Source: Polytrichum commune
Lineage: Eukaryota > Streptophyta > Polytrichopsida > Polytrichales > Polytrichaceae
Assembly: GCA_950295325.1 (NCBI GenBank)
Contig: OX485807.1
Location: forward strand, 46,778,440-46,842,439
Length of the DNA stretch: 64,000 nucleotides
Direction of reading: 5' to 3'
In this document: positions 1-64,000 of the stretch, in pieces
How the letters are laid out: each line of letters begins with the position of its first letter
Position numbering within the stretch: position 1 is the first letter of the stretch
Notes under the pieces: model-generated
Seen by the model: the letters and a program-made list of their open reading frames with translations, nothing else
Database searches by the model: none
What the model was told of the DNA's origin: nothing
Made by a program: the position numbers and the translations under genes

Positions 1-3000
1 CGTTTGTTTGCTACTTAGTTGTGTTGACTAGACATTGTATGTTTTATTTCTTGTAATATGAATATCTCTTTTCTCCTCCAATATTGTCTCATGTTTGGGT
101 TTCCTACCAAAACCATCTTACTTTGAGTTCTTATTTGAGTTGCGCCCTTCATTTGTTCATGTATTGATGTAAGTCACCACTCTTGAAAGTGTGCATTCTT
201 GAGTTTGACACATCATGAACATTCACGCACGTGATTTTTTCTCTATGTTCTTGTGTATTTAAATGTCTCAAAATGCCAAAAAAATCCTCAAACTATTCAA
301 TGTAATGTTATTTGTGTGTGATTAGGCGAGGATGAAAGAAAAAAACACCATAAAAACACATGTTTGAAATATCTTCAAATATTATTAACTACTCCATACT
401 CCATAATGAACACAGCTGACAAAACCTATGTATTCGGTTTAAAAAAATCAACATACATACACTTCCGATAACCATAACTAAATCAGGGCAGGTCCGATTT
501 TCAATCTGATTTTCGCTGATGCTTCATCGTAGATTTGCTAACGCAACACAAGTTACACTGTGTAAAGAAAGTTGCTAGAAGTTGGAGAACATGAAACAAA
601 GCAAGGAACAGCCAGATAGATACCTTTACATGATTCTGTGACGTGCAAGTGATGAGGTGCTGTGAAGCAAGGGAAGAAGAAGGGGCCGCTTGTGTGAGAT
701 GGAGGAAGTCAAATAGAATCTGTTCACGCGAGGCGGTGGTCTCCTTGCAGAAGAGGTCATTAACTTAACATGACCACAAGCACTCAAGTGCCTGGAGTGT
801 GCGTTTTGAGAAATATAGGAAATATATATACAGTATATAACTTAAGAAGGAGTCGGCAAGAAAGAATGGTTCCCAATGAGCTCATGATGCCTAGTATATA
901 TATATTGTAATGTAATGCTAAACCTCACGAGTGCTGGCAGCAGGCCGGTTACAGTGTTATTTCGTACACATACCAATTTCAAATGGCTCAGTTATTTTGT
1001 CCCCGCGTGGGGTGCATGTGCAATTCTTTAAGGTTTTGACATACAACGTAGAATTGTCAAAGGCGATAAGCTTATGACATAGACTCTTTTCCAGCACTGG
1101 CCGTGACTGATCTGGCGCGCAAATGGTTCAGGGGAAAACAGTAGTTGATTCCTCATTTACTTGAGTTGAATATGTAAGTGTTGGGATCCAGCAGGCATCA
1201 TGTAACTTCTCTTTGTTGATAGTAGACAACTCATGTATAAATGGGCCCCTAGATGCACTCCGGGCCAGGCAGGTTGTAGTTTTCCTGGCTTTTATTCGGA
1301 GAAAGGTAACATTACTAAGCACTAGGGTGCTTACCGCCAGGGCCGGACATTTTGAGAGCATTATGTTCATTTATGTTGGGTTATCCTTGCAAAATGAACA
1401 ATGTTAAGCTTGAGTATTGTTCACTTTGCAAGAGTGAATCAACAACTAGATTTATGCTACCGGACAATACCTCATGTTTAGTTTTTTAAAACTTGTCAAC
1501 TCGCATGCTGCGTGGGCTGCAACACTTGGGTATTGTGTGGTAGGTCATCGCCATAATCTCCAACCAATATTTGTACCTACTAAAGCTTTTCTTACATTTT
1601 CTTAAAGAAAAACCTCACGTTGAGTAATGTTATGAAATAAAATAAGTTTATCCCATTGTCAAAAAAACATATAAGGGACTTAAGAGTCACCGACACTCCA
1701 TTCTAGGTGGGTTGTGATGACGAATTGACTTGTATGGCCTTGTCACATATGGGTGCCCATAACATCCCCTAAGTGACAATTGTTGTAGCACTTGCAGAGG
1801 TCACCATCTTTAGAACATGGTTTGGAGCTACTAAACCATTTTTAACCCCTAAATCCGTGAGAGACCCAAAATGATCAATTTTTGATGGTTTTTTGTTTTG
1901 AATGAGACCTTTGACTATTTAAGATGGACGTGAATATTTGTCAGAATTAATGAATTTCATTTTGCATCCAACACTCCAAATTTCATGCTCGGAAAGAGGG
2001 CATTGAGAGGGATTCATTGATACGATTTGTGTTTGATTTAGAAGAGGTTTTCACTTTTAAAAGTTGATATTGAAATGTACTAAATGTATTCTTTTCTAAA
2101 CATGTGTCACCATTTAGACCCCCTAGGTGTTGAATTTCACTTCGCAAAAATATTAAAAATAATGACTGTATACTTCAAAGAATGCTTATAAGTTGAAATA
2201 GCTCCTAAATAATGCTTCTTAATCCCTATATCCCTAAGCACCATTCTCCTCAAAAGTGGCCTCAAATCATTGTTTTTAAGAGAGACAATTTAGGACTCAA
2301 TTTGTAGAAGAGCAAATCATCAACTCATTAGAATATTAGAATATTAGAAAATCCTCAATAAACTCCTTGGGGAATCCTCCAATTAGGTATATTAACTTGT
2401 CATGTTTGGGTGATGCAACTTTATACATGAATTACATCTGCAAAGGCTATATTTTTTATGTTGTTGTTGTTAAAATGAAACGAAAGACAAGTCTTGGACT
2501 TGGCCATTGGAACTTGAAACAAAGAGCAAGGTAGAGTGAATTGTTGTTGTTGAGAGTGCAACAGGCAATGGTTTGTTATCGAAGCAATTATAAATCCATA
2601 TAGTCAAACAATGTTTTCTTGTGTCAACATTTTGTGGAGGTTTTTAAAATTACCGAAGTTATGCTTAGCAAGCTTGTGTATACAAGATTCCTGGATATAG
2701 AGTGTGATCAGAATCCTACCTTGACTGATAGGCCTAGCTTACATGCAGACATTGATTTTTTCTTTAATTTTTTTAATGATGCATTATGTCAACTTCAAGT
2801 TCTACTTATCAATGATGGGAGCTTCCAAATTGCAGTATTCTCTTTGGTTAGGGCGAGCTAACTAAGTGCCCCACCTAAGGTAGATGAGGCTAATTCGTTT
2901 AGCTTCCTCAATCAAATACCTACTTTTGGCTTTTAATCGATGGTGCAGTCGTTTTAATTTGGTGGGTGAGGAATACATGGTAATTTAGCCACTACCTTGA

Positions 3001-4700
3001 TGATATTTGGGTTAGTCATCTTTGTAAAAGTCAAACTACACCCATCATCTTCCATAATGAGGAGTGTTATCCACTGAGTTATGACATGCTTGGTTTTTGT
3101 GCCCAAGGTGGGCAAATTAGGAGCCAGCATGTGGCTATGAGATGTTGACCAACTTGTATTGTGGGTATTCTACAATGAAAGAACAATTCAGCAACATGTC
3201 CTTACATGTGACCACTTTGGAGACATGACACAACCAATATTGGCATTAAACTTGGTTTCATTGGCAAATGACCCATGTAGAATCTAATGATGTTGCCCAC
3301 TTACACAACATTGAACAATAAAAGAGTTCCCCCCTATAACACCACATTGGGAAGTGGAGAATCTTTGATTATGGAGCCAAGATCAACACCTTCCTCAACT
3401 TTGATTTCAATGATTTCAAATTCCTTTGTCCGCATTCTTGCTAACTTGCTCAAGTTTCTAAGCTTTTATCGGCTTGATGATTCCATAGAGTTGGAGATGT
3501 CCACATTAACCTCATCTACCTTAAGTTACAAAGCAAAAATGATCGTTTTGTCGAGAACCTTTCTCAACACTTACAGTACTCACAACCTCTAAATTTGAAA
3601 TACATCCTAACTTGGAACATGTTACTACACTAAATTTTGTATTTAGTGTCATATGATATTTTATGTCACCATGGTAACTTTTCTCATAACACCTTCTATG
3701 AATAAGTTTACAAGTACTGTAATACAATATAATATTTAGTTCACCCAAATGTCAATTATTGAAATAAGGTTTGGTATATTATGCACCCTAACATTTATGT
3801 ATGATAAATTGTCATGGACGATTGAAAATTGGATGAAAAATAACTTCAAAAGTGACAGTTTTTGCAATACTATAAATCTATAATGCCCAAAAACATGTTA
3901 CAAGGAATGACAAATAATGTTAGGTATCCATTTAGTTTTGATGACACTACATGGACAGTTTACAGTGAGTATTGAGCAACAAAATATAGAATTGGTATCA
4001 CTAATACAGAAGAGAGTTTTAGTGTAGTTCCAACTACATTACTGCATAATGGCTGGTATGTTTTTTGATGAATTCACCAGGAGTTGTTGCAGTGGCTCAT
4101 GTCATTGATAGGATGGAAACAGTGTTTGCAACTGTCTGGATCCAAAATTGACTTGGTCACTTGGCCCCAGATGCAGCTAAGCTAGCTGCTAATGTCATGA
4201 GGACATTTCTAGAAATTCCCCATGATCTAGAAGCAAATGGGTCTTGCAGCTTAACAAACTTTTCTACATTCGGTTAGGGATGGGTAACTGACATTAACAT
4301 TTTCGTTAGCTATCCCAGCTGCGTGCTTAGGTCCTTGTAGCACAAAGTTAAATGAAGCATTCCCAAACTGCTCAATGGAGATGGATCATACATTTGTGGA
4401 AGGTTAGATGAAAGGTAATATGTGCTTAAGTGGTCAGTCTTCTTTCTCGAACACCTATATTCTAGTTGCATATGGCAAGGCTTAATTGTTGAGAACAAAC
4501 ACCAAAAGACACGTGTTACAATGAAATTAGACTAGATGTGTTTCAACATTGGGACACCATTCTAGATTTGTTAATTTGCATGTTTTGGGAAAGGTCTATG
4601 AGATCAAGAGAGAGAGACTTCACATCAGTTTCTTATGAATTTTTCATTTAAATACTGATTATAAAACTGAAAATGAGAACTTTCTTGATCTTTAGTTGCT
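1..4700. other. AT-rich intergenic DNA, no gene recognised
   Basis: I see no coding exon, RNA gene or intact transposon here. The sequence is AT-rich with short random open frames and stretches of TATA-type simple sequence near 820-910. A weakly protein-like stretch around 4067-4260 on the plus strand is broken by stops and matches no family I recognise. Confidence 0.5.
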
Positions 4701-4954
4701 GATGAAACGGGACAGTACCCAATCCGATCCAACAACCAAATTTGATTGCAAATTAAGTTGGATATACACCTGAAGATAAAACCGAGCTACCTTTGACGCG
4801 AAGGCCGAGGGATTTATGTGTCACGAGTAGCAATGAGGAGGTTCGCGTCCCCAGGCATGGGGGCACCAGCTGGAAAGATTTTGAGATCTGCCTTGTCTGA
4901 GGAGCGAGCTGAGCTTTAGAAGGCTCTACAGTTTAAGTAATTAGTCTACGGGCG

Positions 4955-4983
4955 CTGGCTGGCTGGCTGGCTGTCTGTCTGCC
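4955..4983. repeat. GGCT/GTCT microsatellite
   Basis: Tetranucleotide tract of GGCT units passing into GTCT units. Confidence 0.8.
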
Positions 4984-7900
4984 TACAATATATTTGGTGT
5001 GTACTCCCGGCGGACTTACAGAGGCCTACTGGGAGCCTACCCGAGCTCGAGTGGTTACCCACCTACGGGCATGAAGGGAAGGTCCCGTACTTGAACACTG
5101 ACCCCGCTTCCCTCATTAATAAACCCATGGAGGCCGTGAATGAGGTCTCTGCTATTGCCTTCTTCGTCTTCTTCTTCTTCTTCTTCTTTGTTGCTGAGAC
5201 GAGCGAGAGTCCACTAAGCTTAACTTGTAACCTTAGCCCTAGTCGTGAGATCCCGCCCACCTAGCCTAGTTAATAAGCGTGTAGCCTGGTGGCTGGCTGC
5301 AGCGAAATGATCCCTCTGCGCACAAGGTGTACTTCTGCTGCGATTACAAACTTCTAGATCTGGGACATAGGACAGCTCTGGGAGTCTGGAGTCTGAAGTC
5401 TGGCCCTCCTGTGCCTGCTGTTTGTCTTCCCACGACAGTGGTGTAAAAGCCAATTTGCTTTTGCTATTTCCTGTAATGTTTATGGGCGATCCGAGGATTC
5501 GGTTGCGGAACAGCAATAATGGGCTTCCAAGTTGTTAGTGGCTGGCAATGATAAGTTACTCGGCGCAGAGAAAGATGCCCGTGGTTTATGAGGAGGAAGC
5601 TGAAGAAACTGGGACATGCCCTGCAGGCTCCCTACCATGGTTAACCAGATTATAATCATATATGCTGTCTAAATTTGGTCTGGATGTAAACAGATTAGAG
5701 CACTGCCTTGATATAAGATCCACTAAGGGGTGTTACTTGTGTTTGTATCTCTGCTCCCTCTCAATACACACAGCCCCCTTAGAAACCTAAATTTCATCGA
5801 TTAATTGAATATTTTTTTGCTAGCACATATTGGACACGAGGAAACAAATAAAACCAACCATGGTTCCCAGTCATGTGTGAATTTAACTTTTAGTTAGACT
5901 TTACAAATGATGAGCTCAATCTTTACCTGCCGCAGTGGAGGTTTATATTAATATGATATATATAAGAAGCTGCAGGCGGAGTTAATATGCCACAAGGTCA
6001 CAGGTAGCGTGTTGAATTATACCACATACATAGCGCCATGCCAATCCAGAGAATGTTAGTAGGTGGGTGTTGTTGGGGTGCTCCCTTGGAGCTATAATGA
6101 TGGATCTGGACTTGCGCCCCCTCCAATCTCGAGTCACAAAAAGAAAAAAGAAATTTTAGTCAAATGTTCATCTGGGCCTCCATATCATGGCCACCGGCCA
6201 GCAGCTCAGTCTACAGTTCTGCTCATCTTGACTTTGTAATATTGTTGGAGCGGCCTGCACCTGCATGCAGTCCCTGTTCCTCAGCCGGTTGGTCGGTAGC
6301 TACCAACATAAATATTGTTTTCAAGACGACCCACATTGCCAATTAAACAAGTTATTTTTTTTACCATATTAATGCATCATCATATTGCATTTGCAATGCA
6401 AGTTTTACACCGACCCTCAGGCCATTAGTTGAGCATGCTGACACAAGTACTCCTTCCTCGCCAGCGGAACTACACTCTTGCAGAGGCAACCCACCATAAC
6501 TGCGGAGGGGCTAAAATCTGTTAACTTATGTGGTTGATTCCCTGCATTCCCACTGCCAAGAGGTGACCACAAGATCCAGCATCGAGCATCATGGCAGGCT
6601 TCCACACTTTCAAAATGAATAAGACTAATTACTTCGTCTCCGACCTAACTTGCTTATGAACCAATTAACGGACAAACAAACAGCCACTCCTAGGAGCCTG
6701 CAGATGGATGGATAGATAGATAATTAAATCTGGTTGACTTCTGACATCACCGGATTTAAGAAAGAGCAATTGAGTGCCATCTTCACTCTGCGGAAGAATA
6801 ACTTATGTCAAGCTGCCATAACTTGGGGGTGGTGTTGTCCTACTAGCAAGCAGGATGAAGTAGTAAATCTTCCCAGCGACTTACGTTTTGTTTTCGAAAA
6901 TTCTGGCCGATTGTGGAGGCTGGGAGTGATGAGTAGTAGCTCAATCCTAGATTTAAATTTATTTCCATTGGAAGAGGAGATAGCGTTGACTGATTCCGCT
7001 TGACTCCTGTATCATCATTCCAGGAGAGTTGGCAGTGTGCCTTTGTCGCAATGGTCATTACAGCCAGCTTGTTTGCAGCAGCATCTGTCTGGAGGTTGGT
7101 TCGAGGACCAATCTATGCTGCTCGCTCGACTGACTTTGAATCATCATTTTCAATACATGTACTAATGCATATTCCACATGCAGAAATTGAAGTTCAACTC
7201 GCTCGGCATTGCAACTGTACAAGAAATGGAGACACGAAAGTAAGACAAAAACAAGATAAACTGGTGAAGACCTTTAACGGCGAACTGACGCGACACGTTT
7301 CTAATCTCTATCACAGTGCATACCTTCCTCCTCCTTGACTCAAGAAAGTAAGATGATTAGGTCAAGGGAGGGGAGGGGAGGGAAGGGGTTAACATTCAAT
7401 GCTCACGAATGACAACTGCAGTTCTGGGGCAGCCGGGGATTTTAATGACCTGCCATCATTGTCGTGGATTCCATCCAATCTAGACAAGAACTGAAAGCTT
7501 GTCATTGCCGCGAATGAATTACTCATCCCTCAGATAGAGTTTATTAATCTTCGAGGGGCCGTACATAAGATTCCTGAGCTTCACTCAGACAACAGCTATG
7601 GCAGCAGCATTGGAACTAATTAACAAATTCTACAGGAGCAGCTGAATCAGGAGCCTCAATTAAGAGTCGAGATGAGTCGAGTATGAAGTTGAGATTGTGC
7701 AAGCATCCGAGGGGAAAGAAGAGTTGCAATGGACATTAGACTTTACCAACTTGCATTGCAGATTATAGTGCACAAACTGTGTCAGGTTGATCCTCCTCTA
7801 CTTGGAACTTGCATATATAATTAGAGTATTGCTCTGCCCAGCAGCCCTGAAGTAGTAGTAGTAGTCATCCGGTGGCAGCTAGCTTCTTCTTCTTCTTCGT

Positions 7901-8199
7901 CTTCTTCGCAGAAAGAATAATATTGCCGTTGTCTCATCGATGAATCATCTGGGCTGAAAATCACTGAGCCTAAGAACCTTACGCCGCGGTTGAAGCTGAG
8001 CACGCACTCAATCTCCTTGTGGTTAGTCGACTAATTTCACGTGCGGCTTAATTTTATTACACCACCTATCAATCTGCTGCCCCTTTAAACAACGAATCAG
8101 CTTCAATGGCTATCTATGCTGATCACGATCATCTGCGCTACGTATTGCTTGCTTACATCTTCCACAAAGTTTCATGTATATTACAACGTGGTGGAGCTG

Positions 8200-8226
8200 T
8201 GCGTGTGCGTGCGTGCGTGCGTGCGT
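8200..8226. repeat. GCGT microsatellite
   Basis: About six GCGT units within a longer GT-rich stretch, 270 bases beyond the EPFL stop codon. Confidence 0.8.
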
Positions 8227-8495
8227 ATGTGTATGTGCGTATTCTCACTTAGCCTTCCTTGCGTTCAATATTGCATACGTGGTAATAGCTCTATGTCGGC
8301 GTCGGAGAAAGCTGGGAGGTGGCAGTGTTCCGGAGATAAAGATGATTCATCAGACTACTGCTCGGTGCTTGCTTGCTTGCTTGGCAGCGCAGTATATGAG
8401 TTTCCGCTCCACCGGAACATCGACGTATGTCTCTTGAAGTAACTTGTAGCTCCACCGCGCTTGCTGTCGATAATTCTTGGACGTTAGGTGGATGT

Positions 8496-9480
8496 TCAAG
8501 GCATGAAGAGGCGGTTGCCGCACTTGCACCTCCATACCTCAGGGTAATATTCTTGCTGCGTCAATGCACCGTGCGGGCTCCCAATGGACACATGGATAGG
8601 GCTGCATGGGTTACATGTGCCGCATTTTCCTTGGCAGGTTGGCGGTGACGACCCCACCAACAACCTGTGACCGTAAATTGATTCCTCCGGCTTCATGTGA
8701 TGATGCACCTTGAAGCCGCGTAGGGTCTTTCTATGCGGGGGGGGTGGTGGTGGTGGACTCAAAGCCTGCAACATCGCCATTACGTGACACGGTGAGACAC
8801 AGATAGGTTACGTCGACGCAGCAAAGCAAGAATGCCCGAAATTGGCAGGGAGTCTCCCGTGTTCTGAGTCTCAAGATGAATTACACCAATGATTTGCGAA
8901 GTCGAATCTCTCTCTCTATTATAATAGCACCCACAATTATTAGGCCATGGTGAATCTCGAAGATGAAAACATCCTGTAAGCTCGTCTAATTAGTCTCTAG
9001 AAAGCAACTTAGCATGTGAAAGGGGTAGCTATTTGCAGCCGATAGATAGCCAAGTTCGAAGTTGTGCCAATCACCTGGTGATACTGTTGTCGACCACCTC
9101 CAGCTCCCAATGTCCCTCCGACAGCTGAGCCTTCTCCTCCGGCTGCAACAGTAACCGAAAGCTGAGCCTCCGGAGACCTTATCGAGTTCGCTGCTGGAGG
9201 GGGTCCAGCTGAGATCATACAGCACGAAGATGATAATGTTGTCAGTGCATGAAATTCTCAACCAAAACTAGTCTCTGAAATACTTATGAAAGACTCTCGA
9301 GCTTCAGGAAAGCAGCAAACATCATCAGAGCAGGAATGAGGTGGAGATCTAGAATTACAAAGGAACTCGCAGGTGCATGAATTTACCAGGCCGTATATGT
9401 CGACCAGCTTCAACTGCGGCAAGGGGCATCAATGTGAGGAGTAGTACTGCCCAGCAGACGAAACTTGCCATGCTCGACAT
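8496..9480 (-). CDS. EPFL: EPF/EPFL family secreted cysteine-rich signalling peptide, three exons
   Basis: Predicted 165-residue precursor read from three minus-strand exons: 9387-9480, 9075-9208 and 8496-8765. Introns are 178 and 309 bases, both GT-AG, in phase 1 and phase 0. Exon 1 begins MSSMASFVCWAVLLLTLM and gives a clear secretion signal ending near AAVEAG, residue 26. Residues 27-108 are a variable propeptide (Gly-rich, then seven prolines). The C-terminal about 55 residues are the mature EPF-like domain: LLVGSSPPTC, then PTCQGKCGTCNPC with the family spacing C-x3-C-x2-C-x2-C, a loop of about 25 residues, and YYPEVWRCKCGNRLFMP with the last Cys pair. That gives six cysteines. EPF/EPFL peptides are apoplastic ligands of ERECTA-family kinases and TMM, controlling stomatal patterning or growth. 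The CKCGN ending resembles EPFL rather than EPF1/EPF2 members; the exact subgroup is not resolved. The start is the first ATG of the signal peptide; a second ATG lies three codons later. No gene is visible close by on either side. Confidence 0.87.
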
Positions 9481-10459
9481 GATTTACGCTTTGTGGTTCG
9501 AATCAGCACGCGCTCACTCTCAGCTTGTCTGCCTCGTTTGCGTAAACCAGGAGCCGGAGGAGCAGGAAATGCTTGCTGGCTGGCTGCACTTGGAAAGTTG
9601 TGGCTAGTTTATGACTTGTTATGACTTCTCCAAATGCACACTAATGGCTACTCCCTGAGGTCTGTGGGCACTAATAAGAGTGGACAAGCAGATGTCCAGA
9701 CAGAGCTAACACCTACACGAAGAAGAATGATTGCTGCAGGACTTCAGACAGGAAGAATTTCCGACCAAGAAACTTTAAGCATCCCTGTAACTGCAGCAAA
9801 TGCGGAGGTGGACGTCGACATGCTCAGAAGGCCACCTCGCTCTGATCTCTCGCCGCCCCTCCCCCTGGTTCACAATTGCAGGCCCAAAGTATGGATCGCA
9901 GTGGGGGTTGCGTCCGGTGCGTTGTCGGGTCGTTCGCGGCAACCGTTTTCCCTGCAGCCCAGAATGCCCAGAGCCGGAGAAAGGAGCCGCAGATAGAGCT
10001 ATCAAGGCCGAGTCACTCACTGCTGCGTACGATTGGACTAAGAGCAGGCAGGAAGGCAAGGATCGAGTAATGGCGAGCGAGCAGACGACGGATGTGCAAT
10101 TGCAATCACGGAGCTGTAGAAAGATCCATCATCATCAGGAATAGTAGCTACCAGGCTAGCTGCCAATCCGTTTGATGTCCGAGACTCTCGTCATCTCATT
10201 GCAGTAGCCTCAGTCTTCCCTTTTGCAGCGGGTCAGAACTAGTACCCCACCGATGATGGGCTAGCTAGCTAGCTTCCAGCATCAGCAGCTCCCACCATGA
10301 AAGGAAGGATGATTCCCCAGTAACAACACAAGAAGATTTCCCGGGGAATGGAATTTCCCACCCGGACTCACTCGTCACCCAGATTCTGTTGTCCTTTCGC
10401 TCCGGACTACTACATACCCAGTTGCGCCCAAAATTGATGCAGGCGCTTGCGGCCTCCCT

Positions 10460-10465
10460 CTTATA
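10460..10465 (-). promoter_or_regulatory. Candidate TATA box for the EPFL gene
   Basis: On the minus strand GGTATAAGAGGGAGG reads as a good plant TATA box followed by a purine-rich start region. It lies about 980 bases before the EPFL ATG, which would mean a long leader or a leader intron, so the link to this gene is tentative. A GGA trinucleotide tract lies directly upstream. Confidence 0.35.
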
Positions 10466-10476
10466 CCTAGCTAGAT

Positions 10477-10499
10477 CTCCTCCTCCTCCTCCTCCTCCT
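10477..10499. repeat. CTC/GAG trinucleotide tract
   Basis: Near-perfect CTC repeat (GAG on the minus strand), just upstream of the candidate TATA box. GA-rich tracts are common in plant promoters. Confidence 0.7.
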
Positions 10500-11150
10500 T
10501 CTTCTACTCCTGCTCCTTCTTCATGCAATGAAATGACCGGCAGCTCCCCTCACTAACTCCCAGCTCCCAGCAGCAGGAGCTCCGGGCGCATGTGTCAGGC
10601 GCAGCAGCAGATGAGGGGGATCGGTACGCACTCATTGCCTCCTGGTACCCGCAACCGCCCGCATGCTGCGGCATCCACCATAACTTATTAACCTGCTGAA
10701 TGCCCGGCCAGAACTACTTCACCCTCCTGCTTTCCTGTCTGTAGTGTGTATCTTCCCTACAGTTTGTCTCCCTGCTTCCCTCCTGCCTTCATTAAGCTTA
10801 CCTCCCTCCAGCAGCCTGATCCCTTCCAAGTTCAACCTCCTGCTGCTCCAGATCAACGTCACACCCATAGCTAGGTATGGCTGTGGTTACCTTACTTACC
10901 ACATGAAGCTCAGCTCCCCGCCCTCCATCGGTACACTCACTCATGGACTTCCCCCCTCTGACGCCCCGGCCCACTCAAAACCTGTGCTTTCCCCAAGTAC
11001 CACCAGTCAAACTCCCTTGTCTGTCGCTTCTGCCTGCTGCAGTGTCCCTGCCCTCGCCCCCCGCCCTTTCCCTTTCCTTCCCCACACCACCACCATTTTA
11101 CTTAATTACCCTCCCTCCTCGCATTCCTAAACAAGTCTCCTGTTACCTTC

Positions 11151-11191
<41 letters not shown>
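11151..11191. repeat. TTAC microsatellite
   Basis: About ten tandem TTAC (CTTA) units. Confidence 0.9.
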
Positions 11192-11700
11192 CCAACTCAT
11201 GTGAATGGCGTAGTTGCCGGCTACGAATACTACCTACTGTCACACCCCACACACTCCCCCCTCCCCTCTCCTCTCCCTCCTCCCCCCTCATGCGTCTCAG
11301 TAGTATACTTGATTTGCGCAGCGCCTTGTGTGAACAGGCTTCCATAGCTCTGAGGGAGGCTCCAGTGGAGAGCTCGATTTCAGGAGTTTCATGATGATAC
11401 GTGGATAATGCTTGGATTTGGCGAGTGTTCTGTCCAAAGCTCAAACGGTTGAGAGCTCAACCCCATGTGAATGGTTTCGTTTTGAGTGGATGGGCAGTGA
11501 GATATCTACATTACCAAACAATTAATGGAGAAATGGGGACAAGCCCAAAGAATGTATTGCCCAAAGAACAGTGCATTGGCTCGGGGCCCATAAAACAAGA
11601 GCTCGAACTCTCAAGATCCCAATCCCCAGAGTTCCCCATCCCAGAGTGACATCCGTGAGGTGGGTTTAGGAGAGGTTGTAAAAAAGGACGGCGAACATGT

Positions 11701-14700
11701 CATAGTCATTCCACATGCGTATATGTATATATATACATTCAAGGTGCGCCATCTAAGCCCAGTAAATAGTTCAAGCTCCCAAGTTCAAAGGGCATGTGTA
11801 GAGTGGACTCGTTGACAAAGTGAACAAGTGGAACTAAGAGGCTCCTTTCCACCAATAGGAATGCTCCTTTCTTCAAGTTCTCAACCTCTTTAGTGTAAAA
11901 GGCACCTGAGCTCCAATTTCCCAAAAGGACTGCCAAACAGACTATGTTATACCAAAGACTTTGGCAAAAATCAAACCTAACCTCTGCTTGCAATACTCTT
12001 AACACACATGTAGAGGAGGAAGCCACAGTTGCAATATAAAATCGACCCTCCATTGCAGCTTTCCAATCTAACTTTGTGAAACCAGAAACCCCAAGTCAAA
12101 GGTTAACCGCAAGTCGTAGCAAGTTCATCATTTTGCTGCACGACACCCGTACGGGTGATGTGTTCTGTGCAAGTTAGAACATTAATTTATCGGCCCTGCA
12201 AAAACTGGACTCAGAATGGGCAGGTATGTTGCACATGCAAACTTCCATTATGTTGGTAGCACTTGCCTTTGACCACTTTGGGATGTCAATTAATGTTAAG
12301 TTGGATTTGACCATTTTAAATTTCACTGTGAGACCTAATCATTTTCAAATTTATGTGGAATTGTGGACCACTACACTGATTATGGTATTTAGTACCACAT
12401 GCATAATAGTGTAACTTACCCTATTTTAAAGCCTACATGAGGTTGCACTAATGATCAACAACTTCAACACCATTAAAATTTAGCGTCATCTCATGACACT
12501 TGGCAAACAAGTGCGTCTATTAATATCTTGGCACATGAGTTTTGTTCAATTATTATGTTATGAGGTGTAAGCTTATGTTACACAATGACCTACAAGTTGA
12601 CTAAAAGTGAACACAAATGACACTTGACATTTGTATGCTCAAAAATAATTCTTCAGTTTACATACTAAAACACAAAATTATAAACTTATATAGATCTCTA
12701 TCTACTACACTAAATGTCATAATGTAAATGTTTTTTGCACTTCAAAAAATTACTTTGTTGACGAATAGCATCATGTTGGCAATTTAACGGATGTGACACT
12801 TTGAGACCCTCAACGCATCTAGTTTAAAAGATTGTTGGCCAACAGTGTTCATGATACTAGAATTCATAAATGGCGTAGTGTAACTTGCTCTAATAATACG
12901 GTGGGTGAAAGAAGGTGTCCCGATACGATATTATCTTGTTTATTTTTTTGCCCGCGCCACCACGACCACGCGATACGGCTCCCATCACATTGATCTGTTG
13001 CAGCAGCTGCTGCAAGTCTGAGATAAGAATATGGACATTGATTTCATGATGCAGAAGCTTCACCTGGTGACCGCTCTGAGAAGCCTTTCATGGCAGGCGT
13101 TGTCTAATTCCGGAGCAGTGTACCCGGAGCCGTACTCCGTGTAAAATACCCAATTATTACGTCGTAACTTCTTCTTCAATGAGCAGCACAGGAGATCCGA
13201 AGCTCGGGCATATTACCCAGCCCCTGGACAGACAGACACACACACACACACAGACATTCATTCATTCATTGGATCGGGTACACTCGACTACTTCGCGGTA
13301 GAAACCCACTTGACTCCTCAGTTCTTTCACACTGTAACTGTAGTTGGGACTAGCAGTTGGTTTCCCGGCTCACATCTCCTTGTCTTGCTGTACTCGGTAC
13401 TTTGCAAACACTATGCACACCAAGTGACTCGCCCACTCAATCCCTTTGCTTGAAAATCCATCCGCCAAAAGGAGCCGCTTGTGCTTGCCCCTCGTAGGAG
13501 GAGGAGTAGTAGTAGTACTGGCTGCCTGCCCTATTTTCCCATCACAGGAAAACCGGCATTCTGAGGGACTGACATAATGAACCTAATTGATCGCCAGAAA
13601 GGAAAATCCATGCTATTTCTCACCACATAGCACTCCACACGTCCCAATGAGAGGTCCATTTGAATTGAAACCTATATATCTACCTTTGTGGAGCTTTCAT
13701 GAAGGCATGTAACCCAATCCGATTGTGGGTACTTCCAACTCCATGGCCATTCAAGTTTCAAGGTCACTGTAGAGATGCAAATATTAACAAAGTTCCAAAC
13801 AAGAAAACCACTCTCTCAGTTAATCTATCACATAAGACCTCTCACTTGCATTCATTATTGAATCCAAAGAACTAACTAAATTTATGTGTGATTATTATTT
13901 TTGTTTGGGTGCACTAAGTCTAATCTCATGGTAACATGTGTCTTTTTATTGGTCAAGCCTTTGCTATGTATTGGATTCTAAATAATGGTGTCCGGTTTTA
14001 AAAGAGATGAGGCTTACATACCTTAGATTTCTCTAGATTAGCCCACCAAATTATTGTTCTGGAGTTTGAAGAACTAAACTACATTTGCATGATTGCGGCA
14101 CTCACCTGCCTGAGATAGTCTGAACTCCAAGTGCTCCAAATTATGAACACGAACTTGATATCATGACAAAACAACTTCCATATCAACAGAGTTGACTCAC
14201 AATCCAAAGACTGAGGTCCATCTCATGTGACCAGCATCATCCACAAAATTTATGGCATTTCAGGGAGCACATCGAAGCATTTGCAATTAAACTAAGAATT
14301 TTTTAAGTCGGACATGGTAGCAATTGGAGAATCGTCATGATTGCTTTCATAAAATTTTGAATGTTAGCTTGGTCGGCCTATCATTCATTCACAAAGGAGG
14401 AGGCATTTCTCCTCTTGTGCCATTAAGGAGGACCATTTAAAAATGCATTTTAAACATAGGGCCTTGACTAGTACTAATATATAAGCATATATCATATTGT
14501 GGTAAGCTGAAGCTCTCAAATTGGGACGTTTCATGTCTATCCTGGGATAATCCGCGAGTAACAACACTTCTCGCCCACCATTTCTTATTGGCCACTCGTT
14601 CAACCATGATCCCAAGAAAGAGTTCTTAGCTTGGCCGTGGACCATGTTAATGGCACATCTGCATAAAGTTTTGGGATGTTGGTGAGTAAGTAGCCTTGAT

Positions 14701-15368
14701 ATTGGTCTTTCGTAAAGTTTCTTGGAAGTCATTCCTTGGACGTTAGATGTTGGCGCATAGTTCAAGCCATTGAAATGCCCTAACAAGACTCAATGGCTTA
14801 AATCTAACATTAAAAGTATGTTCCTCTCTATGAAAGAGAAAGCCTCTTAATACAAGGTTTTTCATCAAGGATTGATACATGCACAAACCTACACGATTGG
14901 TGCAATATTTTCTTAAGCATTATAATATGGATATCATATGAAAATATCTCATAAATATCACTTGAAATTTCTTAAGTAGAATTTTATGTCATAGTTTTGT
15001 TATACATAAGATCAGCTTGTCATGAAATGTTGCAAGAAAGAACTCTCACATGTAACTGAAACCATCACTTGTATCAATATCCTAGTTCTTTATTGGCTAC
15101 GCTCCCACTACACTACGAAAATGTATTGTGGCTAACTTTGACAAGTCATTAAAAATAAATAATTGATCTCATTGTGGTAAGGGTGGATCCAAGTAGGGCC
15201 TCAAGCCTTCACCTTACCCTACTAATAAATAAATAAATCCAACCACATTGGAGCTACCCTTGAACCCCCAACCGGCTTGTGAAGGTCAAGGAAAGACTCT
15301 TATGCGCTTAGGGATTAAACGAGACCTTCTGTACATACTTTTCAAGCTCTACATCAATGGCTTGGGGG
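11701..15368. other. Repeat-type intergenic DNA, no gene recognised
   Basis: Mostly AT-rich. A GC-richer stretch at about 12950-13560 looks low-copy, but I could not find a supported exon in it. A mixed CA and CATT microsatellite occupies 13227-13269. A 14-base perfect palindrome, CACCCGTACGGGTG, is near 12147. Confidence 0.4.
13227..13269. repeat. ACAG/CA/CATT compound microsatellite
   Basis: GACA units pass into a CA tract and then into ATTC/CATT units. Confidence 0.8.
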
Positions 15369-15591
15369 TTTGTAGCATCTATGTAGATTCATCCATTGTG
15401 GATGAAGGGACTCTAGTAAGAACAAGTCTCCTATGGGTGGAAGCCCGATTCATTTTAATGGAATCCCACCAAACTAATTCGGGGTCTACGATACTAATCA
15501 TGCAATTAAATCATCTAAAAATTTCAACGTTATAAAATAATTCATTATGACTTCACCGTCCCAATAGATGAGTTTACATAGACACCACAAA
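15369..15591. mobile_element. MITE-like element with about 30-base inverted ends
   Basis: The left end TTTGTAGCATCTATGTAGAT matches the inverted right end TTTGTGGTGTCTATGTAAAC, and the similarity continues through CATCYATTG. The element is 223 bases with no coding capacity. A related single end lies at 22049. Target-site duplication is not clear, so the superfamily is unassigned. Confidence 0.6.
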
Positions 15592-17047
15592 TAAGAATAC
15601 GTAAACAAAGTATATTGGGGGTTTGCAAATAAAGTGCCTACATTCAAATGCATGTACTAATGAGGCATGGTTTGTCCTTGCACTTTACCGAGTACTCCCG
15701 AGATGAAACACACTACAAAAGGCTTTTCCCATTCTATGATACTTCAAAAGTGGTTTCTCCTCACATATCATGCATGTCCTTAAGTTCAAGCAACAATCCC
15801 AAACTCTTGTGGTCCTATCATCGTATGTGCCTCACCTCACCTTGTATTTCATGTCCCCACACCAACCGGCACTTGCAAGGCATACAATTGTCGTGTGTCA
15901 TAGCGGGAGCTTTGAGTGCAAACACACTTTCACATTGAACTAGAGCTGAAGACCCAAAGTCCTTTCTCCCAGCCAACAATGTCATGCTATCTAAGGATTG
16001 CAATCTTATCATTGTCTCAAATGCGCCAAACTTGAACTTTTTCATGACTTTTAGATCTTTTTATCGCACCTCTAATTACCGCAACAAGTTACATGTGGAC
16101 ATCTTTAAAGTTTTCTTGCTACATTGAGGGATATTCTAGAAATTCTTATAAATGGATACGATCAATGTAAAGTCCTTCTCTACTCTCTTAAATTGGAATT
16201 ATTACACCCTAAGCTTCTTGTCTTCAATGTTTTTGCAAGTATTTCAATATCGTCAATTCATTTTGATCTACACATGACATAATTTAGCAACGCTAGCAAA
16301 TTTTCTTTTCATCATCTAAACAAATGTAGTTTTCTACTAAGATTGAAATCTACTAAATGTTTTGCTTGAAGGCAAAAAAAAGGAGTAAAATTCAACTTCT
16401 CAAAAAGGTTCACTTATGCGGACATATACACACCACGATTCCACCGCACAACTGTTGTCATCCAGAAATCATCAAGTTTGATTCTTCTTCATCATCTTCT
16501 TAAAGCCCACATTGAATGCCCTGGTTGCCCAAATGCCTCCTTCCTACATCCAAAGCTTCCATAGCTTCACTTAACCCAAAATCAAGATGATCTAGTTGCC
16601 TACCCACTAGAGAACCTAACCAATTTTTATCATCTCCGAAGTTTTGTAGATTCATAACCGTGACATTCTCCCCACCACCTTCTTCGAAATCTTCGTTATT
16701 TGCTTCATGTTGGGGTCTTGCACCAAGGTACTCTACAACATGTTTCTCAACTTCTTGAACTCCCCGATCGTACATATTAAGCTTTGCGTATGTGTGCAAC
16801 TTTAGAAGATTATCCATGTCCCATGTATGAAATCATCAATTTCAATAATACAATGTTGCACGTTGTGCTATTGGGGACATTCACGGTTGAGGTACTACTT
16901 TTGGGACAAAGGACTTAAGGACTTTGTCGCATTGATCTTGGTTTTTATCATGATTTACTATTATTTGATCAATAAATTTTACATAAATAAGTAGATAGTT
17001 CATAAGCTTTATCAAGAAATATTATTATTATTATTATTTAATAATCA
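15592..17047. other. AT-rich intergenic DNA
   Basis: An open frame of 105 codons on the minus strand (16500-16817) is acidic and Gly-rich but has no motif I recognise; it could be a fragment of a transposon protein. A tract of ATT units lies at about 17019-17040. Nothing else is seen. Confidence 0.35.
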
Positions 17048-17073
17048 CCCTAAACCCTAAACCCTAAACCCTA
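17048..17073. repeat. Interstitial telomere-like repeat
   Basis: Three CCCTAAA units plus CCCTA, the plant (Arabidopsis-type) telomere unit read on the C-rich strand. Confidence 0.8.
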
Positions 17074-17797
17074 GGCCACATCAGTGGCATTTTTTTGTTG
17101 TTTAGGTGTGCATTGGTGGTCAATTATTTCCTATTATGTATCTTGGTACCTTGGTAAAAGTGTCATGTGTCCATTCATATAAAAAATTTGTCCAATTCTA
17201 ATACTAGACGTTCCTTTTACGTGTGGCCGTGAGTATATGTTTATTTGGACATGTTTGGTGCCACATGTAAAGTTGGGCAATTGCTATTCAATACATATTT
17301 GGTTCTATTGGTACACACTTGAACGATGAGTGTGAGGAAAAAAATTGGGATCGTTTCGATTGATTCTTGTTGTCCTTTTCATTCCTTGATCCTAAGGTGA
17401 ACAATTAAGACAACACTCCTGAATGTCCTTTAAGGAATCAGAAGGATATCTTAGATGACCCTATTCCTTCTAAATTAACTTTGTCAGTGTACTCGATATG
17501 GAGTATGAAATGTAGGTATGATCCAAAATATGCTTCACAATACAAATCTAAGCATACCAAGCATGTGAAGTTATCCAAAAAAGTCCGTTTTCGGTTACAC
17601 GGCCAAAAGTAGTACCCCAACCGTGAATGGCCCCTATTCCATAATGTCACATGCTACACTAATTCTCTATTATCATGCATCCATGTTAACACTAAATAAC
17701 TCCGTGATATCACATGCCATAGGTGTGATACTACAGAGTTTAGGGTGTATTTCCCTTTTCACCACGTCAACCCAAGTTAGGCATTGAATCCCCTAGC

Positions 17798-17883
17798 TGG
17801 GGCGAACCAACCCGTACACTGGTTCCTTGAAGGCAAGGGTTTAAGCATCCAACAAGGAACGAGGGTATGGGTTGGTTTGCCCA
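17798..17883. repeat. Short foldback repeat, copy 1
   Basis: About 85 bases with imperfect inverted arms: GAACCAACCCGTACACTGG on the left, and the inverse of GGTATGGGTTGGTT on the right. A related copy is at 41087-41172, with the same arms and a CATCCAACA motif in the loop. Confidence 0.6.
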
Positions 17884-18020
17884 AATCCAATCCCCTAAGA
17901 TTACAGTCAAACCCCTCATTGCTTACTCAACACCTAGGAGCCTAAACTCGGTTAAACCCTCAAACCCAACTCCATGCACCCAATAAGTTCGGTGAACAAC
18001 TCTAGTACTTTATTGTATTA

Positions 18021-18884
18021 GGGCAACTTCACACACGAGCCAAGCGCCGTGACCATAACATTGTAAGAGCCCTAAACAAAGTGTCCAAAGGCCGTCTCAA
18101 GACACCTCCAAAATGATGTAGTGTGCTCACGGGCCCTCAAGTCTAGCGTGAAGTCATATGTGACCAAGCCCTCAACCAAATGCTATTTCAATGACTTTCT
18201 ACTCATGCAAGGGTCTTCATACATGATTAAAATATAATAAATCAATAGTTAAGAGAATACGAAGTGCATCGGTCTCCCGGTTTTGTGGTAGGCCTACCTC
18301 CAAGAGGTGGTTTTTGAAAATAGTCCGAGTGACTATGGAACATGGTCCATTTGATGCCATGTAGGAATCCATGAAGACTTTACATCCATCTTGCATTCAC
18401 TTACTCTGTTGGTCCCTTAAGCGTAATGTGAAGTGAACTTGGACCGGCTCCGCCATTTCCACCAATGAGAGTGCTTGAAGTGCAACGGTCATAAGAGCAT
18501 CCTCAGTCGGACATGGTGTTCTCCCGGCAACGGTAACTGCCGGGATTAGGGTGCCCGGGGTTCGGGCCAACGGCCTCGCTACCCGTCCCGTTATGGAGCG
18601 GGTCCCGTCAAAAGTACTCCCGCTCTCGGCACTTTTTTCGAGTTTGCAGTGAGAATTTGTCCTCCCGCTACTGTACTGGCATGGGCCACCATGGCATGAG
18701 GAGGATCGAAGCTTGTGTAGAAGCTTGTGTGCCGGGGGCGCTTGCCGGGCGCAGGGCTGGACCCCCCTCCCGCCTCTTCCTCCCTCCCATTCGCCGGGCT
18801 CCCTGCAAACTTTGATGCCGGGAGCGAGTACCTTGTGTGGGCCGAGGATGCTCTAAGCCCTCAATCTTGTATGTGAAGTGGCCC
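18021..18884. mobile_element. Foldback MITE (PIF/Harbinger-like, TTA target site), copy 1, with nested insertion
   Basis: Starts GGGCAACTTCACAC and ends with the inverse, TGTGAAGTGGCCC, flanked on both sides by TTA (18018-18020 and 18885-18887). Two related copies lie at 28708-29210 and 32043-32378. Without the nested element at 18495-18853 and its duplicated TAA it is about 500 bases. No coding sequence. A 3-base TTA duplication fits the PIF/Harbinger group, but the assignment rests only on that and on the ends. Confidence 0.75.
18495..18853. mobile_element. Nested MITE, GAGCATCCTC ends, TAA target site
   Basis: A 359-base GC-rich block inside the larger foldback MITE. The ends are perfect 10-base inverted repeats (GAGCATCCTC / GAGGATGCTC), flanked by TAA at 18492-18494 and 18854-18856. 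The copy of the host MITE at 28708 lacks this block at the matching place (near 29180). TAA duplication with a GAGCATC end is typical of PIF/Harbinger (Tourist-like) MITEs of plants. Confidence 0.8.
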
Positions 18885-20039
18885 TTACGCACACTTAATC
18901 AATGTGAACAAGTAAAGTATCTAAACTAACAAGATACATATTGTGGGTCAATGTAGCATTGCCTTCCTCCATTAGGCCAAGTTGATGTCATATGTTCTTA
19001 TTTAAAGTAAAAAAATAGGGCACAATAACTAATATTAAATTGAACCACTTTACTCAGTCCAAAATCATAACATGTTGAATCGTATGGTATGGTTGGATTC
19101 TCCAATAGAATATGCAAAGATGATAAATTGATGATAGTAAGAAAATTATTAGACTTTCATTAACCATCATTTGCTAATATTAATCACACGTTAAGAAGAT
19201 AGTAAATGGATTGTTTTCAACGTATTTTAGCATCATGGCATTCAAATAATCACTAAGAATACACTTATCTACTATGAGAATTAGATATATTGAAAGTCTA
19301 ATAGCGGATCCACCCTTAATTTTAAGATGATCAAAAAGTTCAAAGTTCAAATTTATGTTTATTTTTACTTAAATAGGAGGCTTCATAAACTAAATGTACA
19401 TTTTTTTCTTCCTAAAGAGCTTCCTATGTGCCTTTACTTTCCAGATAAACTCAATTTTACCTACAAAAATCAATTGGAGGGTTTGGAGTCCCTCAAAAAC
19501 TCAAACTTAAGACTAGTGTGAGGGACACTCTAAATGTATCTCAAGAAATATGAATGTCAAAAATAGTGCTCCAATTTAAGCCTTTTGGAGATTTCAACCT
19601 CTCTAGAGATTTCTAAATGAACTTTTCAAACAAATGTATTGAAGTGTATTGTAGATGTTTTAGTAATGACGTCTTAGGGTATGCACAGTTTGCAAATCAC
19701 TCATAGCACGTGCATTCATAAAGTAATAAACAAACCAAATGTAAACATGTCAAATTTAATTTTGAATTCATATTTACATAGATAATAAGCTTTTGAGAAA
19801 TGGCCTTTCCTAATCATTGAAATTGTAAATACTTTCAATATACATCTATCACAATAGTAAATCGAGGAATTGCAACATTTCCATGAATATTGATTGGATG
19901 GGATCTAAGCCGTTAGGAGGACTTTCTCAACCTCATTTTTGCTTGTTCATGTCGTTTGTTACTGTTTGTTGAACGTTTGAGTCTCTCACTCAAAATCCCT
20001 CAAAACTAAGGCAACAAATTTTTTGGGGTTTTGTGTGTA

Positions 20040-20235
20040 TATAATACGCCTCATTTGGTGGAGAAACAAGCTTGCCAGGCCTGATTAAAGTTTTGGGGTC
20101 CTTTGGAGCTAGCATACTAAACAACAATTTGGCTAACTTAGGAGGGGCCTTGCATGGGAACTCAAGGCCCTTCATAAGGGCTCCAAAAATGGCTCAAAAA
20201 CTTAAAGAATACACCAGTCCCCCCCCCCCCCCCCC
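20040..20235 (-). repeat. Dispersed repeat B, copy 1, ending in a C tract
   Basis: Read on the minus strand it matches 33294-33481: both have a G tract, then TTTGGAGCC/GAGCCATTTTT, then GGGCCTTGAGTTCCC, and finish with a GAGGCGT-TAATATA stretch. Here the end is a run of 17 C at 20219-20235. No coding content; the family is unknown. Confidence 0.6.
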
Positions 20236-21572
20236 ATATACACACACAAAGTAGTGCATTACTCCTCTAGCAATTACAATGTTGCCATACTTTAGTGTGG
20301 GTTACTTGGGGGGTGCACTGGATTTTTGTACTTGTAGTATGTGGGTGCACAGTAGGAGTATTAATTATGACTACTTACAATACATATATGAGGCTAGGGG
20401 TATTCTTTTTTCTTGGCGATGTAGGTATATTATGAGTATATAATGCATTATGAAATATTGGACTTGCACATACAACAAGGGCATACATTTATAGGAGATT
20501 ATAAAAGGTTAGGTAGGGGCTTAAGCTTGAGATAATCATCTAGCAACTACATATTTCATCTAATCTATGAATGGTTTATCCACTATCATCACCTATCACC
20601 AACCCAAAACCCTAGGGTTTGGGGTTTGATCTCAAAGTGATGGAAAGTCTAAAGTAATTGTTAATTAAAATAATCTTGGAAATGATCATGCATTGGCTCC
20701 AATGGCATTCATGATAATTCAACCCAACTTGTACACTTTACATCCAATGGATGAAAGAGCCTTCCACAACTTCATCAAGCAATAAGAAGATATTTTTTGC
20801 CTACAAATATTGAAGGCCTATTTTTTGTAATATTTTTATCCTTGTATACATGTGATATAGAACTATCTTCTATTTTATTCTATGTGGTATACATACATCA
20901 TGCTACTTCTTAGCTATAAATTTGTACATCTATATATTTTTTTGTCTAGCATATATATACACACACACATACATGGGTAGTAAATTGAAGGTAATGCAAA
21001 TACATTATGTGAGTTTTTAGTGAAGGGTCCACCTCTTAGGGTGGGTTATCATCTATAAATAGGTGGTCTACATCACAAACTTTCAAAGGTGATACATGAT
21101 GTAATTGTTATGTTATATTCACACATGATGAGTTACAACACCGTGATCAATGATGTTATACACTTAATAGTGTATTTAATGTCACTTATTATTTGGAGTT
21201 ACTCAATGCTATATTTTTTCTATTAATTTAAATTTCACCAAGTAAAGATGTTAATGTTCCATAATGTCCAAACAACCATTTGGACCTTTGTTGACAAAAA
21301 AATGAGATATACAATAAATAGTCATAGCATTGTGTTTATTCCATATAGCAACACTAAATACAATATTCAGTGTAGTCTTGGGTATTATAATATTGCTAAG
21401 TATCAACATAATGTGGCACACAATAGATGAAATAATTCAATTACCATGACTTAAAATGGAAAACTATGAGAAACACTATGACCATGCACCGTAACCATTT
21501 GAGAAATACTAATCAGAGTAGCCTTTATTTCTACCAATAATCATATTATCAAATTTGGTATTTGACTTCTAA
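20236..21572. other. AT-rich intergenic DNA
   Basis: No gene seen. A short CCCTAGGGTTT palindrome is near 20612, and TA/CA simple sequence is near 20950-20975. Confidence 0.45.
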
Positions 21573-21917
21573 GCCCCGGGCTAGATCACATCTTCATTCG
21601 GTTGGGCCCCGCCTCCTTCATTGCCTGGTCTTCATGCCCGCACATGTGTGGGGACTCTTCCTCGTTGGGAACCAATGTGACAATATCTAGTCAAAATTAC
21701 AAATATTCAAGTTGACATCACTTTCAGTATTCCCAAGTTAATGGATGGAGTTCCTTCACATGCCAAAGGAGCTTGATGGCTTAAGTGACCGGGTGTTGTC
21801 ACATTGGTTCCCAACAGGGAAGAGTTCCCACGTAGGTGCAGGCAAGAAGCCCGGGCAGTGAAGGAGGCGTGGGAGGGGCGGGGCCCAGCCAAATGAAGAT
21901 GTGATCTAGCCCGGGGC
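21573..21917. mobile_element. Long-TIR Mutator-like MITE, copy 1
   Basis: A 345-base palindromic element. The left arm starts GCCCCGGGCTAGATCACATC and the right arm ends with its inverse; the arms stay alike for over 100 bases. The flanks GACTTCTAA and GACGTCTAC agree at seven of nine positions, as expected for an old 9-base Mutator-type target duplication. The second copy at 30447 has a perfect 9-base duplication. Confidence 0.75.
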
Positions 21918-22048
21918 GACGTCTACAAGGTTATCTAAATCTTAGATGCAATTCGCTATTTGATCCATTGTAAAAATGGCATAACTTGACCTCAGGGAGG
22001 ACAGTTGGTATAATTTTTGCTATATACTTGGATTATCAGGGCTAAAAA

Positions 22049-22120
22049 TTTGTGGTGTCTATGTAAACTCATCTATTGCTAAGGTAAAAATGCAGTGAAT
22101 TTATATAATGACATGTAAAT
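22049..22120. repeat. Single-ended relative of the 15369 MITE
   Basis: TTTGTGGTGTCTATGTAAAC followed by TCATCTATTG matches the end of the element at 15369-15591; I find no opposite end nearby. Confidence 0.45.
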
Positions 22121-25100
22121 GGGAGACTGTTCTCTTACGTTGATCATATGTTACGAAGCTTTAGAAAATAGACATCGGTCATTTCTTCTTGCACTATTTT
22201 CAGTGAGCAGTTAAGTTACTGGTCTGTTCTCCAATGACAACAGCATGGTATGTTGATATTTGATGAATAATTTGGCCCTGTACCCTCACTCACTATGCCA
22301 CATGTGAATTATTTGCCACAAAAGGGCAAAGCCGGTTCTCTAAAGCATGACGCCACATCACTTCATTGTCCCCCTTTCTTTCTCTCAATCGACAACTACA
22401 TATAACCGTTCGAACCCCTTTTTCCAAAAAGCCACCATAACTCAAGTGGCCGGCCTAGTGTTGCCTCCTAAACAAATATATAGGGAAAAAAACTGAGCCA
22501 CTAACTTAGAATATTAACCTGCATGTTTTTCACAAGCCTATTTGGGAGTTGGCGTACTTATATACTATATAGTATGCAATATGTACATGTATTGTGTCTT
22601 CAATGCACTTGAGTGGGCTTGAAGGGCCCACCATTCAACTCATAAGGTGGATGGGTCTTAAATGGTTATTTCTTTTTTCCCGACGATCCCACTTCTCCTA
22701 GAATATGAAGCACACGGTTAGTATTAGATTGTCGGCAAATCCAAATTGTGGTCGTAGTCACTTTCCTCATATTTTTTGGAGTTTATATGAATGTTTTATT
22801 CATCATTAGAGTGAAGAGTCTCGTGTTCATCAAATGGTTATATAAGTCTTCCTAATCATGTTGACCATTGAGCTTAGAATAGTTACCATACTTTGAGCAT
22901 GTAGTCCAGTCTCGTTTAACACATGCTTTTTGAGAATCCGTTTTGGGAGCCACGACAAACCACATACCATTCAAGCATGGGTGTCCTGATAAGAAATGTA
23001 ACCAAATATTGAGAGTTGTCTACCTCAATGTGGACATCTGAATTATCATGTGTACATTTCAGAATCACCACATGTTCATCAAAATTCTAAAGTCCACATC
23101 ACATTCCAAAAGGTGTTAGCCAATCACAGAGTGACATGTGTCAGCTTTTGTTTTGTATTTTTGGGCCAAAACAAGGTTTGATAGCATAGCATCGGCCCTA
23201 ACAACGATCTCAATTGGGTCTTAGAATTCCACCAAGTTTTTTGCTCTGTTCCCTGCCTGGTCGAATTTGCTTCATGGGTCGTATTTATTGAATTGTGTAT
23301 TAGCAAACACTTAATTCCCGCCTAATTTATCTCACCTGCACAATGAAGCTAATTAATCTCAACACCTAGTTCAATGAAGTAGGAGTTCTAGTATTTTGCA
23401 TATTCATTTATTGGCTTTGTCCCAAACTTGAAATAGAGGCATTGCAGGAACGTCACTTGAGCATGTATAGGGAGTGGAGAATGAAATGTAGGGTGAATGT
23501 AAAAGAATAGAGAAGTGTAGAGTAGAGTGTGAAATATAGACTAGAGGATAGAGGCATTGTATAGGACAAAACCTCTCGTAGTGAAGCTACTGTGTTTTGT
23601 TTATGACCTTCAAAAATACAATACACCAGGTGGGATGAAAAAAGATGAAAAAAAGCAACAAACTATTTGGCAAGGGTTCTTGGGGTACTTGAGAACCAGA
23701 AGGTGGAAGACCCTCAAAGTGATAGAGGCGGTCTTTTGCTCTACTTCCGGTCTAACCCCATAATATCTTGAAACATTAACTCCTAAGGGGTGACCATGCC
23801 GTACTTTGCGCACGTCATGTATAGTATGCGGCTTGCTATATGGATAGTCCATGGGAGACCTTTATTATGCTAATTTGGTTGAGGATTTTCTTAATGACGA
23901 TCATTGAACATACACACATGATTGCTAATTTGTTGACGTAATGGTCTCCAAGAATTGCGCATGAATTTACGTGTTCAGGATTACGACACGTTGCTAATTT
24001 TTGTCTATTACCACCGCCTCCCAAGTATGTGTGATACTTACTGAAAGCTACGTCCATGATACGAAACTATTTGGCATGTACAAGATAATGTCGGGTACTA
24101 GATGTCAAGTAGTCACATTGATATTGGACCGGTCTATCGCATGATGTCACCATCTGCCTCTACCAATGAGAGGGAAGGCCATTGGGACCGATTTCATCTT
24201 AATTTGCGACTCGTCCTTTTGAGTGCAATAACGCCAATTCTCTTTTGTTTGTAGTATCAATTACGTGATCTTTGAGTACAATACATGTGAAATGCCATCG
24301 CCCCCAACATGTCTGAACATATAACTTGCCCTTGTAAATGAGCATACACATCCAGATTTTCATATTCATTTTACCCAAAAACGACTATGAGGTTCCTTGC
24401 ACATGTGTTTGCAAACTTCCTTTGTTGAGCTATTATTACAAATACAAACGTCACCACTCACATGGCGCAAAATACGAAACTACAAAACCACTTCTGGGTT
24501 TGCCGATCCTTTAGGAATCAATGTCGGTTTGGTTAGACATGCTTGGGTTTTACCTCACCCTTCTTGCGGTTTCGTGAAGAGAGTCACCCCTCACTCTATC
24601 TCCACGTCTTAGTGCTCTTGTTGCGTTTTTTCGGCAATGGATTGAAGTGTTACATTCGTCATTAAAAATTCTTAGAAAAATCCCTCTGTCCACGTTCAAG
24701 GTGTATTCACCAAAGCCTCAGTTCCTTGGTGGCACGGCCTACACAACCCTTTGTACTGGGGATTTTTGTTACTGAACAATCGAGGGAATCATTGAAGCTT
24801 TGTCTGTTAGGGCCAAAAGCTGTGGCACAACTCCTCCTCGTAAAACCACCTCCTCCTACACGACGTCATTCACCAAACATAAGTTAGGAGCCTGGGGAAG
24901 AAGCATGATGGCAACTGGGCAACCTCGGGATCCTCACACTGCCCACACAATGGAGAACCGACGGCAACTTGCACATGAACCGGTGTCAAGTTTGAGAAGG
25001 AAATAACGGGTTGGAGTCCAAGACTGCGGGAAAATCCAACCCATCATTTGGGAGAGGAATTTGGAAGAATATACCTCAATTTAATACACCAAAAACCGAA

Positions 25101-26740
25101 AGATGTCAACATGCAACTATTTCTAGTTGATATGGCATCAACATTAGTTTCAAAGACTCTGAACCAGTCGAGTCCCAAGTCGCTTGAGATGATGTGATCA
25201 CAAATCTATAGGGGGTCGAGTTTTTATGCTGGATGGGTGAGAGGTACGCTCGTATGCAATAGTTCCAGCCTCGAATGGTTGCCTGATGTATTGCATGTGA
25301 CTTGCCTATTATTTGCTAGCTTGTCGAGTGCAACAACAACGATTGCTTCCATGTTTGCTTGAGGGTGGAAACAAGAGGGTGATCAAAGGAAGTTACCCAC
25401 ATGAATAATAATCATATGATATTAATCCTATCCGATCAGTAAATGTCAAGGGAGGTCTTTGAGTTGTGGTTGGATTAACTTAACATGACTGCCACAAAAC
25501 TGAATGGTTGCCTAATGTTGCACATAAGTACTTGACTTACAACCTTGGCTCGTGCAACAACTACTTCAAGGGGAAGGTTTTGTGGTACCCACCAAGGAGG
25601 GAGGATGGAAATGTAGTGAAACATTTTATAGTCCCATGGATTTAATTTTAAGCCAATGGACAATAATGATATTAATAATACCTCATCCAACTAGCACTGG
25701 GAGGTTGGGGGGGGTGTCACTCCCTTGTAGAGATCTGAACTATTTGAAAGAAAGGATACATTCTAGAGGGTTATTAAATAATGTGCATATGCATGAAATA
25801 TTCTACACATTTGATGATTGTTTAGGAAATATACCTAGTGTGTTCTCAAAATGAATTTCCAATATCTTTATTTTTATTTGTGTTTATTTTGAAACATCAA
25901 ATAGGGCTTTATCTTCAATGCAACACGTTTTCTAGTGGAACGCTAGTTGCTCTCTTGTGGGGAGGGCTTTGATTTGTGGATTAGCTTAACCACTAACTTC
26001 CCACGCCCAATTTCCCTCAAATCTCCCAAGAAAATGTGACCTCAATTTTAGCGACCGTAGCTATAGATCTAAAGTTTTTTCGACAAATCCAACCATACAC
26101 ATGTTTGCAAGTTAGAGGTGACTACTCACAATCCAAATTTTAAACAGTGAAGTTTTGTTATGAAGGAGATTAAATATAGGAATGTCAATAATGGTCTTGA
26201 GGGGTAGCAATTTAGATCTTAAATTGGAGTTGGTTATTTGAACAAATCTCCACTCAAATCATCTCCAAATGACAAAATGTTACCCTCATTCAAAAGAGGG
26301 TCAATATACCCACAACACATGTCCAACTAAACATTTACAACGGTAGATGTCTAGGAAATGTTGCGTTTGAGTATTATGCACATCCTCAAATCATTTGGGA
26401 ATCGTCAGCACATAGGGACCACAAAAACATGTATAGGATATGTTGCCCTAAAACGTAGAGGTGACAATTGTCAAGCAAACATTCATGAAGAGGCTTCGTT
26501 ATAAAACCAATTGAGAGCACACTCCCATGTTTGAACAGATGAAACGGGTGAATCAACATGAACCCACATGACAAAACATAGCATACCTAAACATGAACAA
26601 GAAGAGTAGTTGAAACAGTCCGGAAAACCATCCGAACTGGTGTCAAAGGGGTCAGAATGAATTGGTCACAACCATATAGTATGGTTGCATAGGACATTAG
26701 GAGTCAAGTAACCTAACACACCCAGTCCCTCAAACTCCCA

Positions 26741-26743
<3 letters not shown>
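22121..26743. other. AT-rich intergenic DNA, no gene recognised
   Basis: Only short open frames without motifs. A G tract followed by GTCACTCCC at about 25705-25725 matches the inverted ends described at 47495 and 49452 and may be a solitary end of that element type. Confidence 0.4.
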
Positions 26744-26810
<67 letters not shown>

Positions 26811-26813
26811 GGG
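26744..26813. repeat. GA microsatellite followed by a G tract
   Basis: About 28 GA units, then 13 G. Two minus-strand open frames that give Ser-Leu repeats here are products of this tract. Confidence 0.95.
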
Positions 26814-28707
26814 CATTGGAAAGGGTGACAACTACATAGTACATAGTGCCTCTCCGTCCGGCTGCCTGACACATGAGTTCTGCGAAAGGAGGCAATGAGA
26901 GGCCGGCCAGGTGCTGCTGACACAGCCCATCACAATGCCCTCCCTTCCTCCGCGTGTGTAAGTTACACATCCCCAGAAGGTTGGTCATCCTCACCCCACA
27001 CTTTCACTGGGTGGACGTTGTGAACTATGATAGTGCCAAATATATGTTGTATATATATGGGCCTTATGTGTGCCCTCCTCGGAAGATCCTAACTGGGCAC
27101 TTATGAAGGTCGGTACGTAGTAGCTTAAGAATGTAAACCCAACACAAGGCATGATGTGTTGCGAGAGATTGGACTTGTTCGTGTTCAAAATGTGGACACA
27201 ATTCTATGTTTAAGCTCTGGCCTGTGTGATCGCTTGAAAGAAAGAACATCCCCACTTTGATGTCTTATAACTTTTGCATCTAAGCTTTGACTCTAAAACT
27301 TGAAATGACAATTTGCATGATTTGTAGTTCTAACGAGCTTGTGCGTCCCATTACTAAAAGTATGCATTCTCATTTGTTTGGTTCTCCTCGACGCACAACA
27401 ATTTCACTGGATGGATGTCATGATGTAAAGAGTTTGTGGGCTTCACATGTTCACTCTTCTTAATTGGAGACCTACCTTTGAGTGGTATGTCCACTACAAG
27501 GCAAAAGAGGGGGGGGGGGGGGGGAGGGGGGCCATATGACCAATTAATGAGCACAAGAATCTTGACTTTGATAAGGAATAAAATACTTGTATGAGCTCCA
27601 AAAATTATGAGGAAAGTGGTAGTAACCTCAATTTGGATTTGCTAACCATATAACACACATACAACCTACATATATAAACACAAAAAACCCATTTCTATCT
27701 ATCACTTACTAAATTTCAGCTTCAATTTGCATGATACACAACTGCTAACCTTGAGACAATTCCGGGTCCAATGCAAAGGGTAGTGCTGTATGTGTGGTTA
27801 ACAAGCCACGTGCCTTTGTATAGGACCCTTATGTATACCCAGTGTGCCATATCAACTGAGATGTGCGGCATGTAACATAGCATAGCAATACTATGATCGG
27901 GGTACATTCTGAGGAAGTCACTTACCAGGCTAATCTTGTTTGTTGTCTTGCCCGACAACAGTGCTAGGTGAAGTGGGAATTAACAGCCTTTCCCTTGTGC
28001 CACGTGGCGCCCACCTAGTGGCTGGGCCACATCCGGGTGGAGTGTGAGAGAGATGCAAAGGGCCCCTCCCCACGGGCACCACCAACCAACCGACCACCAG
28101 ACAATGTGGATACTCCCATGAATAGCTTTATTTCCCCTCGCCGACGCCACAATGGACATGATTTACTAATGCCCCCTCCCCACTTGACATTAGCTAAGCC
28201 AAAAAGTGGGTTCTTAAAAATGAGTGTTCACACCATCGACATTATCTAGTGCCGAGCCTAGTTGGCAAATGATGTGGCATGGCTTAAAAGTGGAGGTTTT
28301 CAGCCTCAACCACTGACCTTCCCATCGGTACCTGAACATGAGGCAAGAATATAGGACCTTTAAAAGTGTCGCATGCCGCCCTTGTGATTGGTTGCTTTTT
28401 AGTCTTAGCTATGAGGGCACGAGGAGCTCCATTAACAAAAACCCATGGTAAGTATTAAGGCATTTGGGGATGGGACAAAAACTATCCAACATTCATTGGT
28501 TGGTAGATAAAACAATGAACATGTGTGAAAGCTACTTAACTAAAACCTACTTGGAAATCTCTGGAGCAAGTTCTTGTAGGTGCATTGGGATAGCCGGACG
28601 TGTCCGCTATAACCGAGGGAGCTTTACCTGGGTTTTAGGGAAGTCTTTGGTTATTTGCTAATGTCAAGTGGGGAGGGGGCATAAGTTGTATAAGGTGCAC
28701 GTGCCTT
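26814..28707. other. Intergenic DNA, no gene recognised
   Basis: A long G tract interrupted by one A lies at 27509-27531. No coding or RNA gene was recognised. Confidence 0.4.
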
Positions 28708-29210
28708 GGGGCCACCTCACACATGAACCAAGAGCCGTGACAGTGAAATTGTGAGAGCCCGAAAGAAAGTGTCCAAAGGTCCATCTCAACACACCTCCAA
28801 CATCACGTAGTGTGGTCACGGACCCCCTCAAGTGTAGTGTGAAGTCATATGTGACCGAGCCCTCAACCAAATGCTATTTCAACGCATTTCTATTCATTCA
28901 GGTCCTCACACATGATCAAATAGAATAAATCAACAGTTGTGAGTATTCAAAATGTCATGGTCTCCCGGTTTTGTGTTAGGTCTACCTCCAAGAGATGGTT
29001 TTGGAAAATAATCCATGTGACCATGAAACATGGTCCATTTGATGCCATGTAGAAATCCATGTAGACTTTACATACATCTTGCATTCACATACTATGTTGG
29101 TCCCTCAAGCGTAGTGTGAAGCGAACTTGGACCCGCTCCACCTTCTCCACCGATGAGAGTGCTTGAAAGTGTAATGGTCACGGGCTCTCAGTCTTGTGTG
29201 TGAAGTGGCC
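28708..29210. mobile_element. Foldback MITE, copy 2, without the nested insertion
   Basis: Matches 18021-18884 along its whole length apart from the nested 359-base block, for example TCTCCCGGTTTTGTG, CATGGTCCATTTGATGCCAT and CATCTTGCATTCAC. It begins GGGCCACCTCACACA and ends TGTGTGAAGTGGCC. The target duplication is eroded. It serves as the empty-site control for the nested MITE. Confidence 0.75.
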
Positions 29211-30059
29211 TTTATTCCAACACCAAGGCTACTTTGGGTGGAAAACGGCTCAATATCCTCCCTCTGAGGATGAACACTTGGTTGGGACTAACAAAGAGTC
29301 ATTGTTCAACACTAACCATGAATAATTTAAGAAGATTGCATGTACATATATGTTGACTCAAAAGTTATACTTACTATTTGCAACACAAACAACCACCATC
29401 TCATTCACTGAATTTGACCTAGTATTGCCATGATCAGTTCCCGGAAAATTCCGTCCAAGGAAAACACAACAAACGCAACCCAATCATAGCTGCTTTTTGA
29501 CAATAAGGTCGGAATGTCAACCATGTGTTGTTAGTGTATCAATAGCGAGGGCTAGAGGGTGATACAAACCAACTACATAATACTTCAAATTACCTAAAAA
29601 TTCCTAAATGCAATCTTACTAAAACTTGAAGGGAAAAGGAACACTAAATATCCATCAAGTACCTAACCTACATCATCCTCAATGAAATAATGCTAGAAAG
29701 AAATCAAGTTGCATCTCATCTAACCCCCAAATATGAAATTTTATCCACAAAACATGAATGCCTCAATATTTGGCTACACCAACGGGTAAGCAAATCCCTC
29801 CTACTTACAAGTAGACATTGCACCACCGTGGAACCCATCCATGTGATGCATGGGTACTTTGTAGAAAAGAATGGAAAGCAAATGGGTTCTCAATCATGCA
29901 AGTGCCAAGAATTATTTGCACTTATATCTTTGTATATTTATTTATTTTAGTATTTACTCTTCGTCACGATTTGACATTTAATCGCCTTATCGCATTCTTA
30001 AGGCATTGAATTCATACAAGATTAATTGATCAACAAGGTTCCTTATTCTAGATTTATTG
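29211..30059. other. Intergenic DNA, no gene recognised
   Basis: An open frame of 86 codons (29690-29950, plus strand) has no recognisable domain. Nothing else is seen. Confidence 0.4.
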
Positions 30060-30446
30060 TACACTAGAAGGGACCACGCCTCATGGATGCAACCACAATA
30101 AGCTCATCTACCATACACTAGATCCCTCAAGTGACGCATAAAATTATTCGACCATGTGGGTCGGTTCCATGACCTTGGAATACATCAATGATATTATCTA
30201 CCCCCCGAACAAAGTAAGAATATTCGTTTACTGTTCATGCATTCAAGTTGACACTTGAAATTTTGGGTGGAATTATACTCCCAACACTATTCACAAGAAA
30301 CATTGATCATCTCGGTATTATTCATTGAAAGTACAAACACTACTCACAATCTCCGTACTATTCATACCGGCATTGTTCATTATTCATACCGACGTCGATT
30401 TCTTTCTATTTTCTAAGTTTCTTCCCATGAAGGTAAGATATTGGAG

Positions 30447-31015
30447 GCCCCAGGCTAGATCACATCTTCACTTGGCTAGGCCCCGCCCCTCCCACGCTTC
30501 CTTCACTGCCCAGTCTTCCTACCCGCACTTGCGTGGGAACTCTTCCCGGTTTGGAACCAATGTGACAACACCCGGTCACTTAAGTCATTAAGCGCCTTCG
30601 GCATGTGAAGGAACTCCATCAATTAACTTGGGAATAATGAAAGTGAGGTCAACTTGAATATTTGTAATTTTGAACGGGTATTGTCACATTGGTTCCCAAC
30701 TAGGAAGAGTTCCCACACAAGTGCAGGCATGAAGACTAGGTAGTGAAGGAGGAGTGGGAGGCAATGATCGGGGAGATTTTTGGGCATAATCGGTTGAGAT
30801 CCTAGTGTTTGCAAGTCCAACTGTTTTTTCTATATTAATTTGGGGTATATTCCATAAATTCCTCTCAAGTGATTGATAATTCTCTTGAGGTCTTCAACTT
30901 CAACCGGTTACTTCTCAACCTCCACCGGTTCACGTGTACGTAACTGCCGGTTCTCCCCGATCATTGGTGGGAGGGACGGAGCCCAGCCGAATGAAGATGT
31001 GATCTAGCGCGGGGC
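30447..31015. mobile_element. Long-TIR Mutator-like MITE, copy 2, with nested hAT-like MITE
   Basis: Starts GCCCCAGGCTAGATCACATC and ends with the inverse arm, GATCTAGCGCGGGGC. Perfect 9-base flanking duplications ATATTGGAG lie at 30438-30446 and 31016-31024. The related repeat at about 45633 has a single ATAGTAGAG at the matching site, so it is the empty site. A 9-base duplication and long inverted ends are the Mutator hallmark. Confidence 0.85.
30762..30966. mobile_element. hAT-like MITE nested in the Mutator-like MITE
   Basis: A 205-base insertion with perfect 15-base inverted ends (CAATGATCGGGGAGA), flanked by the 8-base duplication GTGGGAGG at 30754-30761 and 30967-30974. The copy at 21573 has a single GTGGGAGG at the same place. 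An 8-base duplication and a CA-start end fit the hAT superfamily. CCGGTT motifs recur inside near the right end, like subterminal transposase sites. Confidence 0.85.
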
Positions 31016-31676
31016 ATATTGGAGGCCCATGTCAGGGGCTAAATATAGAATGAATTGCAGCCATGCAGCTGAACAATGGTCAATGGGACAATGCAAATAT
31101 AGTTAATAAGGCGGTGGAAATTTGGAAGGAGTTGTGCCATTTGTTTATGTCAGTGTTTAGCCCTTGAGTGACGCCTAAACTTTTACTTACAAAAGCTTAC
31201 TCCGTATCCTTATTACTGACAATTAAAGCTGGCGAGTCATGGAAAACCACAAACATCATCAAGTATCTTAAGTTTAGTACACACATATATATAGGCGCAT
31301 GCAAGGAGGCCTGCACGTGGAAAGAGGCACTTGAGTTGGGCGACTTATTAAGATTACTGTACTTACTCCCAACTGGCCAGCTACCCCTTTTGTTCACGTT
31401 CAGCCATGCATGCAATGCAATGCAATGCAATTGAAGGGATTTTACTACACAAGGTATACGTAATGTGAGCTAAGCGGGTTCTTAAACGGACACTCTTAGC
31501 TCTGCACCCGCTTCTTGTACAATAGGAAACACGGAATTACGGCAACGTGAACGTAGCATGTTCAAATCATGCCCGGAGCCATTTTGCTTGTGAGTTTTGG
31601 AGCTCATTGTGAATTTCTTATTCATTATCGAAGCCAAGATTCTATTGCTCGTTATGTGATCATATAGGTCCTCATA

Positions 31677-31914
31677 ACTACACTGTTTTGTGTAATTAGT
31701 GTGGGTTACCATTTGGAGTTACGTGTTGCTATAACATTTTTATTGAGAGTTTCCCTTTTTTAGTTAAATTAGATAAGTAGTTAGTATGCGCACTGAAGAA
31801 TATGATATAGCTTAGTTGGTAAAAATTGATAATGTCAATAAAAAGTTATAGCAATGCTTGACTTCGAATGGTAGCCCACACTAATTACACAAAAACATTG
31901 TAGTATAAATGAAA
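31677..31914. mobile_element. Foldback MITE with about 60-base arms
   Basis: The left arm (TGTTTTGTGTAATTAGTGTG, then GGTTACCATTTGGAGT) is the imperfect inverse of the right arm, which ends ACACAAAAACATTG. TA lies at both outer edges, so a Tc1/mariner (Stowaway-like) origin with TA target is possible. No coding capacity. Confidence 0.6.
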
Positions 31915-32042
31915 ACATGGGTTGAAGATGACTTGTTAGAATAAGAGGTAGATGTAGGAAGTGTCTTAGCACTATTTAAGAATACATATCAACATAATAT
32001 ATTCTCACAATGGAGAGTTGTAGGCTAGACTATCCAGACTTA

Positions 32043-32378
32043 GAGCCACTTCACACACACGAATAAAGGCTTGTGACCATTGCATTGTAAGATCTCTCAT
32101 TGGTCGAAAAGGCCAAGACCATCCAAGTTCACTTCACAAGTTAGAAGGTGAAGGCCTAAGGGCACACATAAATTACCATGGATGAAAAAGTCTACATGGA
32201 TTCCCACATGCCAAACTATAAATAATGTTTTTGATTTGCCGGAATTTGCGCTAGGCCCACCTCCAAGAGGTAGGCCTAACGCAAATTCCAACAAACCTTG
32301 TGAATGACCTCTGGATGAGAATCAAGGGCCTTCACAATTACATGGTTTACAACCCTTGGCTCATGTGTGAAGTGGCTC
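32043..32378. mobile_element. Foldback MITE, copy 3, with palindromic centre
   Basis: A 336-base element with ends GAGCCACTTCACACA / TGTGTGAAGTGGCTC, perfect inverses. The flanks are TTA and TCA (eroded TTA duplication). The centre is a second inverted repeat, GGAATTTGCG and GCCCACCTC around CAA, with GAGGTAGGCC and CGCAAATTCC on the other side. Confidence 0.75.
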
Positions 32379-33293
32379 TCATGTCCACACTGTGATTCAA
32401 ATTCTTCTCAAATCCACAACATTCTCTTGCAAATAAATGTGTGTAGACCATTTACCCCATAAAGCCTAGGGATTTTAGCTTGAACCAAAGGTGTATAATA
32501 GAAAACCTTATTTGGAGTTGCGTAGAAGAGAAAAGTTTTAAAGAGTCATTCTTAGATCACATCTATTCAATTAGAATATAAATTAGCATCTTTCTTCATC
32601 ACATCATTTTAGAATCATTTCCCTTCAAAATAGAAAAGTAAAAATTCGAGATGCATCATAATCACTTGATCTTACATATGATTTGGCTAAAAGTATGACT
32701 TTTACAACTTGGTGGAAAGTCAAGAAACAAACAAGAGAACTACGTTTTTAAGAAAATATCTTTAAAATGGTCACAACCAATTTTGGGCTTCTTACACATT
32801 CAAGTTTTAAGTGCAACCCTTGATGGATTCATATACCTTCAAAGTTTAATGTATATGAAAATACATGATGTCATAGTGAGGCTTGCTCTCATCAACCCTC
32901 TAGGAGAACTCATTTTGCTAGCATTTGTGAACGAGGAACAATGTCGGTGACAAATTTGTGAACAAAGTTTGTTTGCTTCCAAGTTCTCCGATCAAAGAGC
33001 AATTTTTTTTCATTCATTCATGAATGATTGTGTAGGGTGGTGCATTTGTGTTTAGAATGGCAGTTTATGTGTCTACTCGGGTGTCAAATGATACGTAGAG
33101 CAACAATCTACCACATTCAAAGAAACATTGTGTAGAGCTTGAAACTTTGCCCAAGGGATTGGTGTACTTTTTTGTACCATAAGACATACGTTTAACCGAT
33201 AGTTTTAAAAGAAAAAGAAAAAAGAAAAAATGTTTTAAGTACATATGCACATTGGGGTTAAAAACACACCCCTTTAAATGTATATATATATAT

Positions 33294-33481
33294 GGGGGCA
33301 AGTATGTTTCCACGATTTGGAGCCATTTTTTGAGTCTTTGGGAGGGCCTTGAGTTCCCTTGCAAGAAACATCCTAAAAGCTAATTGAAAGGTTGCATGGT
33401 TTGCCAACTCCAAGGATCCTAAAACTTAGATAAGTCACATCGGTCTCATTTCTCCATCGAAAGAGGCGTGTAATATACCAT
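33294..33481 (+). repeat. Dispersed repeat B, copy 2
   Basis: The inverted counterpart of 20040-20235, here with a short GGGGG end preceded by a TA tract. Confidence 0.6.
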
Positions 33482-36400
33482 TGGGAAGCTCCATGTTACA
33501 AATATGTGTCTTATGATTCACAAGTTGACTGCTAATGCAAAGAAATGAATAAACTCAAAGGCCCCGAAATTTGTTGCTTTAATTGTGAGGAATTAAAAAA
33601 TAAAATAAAAAATGACGCACATGAACAGACAATATCATATGATAGGAACAAGTGAAAACGAGGTTAAGACACTCAGGCCACAAAGGGCTCAAATCCCTAT
33701 TGATGTGTTTAAAGGATGTGCTTGAAAATTTAATCAAAGCAATAGAAAAATTAGTGTGAGGTATGTTTTTGAGATATTTATATGTGAATGATCAACAATT
33801 GTATATTTACAAATACCATTTGGTTTCAATTGTCATGTGTGTATATATGAATGAAGAATTAATTTTGATGGATATAACTGGGGTTTATTTAATACCCTAT
33901 GAACGCACATGCCATGAGTGATATACAAAGAGTGCATCCTATGGGAGCCCTATGGACACTTGTTGGATGTTGTGGAAGTGGTTTCAAGTAGAACTTATCA
34001 TTCTTACATTAGAAGTGGTCCTAAAGTGATCCCACTCCGTGTGCATTGTTGATATCAAGGTCCATGAATGAAAGTGACATATGCGCCGAGATTATGCAAC
34101 TAAACCCATAATGGCTTGATCCCTTCTTATATGTACAAGATCTTAATAGCACCAATTTATATGTGCTTAACCCCTAAAGGCCGAGGTGGACCTTTTTGTC
34201 TGGGCAATTACTATTACCTCATAATATCAAGATACACATTTATGTTATAATCTTTTGATTTTGGACATATGGATGGTCGAAACACTGTACGAACGATGCT
34301 AACTCTGCAACACTTCCATCCACAAGGTTAGATCTTCCATAAGAAGTGCCGATTCTCTTGAATGAGCTTTTGAATGAAACTGAATCGTTTCAAACGACTT
34401 CGAAACGATTTCGCTTCGACCTTCAGGGGTTAAATTCAAACGAAAATCCCATACCAGTTGGCCGCACAGGACAAGTGACCACATAAGACACACATACCTT
34501 ACCGCCGCAAGTGCATAATGGTGGAATTACGTGTTGAAAAAAGCCGATCACGGTAATTAGGTTCTTAGGTTAAGCGAGATTGAGTAGGGTCGCATCAATA
34601 GCCATTGCCGTGACAAGGTAAAGAGCTGACAATACAAGCTTTGGGGGGTACCAAGGACCACAAGCGCGAGACACTTGGGGTCCCTCAGCGAGCGGTCCTT
34701 TGCACAACACCATTGTGCACAGGGTTCTAAATTATATCGCTCGCTTGCGGACATAATAAATGGCAAAGTCTGCCCACACACAGTGAGTGACTTAGTATAT
34801 CCGACCCTGGGCCCTAGCTATGTGAGGGAGATAAAAGGGTTATTATGATCGTCCGGTGAAGGGCAATGGCGGGCATGGGGGTTAAGATATCGATCGTAAC
34901 GTGGGCATCGATATTGGGACCAAGCAGTGTCCTTACCTCTTTTGAAGATATGTACTCCCACTCACCACGCACCATGCTTTGAAGTTTGGTAAGTACTTGC
35001 CTTCAAAAGTTTCATGGGGCCTTGAATTAATGGATGGAAACGGGGAAGGAGATGGGTGTTTTTTAACCTACACATTTGTGTGTATTATGGTTTTGTGAGT
35101 ACCCACGCAATACTAATAATTATCACAAAATTTAGAGTGGGTTAACCTGTTCTTGAATCCTAAGGAGCAACAATCAAATACTAGATAATGCACCAACTCA
35201 AGTGCCCTTTCACATGTACGTGCTTCCGAAGGACATGAGTCCAATGGTTCTTACATGTAGTTGCACTATGACCAACACATTTTGTTTCAAAGAATGCACA
35301 ACCACGTCTTATGTTAGGGAGGTTGAGAGATTATAGAAAGGGGTCTCATATTGACAATGAGTTGCTTTAGTCACGCTTGTTTACAAGTCCTCTGTAACCT
35401 TGAGCTTCCAACTTGAAACCTTGAAAGTTCCATTGGGCCTTCATTACTTCCTTGTGGAATGACCTCGACAAGCTCATAGTCAAAATCCTAGACTACCTCA
35501 CAAACCTCCTCATGGAGGGCACTTAAGATTGTTGAGAGTTTGACTCTTGTAAAGTGACCCCCTCAAGTTGAAACAATCCTGAGCTTGTCACAAATTCTCC
35601 TTCGTTTTAACACCATTTGTATCTTGATATTTCACATTGGTCACGACCACTTTACACTTGCTCAAACTATTGATAACTTGAGGACATCAATTTGAGCTTT
35701 GGTAGAATCCCAGTAATGATCTCCTCAAAATTGTGAGTTAGCTTGAGCTCTAGTATAGAGAGAACCTAAGTGAAACCCCAATTCCTATGTATTATGAATG
35801 ATAAAGTGAAGTTTATCCGGAACTTGGGTGTTTGAGAATAATATGGTACTTAGACTAGCTTGTCAAGCATTGATGTCAGCTTTTGGGAACTGCCAAATAT
35901 TTAGACTGAATGTTGATGAGCGCAGAGGGGGTAGAAGGTGGCGTAAAGGGAGGAGTGTTGGGAGATGTGTAGGGGAAGGGGAAGGACATGCTCCTTGGTC
36001 CTTACAAGTACCAAAGCCCGGGTGCACTGCCACTCCCTAACCTACCGTTCATCAATGCCAAGGCAATCTATAACGTGAAATCCATCCCCAACCCATAATA
36101 TTATTATATGTTTCACCCTCTATTGTCAGTAACTTACATTTGGTGAAAATCTTCATCATTGATCTTTGAGATATCGTTTAGAATAACATACCTGATTATT
36201 CATCCAAGAGCAGATGGGTTGTCAACACTCATCACACATTTTCATCCATGAAGGTGAGTTAACATCCATGGCTATCAAATTTGGTCTACAATTTGATTGG
36301 TTATAACTGATAACCAACTTGAAAAGGTGGATGACTCTTCCACTCTCCTCTCGTAGGTTACCATTGCAAATTATGAGAGTTTCCAGTCTATGGCCACTTT

Positions 36401-39400
36401 TATAGACTCTAAGGAAGGATGTGCACTAAGTTAGGAGTTGTCATTACTGTAAAACAACTCCTATTCTGACATTGTTGGAATAATTGTAGCTCTCTAATTA
36501 TCGTTTCTGAATGTCAATAGATATCAATTGTTGGCTTGCTGGAGTTTTTGAAGGGGGGCGACTTAAGATTGCTTATGCTTTTAGCATGCATGGGTTCAAA
36601 CCTCACAACTAGCAATTGCTTTCACATATACATGAGTTTGTTGTGTGCTTCCTTTGTGATTTTATTGATAAAATTTCACTTATGTTCTACCAATGGGAAT
36701 ATTTCACCTCATCAAGCATGGATTTCTTTTTGTGTGGATAAGAAGTAGTGTGGACTACTTTATGTGTGAACAACACTAAATAACCCTATTACCTAGTGTA
36801 GGCCACGTTAATTAATTTTATAGGAAATCGATGTGGGTGATTTTATTTTATGCACATGAGATTCCCAAATCTCACTAACACCAAGAGGACTATTTAGTGC
36901 ACTGAGATGTTGTATTTTGCAAGCATATGTGATTTATGGCACTTGTGTATATTGTGTATTTTATTTAATTTTGGATTCATTGTTGCCAATTATACTGTGG
37001 TCGAACTTATACTTGGGATTACAATGCAATGGAACATAGCAAGCATTCTAACCTTCTTAATCCTCCCTCATCCTATACTCAATAAGATGTTGTTTTTTGA
37101 AGTTGCATGTGGATGTATTCAAACTATGGAGTGAAGGTTACCCCTCATAAAAAAACACTACTTATTGCTACAAGGGTCACTAACTCTTGTATGCTATCCA
37201 TTGGCCAATGCATCTTCAAATCAAAGCAATTCCTTCATTATTTGGTCAATGTTAATTCCAATACAAAACAATTGTTCATTCCTTATCTCCGGATTTAATC
37301 TCTACTCACAACTTATGCAATTAACCATAATCAGTCAAGCTATAATCTTGGTCGCCTTGCACAACCTGCAACAACAACAACCAGGGTAGCACACAAGACA
37401 ATAGTTGATTGGGTTAATTCACATTTCATACTCAAAGATCTCTCCTCTTGACTACTTAACACTGATGACTCCAATTGTAATTAAATTAACTTATGCCTAG
37501 GTCTTCTTGATAATCCAAAGTTAATTAGAGCTTACTCACTCTGAATCTCTCTTACAATCTTCACTCTCTCCTCTAATCAACTGATCAGAAATGATTTATC
37601 ATCACTTCAGTTGATTGAGATTCCCTCTTAAATTCCATTCTTCTCAATTACAGACCTATCAGCCTAATTTCATAATTCAGCTATGATCTCAGGTGGTTGA
37701 ACTATTAGCTTTTCCTAATACGGCCTCTCACAGGCTTCAACTATCATCATTCACTCCACACAATGGCCTAACCCTTGACCTCTCAGCTTCTCTCATTTTC
37801 TATTCTAGGTCTCAACCATAGTCGATGGTTTAACTCTCGGCTCGACACTTGGCCTTCTGGCTTACTCTCTCAGCCTATCGTAGGTTTCAACTATAGTCTA
37901 TAGTTTCCTCCTTACACCGCCTCTCGGCCTTTCCACTCCTTCTCTCATCATGACCTTCCGCTTGCTCTTCCCTTCCAGGGGGTTCTCCTCCTCACACACA
38001 ACTCCTCCGATAATAGTTTATCTCATCTTTCTTCACCACTCAGGGAATGCACCTCCTGGTGTCTCAGATCATAGTTTCACTATTCACATTGTCCATGTTG
38101 CTCTTTTTCCATCCTCGTCTCTCTGATGAAATAGATTGCTCACTCAGACATTCTTGCTCTTATCCCTCAATCTTCATACTTCAAGTTCTCAATTCTCACT
38201 CATTCAACTATATTCATAAATTCTCTCTCACTTGACTGCGGTCTCAACATAGGCAATCGTTTATCACATCGCTCTTCAGCATTTTGCCTTCACGTTACAA
38301 CTCACTCAACTCCATATAGCTTGGTCTTTATTACACTTCTCACCCTCTTTTACTCCAGGGTTGATCAATCCTCAGTTAGTCTCACATTGCTCTCTCACAC
38401 GCTCTCTCTCTCAGTTCCACTTTGCAATTTAGGACTCAGCCCACTGCAATCTCAACAATCGACAATAGTTTCACACATGCTCCTCATAGCAATTCTGTCT
38501 CACACTCTGTTGCTCAGTTCCTCCTCACTCCATTCTCTGCTCACAATACTTCGTCCTTTCTGGCTCACACACACACTCGCAATCACTTTCTCAATCAACC
38601 TCTATCTCAGTTACAGACAGTAGTCATCCAGACTCACAAGCAATCACACTACTTACAACAATAATTCGACCCTTCTCGGCCATTCATTATAACTCAAAAT
38701 TCAGAAATTAGCAATAAACTTCCGTAGCAAACAGTGTCTTGCAATCACTGCTCCGAACACCAAGTTTTACTTCGGAAGATAGTTCAACAATTGACCTCGC
38801 CCAAATGCGGTGCTGAGGGAGACAAGACTATTAGTTCTACGATGTGCTCAAGCTATTTGAGTAATGTCTGGCTAACTCTCCCTCGCCGGCCCTCTTACCA
38901 AGGCGGGGAGAAGATGATCGTTTCAGTAACTACCTGCTAGGGCCTCCTAAGGCCGTGACTATAGTTATAACTTCCTAGCCTATGGTTTAACTATATTCAT
39001 CCCCTAGGATGACTTCATCCAGATTTCAACTGTAAGTCTATAGTTTACTAAATGACCAAAAATTTGGCTCACACGTGCACTGGGGGTAGAACTAAAGGGG
39101 GTCCACTGGGGTTGTTTATTATCTAGTTTTTGTTTGTATAAGATCATATATGTGAGGAACTTGATGGCTACTTGTGCAAATTGACGAGGGTGTTCACTTT
39201 CCATCCTAAGTTCCTAAGGGTAGTAATATGGAGGTCATATTTTGTTTGTTTTTTTCCTTATGGCCGTGATATGGAATTTGTCGTGATGGCAAAAGGTGAA
39301 TTTTATGAATTTGTAGTGTGTTGGCAAGTGTTGGGGTTAGTGGGGGTTGGCTCTTGTTTGGGGGCACCAAGTATGCAAAGAATATTTGGCCTTAGCCTAG

Positions 39401-39690
39401 CCATGCATGTGCATGGTGTGATATTACACATGCAATTAAGTAGCCACTCGGAAATTGTGATGTCTTGTGGTCTAGTGTTATGTTGTCTTGCGATAATTAA
39501 TTTGTACAATTTGGTGTGTTTGGATAATTGGAGGGTGTTGGCTATTTGGTGAACCGCTTCGTTGTGTATGGCTATTGGTAGTCCTTACGATGTATGGGTT
39601 GGGGCGTTACCATAATAAGTATGGCCATGTGTTAATTTCATCTCTTGTGACATAGCATGCAATTTGGGTTTAGGTGAGATGTTGGTGATT
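33482..39690. other. Intergenic DNA, no gene recognised; CT-rich from 37.4 to 38.9 kb
   Basis: From about 37400 to 38950 the plus strand is strongly C+T-rich, with many CTCTC/CTCAC runs and a recurring ATAGTnnAT-GTTT motif. The open frames there (for example 38321-38623) are low-complexity. A 31-base imperfect inverted repeat around CGTTTC/GAAACG lies near 34385-34415. No exon, RNA gene or transposase is recognised. Confidence 0.4.
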
Positions 39691-39741
<51 letters not shown>

Positions 39742-39768
39742 CATATACATACATACATACATACATAT
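39691..39768. repeat. TA / CA / CATA compound microsatellite
   Basis: TA tract, CA tract, TA tract and CATA tract in succession. Confidence 0.95.
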
Positions 39769-41086
39769 GGTAATTCCCATATATAATTGCCCATATAATT
39801 GCGTAGCGGAACTTTGAAGTTAGTGTTATGTATGTATATGAGATTCCCAATGTTTTTCATAATGCTTTCATAGTTTGTGAATGAATTTGCTCATTGGAGG
39901 TACATATGCAAATTTGGGCTTTAAAATTTGTGAGTTCTAGTTTCTTGTGTTCTTTGTTTACATATGTAGGTTTTGGATTGCTCTGTCACGCATGCCAAAT
40001 GAGACTCTAGCTATCCAATATAGTATGGTGTGTGATATTTGGATGTGAGGGGGTGGGTGATGTTGAGACGACATGTGCCTTTTGTGATTATTTATAAGCT
40101 AGATGCTATTGAGGTTATCAATATTTATGAAGGTATCTTGTAGGTGGCCTTTGGTTTGTTATGGCTATCAAGATGGCGTGGAATTCCGCTTTAATTATTA
40201 ACTTCCTGAGAGGCATGTTTTGGGCTTATGAATGACTTTTGAAGGCCAATTCATCCAAAAGGAAGGTGATAGGAAAGCCACAATAGGTATCATTGTGTTC
40301 CTTATGAAAATTTCTTGGTCAATGGTGATGACTCCATTCCAATATGAAAAGATGGTTGCTCACAAGAATTTTTTGAAGTCAAGAATAAACTAATGTTTTC
40401 CATTCTTGATATATTACTATATGAAGTTACTTTATATTATTGTGATTGAAAATTTTCAATTTTCTATGGACTCTTTTTCTTATCTCAAAGTGTATATCTA
40501 TTCTTAATATAATCTTAAAATTTTGGATAATAATTTTATTGCATAGATTTATTGCAATTTCTTAAAGTTTAATGATTTTAAATCAATTATAAGAAATCAT
40601 GAAAATTACTAAATACAACTACCATATTGATGTGATCTTGAAAGCATTAACAACAACTTCTCTTTTAAGTACAATAAAAATTGAACTCTAAAAGCTTACT
40701 TATTAGATGATCTAGTGAAGCCACAATACTCTCCATGAAGTTAAGGGTGTCATGGGAGTCTTTCTGCAATTTAGAGAATGTTAGCTAGGCTATAATCTCC
40801 AAAGCCAGCTATATTTACCTACTCTGTGTTCGGTATGGGGCTTCCAGGCTCACATTTGAGTTGTTGACATAAACATAAACATTTCTTTTTCTTCTCTCTA
40901 ATTTTTCTTCTCTTTTTCTCTCTCAAGGTATTTGGATCACTAGAGGTTACCACTCCCAGGCTAGATGAATCAACACAAACAACTAGTAAATGTGATGCAA
41001 ATTTTAAAGTGAAAAGTACGACAATGTCAAGTGAAAGTATTAGGTCATGTTTTTCCTCGGTGAGTTTCCCTAAGATTCAAATCCTG
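39769..41086. other. AT-rich intergenic DNA
   Basis: No gene or clear element is seen. Confidence 0.4.
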
Positions 41087-41172
41087 CTAGACGAAACAAC
41101 CTGTACACTGGTTGCCTTGGAGGCAGGGCTGCAGTCATCCAACAAAGAACCAATGTACGGTTTGGTTCACCC
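41087..41172. repeat. Short foldback repeat, copy 2
   Basis: Related to 17798-17883: AACAACCTGTACACTGGTTG on the left, CATCCAACA in the loop and the inverse arm GTACGGTTTGGTTC on the right. Confidence 0.6.
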
Positions 41173-42573
41173 TCCTCGAGTGGGAAGTGACCAGGAGACA
41201 GGGAGGTTGTGGTTTAATTCCTGCCACTTCAATAACCACAGGAGCTTTAAGCATCAACAACAGATCATAGCCACATCAATACGTAGTTAATTTTGTGCAA
41301 TCTGCAAGTAGCAATCCTTAGAAACACAAAGTGCACAAGCTCCATCCAGCAATAAGACTGTCAATGACCATAAAAAATGAAGGCAGATACAGACAATCTT
41401 TCCCAACACTAGTGTAGAATGCTAGAGTTGCAGACCCTGAAGCAGGAGACGTTACTGCAACAGTCCGGTTTGCATTTATGAATCTTACAGAAATAATATT
41501 CTCAGTAAGAATGTGCATCACCAGAGTATTATAAACCTCTCTAACTACAGTAGTGTGCCTGAGAAAAAGTGTGATCCTTCTGTAGCTGGAATACATCATT
41601 TATTTTTAGTGTCACAGTTGTAATTAAACACTCAAAGTGAACGAGTCATCAAGATTGCTGACAACAGCCGGGAATGGTGGAAGGCAGGCAAGTCAGAAGT
41701 CAGTTGGAAGAGCCTCAGACGAGCATAGCCATCCTGAGGTTTTTTAGAACTTACATTCGAGAATACAACTTCTTGCAGAATATGACTTCGTAAAACATCT
41801 ACAGCATATAAAGGGGGTGAAATATCAGGTCATAAAATCCTATGCCCAACTATTAGGAGAAAGGATAAATAGTAGTATGGACTAAAAGAAAGTGATTACA
41901 CCAACAGTCATCTCCTGAAAACTGTGAGTCAATCAGTGCACAATTTCATCTTCAATTCCAACTTCGAAATGAAGAGTTTTGCTTAGTCTGCCATCGTCAG
42001 TGATGTATTTTCATTTTGGTTACTTTCTGTGGATGTTACCAGGACCTCAAGTGGAACACGATGCATGAGGTTTCTCCTCCAACAGCCTTAACTTGGGCCG
42101 TTGATTGCACTTTTCCTTTGTAGTCCTAATAAACCCTACTGGAAATAGCACAACTAGACATCATGATATCGACTCTGCCCATAACATAAAGCAACAGTAC
42201 CTCAATTGTCCTCAACAACGGATATCAAGATTTGGTGAAGCTGAATCTGCTCAATACCATGTCTGCATGACCTTCAGTCTCTCTTAAATGAACATCCTTG
42301 CCCATTGCACGACACCATGGCAGTGGCATCTACACTACAAGATTGAGCAAGTGGCTTACATCCTGCTCTTATCCTAAATAAACTAGGGTCTTCACTATAT
42401 GGCACAATAACCTGGGTATCACAATCTGTATGATGGAGATTTACCTTCAGGGAGCACATTCAAGACTAAGCTAACTATGGATTCCACCACACAATGATTG
42501 CAGAAAATCTGTGAATAGAATCATGATTTTCATACTCCTTGTCTTTGATGTAAAATGCAAGGTGAGCAGCGCC

Positions 42574-44249
42574 TCACTTCTTACCCCCGAACAGTGTCCT
42601 GAAGCTCCATCCTTCTGTCTCTTCTGCTTTGTCAGCCTTGCTCTGCAAAGACATTTTTTTCAACATGCCATCAATATCCCATGTCTCTCTTTCTTGGGTA
42701 TCTCCAAGCCCCTGATTGATGACTGACGACTGTTGCTTGCTGCCTCCCTGTCCTGTCGCATCATCCAGACCTCCTTCTCCTTTCGGACCTGTGACACCAT
42801 GTTTTATGTAAGTACTAACAGACGGCATTAATGAACACCAGTATCTCCAATCTACTAGAAGGCCTGTCCATGTCTCTAGAAGTTCATTCACTGAAAAAAC
42901 AGCAAATCAAATGAAGGTAGAAAAGAGCAGTAACTAGCGCTCTGGAGTGTGGACACTTCAAAGCTAAGAACAGCAACAAAAAAGTAAGAACCCAGGTATA
43001 AATTGACTCTTCTAATTAGGCAGCTCAACATTACTACAATCTTCTTCCTGACCTAAAAGATGGAATCGTCATCCACAGATGTCAGGGAATGGGATTCAGT
43101 CCTATTTGTAAACCTACAATGTACTGAAATAAGTCTCCTAAATGCTCTCTCCTGTATAATTCCAGAACTGTGTGGTTCATGGCATTACAATATTGCTCAC
43201 TCTAGAAGATTTGATACTGCCATGATTATATCGACAATTCAAGGGGATTAGGAAAGATTCAAAAATACCAATGGGATTCATCATGTGACCAATTTGACCA
43301 TCCGTGTATTCATAAGCAGCCAACCCAATTGGCCCCGTCAGAAGAGGCCTCACCTGCACAAAAATGTGTCAAACGTTACAGCATTATCCACAATAGGTCG
43401 CTTCGCACTGGATGTTTAAGCCACATCACTTGCGTTCAAAGAATAAATTGACCTCAGGTGTAATTCAATTACATCAGAATGACACAGGTGATAACGTATC
43501 CAAATGCGAAAACCTTTTTCTGTATAGCAGCTAAGGTAGGTACAATCCGGATTAAGAAGAAGAACATCAAGAATGCCCTAGCAGACGTTGAGGAAATTGC
43601 ACTTACGTCCACAACGAACTGTGTATGTTCGGGTGAGGCGCGAACATCATTCATAGTGGTGAAGCTCTCATAAATCTCCCAGAAATGGAAAGTGTTCTTC
43701 TCGAAAGGGTCCACATTGCATTCGAACCCTTGGATTCCCGACTTCCTGTCTTTCTGCTCATCATCATCGACACCGTCTCGGAAGTGATCAAAATGAACCA
43801 AATTATACATGCAAAATTCCACATAGCTCGTGCCAATTAGCCAGATGAGGGAGAGGGAGGGAGGGAGGATTCATTCGTACCCGCTTCTCATGAGCCCACT
43901 CCAAGATTTTCTTGCACAGAGCAGTCACCTCCTCCTCTTTCCCATCCTCAATCTTGAGCGTGGAGCTTAGGGCATAGCTCCTCCCCGAAGACACCCTCTT
44001 CGCTGCCTCCACTACCAACCCCGTTGCCCGCTGCCTCGACGCAACCGCCCCGCACTCCAGCACCACCAACCTGGTGCCCAAATGCTCCCTCCTCGCCATT
44101 GCGCTCGACGACCTCGCACCGCTCCATCGCCTCCCACCTAGGGTTACACTCGAGCTGGAGCTGGAGCTGGAGCTGGCCCTCGCAGTGGACACATACGAGC
44201 TCGTCTCCGGGGCGAGCAATGCGCTCGATTGCGGGCAGCAGGCCGCCAT
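42574..44249 (-). CDS. Chloroplast-targeted ABM-domain (dimeric alpha/beta barrel) protein, four exons
   Basis: Predicted 271 residues from minus-strand exons 43881-44249, 43607-43753, 43269-43353 and 42574-42788. The introns of 127, 253 and 480 bases are GT-AG, in phases 0, 0 and 1. Residues 1 to about 50 (MAACCPQSSALL..., a run of nine Ser, several Arg and no acid except one Glu) look like a plastid transit peptide. Residues about 95-180 form the antibiotic biosynthesis monooxygenase fold: SYALSSTLKIEDGKEEEV, then an Ile-Gln-Gly-Phe-Glu strand, NTFHFWEIYESF and ASPEHTQFVVD, the usual HFWE-Y and SPEH motifs. After VRPLLTGPIGL comes a Gly/Gln-rich C-terminal tail ending WSFRTLFGGKK. ABM proteins are small heme-, quinone- or substrate-binding enzymes; the substrate of this plant group is not known to me. 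An in-frame ATG 84 bases upstream (44333) would add 28 residues, but the MAACC start gives the better transit peptide. Confidence 0.85.
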
Positions 44250-44554
44250 TGCGAAATCTGGTCCCACACACCGTCCTCCGAGAGCACAATTCTGTGCGAC
44301 AATTGAGACCCTCTCGACGATCCAAGTTCGCAAACCTGTGCAGCAACTAGCGGATCGACGCCTCGTCCGCGAAGGCTGTGCGGTGGAAGAGACGAGAGAT
44401 CAAGCTCCCAGTGTAGATTTTAAGAATGTATCTTATCGTTTCGTAGATTAAGTGCGGAAAGATGTACGGATTTTGTAGATGTGTGGATTCGGAGGGGCAG
44501 AGTGGGAGAGTGGCTTCTATCCAGTAGCGAGGGCCAGCGGCAATGAGAGCGTGT

Positions 44555-44577
44555 CACGTGGATATGAGGATATTATC
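44555..44577. promoter_or_regulatory. G-box next to GATA motifs upstream of the ABM gene
   Basis: CACGTGG is followed closely by GATATGAGGATATTATC, about 310 bases before the ABM start codon. G-box plus GATA/I-box pairs are a known feature of light-regulated nuclear genes for plastid proteins. The functional link is inference. Confidence 0.4.
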
Positions 44578-45249
44578 TTTTAGGAGATGGCTTTTTTTTG
44601 CTTTTTAAAAATATCTTACTGGAGCTTTTCCTCTCAGTATGATGGATGAACCTCAACTGCTTAGATGGATGAATTGGATGAATGAGGCAAAGCCGTGAGA
44701 GGAGATGGATGATGGGACTCAGAAGTAGGATGTCATTCAACCCAACAGAGGATAGATGAAACTCGTTGTGTGGATGAGACAAGTGCTATTTCTGATACCC
44801 GCAGGGTACCATGCAAGAACTTCCATACCTAGGTAGAATTATCTTAATCTACACATAAGCAAACACGGACTTTTCAGAAGCTCAACAATCATATGTTGCT
44901 CTTGTGGATAAAAGATGTGCCAATAAGCAATCAACTAGGTTCAAATAGGCACATTTTGGTATTATTCCATTGATTATATCAGTGGCTCCAACCAATCATA
45001 CAAATTGAGTTTCTCTACCTCATTCTGAAGCACATGTGAAAGGAAATGTTATGTGTGCCAAAACATGCAATTTTTTAAAAGTTTGTTTTGACTTGGAAGA
45101 ACACTAAGTTCTAGTATCAAGATGCTAGTAGATGGTATTGACCTAAATGACAACCCATGTATAATAAGATTATGTTGTCTACATTGTTTATGGTAAACAA
45201 CGTGGGCATACTTATTAGTGCGAGCCCTTTGTCCTTTTATTTGTGGTTT
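44578..45249. other. AT-rich intergenic DNA
   Basis: No gene or clear element is seen between the ABM promoter and repeat A. Confidence 0.4.
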
Positions 45250-45690
45250 AAGCCCTTCACTCCAGTATCATAACATTATTCAACCATCTGGGTTGGTTTC
45301 ATGGTTGTGGAATATGTCAATTATATTATGTGGGCCTTAGAACAAAGAAACAATATTCATTTACTATTCATACATTCAAGCTTACACCTGAAAATTTGGG
45401 CGGATTTATACTCTTGACACCATTCACATGAATCATTGTTCATCCCGGCAATATTCACAAGCCACATTCTTCATTCCAATATTATTCAATGAAAATACTA
45501 TTCATGGCAACACTATCATTGAAATACCAACATTATTCATAATATTCATATTAGTTGAACCAACATTGTTCATTATTTGTAGTAGTATCAACTTCGTCTT
45601 ATTTTCTAAGTTTCTTCCCATGAAAGTAAGATAGTAGAGGTCCATGACAAATATTGAATATAGAATGGAACACAACCATTTAGTTCAATA
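45250..45690. repeat. Dispersed repeat A, copy 2 (empty site for the Mutator-like MITE)
   Basis: Aligns with 30060-30446 and 31025-31075, without the MITE. TATTCAT motifs recur. It lies 0.5 kb before the decayed Gypsy pol. Confidence 0.6.
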
Positions 45691-45904
45691 ATGTTATGAT
45701 AGTGTCCCGAGGGGGGCATTGGCGGTATTTTAGAAACAATGTGTGATAACATATAGGGTATTTAATATTCATTCGAGGCAAGTTTTTGAAGAATGCTATA
45801 TAAAATATAAGGGGCGAATTAATGTTGGAAACCTCTTATAAAAAAAATACCATGCTCAGGTATAAATGCAAGGTGAGCATGGTATACCATGCTCAGGTAT
45901 AAAA

Positions 45905-46110
45905 AAAATTCATTCATCTGTTCTTCTAGTTGGAACTGTCTAACTCCAACTAGATTCATTTGTTCAGTGAGAGTTGTCTAACTTCCATGAGTAACATCCA
46001 TCCGTTGAGAGTTGGAGCTCTCTAACTCTAATATAAAGATCTTCCAAAGGGAGGTGTTTAACTTCAAGTTGGGAGCTGTCTAATTCCAACGCAAAGATGT
46101 TTGACTGGGA
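45905..46110. repeat. Degenerate short tandem motif
   Basis: Five irregular copies of a GAGxTGTCTAACTYCAA-like motif at 30-60 base spacing, just upstream of the Gypsy pol. Directly before, at about 45846-45905, CATGCTCAGGTATAAA occurs twice. Confidence 0.5.
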
Positions 46111-46198
46111 GATGTATCCCCTTATCAAATAACCAAATTACCACCAATATAGGAATTCGTTCATGCTATGGATTTGGTAGCTTATGCAATCCTAGTCT

Positions 46199-47430
46199 CA
46201 AGAGCTCCACATCGTTTGTCTTTAGCTCAAAATAAGGAATTAGAATATCAGTTGATGAGTTTGTTAAACAATGGCTATATTTGTTCTAGTGAATCTCCTT
46301 GGACGCGCCAAACCTCTTTGTGAAAAATAAGGATCTTTGAGATTGTGTGTGAATTATTGTGGACCGAGAAAATTGACCCTAAAAAATAAATAACCTTTAC
46401 CACGAACACAAAATGTGTTTGATTATCTTAATGGTGTAAAGATGTTTTCTAAGGTTGATCTAAAGAGTGGTTTACCAACCATACGCGAGTGAAAGAATCA
46501 GATATTGAAAAGACCACGTTTTGGTCACATCTAAAATATTATGGTTATGTTGTGATATTTTTTAGGCTCACAAATGTTTAGGCTAAACAACATTTATGAG
46601 CTTGATAAATATTTTTGGATAAATTTGTATTGGTATTCATGGATGATATTTGATTTATTTTAAAACGGTAGAGGGGCACAAAGGGCATCTTAGATAAGTA
46701 TTTAATATTTTGAGGTCCAATAAACTCTATGCCAAGCGGAACAAGTGTGAATTCTTTTCATCAAGCGTTGAGTGCCTTGGGCATATAGTTGACCCTAAAA
46801 AGGTCAAAGTAATTGCTAAGTGGACAATACTCAAGGATAAGATTGAAATGTGAAGTTGCTTAGGTTTTCCTAGCTATTATTGAAGATTTGTGAAATGAGT
46901 CTCCAAGATTGCAACTCATGTGACTACACTATTAAAAGGGTAATCCAACTTTGTTAATTGGACTTCTGATTGTGATTTAAGTTTTTTGAACTTAAAGATT
47001 GCTTTAATATTAACCTTTATTTTGATAATCATGAATCCTTTAAAGGAAGCTATTGTTCTATGTACTGATTCTAGTGACTTAGCTATTGATATTGTTTTAA
47101 TTCAAGAGGGGAAAATGTAAACTTACAAATATTGTAAGTTAAATTTTGTGGAATTGATTACCCTATGTATGAGAAAAAAATGCTTGTAGTAGTTCATCCC
47201 TTAAAGGTGCGGTGACATTACATGTTGGGGACAAAATTTAAGATTGAGACTGACCATCAATCCACTCAATCAAACCTCAGTAGAAGGTAATGTAGATGAA
47301 TGGATATACTTCAATAACTCGACTTTGATATAAAATATATTAAAGGCCAAAAAAAAAGTTGTAGTTGATGCATTATTTATATGACCTATGACAAATGCAA
47401 TCACATGTATCAAATCATTTTTGATGGATG
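46199..47430 (+). pseudogene. Decayed Ty3/Gypsy pol: reverse transcriptase and RNase H
   Basis: Reading across frameshifts and stops gives RT-type text: RAPHRLSLAQNKELEYQLM, NNGYICSSESPW and VNYCGPRK, the catalytic FVLVFMDDI at about 46624-46650, CEFFSSSVECLGHIVDPKKV at about 46749-46805, then RNase H pieces VLCTDSSDLAIDIVL at about 47055-47100, LLGTKFKIETDHQS-like at about 47222-47262 and FDIKYIKGQ near 47320. Order and motifs are those of plant Ty3/Gypsy pol. Many stops make it non-functional. The integrase core is not found downstream; sequence bounded by inverted G-tract repeats begins at about 47490. Confidence 0.85.
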
Positions 47431-47489
47431 AGACTTGAACTCATTATGCAAATGATGATGTGTTTAAAAAACTGTTTGAAATTTTTCCT

Positions 47490-49457
47490 TGGGGGGGAGT
47501 CACTCCCTTATATTTAGTGCGAACATGTGAAAACACAAGGCGTTTTTGTTGGGGGGGGGGGGTATTGTAATTTTTTAACATTCACTATTTTTGAGGACCC
47601 TATAGGTGGATTAACTTGGATGTTATTCTTCATATACATGGACATATAGTAGTTATAAATTATAGTTTTTTCCGATGTCATGTAAAATTTAATACTTACA
47701 CATATAAAATCATAATTTCCACATTGACATAACATGCATGGAATTAAAAAGCTCCCTAATACTGTAGAGGGCTCTTTATTTCAGCTTTTGATATGCTGGA
47801 TGTAGAATCTCCATGGGATGCAAGTGGTTGTGGCGAATGCGAGCATGACATGTGGCAACGTCTGAGGGGAATATTCTTATTTTGTGTCAGAATAAAGAGC
47901 CCTCTACAGTATACACTCTACTTATTCAAAACATACACACATGAAAATAATGATTAAATGTTTGTGTATTAAAACACATAGAAATGCTCTTGAAAATTAT
48001 GTTTAAAAACAGAATTGTATATATACATGTAACATTAGAGTACAACCAACCAACACCAATCACAAAGTTTGTTTAGGTTTTACAAATTTAGTTGTGAAGC
48101 ATTTTTTTACATTGTTCAAGTTCAAGTGGTTAAAACCATATAATATGAGAGAATTTCGAAGAGATAGCCATCATCCCAATTGGAAAGAGAGATCCAGCTG
48201 TAGTGAACTGCACACATGATCAACTCCAATGAAAAGGGAGAACCAACCTCTAGTTATAGATAAACCGATGGAGTTTGAAAAGTAATTGGTAAAAGTAAAA
48301 AGCTTTAGGAAAATTTCAATCTTGTAAAATAACATAAATGCTATTTGGCATTTTTGATTTGGTAGTGTTGATGTTTTGAAACTACCAATCTTGTAGTGTT
48401 GAGTTTGAGAAATAACTAGTTGGACTTGGAAACACTAGCATTTTAATTTGACTGATCATGGCCGAAAATTTCTTGGGACATTGATCAGCTCTCATGAAAC
48501 TTAATCACCAAAGTAGACTCCAAAACGAATCCAAAATGAGTCCAAAACATAAAGTATATTCATATCATAAAAGCTCCAAAACATCAATGATACCGAATGC
48601 AAACTACAATAGAGGGTAAGGCATGATGCCCATCGAGTACAAATTGCTCTCTAGTAGTGAAGAGTTCTTTCTTTCTTGCTGGATGAGATGGAATGGGAAC
48701 ATACTTCACACCACTCAGACTAAATCACGGGGAAAACATGAGTGAAATCACGGAGTTACACTTAACTAAATTATGGAGTATAGATTTAGGCACTACACAT
48801 CCATGAGCTACACATCCTCCTCACACAACATATTCCTAAACCCTAAATCTATACACTTCATAAGCAACCTTCAAAGCATTTCAAAAGAAAAAGAGAGAGA
48901 TACTCATAGAGTCATAGCCTAACCATGCCATCATGCCACTTGCGTAATCACAACCTAAACATGCCACTGCGCCACACTCAAAACTTGCACACCCCTATGA
49001 ACTCACACACCCTTGTTAGCCACACAAGAGAGATGGGTTGGAAACAAGTCCTCATAAGGATTTCGGGGAGGTCATTCTTCCTTTTTTAAGTGTTCCATTT
49101 TATGGATGAAATAATGAATGTCATGAATGAAATTAGTCTCATTATTTGGAATGATGGGATAGAGATTATTCTTGTAAAGCAAATAGCATAAGGTCTCCCT
49201 AAGGTGTGGGGCCCTGATATATATTATTTTAAAATTTCACCCTAATAAACCCTACAGTATGTTAGTTTAATGTTTTTTCTTAAACAATCAATTTGTAAAA
49301 ACCCTAATTTATTTATACTATGTAGTTCAATATAAATATCTTGGTCTTTGTTAGAAGCACAAGTTTTATAATTTGTAGGTTGCAACTTGAAAGTGTATTC
49401 TAAATTTTTTCTCACATAGTGTCTTAAAATACGGGAGTGACCCCCCCCCCCCTCCTT
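47490..49457. mobile_element. Candidate 2-kb element with G-tract inverted ends inside the Gypsy remnant
   Basis: The left end is GGGGGGGAGTCACTCCCTTA, followed by TATTTAGTG and ATGTGA. The right end, read inverted, is a G tract, then GTCACTCCCGTATTTTAAGA, then CACTATGTGA. The block sits between the RNase H and the integrase C-terminal parts of one decayed Gypsy element, so insertion is likely, although loss of the integrase core complicates this. No transposase was recognised inside. A similar single end is at about 25705. Confidence 0.5.
47759..47912. mobile_element. 154-base MITE with perfect 22-base inverted ends
   Basis: The outer end ATACTGTAGAGGGCTCTTTA (plus TT) at 47759-47780 is the exact inverse of 47891-47912. 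TA at the borders suggests a Tc1/mariner-type TA target, but this is not proven. Perfect ends suggest recent activity compared with its surroundings. Confidence 0.75.
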
Positions 49458-49639
49458 GCGGGAATGTATCTAGAGGTTTCAAACTCATTGAAGAAATAGA
49501 AAGATTTAAGTATAATGATTTGAGAGATGGCCTTTGATATTGTAATGTCAGAGCCTGTATTTCCAAAGTAAGAAATTAAAGACTCGATATTATGCATGAT
49601 CTTCATGATATTCCGAGAAATGAATGAAGTTACTGAATA

Positions 49640-50140
49640 TGTTAAATTGAAGAATGCTCAAGATGGAACCAAACACTCTATGGATAAGAATTTGAGGTGG
49701 GTGATGAAGTTTTTTTGAAGGTCACACCATAGAGATCTAATTTGACATTGGGAAAGTCAAAGAAGTTGTCTCTTGAATTTTTGTGATCCATTTGATATTG
49801 TTAGGAGGATTGGACCAGTTGCTTATGAATTAAATTTGCTCGAGGACTTGGAAGATGCATAATGTTTTTCATATGATTTTTTTGAGACTATGTATCGGAT
49901 CCTAATCATGTGTTGCCTAGCTTCCTAAGGTTGCTCTTGAGGGAAACGTGTTAGGAGAACCTGAGAAAATTTTGCAAGTGGATACACAATATGTACATAA
50001 TAGATTTTTAGGAGATTCTTGATGAATGGAAAGACTATCCGAAAATTGAAGCCTCTTGGGAGTGTGAGGTTGATTTCAAAAGAAACTTTCCCACCTTTGT
50101 CATTGAGGACAATGACATATTTTTAAAGGGGGGGGGCATA
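49640..50140 (+). pseudogene. Decayed Ty3/Gypsy integrase C-terminal region
   Basis: Across frameshifts the plus strand reads EFEVGDEVFLK, TLGKSKKLS, RIGPVAYELNLLEDL, YVSDPNHVLP, EILDEWKDYPKIEASWE and NFPTFVIEDNDIF. These are the GPY/F-type and chromodomain-like text of plant Gypsy integrases. It is most likely the 3' part of the same element as 46199-47430. Confidence 0.8.
50126..50136 (+). other. Candidate polypurine tract of the Gypsy element
   Basis: AAAGGGGGGGGG directly follows the pol reading frame end (EDNDIFLKGGG), where the second-strand primer of Gypsy elements lies. The 3' LTR would begin just after; its counterpart was not found upstream. Confidence 0.5.
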
Positions 50141-51060
50141 TATATATGGTTGACCACCAATACAATTTTTAGATTGAGTTTGGTCTGGCTAAGTTACTTC
50201 AACCTTCGTTGACAAACCATTTGAAATCACATCAACAACTATGTGATTTATACATCGGCTTAAATATACAACCATGATAAATGATAGTGAAGTTGGGTTG
50301 GTGACAATAAATACCATAAAAAATAGATTATTTTTTTGGGATCTTCCCCTAAAGTAGGAACTTTGGAATTCACAACCCTTCACCTAACTTAATTTATCAC
50401 TTAATCCCATTATTTGAAAGCACCTCCAAATCTTAAGCCCCTCACAACACCTCTCACTATCTTTTTCTTCTGCTTCTAATAAATATAACAAGAACAAGAA
50501 CACGAACAAGAAGAATAATGAGATACATTTGCCTAATTCAATTAATTATCTTAATCGTACTCCTAGTTTTGAGTGGTATGTGATTTGGTGTGGCTCCAAA
50601 AACGGGTACCAAAAAGGAGCCATAAGAACATGTTTAATAAAAAGATTGGATTACATGGTTAGAATATAATAACTGTTCTAAGCACAATAGTTAACATAAT
50701 TGGGGGTGGGGGTGGGGGTGGGGGCGAGGAACATGTATGACCATTGAATGAACACGCGAACCTTTGCTTTAGTTATGAATAAGATGTTCATATGAGCTCT
50801 GAGTTTTTGTGGAAAGCGGCTATGATCTCAATTTAGATAAATTGCTACATACGGCATGTGCGAATGGCGTGTTCATATCCTAGGAGAAAATGCGACAATT
50901 TAAGACCCATCAACTTCATGTGAGCGAGCTTTCCTACTAAGAATCCTGTTACAAGCTAAAGTGACAGCATTAAGTCTGTTGAGGTCCACCTCACAAGTGT
51001 TGATTAGCGAAGTGCATGAGCAGCACTTGTCTTCCTCTCACGCGCGCCGTTCGCACCAGC
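50141..51060. other. Possible 3' LTR remnant and spacer before the Em cluster
   Basis: AT-rich sequence after the polypurine tract; a GGGGGT minisatellite lies at 50702-50725. No gene seen. Confidence 0.35.
50702..50725. repeat. GGGGGT repeat
   Basis: Four GGGGGT units, able to form a G-quadruplex. Confidence 0.8.
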
Positions 51061-51072
51061 GCCGTCGCTCCA

Positions 51073-51079
51073 ACGTGGC
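51073..51079 (+). promoter_or_regulatory. ABRE of Em copy 1
   Basis: ACGTGGC core of ABA-response elements, 197 bases before the ATG. CACATGCA, an RY-like site, follows at 51096-51103. The arrangement recurs before the other Em copies. Confidence 0.65.
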
Positions 51080-51141
51080 CAGATCGTTGGCCTGCCACAT
51101 GCACCTGCCTTTCCTCTTCCCATCAGGCCCTACTGTCGTTC

Positions 51142-51148
51142 TATATAA
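51142..51148 (+). promoter_or_regulatory. TATA box of Em copy 1
   Basis: CTATATAAAC, 128 bases before the ATG, giving an expected leader of about 100 bases. Confidence 0.65.
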
Positions 51149-51269
51149 ACCTCCCACCTGTGGTTAATCAGCATCAAGCTCAGCAACTCATCTAAGTATT
51201 ATTTCCGTTGGATAAGTTGTCGATCGGGCTCGTCTTCTCTACTTAACTTTTTCGTTGCAGCCTATCAAG

Positions 51270-51864
51270 ATGTCAGGAAACACCAAGGATTTGGATGCCA
51301 GGGCTGCCGCCGGTGAGACGGTGGTGGAAGGAGGCACAGGAGGCAAGAGCCTGCAGGCTCAACAGAATCTCGCCGAGGGTCAGCATTTAACTCCCTTTTA
51401 TCATGTGGCTTTCATTCGGTCATGTAAATTATATTCTAATGAGTGGGAATGTGGGGGGATGTATTGCACCACCCTGTAAATTAGTGTGTGTTTGATTCTC
51501 AATGTTGCAGTTTACAATGTAGGTATCTACTATATTCGTGTCTGAGGGAGGATGACGGCTCCCATGACAAAGTATTGGTTGGCTGGTAGCAGAGAAAAAT
51601 TGATGTGGCATGATCACGAATTTCGCTTTCGGCAATTTGATAAGATACAGTGGCATTTTCTTGCTGGTGATGATTTGCGGTATGACATGTGTCACTTGTG
51701 TCGCAGGGCGAAGCAAGGGCGGACAGGCACGCGCTGAGCAGCTTGGCCATGATGGGTACGTGGAAATGGGCAAGAAGGGTGGATCTGCGACCAACGAGCA
51801 ATCTGGCGGTGATGCAGCTGCCGCTGCTGGTCGTGGAATCGACGAGTCGAAGTTCACCAATTAG
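51270..51864 (+). CDS. EM: Em-like LEA group 1 protein, copy 1 (two exons)
   Basis: Predicted 88 residues from exons 51270-51378 and 51707-51864 with a 328-base GT-AG intron, phase 1, splitting the Gly of AEG/RSKGG. The N-terminal part has [16 protein letters not shown]; the second exon carries one copy of the group 1 motif, [20 protein letters not shown], followed by [12 protein letters not shown] and the family ending DESKFTN. Em proteins are small, very hydrophilic and unstructured in water, and protect cells during drying; they are normally induced by ABA in embryos or desiccating tissue. Start chosen at MSGNTKD because all copies begin there; an in-frame ATG 15 bases upstream lies in the leader. 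It shares a 27-base 3' UTR motif with copies 2 and 4. Confidence 0.93.
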
Positions 51865-51925
51865 ATGCAATAAGAGATTATTAATTGCATAGACTAGATG
51901 CGTATATTGAGAAGCATGTTTTGAG

Positions 51926-51952
51926 TTGTACAGTTCAGGTTGTGAATACAAA
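51926..51952 (+). promoter_or_regulatory. Conserved 3' UTR motif, Em copy 1
   Basis: TTGTACAGT.CAG followed by TGTGAATACAAA, repeated at equal length after copies 2 (56480-56506) and 4 (61617-61643) and in diverged form after copy 3. It could be a poly(A) region (TGTA plus an AATACA signal) or an RNA control element. Confidence 0.45.
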
Positions 51953-53289
51953 GACCGTGCATCGATATCACTACCGTTTGTTTTTATGTACAATGGAGTA
52001 ATGGGTTGTTTGCCAGGCCGTGTCGAAGGCAACAGTAATTATCGTTCACATCCTTGTAGTCAATTTAAGAGAATCTAGGTGCTGTGGGGACTGTTTACAG
52101 TTAATCATTTTTTAGGAACAACAATTAAAGGTTGTTGCAACAGATTGTCGGTGGATAAGAAATATCTCATGTCCATTTGTGGCCATCTAGATGTGAACAA
52201 TTCTACATCGTCAATAGAATTTACCAGATGGGGCATGTCGGTTCTGCTCACTGCTCAAATGAAAGAAAATTTTAATCACAATATATCTATCATACACATA
52301 TCTTACGAGGGATAAGCAAGCTTGAACAATATGTTGATTTGTAAATCAGATAGGAAGGTTTTTTTGATATCGTCATCTTTTCCCTGAATTTCTCACTTTA
52401 TGGAGATAAGAAACTTTTGTTGCAGATGTGAGCGTAATGTTGAATTGAGCTTGGTCAGAGTTACATTCTCTTGTTGCTTTCTGATCGCCGAAGTGTACCC
52501 ATATCTCTTCATATTTAAGCTTATGATTCGTCAATAAAATATTATAATGTCTCTTGTGTATGAGTCGATCTGTGCTCCTTAGTACTCTCCTTTCTGGCTA
52601 GTCTCGACTTGTTTGCATTACAAGTCTACAACAAGGCTCCCACAACCATCAATTGGTATTCACATTTCGGAGAAGTAAATTTTACCCGAATAAACGGAAT
52701 TTTAAATTTCTCAAACAAAATCCTGCAATAACCTCCTCATTTTAAACATACTTATCTTGCTCACAACTGATGCTTTACTTGAATTGCGTTGTTGAGCAAT
52801 ACACTACTCCAAAATGGTTCACATTGATATCCCCATTTTGGCATCCCCATTTGACTTGAAGAAATTTACACATAGCTAAGTTAAGCATGATCAGTTGAGA
52901 CGGCAATGTATTCACTCCCTTGCATAAAAGCCATGTATTTCATTTTACACACCGAATAAATCAATCATGCAAGCGCGGTTTTCAGTGCACAAATTTTCCT
53001 CGCCAGCCCAGTTTATAATTTCAATGCAGCATCACTGTTCCTAAATTCTTGTGCATCGGTCCCTCTTGAGACATTAGAGCTGCACAAATATAACCCAATC
53101 AATATGGAGTGGAAAGGATAAAGAGCTGATTAAGCATGAAACATAAGGAAACCATTGCCTTACATCAGCCATATCATTTGCGAAATTTCATTCGTAACCA
53201 TGTGATTGTTTACAAGCTCATTTTGCTTCCACATCCCAACTGGGGTGGTCACTGGAGGCTAAATAAAAACTAAAAACAATTGACAATTT
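51953..53289. other. Em spacer, part of a duplicated unit
   Basis: Sequence from about 52920 to 53290 (for example GGAGTGGAAAGGATA, GAGCTGAT and AAGCATGAAA) matches 57415-57705, so the spacer was duplicated together with an Em gene. No gene in it. Confidence 0.55.
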
Positions 53290-54555
53290 CCGGCAGATTT
53301 GGCAATCACAATTCAGATTTGGCAACGTTTATAGTTGGGCTCTTCACAAAGTTCTTCCAAATTTTGATAAAATCTAGCAATATTTTCTAGATTAAGAACT
53401 CTTCCTCTATTCACCTCAAGAGATTCATGTACCCTCCTAACCAAGTCTGGATGTCCATGCATATATGGGCTACTTAAGTCATGACTTTCCAGGCACTCCA
53501 CTTGTAAAAGGGGTCAATTTAGTTTGGATTATTTTAGCAGTTTTTGCTTTCAGCTAAGAGATGTTTAGAGAACAACCCCATCCCACCATTTCTTCTATAT
53601 ATATGATGAGCTTCTCTTCTTCAACCATAGTAAGACAATTTGTAAACCTGTTTTTTAGCTCTTGGTTTTCCCAGAGTAATGGTCCTTAAGACTAGTTCTA
53701 TGTATCCCATATTTTTTGCAAACTTGCTCCATTTTGTATCCATTGTCAAGGGCTGCCATAGCTTACTGTAAAGCATGATCAATCCAATCAATTATATTTT
53801 TCTTGACCCTTTTCTTAATTCCCCTTCCACCTTTGTTTTTTGTAGGCTATTCCAAATTTGGAAGTGGTGGCATGTCAATTGGCTCTCTTCTCATGGTGTT
53901 TGTGCAAAGGGGCACATATTTCATATTGACATAAGCATATTCATCACTTCATTCTTCCATATTTTTTTCTCCCTCTCCATTTTCATTTCTTCATGATCTA
54001 ATTCTACTGCTCTTTGATTATGTAGGACAAATGTGGTTGGATCCACTGTCCTCATGTGATTGTCACCACAATTGTTTTGTTTCCAATTACCTTTGTCCCA
54101 ACCGATTCCATGAATATGTTTGTTGTTGCTCGATAATGTCGTTGTGGTCCTTCCTTGCCTTCTCCCTAGATTGTCAACTTGTTGTACAACTTGCAAATCC
54201 AATTGCTGAAGCGGAATGCTCCTCCCACCTCCTTCACTGCCCGCACTTGAGTCATTGTCATCGTTGGCACCCCGGAATTGAGAACAAAAGGAGCTATGAG
54301 GCATCTCCATAGATACATCATCCTCCACATCTTGTATATAGTCCTTGACTCCTTGTTTGATTTGTTTGCACAATCTCATTCATGACATTGGGATTGTTCT
54401 TGCACCTTATAAACATTGTCGTCACCGTGATTGCCACTGCTGCTCAATCCCTTTAGAGAACACTTCTCCCATATTTGAAATTTAATTCCATTATCATCCT
54501 CACTGAAATTGCAATATGAGACCGAAGAACACGACGATTCATTCTTCTTCTCCAT
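53290..54555 (-). pseudogene. Decayed pogo-like transposase, N-terminal part (Psq and CENP-B HTH domains)
   Basis: Minus-strand text across frameshifts: an acidic Ser-rich start (MEKKNESSCSSVSYCNFSED), a Gln- and Asn-rich linker, then ALDNGYKMEQVCKKYGIHRT followed by SLKDHYSGKT at about 53670-53780, a typical Psq/pogo helix-turn-helix. Next come EEEKLIIYIEEMVGWGCSL, TKLTPFTSGVPGKS, HPDLVRRVHESLEVNRGR and ENIARFYQNLEELCEEPNY (down to 53313), the CENP-B-type DNA-binding domain that precedes the DDE domain in Tigger/pogo and plant relatives. It breaks off where the first catalytic Asp would lie (an NCD remnant may be present at about 53300); no DDE core follows. Several stops and frameshifts show it is dead. 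It lies in the Em spacer, where the matching spacer after copy 2 is about 1.6 kb shorter. Confidence 0.75.
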
Positions 54556-55069
54556 ATGCTAGATTGGCACATCATGTAAACATGCAATCTATTTAGTGAT
54601 CACAACTATTCATCACTACCCATGCTCGGAGGATTTTTATTGTATCATTTATGTCATTTTTCATGAAATATCTACCAATTGCATTTAGTTACTGTGGACA
54701 AGAAGCAAAGAATAACGACCATTTCAAGTTTCACTAGAGAGTTAATGATCATCGCATGCATTGTTTAAGTATGACATCTCATAGATGCATGGCTACCGAA
54801 ATAAGGATGATCAACCACTAGCCTTGTGACACTGGTCACCACCATGTTCTTCATTGCCCAATCCACATCATGCTTAACTATGCCTCTAAGATACTAATTT
54901 GCACTCCACATGCAACCAATCGTCCATATCTGCACTTATGGGTGCTGGTTTTGAACTTTAATAGCCACCAATTCTTTAGTTCAAATCTTCCAACTTATAG
55001 GCTAGGCTACGTAGGATGGCGGTCATGGGGTTTTGACGGTGATAGGAGGTTTATCATAAGCTTGATGCC
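54556..55069. other. Sequence flanking the pogo remnant
   Basis: No gene seen. It is probably part of the same inserted block, because homology to the other Em spacer resumes only at about 55070. Confidence 0.4.
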
Positions 55070-55300
55070 GTATGATTCAATTCCACAGAGCTGTTAATTT
55101 TGAGGTATGAAGCTTTCATGGACAAATACGATTTTTTTTAAGCGTGAATACAATAAGTTCAAACGGTTAACTGAGACTTGAATGCCCTGCAGGATGAATC
55201 AGCATCTAGAATGCCCAAAATTAAATGAATCCTGAGAAGTGGCAAAAAACATGGTGACCACTTGTCTGTTGTGCATTCAGCTGCTCTTCTCTCACGCGCG
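55070..55300. repeat. Duplicated upstream segment of the Em unit, copy 1
   Basis: Matches 57862-58090 (TGATTCAATTCC, GAGGTATGAAGCTTT, CCTGCAGGA, ATGGTGACCACTTGTCTG). The offset of about 2.79 kb gives the length of the tandem unit. Confidence 0.65.
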
Positions 55301-55326
55301 ACTCTCGCAAGCGATATTCCTCTTGC

Positions 55327-55333
55327 ACGTGGC
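55327..55333 (+). promoter_or_regulatory. ABRE before the truncated Em fragment
   Basis: GCACGTGGC, with CACATGACCTGC 23 bases further on, as in copies 1 and 3. Confidence 0.55.
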
Positions 55334-55564
55334 CTCATTGTTGGGCATCCACATGACCTGCTCCCTATTCCCTCTTTCGCTTTTTCGTTTTCTATATTTA
55401 CCTCCTTGCAGCTCAGCTAAGTTAGTGCATTGACTCACATCACCATTTGCTCATACTTTCTCAACTGCCGGCATCTTTTCGTGGATTGTCAGCGAAGAAT
55501 TTCATCTTGTAGTTGAGTTTGTCGTTTTTGGAGGTCATTGCAAGTTCAATCCATAGTCAACAAG

Positions 55565-55616
55565 ATGTCATGAACACCAAGGATTTGCATGCGAAGGCCG
55601 CCGCCGGCGAGACGGT
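55565..55616 (+). pseudogene. Truncated Em exon 1 fused to a promoter copy
   Basis: The original start reads ATGTCATGA (frameshifted against ATGTCAGGA of the other copies); the downstream ATG gives MNTKDLHAKAAAGETV. The exon then stops being Em and becomes a second copy of the Em promoter (GGCCTCCTTGTTGGGCATCC, then CACATGACCTGC). The coding GACGGTGG and promoter CACGTGGCC share GTGG at the joint, so a microhomology or unequal-exchange event is likely. Cannot make an Em protein. Confidence 0.8.
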
Positions 55617-55851
55617 GGCCTCCTTGTTGGGCATCCACATGACCTGCTGCCTATTCCCTCAGTTGCCTCTTCGTTTTCTATATTTACCTCCTTGTAGCTC
55701 AGCTAAGCTTAATGCGTTCAAACACAACCCAATTTATTGATGCTTTCTCAGATCCTAGATTCGCTGTGGACATTGTGGTTGGAGGATTTAAACGTATAGT
55801 TGAGGTGGTCATTTGAATATGTTGTTACAGCTTCAATCCACAGTCAACAAG

Positions 55852-56409
55852 ATGTCAGGAAATACCAAGGATTTGAATGCGAAGGCCGCCGCTGGCGAGA
55901 CGGTGGTGGAGGGAGGCACGGGCGGCAAGAACATGCAGGCTCAACAGAATCTCGCTGAGGTTCATTTGATGGGGTTCATTTCGTTCCCGTAACTTATGGT
56001 GATGTTTTAATGTGATTTCGGAAGATGAGTAAAAATGTGGTTTGTGCGTGATTCTCAATGCTGTAGGCTGCAATGCATGTCTCTGGAATATGTGGAATTG
56101 AGTGAAGAATGCCTTTTTGGTTGGTTGAAAGATGTGAAAAGTCTGACGTAGGATGGAATGTTGCCGATTGCCTAATTTGATGAGATGCATCGGTACGTCC
56201 TTGCTTGTGGTGTTTTGCGGTATAAACTTGGGGTGACATTTTGTGGCGCAGGGCGAAGCTAGGGCAGACAGGCACGCGCCGAGCAGCTTGGCCATGATGG
56301 GTACGTGGAAATGGGCAAGAAGGGTAGATCTGCTACCAACGAGCAGTCTTGCGGTGATGCAACCGTAGCTGTTGGTCACGAAATCGACGAGTCGAAGTTT
56401 ACCAATTAG
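55852..56409 (+). pseudogene. EM: Em-like LEA gene, copy 2, disabled
   Basis: Exon 1 (55852-55959) is intact in sequence ([19 protein letters not shown]...). At the exon end one G is missing compared with the other copies (CTGAGGTTC against CGAGGGT), which shifts the splice phase. Exon 2 from 56252 has TAG at 56260-56262 where the others have the Lys of RSKGG. Later changes include Gly to Arg and Gly to Cys (MGKKGRSATNEQSCGD). The end DESKFTN and the 3' UTR motif remain. Its promoter lacks the ABRE because of the rearrangement just upstream. All three points indicate a pseudogene. Confidence 0.85.
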
Positions 56410-57414
56410 ATGCAACAAGTGATACGCATTAGCAAGGATTGACTGCATAGGATACATAAGAAACGAAGTGTCTTTGAATTTGTACAGTTCAGTATGTGAA
56501 TACAAACATTGTGCATCATTATCACTACATTTTATGTGCAATTGAGTAAGGGGTTGTGTGAGCAATGCTTGTCATTGTTCAAATCCTTTTGCACAGTTGG
56601 AGTGTCTTTAAGTTATTGGTATTGTTTTGCTAGGTGCTGAGAGTAGTTCTGGTATTCCTAGAAACTGCTACCTAAGATTGTTACAACATTTCGGCAGTGG
56701 AGAAGAGGAACATGAAATGTGCATTTTAATTTTATCAAGATGTTAAATTATAAAGTTAACATCGCCAATAGGATTCAAAATGGGGAATATATGTTCTGTT
56801 CACGATTTATATGAAATAACATTTCTTGCTTCTATACAGGGTTAGTAAAGAGGTGGATAAGCTAACAATACATAAGCCTGTGTTATTCAGAATGTTACAA
56901 GAAGAATTTGTTGATAAATCATCTCTCTTAAATGCTCACATTTTATAATGAAAAATTTCGATGCAGATTTCAGGTAGAATTGAAATATGGACATTGTGAA
57001 AAGAATCATACACTTTCTTATGGCTTCCAAGTGCTGGAATCTTATGTGAAAGTAGATGTCAGTTGCAGACATATGGACAGAATTGTGTCTCGTATTTGAT
57101 CAATTCTTACGTTTAAGATGCTTTGGAATTCTGTCAAGTATTTTAAAATTTCATAAATTTTATACTGTTTGCAAATTGCAGTCTACCCATTAAACTTAGC
57201 TGGAATACCCTTGACAAGAGCAGTTTGTAGTTACAATAAAACTATTAGTCAACAAACAACATGAAAAGTTTACATTGACATATATGGAATGCAAAGGTTT
57301 CTCGAATTTGTTAAACCTAATTTCTAACTAACGCTCTCGTTTCAGAGCTCCTTCATGTTCATATTAAATCATACCCAGTCACATATTCTTTACTTCAAGT
57401 TCGCTTACGCTCAA
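56410..57414. other. Em spacer, AT-rich
   Basis: No gene seen; contains the conserved 3' UTR motif of copy 2 at 56480-56506. Confidence 0.45.
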
Positions 57415-57705
57415 TACCTCGGTACGCAGTACAGAAATACACTATGCCTGTTTTACAGTACATAGACTGCATTCAGTCTAATTTCATGTGCACCAGTCTC
57501 TTGTGATCCATTTAAAGCTGCGTATATATAGCCTAAAGCTGGAGTGGAAAGGATACTGAGCTGATGAAGCATGAAAGCTGATAAAATAATATAAAAGCTG
57601 ACTTCCATGACTCATACCAATTTGCTTCCAAATCCCAACTGTTGCTGTCATTGGAGGCTCAATAGAACCCTAAAATCACTCGATAATCGCAAAGGTGGCA
57701 GATAA
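57415..57705. repeat. Duplicated downstream segment of the Em unit, copy 2
   Basis: Homologous to 52920-53290; shared stretches include GGAGTGGAAAGGATA, GCTTCCAAATCCCAACTG-like text and GGAGGCTMAATA. The segment between here and 57862 is about 160 bases, against about 1.77 kb in the first spacer. Confidence 0.65.
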
Positions 57706-57861
57706 CACTTGGTGAGTTTAATGAATAATATCACTTTTCGGCATCCAATGAAAATATATCACACTTAATTACAAGCTCTAGATATTGCCAAGAATATCGC
57801 TGCCATGTGTACACAATGCACATTTCTTCCTTCGAAATTGAGATGCTGTGCGACGTAATAC

Positions 57862-58090
57862 TGCATGATTCAATTCCCTGTGTCAGGAGAAATCCCATGA
57901 GGTATGAAGCTTTTAGATTATAAATCTAAATATCGTAAAGATTTTAGACTGTTACCTTAGACTTCGTTTTCCTGCAGGACGAATCAATATCTGCAACGCC
58001 GAAATTAATGGTTTATGGGAAGTGGCAAAGGGCATGGTGACCACTTGTCTGATGTGCAGTTCGCTGATCTTCTCTCACGCGCCACTCTCG
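57862..58090. repeat. Duplicated upstream segment of the Em unit, copy 2
   Basis: Homologous to 55070-55300. Confidence 0.65.
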
Positions 58091-58109
58091 CAAGACAACG
58101 TCCTCTTGG

Positions 58110-58116
58110 ACGTGGC
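58110..58116 (+). promoter_or_regulatory. ABRE of Em copy 3
   Basis: GGACGTGGCGTC, 231 bases before the ATG, with CACATGACCTGC from 58132. Confidence 0.65.
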
Positions 58117-58172
58117 GTCATGGTTGGCATCCACATGACCTGCTTCCTTTTCCCTCCGTCGCCTCTTCGTTA

Positions 58173-58180
58173 CTATATAA
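58173..58180 (+). promoter_or_regulatory. TATA box of Em copy 3
   Basis: ACTATATAACC, about 160 bases before the ATG. Confidence 0.6.
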
Positions 58181-58340
58181 CCACCCTTGCAGCTCAGCTA
58201 AAGCATTCAAACACAACACTATCCGTTCATTTTTTGTCAGTTGTCAGCATCTTTGCGTAAGTTGTTGTTGGAGAATTGCAACGAATAGTTGCATTGGTCA
58301 TTTGAACAGGTTGTTACAGCTTCAATTTACAGTTAATAAG

Positions 58341-58804
58341 ATGTCAGGAAACACCGAGGATTTGAATGCAAGGGCCGCCGCCGGCGAGACCGTGGTGGAG
58401 GGAGGCACAGGCGGCAAGAGCCTGCAGGCCCAACAGAATCTCGCCGAGGGTGGGTTTTATCACTTAGTCTCTCCTTGTGAATGTTCGAAAAAATTACCTA
58501 CATTGTTTGAAGAATGTGGGGGTTTGTTCTGTTGTTATGTGATATATGATTAATGTTCATGGTCATTCGTTGTTTTGTTTTCTAAGCATGCGGTGTTAGA
58601 AGTTTGGCATGATTGATATGAGTGTTTGCATTCGATTGTGCAGGGCGAAGCAAGGGTGGGCAGGCACGCGCCGAGCAGCTCGGGCATGAGGGGTATGTGG
58701 AAATGGGCAAGAAGGGTGGATCTGCCACCAACGAGCAGTCTGGAGGCGATGCAGCAGCAGCTGCGGGTCGTGAAATTGACGAGTCCAAGTTCACTAACAA
58801 TTAG
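58341..58804 (+). CDS. EM: Em-like LEA group 1 protein, copy 3 (two exons)
   Basis: Predicted 89 residues from exons 58341-58449 and 58644-58804; the intron is 194 bases, GT-AG, phase 1 at the same Gly codon as copy 1. Differences from copy 1 include MSGNTEDLN at the start, LGHEGY in the group 1 motif, GREIDESKF and one extra Asn at the end (FTNN). All family landmarks are present and the frame is open. A possible AATAAA signal lies at 58924-58929. Its promoter has ABRE, CACATG and TATA in the same order as copy 1. Confidence 0.93.
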
Positions 58805-60658
58805 ATGAAAATCAGTATTGATGTGCTTCAGTAGTTTGGGAAATCCTATATCTGACTACGAAGCAATGCGCAGAAAGTCACTGTCTATTGTGATATTTGT
58901 AAAGTTCCGCATCATGTCAATATAATAAAGCTGTGTGCTACTCTTGGCAACAATTTCTCCAATTGACAAAGTGTTCACACAAAGTGCCATGTTCATACAA
59001 ATTTTTTACCTGTGAATATGATATATTGAACTGTTCTTCTATGGTTCTGTGGTTCTATAGTCTTGAGGTGTGTACCTCAAAAAAAATCGGTCTTAACTTA
59101 CAAAACACCCAAAGACTTTAAAGACTGCGAAATCGACATCATGGCTGGGAAATTTCGATCAGATTCCGAGTACTTTGGCCCCTCGTAGCGCTAAATCTGG
59201 AAATGAATAACTTAATGCTCTTAAAACTTCATCTCATCATGCATCCGAGTAAATGATGTAAGCTTAAAGACATGCGATGTTAATACCCTAACATGCTCAG
59301 ACGTGTCGCGTACAGAGGTCTCTTGAACAGAATTCTTGAGCGTATCCAAGATGATGAGCAACAATATTATTCTACTTCAATCCTTTGATAAGTTAAAATT
59401 TGCTATCTAAGAAATGTCGTCATTTGACCGTTATTCAAGCATCTACCAGCTAGTGTAGGTATTTGCTACGTATGGATGTACTTACTCGAGTTTGTAGAGT
59501 GTGTATTCCTAGTTGTATACCATCCCACCACCTACACAAAATCAAGATAATGAATGAATAACTTCGAGTTTCTTAAATATATCTAGAGCAGGGAGACCCA
59601 TTTCCAATACTAACCCCCAAATCTTAATATGTAGAGTCCTCTAAAGTTGTGAAGTTCAACACTTGTAGCCGTCATTTTTTAATGTGATGAAATTAGTCAT
59701 GAAGAATCACACATCTTATGTGGCATGGGAAGAGATTAAGTTAAATGGGCACAAAGTTGGGTTCCTTGAAAACGAGAGTATTGTACTCAAGTTTTCGTCT
59801 CCTAGTTATTAGAAATAGGTCGACCCATCATGTTTTGATTATGGGTTGGGAGAGAATCTTACCTTTGAATTTTTTCAGTATTTACAAAACTTAGAAATAA
59901 ATTGTGATTTTTTGGTTAAATGTTGTGATATCAATTTCCAAACCTATGAAAAATCACCTCAATATCACACATGTACCACACTTATGCGAAATTGCTGAAG
60001 TTAACGGAAATGGGTCTGTCTACTCTAGCCTGTATATTCAAATTATGTTCTCTATACTACAGGTATATATATTACACTCCCAGTACCCAGTGGACTTCGA
60101 AACAGTTCTTGGCCAGCTTCATCTCTCTTTCAACAACTCTAAGTTCTTGTAAGACAAAATTGCGAAGTTTCTGTGATTCTATCTTATCATGACTTGCAGA
60201 TGTTGCCGATATACTTTCACGACCGTCAACTGCTATAATTCTCACCAGATAGATATTCATCACCTTTATTAAGCGCTTATCGACTCTAATATTGTGTGCC
60301 TACTTGGCAATATACAAGTGGCAGCAATTGTAAGTCTTCTGCATATGTTTACTAACCCACTCTTGTAAGGGGCGCGCAGTGGGTACATACCTAAGCCGAT
60401 ACAGTATTACAAAGATCAGTCCTGTTACACTAAAGAATATGGTCGACTACACAGGTGGAGTGACGAGTCTCGTACATTTTGCCCCATATTTCGGTTCAAG
60501 AGCAGGATACGGTACATGTAACAATATGGATTAGGCTTAGAAGGCGGCGGCTGCTGCTGCTAATTTGCAGGTAGATTATTAATTAAGTGAAATAAAAAGT
60601 GCATGGTGTACACTTGGCTTGCACTCCAGCTGCTCCTCTTTCGCACGTTCGGAGCTCA
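58805..60658. other. Spacer between Em copies 3 and 4
   Basis: AT-rich; no gene recognised. Open frames at 59904-60192 are short and without motif. Confidence 0.45.
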
Positions 60659-60665
60659 ACGTGGC
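60659..60665 (+). promoter_or_regulatory. ABRE of Em copy 4
   Basis: CAACGTGGCCGGATCG, very like copy 1 (CAACGTGGCCAGATCG), 249 bases before the ATG. Confidence 0.6.
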
Positions 60666-60723
60666 CGGATCGACGAAGCTCCACACCTTCACCCCTCTTT
60701 ACTACAGACAGCGCTGGTTGCAT

Positions 60724-60730
60724 TATATAT
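60724..60730 (+). promoter_or_regulatory. TATA box of Em copy 4
   Basis: ATTATATATATCC, about 185 bases before the ATG. Confidence 0.5.
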
Positions 60731-60907
60731 ATCCCTCATGGAGAGCGACAATCCTTATCTGCACTCGTCGCTTACATTCAACTTATTTGAGAAGTTCTCG
60801 GCTTGCGAAGTTCTAGAGTTGTGAAGAAGTTTGAGTTAGACTTGTGAAGTAGTTTGAGCTCGATTTCACAGTTGGAAGTTTTGGATTCAGCTGCCACAGT
60901 AGCGAGA

Positions 60908-61502
60908 ATGTCAGGCAAGACTGAAGATCTTGATACCCGGGCCGCTGCGGGCGAGACCGTGGTGGAGGGAGGAACTGGTGGGAAGAGCCTCCAGGCCCAG
61001 AAGAACCTTGCTGAGGGTAAGTGTACAACCTCGGTCACCAATTAATCGTGTGGTGATTATTAGAGGCTGCAGCTCGTAGCATCGAGGAATCATTGCAAGA
61101 GAAGCCTCATGAGTGCATCCCGATCGAGTGCCTTGTATTGCATTATGTGCATTGAAACACTCGAGTTGGCTATAATCGTGTATCGTATGCAATGTGCATT
61201 GCGTCTCCCGGTCGAGTATCTTCTAATCCATCGTGTGCAGTGCAACATTTGAGTGTTTAGCTATGATCGAGTCATTGGATGGTCTGAAGGTATAATATTT
61301 TGTAATGATACTTTGGTGGCTGACATTTGTGGATTTCTGTGCAGGGCGCAGCAAGGGTGGGCAGACACGAGCTGAGCAGCTTGGGCACGATGGGTACGTG
61401 GAAATGGGCAAGAAGGGTGGATCTGCTACCAGCGAGCAATCTGGCGGTGATGCAGCGGCAGCTGCGGGTCGTGAGATTGACGAGTCCAAGTTCACCAACT
61501 AA
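60908..61502 (+). CDS. EM: Em-like LEA group 1 protein, copy 4 (two exons)
   Basis: Predicted 88 residues from exons 60908-61016 and 61345-61502. The 328-base intron has the strongest donor of the cluster, GTAAGT, and lies at the same phase-1 Gly codon. Protein landmarks: [37 protein letters not shown], the group 1 motif [32 protein letters not shown] and DESKFTN. It differs from the others by Lys for Asn at position 4, Lys-Asn in the AQKN stretch and Thr in GGQTR, and its flanks are the most diverged, so it is probably the oldest duplicate or the founding copy. An in-frame upstream ATG at 60854 lies in the leader; the MSGK start is chosen by comparison. Confidence 0.93.
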
Positions 61503-61616
61503 GTATGGCAGTGGCACGAATGTGTGATGGTTCGGAGAAGAAAATACAGTGCTAGTTCCGATATACGAGTGGAGTGATAAGCGCATTGAGCTAGCTGGCC
61601 TTCCCATTGTGGAATT

Positions 61617-61643
61617 TTGTACAGTGCAGCATGTGAATACAAA
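61617..61643 (+). promoter_or_regulatory. Conserved 3' UTR motif, Em copy 4
   Basis: TTGTACAGTGCAG, then TGTGAATACAAA; same length and layout as after copies 1 and 2. Confidence 0.45.
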
Positions 61644-64000
61644 GCTTGTGATGCGCTACTTTTTGTGAAATCATATTCCATCGTTTGCCTGTTGACGTTT
61701 GCCTGCTTTTCGAAGCAAATCTTCAGTGCAAGTACCTCGCTACTCGCTAAAGAATCCATACAAATCTTTACAATTTCTGCTCTTTCTGCAAATATATAAG
61801 CTAAACCCTAATGTAGTCTTAATAGCTAACTGTTCCACTGATGTTCGGATGATATTAAATTGCGGTTTACCCTAAACAGTCGGTAATAGCATATTACTGT
61901 CTTTGTTCCACTTCAATCTTCAATAATGTTGTGTTATGATTGTGTTTGTTCCGGGAAACTCTGCAAGTATTGTTGCATGCTTTTTCTAGCTCCTATCCTC
62001 CCTTAGAAACAATAGCTGTTGATGAAACAGGGAAATAGAGTAACCCAGTTGAAGATGACTACTGCAGATAAATTGTGCAGGTTCTACCTGTAGAACCGAC
62101 TGTTGTAACATCCTTCTTGCAAGATTGAAATTTCACGCTGCAGCAGCATTGATATGAATTGGCAAAAATAAAAAGTTATTGAAGGGAGTGTACAAATTGA
62201 AGTACACTGTTTATCTCATTTACTGCGTGTGGTACTCATTACCGAAACTTGCACTATTTTTGCCAAATCTCAAAATTTGTGAAGGATGCAATTTTTACTG
62301 AATGGTAATAAATTTATAAAATACATGCTCATTTGAAGGAAATTAGTGTGCGCTCCAAGGGGCTTGTAGAGCGCATAATTTGTTTTGGTGACTTTGAAAA
62401 GGATGCTTCTTTTCAGTCGCCGCCACTCACTCAAGCATCTCATATCTCAGAACTTGCACAATTGAGAATATTTGACTCCCGAAACTCTAAATTCTGGTGG
62501 CATTAATTTCATAATTTTTTTTGTATCTTCACTAATTTTCTACAAGCACTATTAGCCCACCCTCACTAAATGGGATAATCAGTGTAGTAGACCTACTGCT
62601 TTGCAAATATTTGGTATCAAAAGCATTACTTAAATGGACAGCAGGATGAAGCTACATGTAAGAGAGTAAATGTTATCCTCTAGCCCTTTTAATGGTCCAC
62701 GCAAGAAATGAAATGAATGGATACAATTTTCAAAGTTTAAATGTTTTTGGGCTGAACTAGATCTTGAGATTCATGTTAAAGTTTGATTGCTTGGGTTGTT
62801 ATACCATGCGCCGTCCATCATGCATAGTGCCTTTGTTTTTATGGGGCCAAGTTGTTGTTAGTACTGTAGCAACCTCCTATGGGCCATTTATTTCTCAAAT
62901 TCTTTGGCTCCAATGGAGTTTGTAGCTAGAGTGTGTGTGTGTGTGTGTGTGTGTGTGCCATTTTTCAAATTCAACAATTTCATTTGAGCTTACCTCTACT
63001 TGACCCATACTACATGCATTTGACCAAATACATCTGTCATAGCGATCATCATGTATCTGTGCACATTATTGTGGCATGTGGAGCAAGGGCCAATGTTATC
63101 CATATCAACATGATAGTGGCTAATTCGCAGTTGTTCGTTTGCAGTTCTTCAAAACTACTCATATCACCAATTTTCACATTTATTTTGCCTCTTGGGTACG
63201 TTAACCTCAAATATTCAAACCATCCAATTCTTTGGTCAAACTCTATATATTCACTTCATTTCTTGTGTATTGTAGCCTAAATGGTTAAAGATAGATTATA
63301 AGCTTAATAAGGTGGACTTCTCAATGAGCCCCATCTTATATTTTTTTGAAATAGCAACGAAAATTTGTTGCTCAAGGTACCTTAACACCATAGAGGTGGG
63401 TTAATATATACGTAAATTTTCATTTCCAGTTGGGCGCCATTTCATCACCATTTTATAAGTTGAACCTTCTTGAGTCATTCCCAAGCATATGGAACTAATT
63501 GCTTGCAAGTAAGGAAGACGAGCCTATTAAATTACATTTACTTCCAAGAAAGTTTGGCCGCTTTTGATGTCCAATAAACTGCAGAAAAGTTTCAGTCAAT
63601 TAACAAATTTGTCAAATCCAATTCATAAGAATGAGATCAAGTTGACAAAATGTCTATTTGCAACGAAATTTTCTTACTAAGTGGTTAAATAAGTATGCAA
63701 AAAGTGATTAATATCGAGCATGTGTTGCAAATAATCAAACTTGGAGGCTATCCCAACCAATGAGCCATTTTCTCGATCCTTAGAATAATGTTAAGTTAGT
63801 AGCATTCGTGTTTGGAGAAAGTTATTGTACCAATTCATACTCAAAATTAGGTGTCTGAATACCATCATACCATCTACCTTAGGTACACTGCCAAAAGAAA
63901 CTGCAATTGAAAACCAAGTTAATCACTCAAATAGAGCCTGCTGCTCTTCCAAGTGTATGAAGCTCGCAGGGAGGTACAATCCGGGAAAATGTGGCGGCCT
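61644..64000. other. AT-rich intergenic DNA downstream of the Em cluster
   Basis: A GT microsatellite lies at about 62932-62956. No gene, RNA or clear mobile element is recognised to the end of the window. Confidence 0.45.
62932..62956. repeat. GT microsatellite
   Basis: About 12 GT units. Confidence 0.9.

Follow-up and report, generated by a model that had tools for sequence, protein, structure and literature searches.

The 64,000-nucleotide stretch of Polytrichum commune DNA examined in this study (hereafter the window; contig OX485807.1) contains an intact three-exon EPF-like gene, which is predicted from its sequence to encode a small secreted signalling peptide (Table 1). The first-pass annotation had proposed three minus-strand exons with matching splice phases, and the exact coordinates, GT-AG borders and a 498-nt joined frame without inner stop confirm this proposal. 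The frame specifies a preproprotein of 165 residues plus stop (MSSMASFVCWAVLLLTLMPLAAVEAGRHIRPAGPPPAANSIRSPEAQLSVTVAAGGEGSAVGGTLGAGGGRQQYHQALSPPPPPPPHRKTLRGFKVHHHMKPEESIYGHRLLVGSSPPTCQGKCGTCNPCSPIHVSIGSPHGALTQQEYYPEVWRCKCGNRLFMP), in which a hydrophobic signal peptide is followed by a propeptide of low complexity and then by a full six-cysteine EPF domain ending WRCKCGNRLFMP. Joining exons by eye according to their splice phases can bring to light a small gene for a secreted peptide that no long frame marks.

Table 1. Features of the EPF-like gene in window positions (a slash marks a splice border; L005 and L006 are the paralogues at C2:6.55 and C2:57.12 Mb)
Feature	Position	Length	Strand	Content and basis
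Exon 1, coding part	9387-9480	94 nt	-	ATG, signal peptide MSSMASFVCWAVLLLTLMPLAAVEA, propeptide start GRHIRP; ends in phase 1; donor CTG/GTAAAT. Basis: open joined frame; equivalent exon with same phase in L005; similar signal-peptide exon ending CTG/GTAA in L006
Predicted signal peptide, residues 1-25	9406-9480		-	Hydrophobicity; putative cleavage after VEA by the -3/-1 rule
Intron 1	9209-9386	178 nt	-	GT-AG, phase 1; CTG/GTAAAT ... CTCAG/CTGG
Exon 2, propeptide	9075-9208	134 nt	-	AGPPPAANSIRSPEAQLSVTVAAGGEGSAVGGTLGAGGGRQQYHQ; borders and phases match exon 2 of L005
Intron 2	8766-9074	309 nt	-	GT-AG, phase 0; CAG/GTGATT ... TTGCAG/GCTT
Exon 3, propeptide end and complete EPF domain	8496-8765	270 nt including stop (8496-8498)	-	PF17181; 5xkn_E EPFL4
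Mature-type EPFL domain, six Cys	8499-8654	52 aa	-	GSSPPTC...GNRLFMP; alignment with EPFL4, EPF1, EPF2 and paralogues; putative N-terminus

Exon 3 matched the Pfam EPF family (PF17181) with 78.4 bits and an E-value of 3.9e-22 (cut-off 27), the sole Pfam match of this exon and one far beyond chance. The complete six-cysteine EPF-like domain with its WRCKCGN ending, as first read from the sequence, is therefore present, and the absence of any EPF-like match, which had been named as grounds for abandoning that reading, was not observed. The signal peptide, called from hydrophobicity and comparison with paralogues, has a core with a mean Kyte-Doolittle value of 2.58 over 12 residues, compared to 2.66 and 2.83 in two paralogues, and both paralogues have a similar signal-peptide exon, in line with the signal peptide and propeptide previously claimed. 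An AlphaFold2 model (mean pLDDT 73.8, pTM 0.50), built from an alignment of four sequences, the EPF-family members of this genome, places strands at residues 18-23 and 39-45 in a strand-loop-strand scaffold, so that the peptide is predicted, with moderate confidence, to adopt the antiparallel-strand scaffold with a loop found in the EPF/EPFL family. The best structural matches of the model in the PDB were EPF1 in the ERL1-TMM complex (TM 0.73 by target), followed by Stomagen, with weak Foldseek E-values (0.052 and 2.1) that are attributable to the small size of the domain and the four sequences aligned.

The genome comprises 408 Mb in 64 contigs, and all matches reported here fell on the seven large ones (C1-C7), which suggests seven chromosomes; both this number and the genome size would suit a moss. 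In a six-frame search of the 408 Mb, the EPF profile matched four places: the present gene, which was the second strongest match, and loci at C2:6.55, C2:57.12 and C6:28.60 Mb. The present gene and the two C2 loci are EPFL4-type, giving three EPFL4-6-like genes in the genome. The C6 gene (locus L007) carries eight cysteines, and its matches are to EPF1 (2e-12) and EPF2 (7.3e-10). The Stomagen profile (PF16851) did not have the EPFL locus among its matches, and none of its matches in the genome reached the cut-off. Having an EPF1/EPF2-type gene but no Stomagen is in keeping with a moss or hornwort (PMC3670920, PMC8075897).

When exon 3 was compared to all PDB sequences, only two chains were retrieved at E <= 0.001, namely EPFL4 (5xkn_E; 5.6e-19) and EPF1 (3.9e-4). 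The mature domain shares all six scaffold cysteines (C7, C11, C14, C17, C43 and C45) with EPFL4, EPF1 and EPF2; it has no cysteine between C17 and C43, and so lacks the additional pair of loop cysteines by which EPF1 and EPF2, and the EPF1-EPF2-EPFL7 clade, are recognised. A tree had been suggested as the means of assigning the subgroup, and this was accomplished in part: with seven rows and 53 columns, a 100/100 split separated the gene and EPFL4 from EPF1 and EPF2, the only references, so that EPFL4 is the sole anchor of its clade and placement within EPFL1-8 is single-anchored (EPFL1-3 and 5-8 were not among the references). In published trees, moss EPFLs fall in the EPFL4-6-EPFL8 clade, while EPFL1-3 are confined to vascular plants (PMC3670920). 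Taken together, the sequence comparisons support membership in the EPFL4-6(-8), or CHALLAH-like, subgroup and neither EPF1/EPF2 nor Stomagen; the gene would therefore be more relevant to ERECTA-mediated growth signalling than to the direct repression of stomata.

The closest known counterpart is Arabidopsis EPFL4 (CHALLAH-LIKE2; PDB 5xkn chain E), which is 68% identical over the mature domain and shares the pattern GSSPPTC..KCG.C.PC.P.HV...EYYPE.WRCKCGN.LFMP with six cysteines at the same places. However, the loop of the present peptide is two residues longer (GSPHGALTQQ versus QPGLSMPL in EPFL4), and the propeptides are unrelated in sequence. Genes of this kind have already been described in other non-vascular plants. 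The CHALLAH-like PpEPFL genes of Physcomitrium patens, also a moss, belong to the same clade (a comparison made by published trees rather than by sequence), but number nine (PMC5047656, PMC3670920) rather than the three found here. Similarly, the hornwort Anthoceros has a separate EPF gene and a gametophyte-expressed gene of the EPFL4-6 clade, but only one of the latter per genome (PMC8075897). The present study adds to this small non-vascular set a well-formed EPFL4-6-type ligand with a complete exon model and two paralogues, in support of the published conclusion that the EPFL4-6 line had diverged from the EPF1/EPF2 line by the time vascular plants appeared.

Components of the pathway in which such a ligand might act were also found in the genome. 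ERECTA-family kinase loci were located at C5:20.15, C3:16.38, C1:46.22 and C7:10.05 Mb, their best exons being 62-73% identical to the ERECTA kinase, and the C5 locus, the one examined, has ERECTA-like LRR exons upstream. An SMF-type bHLH gene, with an intron inside the bHLH, lies at C3:28.70 Mb. The queries for TMM, ERECTA and FAMA were approximate sequences of the Arabidopsis proteins. Whole-genome searches with the full-length Arabidopsis TMM, its N- and C-terminal parts and its N-terminal half yielded only generic LRR matches and no convincing TMM; as they scored the best candidates only and had no positive control for TMM, they do not prove its absence. None of six loci that were read was a TMM, and the one at C4:12.18 Mb is an LRR receptor kinase. 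Since the same approach recovered SMF and ERECTA at 62-78% identity, a conserved TMM should have appeared. Some mosses, including Atrichum, Pogonatum and Tetraphis, have no stomata (PMC7270291), which makes the loss of TMM possible.

These observations bear on whether the gene could instead encode an EPF1/EPF2-type peptide that represses stomata in the sporophyte epidermis via ERECTA and TMM. EPF1/EPF2 and PpEPF1 share family and fold with the present gene, and both SMF and EPF-type genes occur in the genome. However, those peptides have eight cysteines, act on stomata with TMM and are only 34-36% identical to the present one, which has six cysteines and lacks the extra loop pair; its match to EPF1 is 15 orders of magnitude weaker than that to EPFL4, the EPF1/EPF2 slot is already filled by the separate eight-cysteine gene at C6:28.6 Mb, and TMM was not found in the genome searches. 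Such a role therefore appears improbable, and the EPFL4-6(-8) assignment is preferred.

It is also conceivable that the EPFL identity is right but that the N-terminal exons are wrong, with another transcription start or another signal-peptide exon being used, as the low complexity of exon 2 puts it beyond test by database search and the gene model is a prediction. Against this stands the paralogue at C2:6.55 Mb (L005), a minus-strand gene for a protein of 145 residues. Its three exons are separated by introns of 281 and 680 nt whose phases equal those of the present gene, and its exon 2 (AAPPSTSS...DWRQFQ) has its start and its RQ-xxQ/gt end in common with the present gene, with like borders and phases. 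Its exons 1 and 2 are recognisably similar, the signal-peptide exon being 61% identical over residues 4-29. Because this diverged paralogue lies on another chromosome and has an identical three-part structure and phases, the exon joins are independently supported. In addition, the paralogue at C2:57.12 Mb (L006) likewise begins with a similar signal-peptide exon and shares the donor CTG/GTAA, although a simple splice scan did not reveal a middle exon in this paralogue. Misassigned N-terminal exons are thus highly improbable. Over the last 61 codons, the present gene and L005 differ by a pS of 0.80, which is saturated, and a dN of only 0.047 (Nei-Gojobori, own script), indicating that the copies are old and that the peptide is under strong purifying selection. 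That the gene is a decaying, non-working duplicate whose frame is intact by luck, as might be imagined where one of three related copies could be redundant, is scarcely credible given this disparity, the intact splice borders and the lack of an inner stop.

The gene therefore very probably encodes a secreted EPFL4-6(-8)/CHALLAH-like peptide hormone, which would bind ERECTA-family kinases and control growth in a paracrine manner, and we infer its secretion, processing, disulphides, receptor binding and biological output as follows. The N-terminal signal peptide would take the 165-residue preproprotein into the secretory route, where a protease may remove the proline- and glycine-rich propeptide near RLLVGSSPP. 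The resulting peptide of approximately 52 residues would fold into a two-stranded scaffold with three disulphide bonds, with specificity residing in the loop, and would spread through the cell wall to adjacent cells. There it may be bound by the ERECTA-family LRR receptor kinases encoded in the same genome, and a MAPK cascade would then regulate growth or cell division. Judging from Arabidopsis EPFL4/6, TMM is probably not needed. In that plant, EPFL4 and EPFL6 signal through ERECTA independently of TMM, and their binding to ERL1 is tighter without TMM than with it, while EPF1 and EPF2 require TMM (PMC8133662); this independence makes paracrine signalling of growth to ERECTA-family kinases the most likely role. 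The hornwort EPFL4-6-clade gene is expressed in the gametophyte (PMC8075897), which by analogy would fit a role outside stomata, and the nine CHALLAH-like genes of Physcomitrium are reported to be upregulated in the developing sporophyte (PMC5047656).

Whether the putative absence of TMM has wider consequences can be addressed only tentatively. In Arabidopsis, TMM serves as a filter that prevents EPFL4/6 activity in stomatal cells. The genome described here has SMF, ERECTA-family kinases, one EPF1/EPF2-type and three EPFL4-6-type peptides and no TMM that was detected, and EPFL-ERECTA signalling might run without an Arabidopsis-style filter, which would fit a moss that has lost its stomata, although we regard this as rather doubtful. 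If the absence is real, the species would offer a natural test genome for EPFL-ERECTA signalling without TMM.

Several minor features were also recorded. At C6:28.596 Mb, the EPF1/EPF2-type gene is followed, from approximately 40 bp past its stop codon, by a minisatellite (L007 positions 4843-5893) with a 75-bp period and approximately 14 copies, which perhaps lies in the 3' untranslated region of the gene. Beside two of the EPF-family genes, on different chromosomes, are stretches of DNA approximately 74-78% alike (L005 8113-8908 and L007 8303-8652), probably a dispersed repeat. The EPF-like gene had been described as the only developmental signalling gene in the window; in a sample of ten of the larger open frames there, a Pfam scan gave one match, LEA_5 (PF00477), which is Em, a group-1 LEA of a desiccation-related family. 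It forms a tandem array on the plus strand (51279-51855, 55861-56400, 58347-58792 and 60917-61493), with a further copy just past the window; each copy is split over two exons, and the one at 56257-56400 has an inner TAG. More LEA_5 arrays occur at C1:75.78 and C3:57.83 Mb. A segmental duplication shared with C2:6.55 Mb was considered and rejected, as the array has no copy near there and the sole C2 match is at 67.2 Mb. Finally, short internal repeats of ACCCTAA, the plant telomere unit, occur in 3.9 copies at window positions 17047-17073.
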